Shown here: positions 1 to 21,022 of the stretch, one piece after another
Layout of the letters: each line of letters starts with the position of its first letter
Numbering within the stretch: position 1 is the stretch's first letter
DNA from: a virus
IMG/VR virus record: IMGVR_UViG_3300035698_007011
Span: 1-21,022 of that record
DNA: 21,022 nt
Strand: one strand, 5' to 3'
Translations under genes and position numbers: made by a program
The notes under the pieces: model-generated
Databases searched by the model: none
The model's input: the letters and a program-made list of their open reading frames with translations, nothing else
What the model was told of the DNA's origin: nothing

Positions 1-207
1 ACCAGTGTCTCAAGTTTCTCATTGAATACCCTGTATACCAGTATCACCTGTTAAACCAGTATCACCTGTTAAACCTGTATCTCCTTTAAGGTTAGAATAT
101 CTACCTTTTTTGATTATATTAGCATCTTCACTATCAGCCATCAATATCATATCATCTGCTGCAATAGTTATCTTCTCATCAAAGTCTGTTGGAAATATAT
201 TACTCAT
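1..207 (-). CDS. collagen-like tail fibre protein, N-terminal part (runs off left edge)
   Basis: The start is ATG at 207 and the frame is open to the window edge (69 codons), so the C-terminus is missing. Residues 1-40 (MSNIFPTDFDEKITIAADD...) look like a virion-attachment segment. From about residue 41 the protein is a Gly-X-Y repeat (GDT-GLT-GDT-GLT-GDT-GIQ-GIQ-G). Two TGA codons near the edge fall exactly on the Gly position, so the triplet register continues only if UGA is Gly. Phage collagen-like segments form trimeric rods in tail fibres and head fibres, and the last position in a tail module fits a fibre. Upstream there is only AT-rich sequence with no Shine-Dalgarno. The fibre role is inferred; the repeat is seen directly. 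Confidence 0.8.
37..72 (-). repeat. tandem 18-bp repeat inside collagen-like gene
   Basis: Positions 37-54 and 55-72 are two perfect copies of an 18-bp unit, and a diverged third copy begins at 73. Each unit encodes six residues (GDTGLT, two collagen triplets), so gain or loss of a copy keeps the frame and changes rod length. Confidence 0.85.
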
Positions 208-232
208 TAGTATTTATTATAAGATAAATAGT

Positions 233-442
233 TTATACTGGTGTTCTTTTTGTTCGTGGTATTAATGGTACTTCTTCATGTCATCATGTCTTAGAAAATA
301 TAATTATTTCTTCTCAGTCTTGGTCTGCAACCTTTCAAGTGCTACCAGCAAGAAAAACAAACGTAAGAAACTTAGAAGCTCTTACTCTTCTTGTCCAATC
401 ACTGACTGTCTCTGTTATACGGTTTACCCAAGTAGTTGACAT
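233..442 (-). CDS. small tail-module protein, unknown function
   Basis: This 69-aa frame starts at ATG 442 and ends at TAA 233. It contains four in-frame TGA codons, so it is invisible in the standard code. It begins MSTTWVNRITETVSDW, has a hydrophobic stretch at about residues 25-33 (FLTFVFLAG), then an acidic part and a basic tail (PRTKRTPV). It lies 24 nt after the 693-aa gene and 25 nt before the collagen-like gene. I do not recognise a family. It could be a small fibre or adaptor protein. The tight fit between neighbours and the absence of TAA or TAG support it as a real gene. Confidence 0.65.
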
Positions 443-466
443 ATATAAAGGTTAGTTGTTAAATGG

Positions 467-2548
467 TTATTTCTTATTAGTAGAATTAAGTACTGTAGCT
501 TTATCTTCTGGTGATAGTTTACTAAATTTATTAATTTGCTTTCTTATCCATTCTTCTGATTTATTTGCTACTAATGAGGTCAAATCAGCTGCCATTAATC
601 ATTCTCAAATAATAGGCATAGCATATGAAGCTGGTGTTCATAATTCGTCTCATTTGAAATGTTGTGCTTGAGGATTTACAATTGTCTTTTTTCATGGTGT
701 TATAGTTCATCATTTGTTTGTTATTGCTTGCTCTTTTTCTAATTTTGAAGTAAGTGAATTTATTCAAGGTTTTCAATTATTATCTGCACTAACCTTTCAG
801 AGAATAGCACCATTAGTAACCTCGTTTAATCATGCCAATAGAACAACAATTCATATAGCTTTTCATCATACTTTTACAATCTTACTGTCTGCAACATATT
901 TTATAGCCTTAGGAACATTACTTTTCGTTCGGTTAGTTATTTTTGAATCTTCAGCTACACTACCATATTTTTTAACGAAATTCTTTATTTTATTTGGAAA
1001 TCTTTTAGTTGTTTTAATTGTTTTAGTTAGTTTAGATTCTTTTATCTTCTTTGTAGGTAAATCTCCTTCAATAACATTACTAAGTGCAGATACTCAAGGT
1101 ATTCAACCAACTAATCAACCAACATCGTGTTGTATTTTACCAATAGTAGAATAAGGTATCATTCTTTCTGTTTTTACTGTTTCTGCTCAAATAGTTAAAG
1201 ACATATCTTTAAGTTTTCCATATGATTCATTCCAAATTTTAGCTTCTGGTATAACAGCTTCTATAGCTTCTTTTATTCATCTTCATAATGCTTTATGTCA
1301 TGCTCATTTTTTAACCTCTTTAGCTGTAGAAGCTATTTTAGCTGATTTAGTAAAATCAACATTCTGATAAGCAGTCTCTTTAATAGCTTCAACATCATCT
1401 AAAGAGAATCTTCATCAATTTTCTTTCATTAAAAGTACTATTTCATCATAAACATCTTCTAATCATTTTAATTTATCGTTAAATTTAGAAGATATTCATC
1501 ATTTCATTATTTCTAATTTAAGAGGTCAAAGAATTTCTTCTCAGAATGTAAGTCATTTGTTTTGAGCAAATAAAGCTGTTCTAATTTTAGAAACTTCTTT
1601 TAAATCTCTAACAACTTGATTATAAAGTCATCTATTCTGTCATAGTTTATTATTTTTTATTGTACTTATTGCTTTTTTTGAGAGATTTGAAAAATAATCA
1701 ATAACATTATTAACTTTTTTATCAACAAATTCTGGTCTAACTTTATTTCATTGAGGAATAATATTTGCTTTAATATAATTAACAACTCTTTGTGATTTTT
1801 TTTCTGTTGGTATTCTTTTAATTACCTCAGATAATCACTTGATTCATCAAAATGCTCATAATCCTCATAATCATATAGCTCATATTGGTGTAATACTAGC
1901 ATTAGATTCTTTGTTTTTTTTAAACATAAGGTTATATGTTTCTTGTGCTGATATTTCTCATTCAATAAAACCATTAACAACATTAGTAAGTTCTGGTTTT
2001 TGTGTTAATGTCTTTTCTATTAACTCATTATCGGTTTTTAAAGAAAACCCATATACTCATTTTTCTAAAGCATAACTTCTAATCATATCTGCTATTTGAG
2101 AATTTTTTACTGTTGAATTATCTTTAGATTTATCTCAAGAAGACATTTTTCCAGAAATTATCTTTTTTCTTGTGTTATCTCTATCTTCAAGAAATGATTC
2201 TTCTTGTCTTTTGTTCCTAACTTTAGAATAAATATCATCCGAAGCGGCAGTTCTTTCCATTCATTCAAATCATAGTTTATCTAATTTTTCCTCAATCTTT
2301 TTTTCATCTTCAATTTCCAATCAAGGAAACCTTTTAGATTCGTTTTTGGTTTGTGGAACATATGATTGTACTTGTTTTTGTGGTATACGAACAGATGGAT
2401 TGGTTTGAGGTTTCATTACTGGAGAATCTTTCTTTGGAACAACGCTCATGTTTCTATTTCATCATTGTTTAAGTTTGTCCTCTTCTTTAAGAGAAGCTCA
2501 ATATTGTTTGAAACCAAATTGAGGAGTAAGTCATTTTAAATCAACCAT
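467..2548 (-). CDS. large putative internal/ejection virion protein, UGA-rich
   Basis: The frame is continuous for 693 aa from ATG 2548 to TAA 467, with 50 in-frame TGA codons and no internal TAA or TAG. By my count about 50 of 62 glycines are encoded by TGA. The N-terminal 150 residues are polar and charged, with a Pro/Gln-rich part (PSVRIPQKQVQSYVPQ). A Gly-rich hydrophobic segment lies at about residues 220-250 (PIGAIGLGGLGAFGG). Helical Lys/Glu-rich stretches follow, with a second Gly-rich patch near residue 490. The mix of helices and a membrane-like Gly-rich segment after the CHAP protein resembles injected internal proteins of short-tailed phages, but I see no family motif. At 693 aa it is short for a siphovirus tape measure, though that remains possible. 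The start lies 19 nt after the previous stop in an A-rich leader. Confidence 0.75.
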
Positions 2549-2567
2549 TTATTTTTGTGATTATCTA

Positions 2568-5216
2568 TTAAAAGTCAGTTATATCTAATTCTGTATTATC
2601 TGTTCATTGATGTCTAGGTGTATATGAAGTATAATAATTATCTAAACTTCACTTAGCTGACAAAATAATTTGTTGTTTTAATCTTAGCATTTCTTTTTCA
2701 AATTTTTCATCAGATGTCCAATATCTCATTCCATTCGCAGCATCATATATTGCTTGTCTTTCTTGGTCAGATAACGCACCGAATGTAGCTCCTCAAGCCT
2801 TTAACTCTAAGAACTTTTTCATTCACAATGTATTATATATTTCTTCAAAGTTAGATTTAAAGTCAGATTGTTCATCTCAAGAAATTTTTCATAAAAATGT
2901 ACTTGCACTTATACGTCAACCCTTACCTAAATCTGATTCTAACATTTCATCTATTTTATTGATAATGTTTTCAAAATCTCTTGTATTTGTATCTTGTTTA
3001 TAAGATAACGCTTCAGCTTCCATTTGTGGTACTGACTTACCTGCGTCTTCAGCAGCTTTTCTTTTTTGTGCTGGTGTTTGAGTTAAGTAAGACATATAAG
3101 TAGCAGACAAATTTGAATCATATACAACACTACTAGAACCTCATATAATTCATTCTTTATCATTATAGTATCACTTTATTCTTGAATCTCAAATCTTAAC
3201 ATCATCATGTGTAGTTATTAACTTATCACCATTCCAGTTACTATCAGTTATTTTAAGTGTTCAATCAGCATTAATTCAAGTAACAATTCATACATGTCAA
3301 TAAGGTCTTCATTCATCATCATTAACATTTGTATCCATAACTACAAATCATCATATCTGTGGTTCTTGTGAATTTACTGGTTTTTCATCTAAATAATCAC
3401 CAAATATATGTTTTCCATATATAGCTGTAGCGTAATCATTAGCTGTTTCTCAACATCGTCATCAGTAAGTTCAATTTGGAAATTTTCATTGTATTTGTTG
3501 TGATATAGCATTATATCATGCATTCGTATTTACATCAACTATAGAACCAAACATTGCTTTTCTATCTCATCTAGCTATTACGTCTGTTGTTTCAATGCTT
3601 GAAGGTGCTATTGTCGGAGTAACTGTTCTATTTAATGGGTCTATCCAACCATATATATCTCAATCTTTATTCTCTCATATTTTTCAATAAGTTACACCAC
3701 TATCACCAGCCTGTAAAGCTTGATATGCTTTTTTACCTTGTAATGGTTTAATAAAGTTTTCTTGTAATGCTTGACTTACTGAAACATTGTTCTGTTGAGC
3801 ATAAGCCATAACATCAGCCATTACTTGGTCTTGTGGCCTTTGTATAATATCTCTATAATCTTCATAATACCCTGTAAGTGTTTGGTCTAACGCCATTCTT
3901 GATACTTGGGAGTCTTCACTATTCATATCTGGGTTCTCTGCGTTATACTGAGAAGAAGCCATTTCAGCCATCCCTTGTGGTGTATAATCGTAATAGAAAC
4001 CTAGCTGTTCCATAGAATCTTGCCAAGTTTGTCTATCTAACGCTATCTGGTCTTCAAAAATACCGAACCTTGTTTTAGCTTGTTCCATCTTACCGTTATA
4101 TTTCTCTAACTGAGAGTTATATGTAAGTGTAGCTGTTCTTTTTTCTTTGTTTAATGCTTCAGTCTTATCTGCTACTATAGCATCAAGTACATCTGCATTA
4201 ATACCTGTTCATTCGTATTGTGCTTCAACACTATCTCTCATGTTGAATATTTTCTCGTCTAATTGTTGTATATTTAATTTACTTGCAGCAACGCTGTCTT
4301 GTAAAGCGTTAATCTCTGGTGTATTAACCATTTCATCGTATTCAGCCAATAGGTCATACTCTTTAACCTCTATACCTAATTCCCTTCTTACTGTATCTAA
4401 TTTACCTCAAGATACACTTGTATTAGCATCGTTATATGTATTAGCTGTATTTATATATGATTGTATTTCTATTAATCTATTAGGGTCTATATTTCCTAGG
4501 TTTGACAAATCAGAATCAGAAAAACTTCAACCTAAATATAGGTTTCAAATCTCGCTAGCTGACATACTACCAAACATATCTGTAATAGATTTATTTCTTC
4601 GGAAACTATCTAATACTTGTTTTTGTTCGTTTATTCTATCTCCATAACTAAAGAAATCTTTAAATTCATCATAATTAGCAAAAGCATTAGGATTAGTATT
4701 ATAATATGCTTTTACGTTATTAGATATTTCCATTAATCTTTGTTCTGAAGCGTCTTTATAATCAGGGTCTCATTTATAAAGCTCTACCTCTCTTCCTTCT
4801 GTATCTTGTGGTGTTATTAATTCAGGGTCTCCTTCTAATCAACTATATTCTCATGTAGTCCCTTGCGTGGTTTGGTCTATAGGTAGGTTAGGGTCTTGTT
4901 CTTGTGTAGGATTAGGGTTTGTTCGTGTAGTGCTATCAAACCTATCAGAAAGTTCTTGTTCTGTCCAACCATCGTTAATAAGATTTCTATATACATCAGT
5001 ATCTTTCATCTCATCGGTTATCCCAGCTGGAGAAGTTACTACAGGTGATGTATGAGCTATTGGTGCAGCTGGTGTTGCTGCTGGTGATGTTATAGCAGGT
5101 GTAGTTGCATTAAGTGCAGTATAACCAGAAACATCTGTACCAGCTCATACTTGTGCATTGTATGCGGTTTGAGTGATATTTCTTCATGTTGTGTCAGTAT
5201 AAGCGAATGTTACCAT
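2568..5216 (-). CDS. tail/ejection protein with CHAP peptidoglycan hydrolase domain
   Basis: This 882-aa protein starts at ATG 5216 and ends at TAA 2568. The N-terminus (about 1-70) is a Thr/Ala/Pro-rich linker. Residues about 100-540 are mostly polar and helical. A CHAP-like domain covers about residues 560-690. It has the catalytic Cys at 588 in GGRCGETANDY, the catalytic His at 641 in YGHVGIVTGINADG, and the polar Asn at 660 in TDSNWNGD. Several of these glycines are TGA codons. CHAP domains cleave peptide cross-bridges or the amide bond of peptidoglycan. Fused to a virion protein, the domain would open the wall locally during DNA entry. The C-terminus (about 740-860) is helical with KAGGATFGALSDQERQA, a type of segment I associate with virion lysis proteins. 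Cell-wall activity is inferred from the motifs. Confidence 0.85.
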
Positions 5217-5283
5217 TTATATATTTTAGAAGTAAATTTTTATCAAATAACTGTTGTTGGAATATGGTTTATTGGTTTCTTCA

Positions 5284-5910
5284 TTATGATATTTTAGTTA
5301 CATAAAGCGTATTTATTACTGGGAATGTTATTCAATCCCACCTATGTGCTGCATGACAATATAGAACCATTCATTTTCATAAATTTCAAGAGAATCAAAA
5401 GTTAGCACAATCTACAGTTAAATCAAATCTTTTTGTTTCATAATATACGAAATCTTTTGTTGCTCAATCTGATGCTGCCTGTGAGACAAATGATAATAAT
5501 GCAACATTTCAATATTCTGCTCTAATATCCGCTGCTGTTTTTGAATCGGTATTACTAATCATTGCAAAAATCAAAGTTAAGTCAAGAATATATGTTCAAT
5601 CAGCTGGTATTATTAAACCTCAATCGGATGTAAACTCTCGTGGATATTTTCACCATGAATCTAGTATACTTGAAAAAGGTATAATTTTTGTTGTGTCTCA
5701 TGTATAATTTATTCATGGGGTAGCATCTCACAAAACATTTACACTTCAACTAACCGCAACAAAATCCAAATATTTATTATCTCATTGTGTTCTTAGTGAT
5801 ATAGGTCTATTTGTATATCATATTGAATTTCTATTAAATGTTTCAGTTTTAATCTTATGTCAAACCTGTGTATCTTGCAATACAATTTTATCTTTATTTG
5901 GTTTATCCAT
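5284..5910 (-). CDS. putative tail fibre/receptor-binding protein (beta-sandwich)
   Basis: The protein has 208 aa, from ATG 5910 to TAA 5284, with many TGA-Gly codons. The composition alternates short beta strands with Gly/Asp turns. The segment GLIIPADGTYILDLTLIFA at about residue 105 resembles the strand-turn-strand core of C1q/TNF-like jelly rolls seen in phage fibre heads. The end (YCHAAHRGDG...NTLYVTKIS) looks like the closing strands of such a domain. It begins 17 nt after the 708-aa tail gene and precedes the CHAP protein by 67 nt. A receptor-binding or decoration role is a guess from fold-like pattern and position; no catalytic motif is visible. Confidence 0.6.
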
Positions 5911-5927
5911 AATGAAATATTTAATAA

Positions 5928-8054
5928 TTAAATGCTATCTACTATATCTGACATTAATGATATATCATACACTACTGGTGTAAGTAATGAGCTTGATGAA
6001 TGTAATTCTATTTTTAGTTGTATTTTATGTCGTTTAGGCATATGTGCGTTAATAAACTTTGTAGAGAATATTAAGTCGTTTTCTGCTATTTGGTTATCTG
6101 ATGTTATCTCCTTTACTAAAGCAAAGTTATCCATATCGTTATAAGTTATACTAGCGTCTCAATCTCATGTAACTTTTTTTATATTTCCGCTATATCATAC
6201 CTCAGTTGGTCTAATTTGTATGGCTTCTATAGTTTTGAGTGTTATAGTTCACGTTCATGTCGTAATATCTGTTGCTATAACTTCTCAAGTTAAACTTGTT
6301 GTTCATATAGTGTATGTATCTCATATTGATGGAGTTACTGTTACTCATGTTACATAAGCGTTCCAGAAGTAGTTATCATCACAACTAACATGTATCTTAA
6401 TATTTCATTTCGTTGTTGTAAGTGGTACATAACCTATCTTTAATTTGTCAAGGTTCTTTCTACTTGAGAAGTTATCTCGCAACATAGGTATTGTTATTAA
6501 GTATCAATCTCTTTCGTTATTTAATATTGAACGTGTTGCTAATGTATTGAATGTAGTTCCTCCGTATTGTGTTTTGAAGCTCATCATTAGTTTATCTTCT
6601 TTGTATCATAATGAATCTATTGTTTGTGAATTAGCTGTAGAGTTTTTTGTTGTTTTTATGAACCCCCAATGGTCTTCTTCTATAGATTTTTCTTTACCGT
6701 ATGTGTAAACACCGTTCACTCATGCTACAGCTATACTATCTTCGTATGCTATTAATGAATTAGTGTTTATATTAGTAAAGTTAAATTTAGTATATTTATC
6801 ACAGAATTTTTTATTGTATGTCATATAATCACTAAAATCAGTTTCTTGTGTATTTGAAACCAATAGCTCTTTATCGTAACCATTAGCTAGATATATATAT
6901 TTCTTATATCAATTTTCAACTAGAACATATGCTCTATTTCAATCAATAACAACATTGGTTATCTCTTTGTTTTTCCAATCAACTATCTCTAACACCTCAC
7001 TAGATGTTCAATCCCAATAATATTGTTTAGAGTCATATCCATCAGTAGCTCGTATAAGTATCTTATCTCATAATCTATTTATAGCTACTATATCAAATCA
7101 TCATTCTATTATATTAAGTGTTTCGTTTACATATGTTGTTGTATCAATCATATCTATACTAGAACCACTACCTATATAAAGAAATGGAGAATCATAATAA
7201 GCAGGATGTGATGTTGCTGATGTTATAGATGTTTTGTCTATCTCTAATCAATCTAACTCTCTAGCTTCACAAAAAGTAACAGTTCAATCAAAGTCGTCTG
7301 TTGGGATAAACCCAAAAGTTGCTACTCATCAAGTTGCTGTATCTATAAATGTATTAAATAATCAATTTCTTGCTACCTCTATTAGTCATAAAGATGTTGA
7401 GTTATAGAAACAAGCCACTTTACCTGTTGTCCAACCTGTTATTAGAAAAGATATTTTTAAATTTCATGTTCATGCTGTTGTTATGTCTTGTATTATGGTT
7501 GATACTCATCCTCAAGAGGTATGTGTACATCAGCTTGTTCATGTAGCCCACCCTGAGTTAATAGTCCAACTCGTATCTGTTGTTAGTGTAGGATTAGCAA
7601 CTGTTTGCGGTCATAGAACTCATAATCAAGAACCACTTCAGAAAGTTACTTTATCTATATTGTCTTCTTTTATTCATACTATACTATCTCAACATCTAAC
7701 AGTATTTACATAAGCGTCACTACTTTTTCGTAACGGTCAAAATGGTAATCAGTTACTAAATGATAAGAAACCTCATCAGTTAACCCACGCTTGTTCGTTT
7801 TGGTAAGCATCTGTCTCAATATATCAATCTTTAGTAAAGAGTATCTGGTAATCATGCAATTTATCTGGTAGTTGTGCTATGATATCTCAATTAGTTCTTG
7901 AATTTATTCTTTCCTCTGCGAGAAATTTATCTAATTTGAAAGACTTCTCTTCTCAAAGAATACCTTTAGAGAAAAAATAGCTACCTCAAGTATAATCACT
8001 TAAAGACATTCCTAGTCACCAATTATTTAGAGTTAATTTTGGGTCAGCAGCCAT
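5928..8054 (-). CDS. large beta-rich tail hub/accessory protein
   Basis: One frame of 708 aa runs from ATG 8054 to TAA 5928. I checked every line of it: no in-frame TAA or TAG, many TGA. It opens MAADPKLTLNNWGLGMSLSD and is built from repeated short strands with aromatic and Gly/Asp turns (for example a YKKYIYLANGYDKEL region near residue 385), as in beta-propeller-like phage tail proteins. The C-terminus has HKIQLKIELHSSSS followed by TPVVYDI, a pattern common at the end of podovirus tail structural proteins. It directly follows the connector gene (11 nt gap), where P22-like phages carry tail accessory proteins. It probably forms part of the short tail hub. The family is not identified with certainty, and enzymatic residues are not apparent. 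Confidence 0.7.
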
Positions 8055-8065
8055 AGTTTATATGT

Positions 8066-8755
8066 TTATTCTAAAGAGGTTAAGTTTGGTCTTCTACATC
8101 TTATTACTTTCGTTGTTAATACTCACATACTCTTTAATGCTTTCTGTATCTCTACCTCAGCTTCTTGTAGTGAGTCGTTCTTCTTATCATATAATGTCAT
8201 CTCTTTGAATATAGCTGGACACATCATATAAGATATTACTTCATGGTATAATGGGTCTATTAATATATCTTCATCTGTACTTACTGCTGTTAGGTCATAT
8301 GGTGCTTTAGCTCATTCTATAAGTAATCATCCAACAACCGTTACTGTAGGTGTAGGGAATATATGTATAAATTTATTATCTGTTATGATAGCGAACGGTT
8401 CTTCTGTTGACTGGTTCTCTGCGTATCGTTCAGGTGTCTCTGTTAACATATCCCAATCAGTGAATGTTACATTAATGAAATCATCCGTAGAAACATATTT
8501 TATTCTTAGATTCTCTGGTTTAAATATACCGTATGTTGAACCACTAGGTTTAGATAACATATATTCAAACTGGTCTTCTGTAACATCAGTTGTCCATTTA
8601 TCCCAAAAATAGTTCTTGTCAAGGTTGACAATCTTCTTATATAAGTCTCTATATGATTTATTTAACATAATCAATATATCATCAGAATCTATTTGACCCT
8701 CACTTATCCCTCAAGCTATCCTTCTTGCATAATTGATTATTCCACTAGCATCCAT
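8066..8755 (-). CDS. head-tail connector/adaptor protein
   Basis: The protein has 229 aa, from ATG 8755 to TAA 8066, with four TGA among roughly ten Gly codons. The N-terminus MDASGIINYARRIAGG, followed by an acidic segment, DDILIMLNKSYRDLY and an aromatic segment (KNYFWDKWTTD), matches the helical layout of phage head-completion proteins that plug into the portal. These typically read 'D.dlL..lN.ay.el...i...dyf'. A middle beta region (QFEYMLSKPSGSTYGIF) and a helical, charged C-terminus follow. Its place after the capsid genes and before the large tail protein fits an adaptor. A later ATG exists at 8674, but the upstream start adds the conserved-looking first helix, so I chose 8755. The function is inferred from pattern and synteny. 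Confidence 0.75.
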
Positions 8756-8788
8756 ATGTATATATATTAGAAATAAATTTATTCTTAA

Positions 8789-8805
8789 GGATAGAATATC
8801 TATCC
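8789..8805 (-). other. short hairpin between 109-aa and connector genes
   Basis: A perfect 7-bp inverted repeat (GGATAGA / TCTATCC, 3-nt loop) lies 13 nt downstream of the TAG stop at 8819. It is AT-rich with no T-run directly after it, so it is a weak terminator at best. It may be an RNA structure or processing site. Confidence 0.35.
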
Positions 8806-8818
8806 CTAAACTATAAGT

Positions 8819-9148
8819 CTATTTACCCCATCAAGATTTCTTTGTAATTTTAGTTTTAGTTTTCTTAGTTACTTTTTTCTTCTCTACTGGAACTTGTATA
8901 GGCTCAACACTTTCTGTGTCGCTCTCTATAGTTTCTGGAGCAATGACAACTGGTGTTTCTTCTTCTTTTTTATCAGTATCTTTTATCACTTCTTCAAATT
9001 TACGTTGTGATAAATCCATCATCTGTCCAGCATCTTTCTTTGGTTGTTCTTTGTTAAGTCTTGTAAGGATAGCTTCTTTGTCTTTTACAAAGTCTTCTGT
9101 TGCTATACGTACTCCGTTAACGGAAATAAATTGTTTAGGTCAGCTCAT
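8819..9148 (-). CDS. small Lys/Glu-rich protein following the capsid gene
   Basis: A 109-aa frame starts at ATG 9148 and ends at TAG 8819, one of only two TAG stops among the complete genes. It starts MSGPKQFISVNGVRIATEDF, continues with a charged helical part, then an acidic, Val/Pro-containing linker, and ends in a basic tail (KKKVTKKTKTKITKKSGWGK). I do not recognise a family. It sits after the major capsid gene and its terminator-like hairpin and before the connector. It could be a head-associated or DNA-binding internal protein; the basic tail would suit DNA contact. It is in the same frame as the connector gene downstream. Confidence 0.7.
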
Positions 9149-9180
9149 TTTTAAAATAATTATAAATATAAATAAATCCC

Positions 9181-9199
9181 TGAGGGGACTAGCCCCTCA
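9181..9199 (-). terminator. terminator-like hairpin after major capsid gene
   Basis: TGAGGGG-ACTAG-CCCCTCA forms a perfect GC-rich 7-bp stem in an otherwise AT-rich genome. It lies 12 nt after the capsid stop and is followed on the minus strand by a T/A-rich run (ATTTATTTATATTTATAATT). This fits an intrinsic terminator or attenuator that lowers expression of the tail genes relative to the capsid genes. Confidence 0.7.
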
Positions 9200-9211
9200 A
9201 AGATAAATTGG

Positions 9212-10177
9212 TTATGCTATTTTACCTCCTAAGATATTGAAAGGAAGGTTTTTAATACCATATTTGAAAGAGCTAGAATAAGGCATCTCTCGTGTAAGAT
9301 TATCATTTTCTTTGAATGTTCCTTCAGACATAGGTCTTTGGATAAATTCAACGAACAATGGATTTTCTAAATTTAATCCAGACATATCAGAAATATAGAA
9401 ATAATCGTTACCTGAACTCATTCGTGGAGTTTCAATTACTTGAACTGAACCAGAATAGATATTCATGTCGTCTAAATCTGTAACTGTATATTGTCCTTGT
9501 GCGTTCTTAGAAGCGTAAACTGCTTTAGCTTGTTTAGAAGCGTCTCCACCTTTTTTAACAAAGATTTTTGTGAAATTAAGTGGCATTGGTACACCATGTG
9601 AATCAGTAAATGCTCCAGCGTATTCTGCTACATCAGCAGCGTGGTCAACATCTATAGCATCAGTACCTAAATCGTTACTAAATGTTTCTGAAGTAGATTT
9701 CCAAGTATGAGTGTCATACAAAGCAGCTAAATCAGGAGAAATGATTTTGTAAGATGAACTTGAACCATTAGCATAGTCAAGTAATTCTCGGCATTCGTTT
9801 TCTAAGAAAGTTTTCATAGCAATGATTGCTGAGTTCTTTTGTTTATTAGCTATTTTAGCAATACTTTCAGTGTTGTCTCCAACCTTAAGTCTAGCTTTTT
9901 TAGTAATAGCCATTTTGTGTCCAAATTCTGCAGAGTCATAAGTTACTTTGTAACCTTTTCCAATATCAGAATTTTTAAGTGGTGCTCCTTCATCGAAGTA
10001 AGCAGGAAGGTCTACACCTTCAGTAGAAGTATAAGATGCTGTATACTCAGAAGTATCCATTACATCATATACTTGTGTAAATCAAGAATTTTTAACAGCT
10101 TCCCAAGATTGGTTATCAAACATTTGTTTAATATCCTTTGAGAAGGTAGTGTTAAATTCTGCTACAGTTAATACCAT
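9212..10177 (-). CDS. major capsid protein
   Basis: The protein has 321 aa, from ATG 10177 to TAA 9212. It follows the scaffold and decoration-like genes and has the look of an HK97-fold coat protein: an N-terminal helix (VAEFNTTFSKDIKQMFDNQ), an E-loop-like beta region (LPAYFDEGAPLKNSDIGKGY), a long spine-like helix (IAKIANKQKNSAIIAMKTF), a central P-domain-like part with DDMNIYSGSVQVIETPRMS, and a C-terminal strand region ending NLPFNILGGKIA. A later ATG (10060) exists, but 10177 adds the N-terminal helix and sits next to the repeated leader. Only 1 of 21 glycines is TGA, in contrast with the tail genes. Self-assembly into the procapsid shell is inferred from position and pattern. Confidence 0.85.
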
Positions 10178-10185
10178 AGTAAATA

Positions 10186-10210
10186 AATTTAATAAATAAA
10201 AGTTGTATTA
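10186..10210 (-). promoter_or_regulatory. AT-rich leader element, copy 2 (before major capsid gene)
   Basis: Read on the minus strand, TAATACAA then C then TTTTATTTATTAAATT ends 8 nt before the capsid ATG. It matches the element at 10651-10676 almost exactly (8 and 16 identical bases around a 1-2 nt difference). It may be a phage promoter core, an RNA-processing signal or a U-rich ribosome-binding leader. Confidence 0.5.
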
Positions 10211-10224
10211 TGTGTTGTAAATAA

Positions 10225-10641
10225 TTAGTAAAGGAATTTGTTAATTCTAACTTTAATTTCGCTTGCTGAATTAACTACTCCAGCGTCAGTACCGATTGAT
10301 ACTTTGAATACATTAGTAGAGCTAGACCCAACATCAATTTGTTGTGCTGTTCCAGACAATACTAAATCAACTTCAGTTCCTCTTTGTGTTCCAGCGAAAA
10401 CAGCGTCTCCTGTTCCTGTAAATTCAGCTTCTGAATCATTAAGAACTTGAACGGTAGTTTCACCATCAATAGCTCCGTTAGGAGAGAATGCGATTTCGGT
10501 AGAAGATGCTGTAGCTTTAGTAGCAAGACCAGATGTTAGGTCTACCATATCTCCAGCTTCAATAACTGTAGCAGAATCCTTTGAAAGTGTTTTCATAGGC
10601 ATTCCTTTTACGTAGTTATTTACCAATTTAAAATCTGCCAT
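10225..10641 (-). CDS. capsid decoration-like protein
   Basis: The protein has 138 aa, from ATG 10641 to TAA 10225. It is Thr/Ser/Ala/Gly-rich, with a beta pattern: TLSKDSATVIEAGDMVDLTSG near the start resembles small head decoration or head-fibre proteins that present a beta-tulip or beta-sandwich on the capsid. The end (VNSASEIKVRINKFLY) is a typical closing strand. It lies between scaffold and major capsid genes, the usual place for decoration proteins. None of its 13 glycines is TGA, so it reads as one frame in the standard code too. Likely abundant, as it shares its leader with the capsid gene. A trimeric capsid-stabilising role is inferred. Confidence 0.7.
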   Translation of the reverse strand: MADFKLVNNYVKGMPMKTLSKDSATVIEAGDMVDLTSGLATKATASSTEIAFSPNGAIDGETTVQVLNDSEAEFTGTGDAVFAGTQRGTEVDLVLSGTAQQIDVGSSSTNVFKVSIGTDAGVVNSASEIKVRINKFLY

Positions 10642-10650
10642 AATTAGTAA

Positions 10651-10676
10651 AATTTAATAAATAAAAATTTGTATTA
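10651..10676 (-). promoter_or_regulatory. AT-rich leader element, copy 1 (before decoration-like gene)
   Basis: TAATACAA then AT then TTTTATTTATTAAATT on the minus strand ends 9 nt before the decoration-like ATG. Its first TAA is also the scaffold stop codon. It is near-identical to 10186-10210. Two copies in front of two capsid-shell genes suggest shared control of transcription or translation. Confidence 0.5.
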
Positions 10677-11246
10677 GTCTTCTGTTCTTGGTTTAGATAC
10701 TTTAGGGACAGTAAATAGTTCTTTGTACTTAAATCCTGCTTCCTTTTTCTCAAAAGTTCAGTAATTTTTACTTCTATCACCAAGTATCTGGTTTCTGTAA
10801 GCTTCATCTCTCAACATCTTTCATCTAACTACATCGTATGCAGTATCAATGTCAAACCCTTTCTCTTCTTGAAGTTTCTTAATCTCAGGTAGGAAATCTT
10901 TAGCGTCTTCATTCTTTTCAAGAAATGTTTTTTCTTGTGAATCTTCTGTCTTGATTTCTTCCATCATTAATCTAACATCTTCTTTAGAAAACGATTTGTC
11001 TTTGTTTTTTGAGTGTTTCTTGTAACCATCTTTGAGTTTATCATATAAACCCTTGTTTTTAGTTTTAAGTTCTTCAACTTCTTTCTTCAATGTTTCTTTT
11101 TCATCGTCAGTAGCTTCTTCAGATTCTTCTTCAGATTCTTCTTTAGATTCATCATCGTTTTCAGTAGTTTCTTCTTCTTCTGTTTCTACAACTTCTTCTT
11201 CAGTAGTTTCAGTACCTTCTGTGTTAGTAGTTTCAGTGGTTTCCAT
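10674..11246 (-). CDS. scaffolding protein
   Basis: This protein has 190 aa, from ATG 11246 to TAA 10674. The N-terminal 50 residues are almost only Glu/Thr/Asp/Ser (TEETE-type repeats). Next comes a coiled-coil-like Lys/Glu segment (about 50-85), a charged helical middle, and a C-terminus with basic and aromatic residues (FKYKELFTVPKVSKPRTED). Acidic coiled-coil proteins just upstream of the capsid gene are typical phage scaffolds, which bind coat protein through a charged C-terminal hairpin and leave the procapsid. Two of about eight glycines are TGA; the first (in VVRGKM) would truncate the protein at 141 aa in the standard code and remove the coat-binding end. No protease gene is seen nearby. 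Confidence 0.75.
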
Positions 11247-11274
11247 GTGTAATAAATAATTGATAAAATGTTTA

Positions 11275-11290
11275 GGAGTTTTATCACTCC
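11275..11290 (-). other. weak hairpin in gap before scaffold gene
   Basis: The 61-nt gap 11247-11307 holds a 5-bp stem (GGAGT / ACTCC, 6-nt loop), then an AT-rich stretch up to the scaffold ATG. The stem is short and has no strict T-run, so a terminator or leader structure is only a possibility. Confidence 0.25.
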
Positions 11291-11307
11291 AGTGGTCTTA
11301 TCATACC

Positions 11308-11634
11308 CTATTGGGTAGAGCCAAGCTTATCTATATTATAAGATAAAACTTTTAATGTAGCTAGTGGATTGTCTCTCAATTTCACTAACTCTTTTCTTAG
11401 CAAGATTTTAACTTCCTTAAGTGAATGTATGGGATTCAACTGTGATTCAGTCATATCGTTTAATATTTCACCTGTTATTCTATGAATTGCTTGTGTAAGT
11501 ATAATAGAGTAATCTTTAAACTCCTGTGAAGTTACAAAATCCTCTAAAATACTTATCTTATTAATCTTGTCTTGCTTTAATGTTTCTTTATATTCTGGGT
11601 TTTGTGACTTGATGACAGGTTTTACTTCGTTCAT
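11308..11634 (-). CDS. small helical protein between portal and scaffold, unknown
   Basis: The frame gives 108 aa from ATG 11634 to TAG 11308 and contains no TGA. The protein is mostly helical and charged (KINKISILEDFVTSQEFKDY, then TQAIHRITGEILNDM), ending LSYNIDKLGSTQ. I do not recognise a family. Small helical proteins between portal and scaffold occur in many phages and are often head-assembly factors. Its start is 10 nt after the portal stop, so it is translationally close to the portal gene. Confidence 0.7.
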   Translation of the reverse strand: MNEVKPVIKSQNPEYKETLKQDKINKISILEDFVTSQEFKDYSIILTQAIHRITGEILNDMTESQLNPIHSLKEVKILLRKELVKLRDNPLATLKVLSYNIDKLGSTQ

Positions 11635-11644
11635 TTTGTGTTAT

Positions 11645-13657
11645 TTAAGGTGATAAAACATCAGCTCTTGTTGGATAGTTATTAACACTACCGCTCTGTT
11701 GTGCTATGTTACTAGTTAATTGACTAGCCATAGAGTTACCAACTTGAGCCATCTTATCTTCTCCTCCTCCTTCTTGTCATGGTTGAGGAGGTTGTTTAGC
11801 TTTATTGAGTCATTCTTCTATCATTAGGTCGTTAATTTTAGCTAATACATCTTTCTTAACATCAGACTCTCTAGCCTTCTGTAGATATATATAGTATGTT
11901 CGTAAATCCATTCATGGATAGAATAATGCTTTAGGTTTTAGGTCTTCTGTTATTTTTTTGTTATCTTTATGTTCTGCATATGCGTTTAGTTGTTTAATAT
12001 AACGTATAGCTCTATTCTCATCACTTGTTCTAGGATATTTTAAGTATATCTCTTCTCTAGGTATACCTCTATATTTCTCTATATCTCTTTGATAGAATAG
12101 TTTAGAGATAGCTGGTATATCAGGGTTAGCCATAACAAACGCTTCTCTAGCCATAAGATAATCTAATTTCTTTTTATTCTTTTCGCCTATCTCTTTTTTA
12201 GATTCAACAAATATATCTGGGTCTCAGTGGTCTTTAATATCTTTACCGTTAATCATAACTTCGTTACTTGCTATACCGTTACCTATTCTAGCATATTTCA
12301 CTTCATGTTCAGGTAAGTATTCTTTCAAACCTCTTAACCACATATCTTTAACAAACGATACTTCTCACCAACCTATACATTCACTATCTAAAGAGAATAT
12401 CAAGTTAGAGTTTACTTGTTGCATCTTAGCTTCTCATAAAGAAACATCAGGTCAAGTAGGTAATCATCTTTGTGAAGCTGTATATCAAGTATTACCTTGA
12501 GCTTCTTGGTCTAGTATAGTAGATAAGTTTAGTGTTGATTGGTCTGCTTTGATACCGTCAATAACTGGTCTAACAACATCACCATCAAGTTTTCACATCT
12601 CTCAGTTGAATGGTACTATAATAGGTCAGTCTGTAGGTCTTTCAGCTAATAGGTCTATATCTGTTATCTTGCTTATGTCTGCTAGTAATACTTGGAAACC
12701 AGAATTTCGTTCCTCTTTTCTAAGAGCCATATTCATTAATCTATTCTTAGCGTTTTGGAATGATAATACCAACTCTGCTAGTCAGATACCACATGGGTCA
12801 TCCTCTAACGGGAAAGCGTTTACAACAACTACTGGGAATGGTACAAGTTCTGGATGCTTCTTTTCTTCTTCTGAGATAGGTGTTATTCTTTCTCGTCTAC
12901 CAATAGTCTTCCTATCGTTAAATAAATCTGCTAAGTATTTAACTCATTCTCGTTCAAAGAATATTCTAGTACCTTCATATTGTTCGTTAACTATTGCTGT
13001 ACCTAATGCTCTATCTTCTTTCTTTTCGTCTCAGTTATCTGTACTATCGTTTCTTGTCTTAGTATAGTCATCTATATTAAAATATATATCTCAAGACTTA
13101 CTTAATTTATTAATCTTAGTTATTTCATTCTTAGTTATAGAGAAATCAAACATATGATATCTAAACCCTTTAAGTGTACTACCATGTGGGTCTGGTAACC
13201 AGTATTCTGGCGAAACAACACTATATTTTATAGTTTGGTTTATTGTATCATATCATTCTTTCATTAATAACGATACACCGTAGAAACCAATATTCATTAT
13301 ATGAAAAAAATCCTTCTGTTTCTTTTTCATAGTAACAGTGTCTTTTTTGTAACAAGTTTCTAACATATATGCATAGTCATCATCCAAGAACTCTGCTCAA
13401 ACAAATCATGCTGTAAGTCAATCAGTATAGTAAGTACTAATAAAAGCCTTTAAATGCTGAAATAACAGATGAATTTTAATCTTGTCTGTTTCTGAGTCTG
13501 CTGGATTTGTAAATTTAGAATATCGGTATTTAAACAACTCTCTCTTTTGGGACATATATGTTTCACTATCCTGATACCAGTTCTGTATCTTACCTAGTAT
13601 CTCTTTTTGGAGTTTCTCGTTTTTAAGTAACTGTTCTTGTTTGATATACTTTGACAT
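11645..13657 (-). CDS. portal protein
   Basis: One frame of 670 aa runs from ATG 13657 to TAA 11645; I scanned most of the lines for TAA and TAG in frame and found none. It opens with a helical segment (MSKYIKQEQLLKNEKLQKEI), then a region containing FLDDDYAYMLETCYKK and YSVVSPEY-GLPDPHGS, the typical portal wing. A stem-like region around residue 290-310 reads DDPCGIGLAELVLSFQNAKN, matching the 'd..G....e....Q...N' pattern of portals. The C-terminal part (barrel) is helical and ends in a Pro/Gln/Gly-rich tail. Portals form the dodecameric DNA channel at one capsid vertex and dock the terminase. Position directly after the large terminase supports this. The 670-aa length is in the range of P22-like portals. 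Confidence 0.9.
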
Positions 13658-13697
13658 AAATTACAAATCAATGATAAAATACACATTATGATACTAA

Positions 13698-15203
13698 TTA
13701 TACTCATAAGGTGTCTATAAACCTAGCTTTACGCTTAAGTTTATATAATTTTTCTAGTGGAGACTTATCCTTTTTACTTAACCAATCAGCGTGAACAGCC
13801 TTTGTCTGTATATTCTTCATAAATCAATTCAACATCATAATAGCCATAGAAAGTGCATCAATAATATCGTCATGCTTACCGTTAGGGAATTTTAGCAGTT
13901 GAGCTTCTAGCTCGTTTACATTTTTTCATCTAAGTTGATGTATAATAGCAACGTTATTATATCTAGGTTGTAGAGCTGATAAAATTTTAGCTTCTTTATT
14001 CATAGAAGATGTCTGTCATTCTAACAGAAAGAAGTTATTTCTTTTCTTCATCTCTTTTCTTATCTCTATCTCAAGCATCTTTTGGTATGAGTTTATCTCT
14101 ATACCTACCTTCTGTGGGTGGAAAGTATTTACTACATTAAATAGATTGTTTATAATCTCATCTGGTAGCATCTTTCATCTCCTTACATCAATTACATACA
14201 CATTATTATTCTCTTTGTCAAGACCAACAGTTACTATTGATGTATCATCAGCTGTCTGCTTTTGGCTAATCGCTGGGTCAACAAACGTTACAACCTGTAA
14301 GTCTTTGATATATTTAACTCAGTAGTTATCAAATATCTCTCATTTATCGTAGTATGTGAAGTATTCTCACTTAAACGCTCAACCTCATTCATTGATAGGG
14401 TCTCACATATACATAGCTTGGAATAACGACTCTCCCATAGTCTGTCTTTTCTTTTCAATAAGCTCTTTAGGGTGTTTCTCTGGTCGTATAACGCTTCAAT
14501 CTTCGTTAAATACTGGTATATTCAATACTTCTCGTTCATCTCATTCCTTTTCTAGTAGTCTACCACATAAATCATCCTCATGCCATCTAGTCATTATAAT
14601 AATAGTAGCTGTTTCTCAGTGTACTCTTGTTAACGGTACTGAAGTATACCAATTCCATACTTTATTTCTTATTAATGGGCTTTGTGCTTCCTCATAATCC
14701 TTATGCGGGTCATCTATTATCATTTTGTCAACCGTTTTACCTGTTAACGAACCTCATACACCTACAGCTCTATAAGAACCTCATTTAATTGTATTCCATT
14801 CTGTAATACTTTGGCTATTGGGGTCTAATAACTCACCAAATAACGCTTTATATTGGTCTGTCTTAACTAAATCTCTTGTTTTACGTGAGAAACCTTCTGA
14901 AAGCTCTGCTGAGTAAGACGCTAACGCTACATTCTGGTACATATTCTTACCTAGAGTCCAAGCAGGATAACCTACGGACGATATAGAGCTCTTACCATGC
15001 TGTGCTGGTACATTAATCATAAGTTTCTTAAGTTTACCTCTCTCTACTCTCTCAAAAGCTTCTATTATTTTCCTATGAAACTCTTTAAGTACATATCAAC
15101 CTCATGGGCTATGTGCGTACGGGTCAGTATACAACATAAACTGTGTTAGATTATCTCTAGCGAGTTTCTCTGGGTTGAAATCTTTTAATATATTATCTGT
15201 CAT
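13698..15203 (-). CDS. terL: terminase large subunit (ATPase and nuclease)
   Basis: The protein has 501 aa, from ATG 15203 to TAA 13698. The ATPase domain has the Walker A motif VPAQHGKSS (about 65-73) and the Walker B motif KMIIDDPHKD (about 159-168). Between them EWNTIKGGSYRAVGVGGSLT has TGA at the conserved Gly positions, a strong proof of UGA=Gly. The RNase H-like nuclease domain has a first catalytic Asp in VDPAISQKQTADD (about 309), a central Glu in KVGIEINSYQ, and the C-terminal Asp pair in KHDDIIDALS (about 444-450). It cuts concatemers and drives DNA into the procapsid through the portal. The start overlaps the preceding glycosyltransferase gene by 11 nt. Identification is secure. 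Confidence 0.96.
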
Positions 15204-16320
15204 TAAGTTTTATAGTAGCATCTAAAATTCAACATACTCATTTATTCTTTTTAATCTTTCTATGTAGTGTAAAATCCTCTAACTTTGTAGGGATAGGTAC
15301 TACTAATTTTAAGTCTACTGTTTTCATAGCCCAACAATGTGTAACTATATTATCGTTCCTAAACATAGCTCAAGTTCATCATAATGTCAACGGTCATGTG
15401 ATAGTAGATTCTCTTAATCATCTAATAAGCTCTATATCTAAACTATATGGTATCTCTATATTGTCAAAATAAGCTACATAGTCTGTTGTTATAGAACTAA
15501 CATCATCTTCTGTGATAGTATCTCATACGATATGACATATATAGTTAGATTTAATATTATTTAACAAATGTTTTTCTATTTTGTCAAGATTTCATTCTTT
15601 AAGTAATATGGTTATCTCATCATCTCAGTTTTCACAATACATTGATTTATTTATACTTACTGGTCAGTTGTCTCATATGTGTTTACATAATACTCTAGTA
15701 TCAGCGTTTATATAATACATCATAGAGGTAGCTCTTTCACAAAAACATATATCCTCACTTATTACTAACGAACTTACCTTATCTAAATCTGTTAACGGTT
15801 TATCAAACAAATACTCTTTTCATTCATAGAAATACATAGTCTTCATCTCAAACAGGTTATCACCATATACATTAACCATATCTTTAAGTATAGATGTCTT
15901 GATTAGTAAACATCATGCTCAACAAGCGTCAACTTTATGTATAGTACCTATCGCTATGTTAATCTTATTGACATTATAATAAAATGGTTTATCTCATTTA
16001 ATTTTATTGTATATTAATAGTTTTTTATCTCATCATCTAGCTCTATATAATCATGTTGTGATTCATAACCCAGTATATATCATCTTTACAAGAACGTCTT
16101 TAGGTGGTATAGTATCGTCATCAACAAAGAATAGATATTCGTATCATCATTCAATAGCTGATTTAACATACATATTCCTAGCTATATCTATAGGTGTCCT
16201 TTTAATAAATGAAACAGTTTTACTATAACCTTTAGGGATAATTAAACTATCTAAGAAATTTATAATATCTATAGATAGTTTTCAATCAAATGTAGGTATT
16301 GCTATAAGGATTTTTTTCAT
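15193..16320 (-). CDS. GT-A fold glycosyltransferase (family 2-like) with extra C-terminal domain
   Basis: The protein has 375 aa, from ATG 16320 to TAA 15193. It begins MKKILIAIPTFDGKLSIDI, a typical GT-A first strand, then RTPIDIARNMYV and the metal-binding DDD in YEYLFFVDDDTIPP (about 62-74). The acceptor region includes VDACGAGCLLI (about 126-136, both Gly are TGA) and ISEDICFCERA with the HIGD motif. Such enzymes transfer a sugar from a nucleotide donor to glycan or protein acceptors in the cytoplasm. About 120 further residues at the C-terminus are unassigned. It starts 1 nt after the 239-aa glycosyltransferase gene and overlaps terL by 11 nt, so it is part of one transcript with packaging genes. 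The acceptor is unknown. Confidence 0.85.
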
Positions 16321-16321
16321 C

Positions 16322-17041
16322 TTAACAGTCAAATATAAAATCTTCTTGTAGGTCGTCTTCTGGTAAAGGATATACATCAACAACATCCCATCATTTTTCA
16401 TCAGCTATCTTAAAGAATACTGGTCTATCTACATTAGGTACATAGAAAGCTGTCTGACTTTTGAGATGATGGCATATAGCGTCATGTTTTACTTTCTGTC
16501 TAAACCCTAAATCTTTTATATGGAATCATAACCAGTTATCGTTACCGAATATTCTCATCCTCTCATCTATAGGAAAGAACTTATCTTTGTTCTCTTTCTT
16601 AAAGGTAAAACAATGTCAACATATATGATTACCATAATACATCAACGGACTAGGTTGTAGTCTATCTCATTCTCTAAATCTAGGATTAACTATACCTATA
16701 TTCTCATCATCATCAAACCCATCAATAATCTTTTCAAAGAACTCTTGTGGGAAGATAACATCGTTATTAATAACAGATATATATTCTCACTGAGCGTACT
16801 TTACTCATTGATTCCATGCTACAGTAACACCAACATTCTCTTCAAATTTATAATATTTAATCTTACCTTCTGATTGGTTATATAATGAAGCAACAATCTC
16901 TCATGTATCGTCTGTACTTCAGTCATCAATTACAAGTAACTCGTAATCTATGTTTCTACATACATCTAATATATTTAATATTGCTTCCTGTGTTAGATGT
17001 GATTTATTATACACAGGCATAACTAAAGATAATTTAAGCAT
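16322..17041 (-). CDS. family 2 glycosyltransferase
   Basis: The protein has 239 aa, from ATG 17041 to TAA 16322. It shows the classic GT2 signature: MPVYNKS (8-14), VIDDGSTDDT (about 39-48) with the Gly encoded by TGA, then AWNQGVKYAQGEYISVINND (about 76-95), whose NND corresponds to the metal-binding DXD. The C-terminal part (MRIFGNDNWLGFHI) fits the catalytic ED/DND region with a trailing helix. No transmembrane segment is visible, so it is a soluble cytoplasmic transferase using a nucleotide sugar. It overlaps the methyltransferase-DUF616 gene by 8 nt. The acceptor is unknown: virion fibre, host surface glycan, or phage DNA are possible. Confidence 0.92.
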
Positions 17042-18254
17042 CTGATAAGTGTCATTCTAAAAATGTTATATATTTATTATGTCGTAGATTTCCATCTGTT
17101 TCTAACCATTTTCTGTTAATATTATATTTATACGCTATTGGTTCAAACGATAACTGGTCTTGATATGTTCGTTTTACATTCTCATCCCATCGTTTTTCAA
17201 AGAAATCAAGTATTTTATCAGTTATTTTATATATAAGTAATCAAGAAGCGTTTAATCATCAATGTAATGGGTATCACTCAGCAATATAGTGTTCAGCTTG
17301 TTTTTTTATAGGTAATCCTGTGTATTTTTTCCACCTAATGTCTCATCAACTATGTATAAACATAGCTTCATCCATTATGCAGTCCCTTTCAGGGTGTTTA
17401 AAACACACTATATCGTTATCTATATTTTGTTTAATGAAATACTCTATAGAATCCTCTCTTTTAAGTCTAGCTGTACCATCCATATACACAATCTGTGTAC
17501 CTTTATCTCGTTTTGGGTGCATCCTATATCGTTTAGCTCTCATTCTATTATGTAAATCTTTATTATTATCACATAATATAACTTCTCGTTGTTTTTCTGC
17601 TCATCTTTCTATTGCTAGTTCTTTGTTATCAGTGAAACATATAAATTTACAGTTCTTTGTTTGGTTAGGTTGTAGTTTAAGTGTATCGTAGCCACCAAAT
17701 ATAGCCGTAAACACTGTTACTACTGGCTCTGTTTTCCTTCTAAGGATAGTTAATCCGTTATTGTTATCAAACACCTTAAGTTTCTCTCGTTCTGGGTACT
17801 CAGCAATATAATCGTTTATAGCTGGTAGTAATCATTCATCTTTAGTCTCTCAATGGTCTCAGAAAGATACCGTATCATGGAACGCTATAAATCTTCTAAC
17901 CTTAGGTGCGTGTCTTTTAAGCTCCTCTCTAAGTAGTTCTCCGTTATGAAGAGTATCTATAAACAGCATATCTGTTTCAACTATATCTATCTCACGAGTA
18001 TCTCATGTATTGAATTTCCAGTTTGGACATAATCATTGTAGTTGTTCTACTGGCTGTGTGCTCTCTAAATCATACGATACCACATCATCACATCACATAA
18101 GTAAAGCGTGTGAGCTTAACGCTGTCCTTACTCACATCTCTGTAACAGTATCACATAACGAAGCCAACCGTTTAAGTGTTGGTAAGTGTTCGTTTATGTC
18201 TGATTTAGTTTCGCATAATATATTATACTTCTCAATTAGCTGTTCATTCATCAT
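17034..18254 (-). CDS. fused SAM methyltransferase-like and DUF616 glycosyltransferase-like protein
   Basis: The protein has 406 aa, starting at ATG 18254 (or 18251) and ending at TAA 17034. The N-terminal half (about 20-165) looks like a class I SAM-dependent methyltransferase: EMGVRTALSSHALL (motif I, Gly is TGA), VVSYDLE (acidic end of strand 2), DMLFIDTLHN and FIAFHDTVSFG. The C-terminal half (about 178-400) matches the DUF616/TOD1-like glycosyltransferase pattern: VFTAIFGGYDTL, FICFTDNK, NRMRAKRYRMHP, QIVYMDGTARL (Asp-based donor site), HPERDCIMDEAM and TYQDQLSFEPIAY. The pairing suggests addition and O-methylation of a sugar. It overlaps terS by 32 nt upstream. The substrate is unknown, and the DUF616 assignment is by recalled motif only. 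Confidence 0.8.
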
Positions 18255-18837
18255 TTAACGGTTTAGATTCTAAAATTTCTCATTGTATTATCTCTCATTT
18301 TTGTTCTAATCATTCCATATACTCTTTAAACATCTTTTTCTTTTGGTCTTCAGTTATGCTCTCTGTTCTTGTTGTTGTTTCTTTCTTATCTGTCCAGTTA
18401 AGGTCTGACATCCCTACACTCTTTACTACTTGTGCGTTCCATAATCAATTTAAACCATTGTTTACCAACATATCTTCCTGCATATCTTTAACTAGCTCTA
18501 CTGCTTCTCTAAGCTCTTCGTAGTTATTTATCCAGTAACTCCATTTAGAGCTTGGTATCTTATGCTTAACACGGAATCATGCTACGGTTGGGTAATCATA
18601 CGCTTCTTTAACCATAAGTCAGGTAGCTTTATCTTTCCTTTTCCTATATTTAGGTGTAGAACAAAATTCCACCAACATCTTAGAGAAGTTCTCGTTATAA
18701 GTTATCCCTCTCCATAGTATATTGTTGTTGATGATTATCATCTTCTTTAGCCCTCTACCTTTATTGTTATCTCCTTTAGGGTTGTTTGGGTTCTCGTTAG
18801 TTAGTAACGGGTTGTTCTCTGTTTTGATTCTCTTCAT
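18223..18837 (-). CDS. terS: terminase small subunit
   Basis: The protein has 204 aa, from ATG 18837 to TAA 18223. After a basic, Asn-rich N-terminus, the segment from about residue 74 (MVKEAYDYPTVAGFRVKHKI, then a Trp-containing turn SYWINNYEELREAVELVKDM) matches the DNA-binding helix-turn-helix of DNA-packaging small terminases ('P...gla..lgvs...Ly.W......f......i...q'). The next part, DMLVNNGLNGLWNAQVVKSV, matches their oligomerisation segment 'll..gl.g..n..i....l'. It recognises phage DNA and loads the large subunit. The C-terminal tail is charged. The ATG at 18837 gives a 41-nt overlap with the 153-aa gene; a later start is possible. It is separated from terL by three transferase genes. 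Confidence 0.82.
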
Positions 18838-19258
18838 TTCATCATTCTTTAGATAAATTAGCCATCTGCTCTGATTCTAGTTTCCTTCCTATCCCCATAT
18901 ACCTTCTATCTCAAAGATTTATACTTGATAGGAACGCTTCTAATTCTATTTTATTCATATCATATACATGGTCTAGCTTCTCTGCTATGTTCTGTAAGAC
19001 CTCGTTTGTTACATCGCTGGCTTTCAAAATAGAACCTCATTTTTCTAGGAACTCTATAAAACCTTTGTTATCAAACATATTAATAAATAACTCTAAATCC
19101 ATATTTATTACTGGGTCTTTGGTGTATTCTATGTTCTCTGTGTTACAATCTCTCTCGTATACAACAAATAACTCGTATCATTTACTTATCTTCTTAATCT
19201 TTATAGCCCAGTCGTTACTTATTCACCACTGTCATAATTTAAAATCTTTTATTTTCAT
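18797..19258 (-). CDS. unknown protein upstream of small terminase
   Basis: The protein has 153 aa, from ATG 19258 to TAA 18797, with several TGA-Gly codons. It starts MKIKDFKLGQWGISNDWAIK, continues ELFVVYERDCNTENIEYT (beta hairpin-like), then helical parts (VTNEVLQNIAEKLDHVYDMN) and ends in a polar EGGNEENQN tail. I recognise no family. It overlaps the GT-D gene by 10 nt upstream and terS by 41 nt downstream, so its 3' end is read in two frames. A role with the terminase or with the glycosyltransferases cannot be decided. Confidence 0.7.
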
Positions 19259-19881
19259 GTTGTATCTAAACGGGTTAAAATGTCTTTATGGTAATCTCTT
19301 GTGTGTTTTCATACATATGGGTCAAATGCTGAACCTATATCTATCTGTGTTATGTCTCTTTTATATTTATATATATCGTCTATTAATACATTAGCCATCA
19401 TACTAGCACAGTATATAACAACACAACCTGTATCTATATTTTTCTTTATCTCTAATAGTATCTCTTTATAAGATAACCGACAGTTATTATCAGGTATCTC
19501 TATAAACACTCATCATAGTAATCATTTTAAATATGATGGTCATACCATGACTATATTATTAGGCTTTAGTATAGCTATCAACTCATCTAGCCCGCTATCT
19601 ATACTCTTGTAATGGAATATATCAGCTCATACCCAATTATCTATATTAAATGTTTCCATATATTTCGGCATAATCTGTTTTACTAATCATTGTAATCATA
19701 ATATATACTCTGGTTTAGATGCTAGTATCTCTCTAAGCCTTTTACCTAACTCTGGGAAGTATGTATGTCAATCACAGTTCTCTCATCAGTTGTTCTTCAT
19801 ACAAAGGAACTCTCAATCTCACCATCTACTGAAAGAGAAATACTCTCAGTTTGCTATCTTATCTAGTATCTCTGTATACAT
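19249..19881 (-). CDS. GT-D fold (DUF1792-like) glycosyltransferase
   Basis: The protein has 210 aa, from ATG 19881 to TAA 19249. The N-terminus has SFSRWGDGEFLCM (about 17-29), in which both Gly are TGA; this is the donor-binding signature of GT-D enzymes. It is followed by HTYFPELGKRLREILASKPE, a middle VGPSYLKGLLG region, and a C-terminal VVIYCASMMANVLIDDIY and IDIGSAFDPYVGKHTRDYH, typical of the same family. The last codons read through a TGA (DTTGK) before TAA. GT-D enzymes add a hexose to protein-linked or other glycans. Here the enzyme heads a run of sugar-transfer genes in the packaging module, so it may act with the other three. The acceptor is inferred to be a surface glycan or virion protein, not shown. 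Confidence 0.85.
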
Positions 19882-19884
19882 ATT

Positions 19885-19971
19885 TTATAAACTTATTAAT
19901 ATAAAAATTAACCGTAACCATCGTAACTGCGGACATATTATCCAAAATCATATAAATATTAATATCGCCAT
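19885..19971 (-). CDS. possible 28-aa hydrophobic peptide
   Basis: The frame MAILIFIGFWIIC...IFILISL starts at ATG 19971 and ends at TAA 19885, 3 nt before the GT-D start. It needs one TGA-Gly. It would be a single membrane-spanning helix with a central Pro-Gln-Leu-Arg turn and arginines. It fills the only gap in this stretch. AT-rich DNA easily gives hydrophobic short frames, so it could be chance, and the gap could instead be an untranslated leader. Confidence 0.3.
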
Positions 19972-19988
19972 GTTTAGTAACTTATAAT

Positions 19989-20267
19989 TTAAAATATATT
20001 ACCTTTACATTTATTTCATATACTAAGGTCATCATGCTCGTCTATCTTGCCTGATACCCACTGCTGGTATCAAACCATGCTCTCAGTCCTAACGCTTACG
20101 GTACTATCCTCTATATCAGCACTATATAAATCTATATCTCTATGTAGATACTCTAATATACTGTAAAAGGCTGCCTTGTACTGGTATAGCTTCGCTTCGT
20201 TAGCTTTTCTTATCTTCTCTCTTCAGTCTCTTTCTTGCTGTGTTCTCTGTATAATCATACTTGACAT
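19989..20267 (-). CDS. small helical protein, unknown function
   Basis: The protein has 92 aa, from ATG 20267 to TAA 19989. It begins MSSMIIQRTQQERDGREKIR, a strongly charged helix, then KLYQYKAAFYSILEYLHRDI, an amphipathic helix, and ends GKIDEHDDLSIGNKCKGNIF. Three TGA-Gly codons interrupt it in the standard code. The helical content would suit a small packaging or DNA-binding accessory protein, but I recognise no family. It follows the HNH gene by 44 nt. Confidence 0.65.
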
Positions 20268-20311
20268 AATTAAATTAAATGATGTTTCTGTTAATATTCT
20301 TTATGAAGGAA

Positions 20312-20791
20312 TTATTTTATATTCTCTATAAAACGTAATCTACTTAACATTAATGGATGTATACTCTCTCACTCATGCTCCTTACAATGACACTCTAAAC
20401 AAATCTTAATTAAGTTATATGGGTCATTATTGTTGTGGTTCTTATCTATATGGTGTATCTGTAATCATCATCTGGTTCATCAACATTTCTGACATACATT
20501 AACTACTCACCAATTTTCTAAAAATATTTTTATATGTTCTTTATTTTGTTGTTTTCTTTTGTATATCTTTTTTGGTTTAACTTTAATAATTTTTGACTTA
20601 GTATTAGATTTTCTCTTTTTAGGTTTTTTTCTTTTCTTGGGTTTCCTTTTTTTTGTTGTCTCTTTTATCTCATTATCATAAATATCTCTATGTAATGTAT
20701 CACGTGCCATCTTCCTTATAGCTAATAAACCGAAGTCTTTCCGCATAGGCTCTCTTCACTTGAGGTTTCTCATGTTATCTACTATTCACAT
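20312..20791 (-). CDS. HNH endonuclease
   Basis: The protein has 159 aa, from ATG 20791 to TAA 20312 (ATG 20773 or 20746 are other starts). The N-terminal 45 residues are charged. A Lys/Arg-rich linker at about 48-85 (KKRKPKKRKKPKKRK) would bind DNA. The C-terminal part is a zinc-binding HNH: VCQKCGGTRGGLQIHHIDKN, then NNNDPYNLIKICLECHCKEH. It has two CxxC-type pairs, the catalytic HH and the Asn. The standard-code frame stops before the HNH motif, so the enzyme exists only with UGA=Gly. HNH proteins beside terminases help cut DNA at packaging; a free-standing homing endonuclease is the alternative. Upstream lies a TTGACA box. Confidence 0.88.
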
Positions 20792-20819
20792 TGTATATGT
20801 AATTTTATAAAATACTAAA

Positions 20820-20825
20820 TGTCAA
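20820..20825 (-). promoter_or_regulatory. possible -35 box upstream of HNH gene
   Basis: A perfect TTGACA lies 28 nt before the HNH ATG, followed 18 nt later by TACATA, a poor -10. The region is AT-rich, so the match could be chance. If real, the leader would be very short. Confidence 0.3.
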
Positions 20826-20826
20826 G

Positions 20827-20976
20827 TTACTCTCTAAAGGTAGTTAGTACCGGATACTCTTCATCCAGTGTTTTCTTCTCTCAATGATTTTCTAATCCTA
20901 GTTACATTTCTTCAAAAGTATATATAATATTATGGAAGCTTTTAAAAATTATCATATTTTGTAGGGGTGTACTCAT
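20827..20976 (-). pseudogene. short frame interrupted by TAA (possible broken small gene)
   Basis: ATG 20976 opens 24 codons (MSTPLQNMIIFKSFHNIIYT, then FEEM), then TAA at 20902-20904. The same frame continues with protein-like sequence (LGLENHGEKKTLDEEYPVLT, then TFRE) to TAA at 20827. Read as one, it is a 49-residue protein with a single ochre codon. It may be a broken small gene, a sequencing error, or untranslated leader. A hairpin (ACTGGAT / ATCCGGT with one G-U pair) lies within it. Confidence 0.3.
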
Positions 20977-21022
20977 AAATATAAACACCAACACCGAGTG
21001 AAGTCCCCCCCCTATACCCACC
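20942..21022 (-). CDS. possible C-terminal end of an upstream gene (partial)
   Basis: A frame open from the window edge ends at TAA 20942. It gives 26 residues (GGYRGGTSLGVGVYIYEYTP...DNF). The run of eight C at the edge gives GGG codons unlike the TGA/GGT usage elsewhere, so this may be noncoding or an assembly-end artefact. Confidence 0.22.
   Translation of the reverse strand, partial: GGYRGGTSLGVGVYIYEYTPTKYDNF

Follow-up and report, generated by a model that had tools for sequence, protein, structure and literature searches.

A doubled UUUA element before the capsid-region genes of a code-25 phage as a probable copy of a Shine-Dalgarno-free translation start signal

Known start signals and the phage record

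In E. coli, AU-rich binding sites for ribosomal protein S1 are known upstream of start codons, and S1 captures mRNA just upstream of the Shine-Dalgarno (SD) region (PMC4611024, which cites Boni 1991 and Komarova 2005 for S1 sites in leaders). Other bacteria, the Flavobacteriia among them, are SD-scarce and lack the CCUCC of the 16S tail; candidate division SR1/Absconditabacteria has already been placed in this class (PMC10783764, Table 4), and the passages of that paper that deal with SR1 name no replacement motif. A search of the open-access literature, with subscription papers and preprints outside its coverage, turned up no earlier description of a UUUA start signal.

The element described here resembles the S1 enhancer in being U/A-rich, unstructured and located upstream of the start codon, and an S1-like protein is present in the inferred hosts. 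However, the leaders of the window, by which we mean the whole 21,022-base virus record that was analyzed, differ in that a defined UUUA core stands at constant spacing from the start of most genes and no SD motif is present, and the role of S1 in them is a predicted one. Like the SD-scarce bacteria, the code-25 hosts have lost the 16S CCUCC and almost lack SD motifs, whereas a Flavobacterium phage used as a control has no strong TTTA. Similar to an SD site, the element is position-specific and precedes nearly every gene, including operon-internal ones, but it has no purine-rich core, lies at about -20 rather than about -10, and its pairing with the 16S tail is unsupported. With the sigma70 -10 box it shares AT-richness; unlike that box, it occurs inside upstream coding sequence, keeps a fixed distance to the start codon and has no -35 partner.

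Every gene of the record lies on the minus strand, and long open reading frames tile it under genetic code table 25, being open only if TGA encodes an amino acid. In-frame TGA codons occupy glycine positions throughout the window genes (46 in the 708-aa tail gene, for example), with the assignment to glycine and not tryptophan taken from table 25. The terminase large subunit (TerL) matches Pfam and PHROG terminases and has TGA-recoded relatives (L010, G044:C187, L286, L290, L293, L295 and L350), of which G044:C187 is a contig of a genome in the Gracilibacteria class. The same recoding in these nearest TerL relatives, together with the phage's own code, points to a code-25 bacterium as the likely host, presumably one of the Gracilibacteria that read UGA as glycine. 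Code-25 phages of such bacteria are already known (PMC10746230). To find the host lineage, genomes were searched for EF-Tu/IF2-type GHVDHGKT motifs in which TGA encodes the second glycine, and many Gracilibacteria contigs were returned. Rfam and tRNA scans returned nothing, and a single-sequence scan of IMG/VR found no relatives of the capsid, TerL and portal proteins. Upstream of TerL, at 15193-19881, several genes resemble glycosyltransferases and other sugar- or cell-surface-type proteins by eye. The TerL of a related code-25 phage (L135:3689-5992, on G044:C187) is split by an intein-like insert of about 300 aa, which breaks the match at residue 161, starts with CILKGEKINTDKG and finishes with VHNC.

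The paired element and its surroundings

The element was found exactly where the first-pass annotation had placed it, on the minus strand at 10676-10651 and 10210-10186, 8-9 nt before each ATG, and the first TAA (10676-10674) does serve as the stop codon of the scaffold gene, as that annotation had stated (Table 1).

Table 1. Positions of the leader elements and of related features in the window
Feature	Position	Strand	Remark
Leader element of putative major capsid gene	10186..10210	-	TAATACAA-C-TTTTATTTATTAAATT, 8 nt before ATG
Leader element of decoration-like gene	10651..10676	-	TAATACAA-AT-TTTTATTTATTAAATT, 9 nt before ATG
Putative major capsid protein gene, 321 aa	9212..10177	-	Named by gene order only
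Decoration-like gene, 138 aa	10225..10641	-	Named by gene order; no database match
Scaffold-like gene	10674..11246	-	Leader has ATTTTATC, TTTA at -21
SU10-type adaptor gene	8066-8755	-	Database match
Terminator-like hairpin directly after capsid gene	9176..9204	-	
Probable true start at Met28 (initial ORF call at 16401)	16320	-	TTTA restored at -19
Probable true start at Met4 (initial ORF call at 20267)	20258	-	TTTA restored at -21

Two TTTA cores are present in each leader, at -23 and -19 before the capsid gene and at -24 and -20 before the decoration-like gene, and the doubled core reads TTTATTTA in both. The exact 16-mer TTTTATTTATTAAATT has only these two copies in the record (10186-10201 and 10651-10666, minus strand), each preceded by TAATACAA (10203-10210 and 10669-10676, minus strand). 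On its own, the 8-mer occurs at chance frequency (5 found, 3.2 expected). Allowing up to three mismatches gives 4 copies of the 16-mer in the window against 5.3 expected, no enrichment, and looser copies therefore form no family. The exact composite element is absent from IMG/VR. The two leaders share an in-register 17-mer and, beyond a 1-nt indel, TAATACAA further upstream. Real leaders from three code-25 genomes (G004, G005 and G008) would yield 0.02-0.03 same-register (±2) 17-mer matches per 210 pairs, and the 21 window leaders, which also form 210 pairs, contain one. The likeness of the two capsid-region leaders is beyond chance, modestly so and not to an extreme degree.

This extra likeness would be best explained if one leader had been copied from its neighbor or if a strong form of the signal had been selected for, and the shared TAATACAA suggests copying. 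We give nearly an even chance to a local leader duplication without extra function, in which the decoration-like gene arose beside the capsid gene and a copy of the leader came with it. The two genes are adjacent, their leaders have TAATACAA and 17 nt in common with a 1-nt indel, and no gene was called between scaffold and head gene in the relatives L010 or L135; however, the upstream and downstream flanks of the two leaders are unlike. Such a duplication concerns only the question of why the two leaders are so alike, and it is compatible with, not opposed to, the reading of the element as a translation start signal.

The capsid gene was assigned from its position, which PHROG major head proteins occupy in the relatives L286 and L010; its product has no significant database match, including among annotated phages and 353 genomes of the Gracilibacteria class. 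Single-sequence AlphaFold models were unusable (pLDDT 31 for the capsid and 34 for the decoration protein). TGA accounts for 1 of the 21 glycine codons in the capsid gene and 0 of 13 in the decoration-like gene, the lowest shares among window genes with at least eight glycines, as expected for high expression; avoidance of the recoded codon may be a mark of highly expressed genes. Several tail genes, unlike those of the capsid region, use TGA for half to nearly all of their glycines. For the following gene, which starts at 9148, the TTTA cores come from the T tail of the hairpin after the capsid gene. Another hairpin, at 11261-11303 just before the scaffold gene, beats all 200 shuffles (z -3.6); its stem holds the TTTA core of that gene and could regulate its start.

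A TTTA core in phage and host leaders

TTTA starts at -24 to -19 in 19 of the 21 window genes as first called (binomial p ~2e-20 against a background of 7%; the background at these positions is 7-10%) and in 17 of 19 when the two capsid-region leaders are set aside. If the starts of the two exceptions are moved to later in-frame ATGs, at 16320 and 20258, the count becomes 21 of 21. Since TTTA was first spotted by eye in these leaders, the p-values are to be read as a measure of strength, and the blind test is provided by a model trained on host genes. SD tetramers (GGAG, GAGG or AGGA, about 4-18 nt from the start) occur in none of the 21 leaders. The earlier description of the other leaders as AT-rich but not the same fails at the core, where TTTA is nearly universal.

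The host-trained model was obtained by expectation maximization (EM) on 934 leaders from six code-25 Gracilibacteria genomes, seeded with an A/T-rich core and with the window outside the training set. It converged on WWTTTAWWW at about -20 (T.90, T.95, T.97, A.92; occupancy 0.72). Applied to the window, it separated starts from in-gene ATGs with an AUC of 0.94 (p=1e-10). Leaders of the code-25 genomes carry a T-rich, G-poor tract at -24 to -13, and SD tetramers are found in 0-8% of them. In G004, TTTTA peaks at -22 and -21 (40 and 35 of 471 genes); positions further upstream have about 3 each. The standard-code relative G013, which is also G+C-richer (48%), lacks the signal (TTTA 3% against a background of 5%), and two AT-matched control phages show it weakly, with 18% in a Flavobacterium phage without SD motifs and 16% in an SD-using Clostridioides phage. 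Among code-25 genomes it is weak in G071 and G086, which are richer in G+C. In other code-25 phages the motif is weaker (AUC 0.77). The leaders of two of them, L286 and L350, show a possible extra motif nearer the start (for example, AAACT just before the ATG), which suggests lineage-specific variants of the start signal.

A leader that is simply AU-rich and free of structure, in which low structure and U content count and no specific sequence is read, appears improbable to us. The leaders are AT-rich and G-poor, and the two capsid-region leaders fold no better than shuffles, as such a reading would have it. Nevertheless, position and letter order are sharp: TTTA reaches 1.00 in the window, whereas the complementary tetramer TAAA, equal in AT content, reaches 0.10 at the same positions, and in G004 TTTA stands at 0.67 against 0.17 for TAAA and 0.18 for AAAT.

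The first-pass annotation had considered a promoter core, a processing site and a ribosome-recruiting leader as alternatives. In genes that overlap the upstream gene, TTTTA is 14-fold enriched at -25 to -20 (38 genes, p=1e-6), and it is 7.6-fold enriched at intergenic distances of 12 nt or less. The motif of overlapping genes sits within the upstream coding sequence, which argues against a promoter. An AT-rich block acting as a -10-like box, from which separate transcripts of two abundant capsid-region genes would start, might account for a repeat before two genes expected to be highly expressed (those with the lowest TGA share among genes with at least eight glycines). However, no sigma70-like -35/-10 pair (16-18 nt apart) leading to either element was found on the minus strand, promoter-like sites are no commoner in the window than in shuffles (20 against 22.9), and TTTA recurs at constant spacing from the start of nearly all genes, overlapping ones included. 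We regard a promoter core as very unlikely; of the three alternatives, ribosome recruitment is the one that gains support, from a TTTA at about -20 across the genomes of phage and code-25 Gracilibacteria, even inside upstream coding sequence. Very unlikely, too, is a processing site at which an RNase E-like enzyme would cut AU-rich single-stranded RNA and so separate or stabilize the capsid messages; the element is AU-rich and unstructured, but a processing site leaves unexplained why the spacing to the start codon is fixed in most genes.

In L010, the portal leader and the gene that follows the capsid have promoter-like sites upstream of them (TTGACT-16-TATTAT and TTGACT-16-TATAAT), and the portal leader, downstream of such a site, carries a TTTA core. 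The window and L010 both have a terminator-like hairpin after the capsid gene; the capsid-region genes are therefore probably co-transcribed with upstream genes, and would then differ in their initiation rate.

That the element is special to capsid genes is weakly supported. The two capsid-region leaders are doubled and score at the 92nd and 95th percentiles of host leaders, but the major head genes of four distant relatives (L286, L350, L010/L293 and L135) have leader scores that are not unusually high. Within the window, motif strength is correlated with TGA usage for glycine (rho -0.57, p=0.016, counting two starts that are probably miscalled), but motif score has no relation to the TGA share of glycine codons, taken as an expression proxy, in the host genomes. 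A capsid booster is unproven, and the capsid association is so far a feature of this phage.

The proposed signal, its reader and its meaning

Taken together, the element is quite probably a doubled copy of a general, SD-free translation start signal of code-25 Gracilibacteria and their phages, with a WWTTTAWWW core (UUUA in the message) about 20 nt before the start; the two capsid leaders would be nearly alike because both contain the doubled signal. The observations made on the signal are its position, its sharing between phage and host, its presence in overlapping genes, the absence of SD motifs and the altered anti-SD tails of the 16S rRNA.

CCUCCU is absent from the 16S tails of eight code-25 genomes (G004, G005, G008, G014, G015, G055, G057 and G071), and CCUCC is kept in nearly all readable class relatives, including the standard-code G013. 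The code-25 16S 3' tails (L136-L139, L266, L270, L278 and L282) are highly variable at the otherwise conserved CCUCCU, even within one class. A re-invented SD pairing, in which UUUUAGAAU would pair with the altered 16S tail (UUCUAAAAC in G004) about 9 nt further upstream, is highly improbable in our judgment. The G004 tail AUUCUAAAAC is complementary to GUUUUAGAAU, and GTTTTA, TTTAGA and TTTTAG are the most enriched 6-mers with one G in that genome. However, the same TTTA motif is used in G005 and G015, whose tails have no complement, and a swap test over nine tails gave no preference for a genome's own tail. Own-tail pairing, which had looked compelling in G004, failed in this cross-genome swap. 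A group-specific 16S UAAA was also discarded: the sole site, TTAAA (6 of 7 code-25 and 0 of 9 other 16S sequences), lies about 210 alignment columns before GTCGTAACAAGG and is probably not at the mRNA exit.

For the proposed start signal, recruitment through S1 would be the likeliest route, although we put it at somewhat less than an even chance. An S1-like protein was detected in 8 of 8 code-25 genomes tested, covering approximately model positions 3-350 in most; all matches fall below the family cut-off, and the genomes are inferred hosts. bS21 was found in none of the eight genomes. In this mechanism, the unstructured U-rich site would be caught by the 30S ribosome on the side where mRNA exits, with S1 as the probable contact, and the AUG would thereby be placed; a core present twice in the capsid-region leaders may raise initiation. 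More speculatively, and to our mind doubtful, after the loss of the anti-SD sequence the Gracilibacteria with UGA as glycine could have evolved a dedicated, sequence-specific UUUA signal at about -20 whose reader would be some part of the ribosome other than the 16S tail; the phages of these bacteria might copy this signal and double it on capsid-region genes to out-compete host messages.

A lineage-wide SD-free start signal looks more interesting than a capsid-specific leader. Tight and fixed in position, and shared by a lineage whose anti-SD tail is degraded and by the phages of that lineage, such a tetranucleotide makes it directly testable how bacteria locate start codons in the absence of SD pairing. 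As a start-site model it is of practical use in the annotation of code-25 genomes and phages, two starts in the window having been moved by it, and the UUUA signal may serve as another mark for linking code-25 phages to their hosts.
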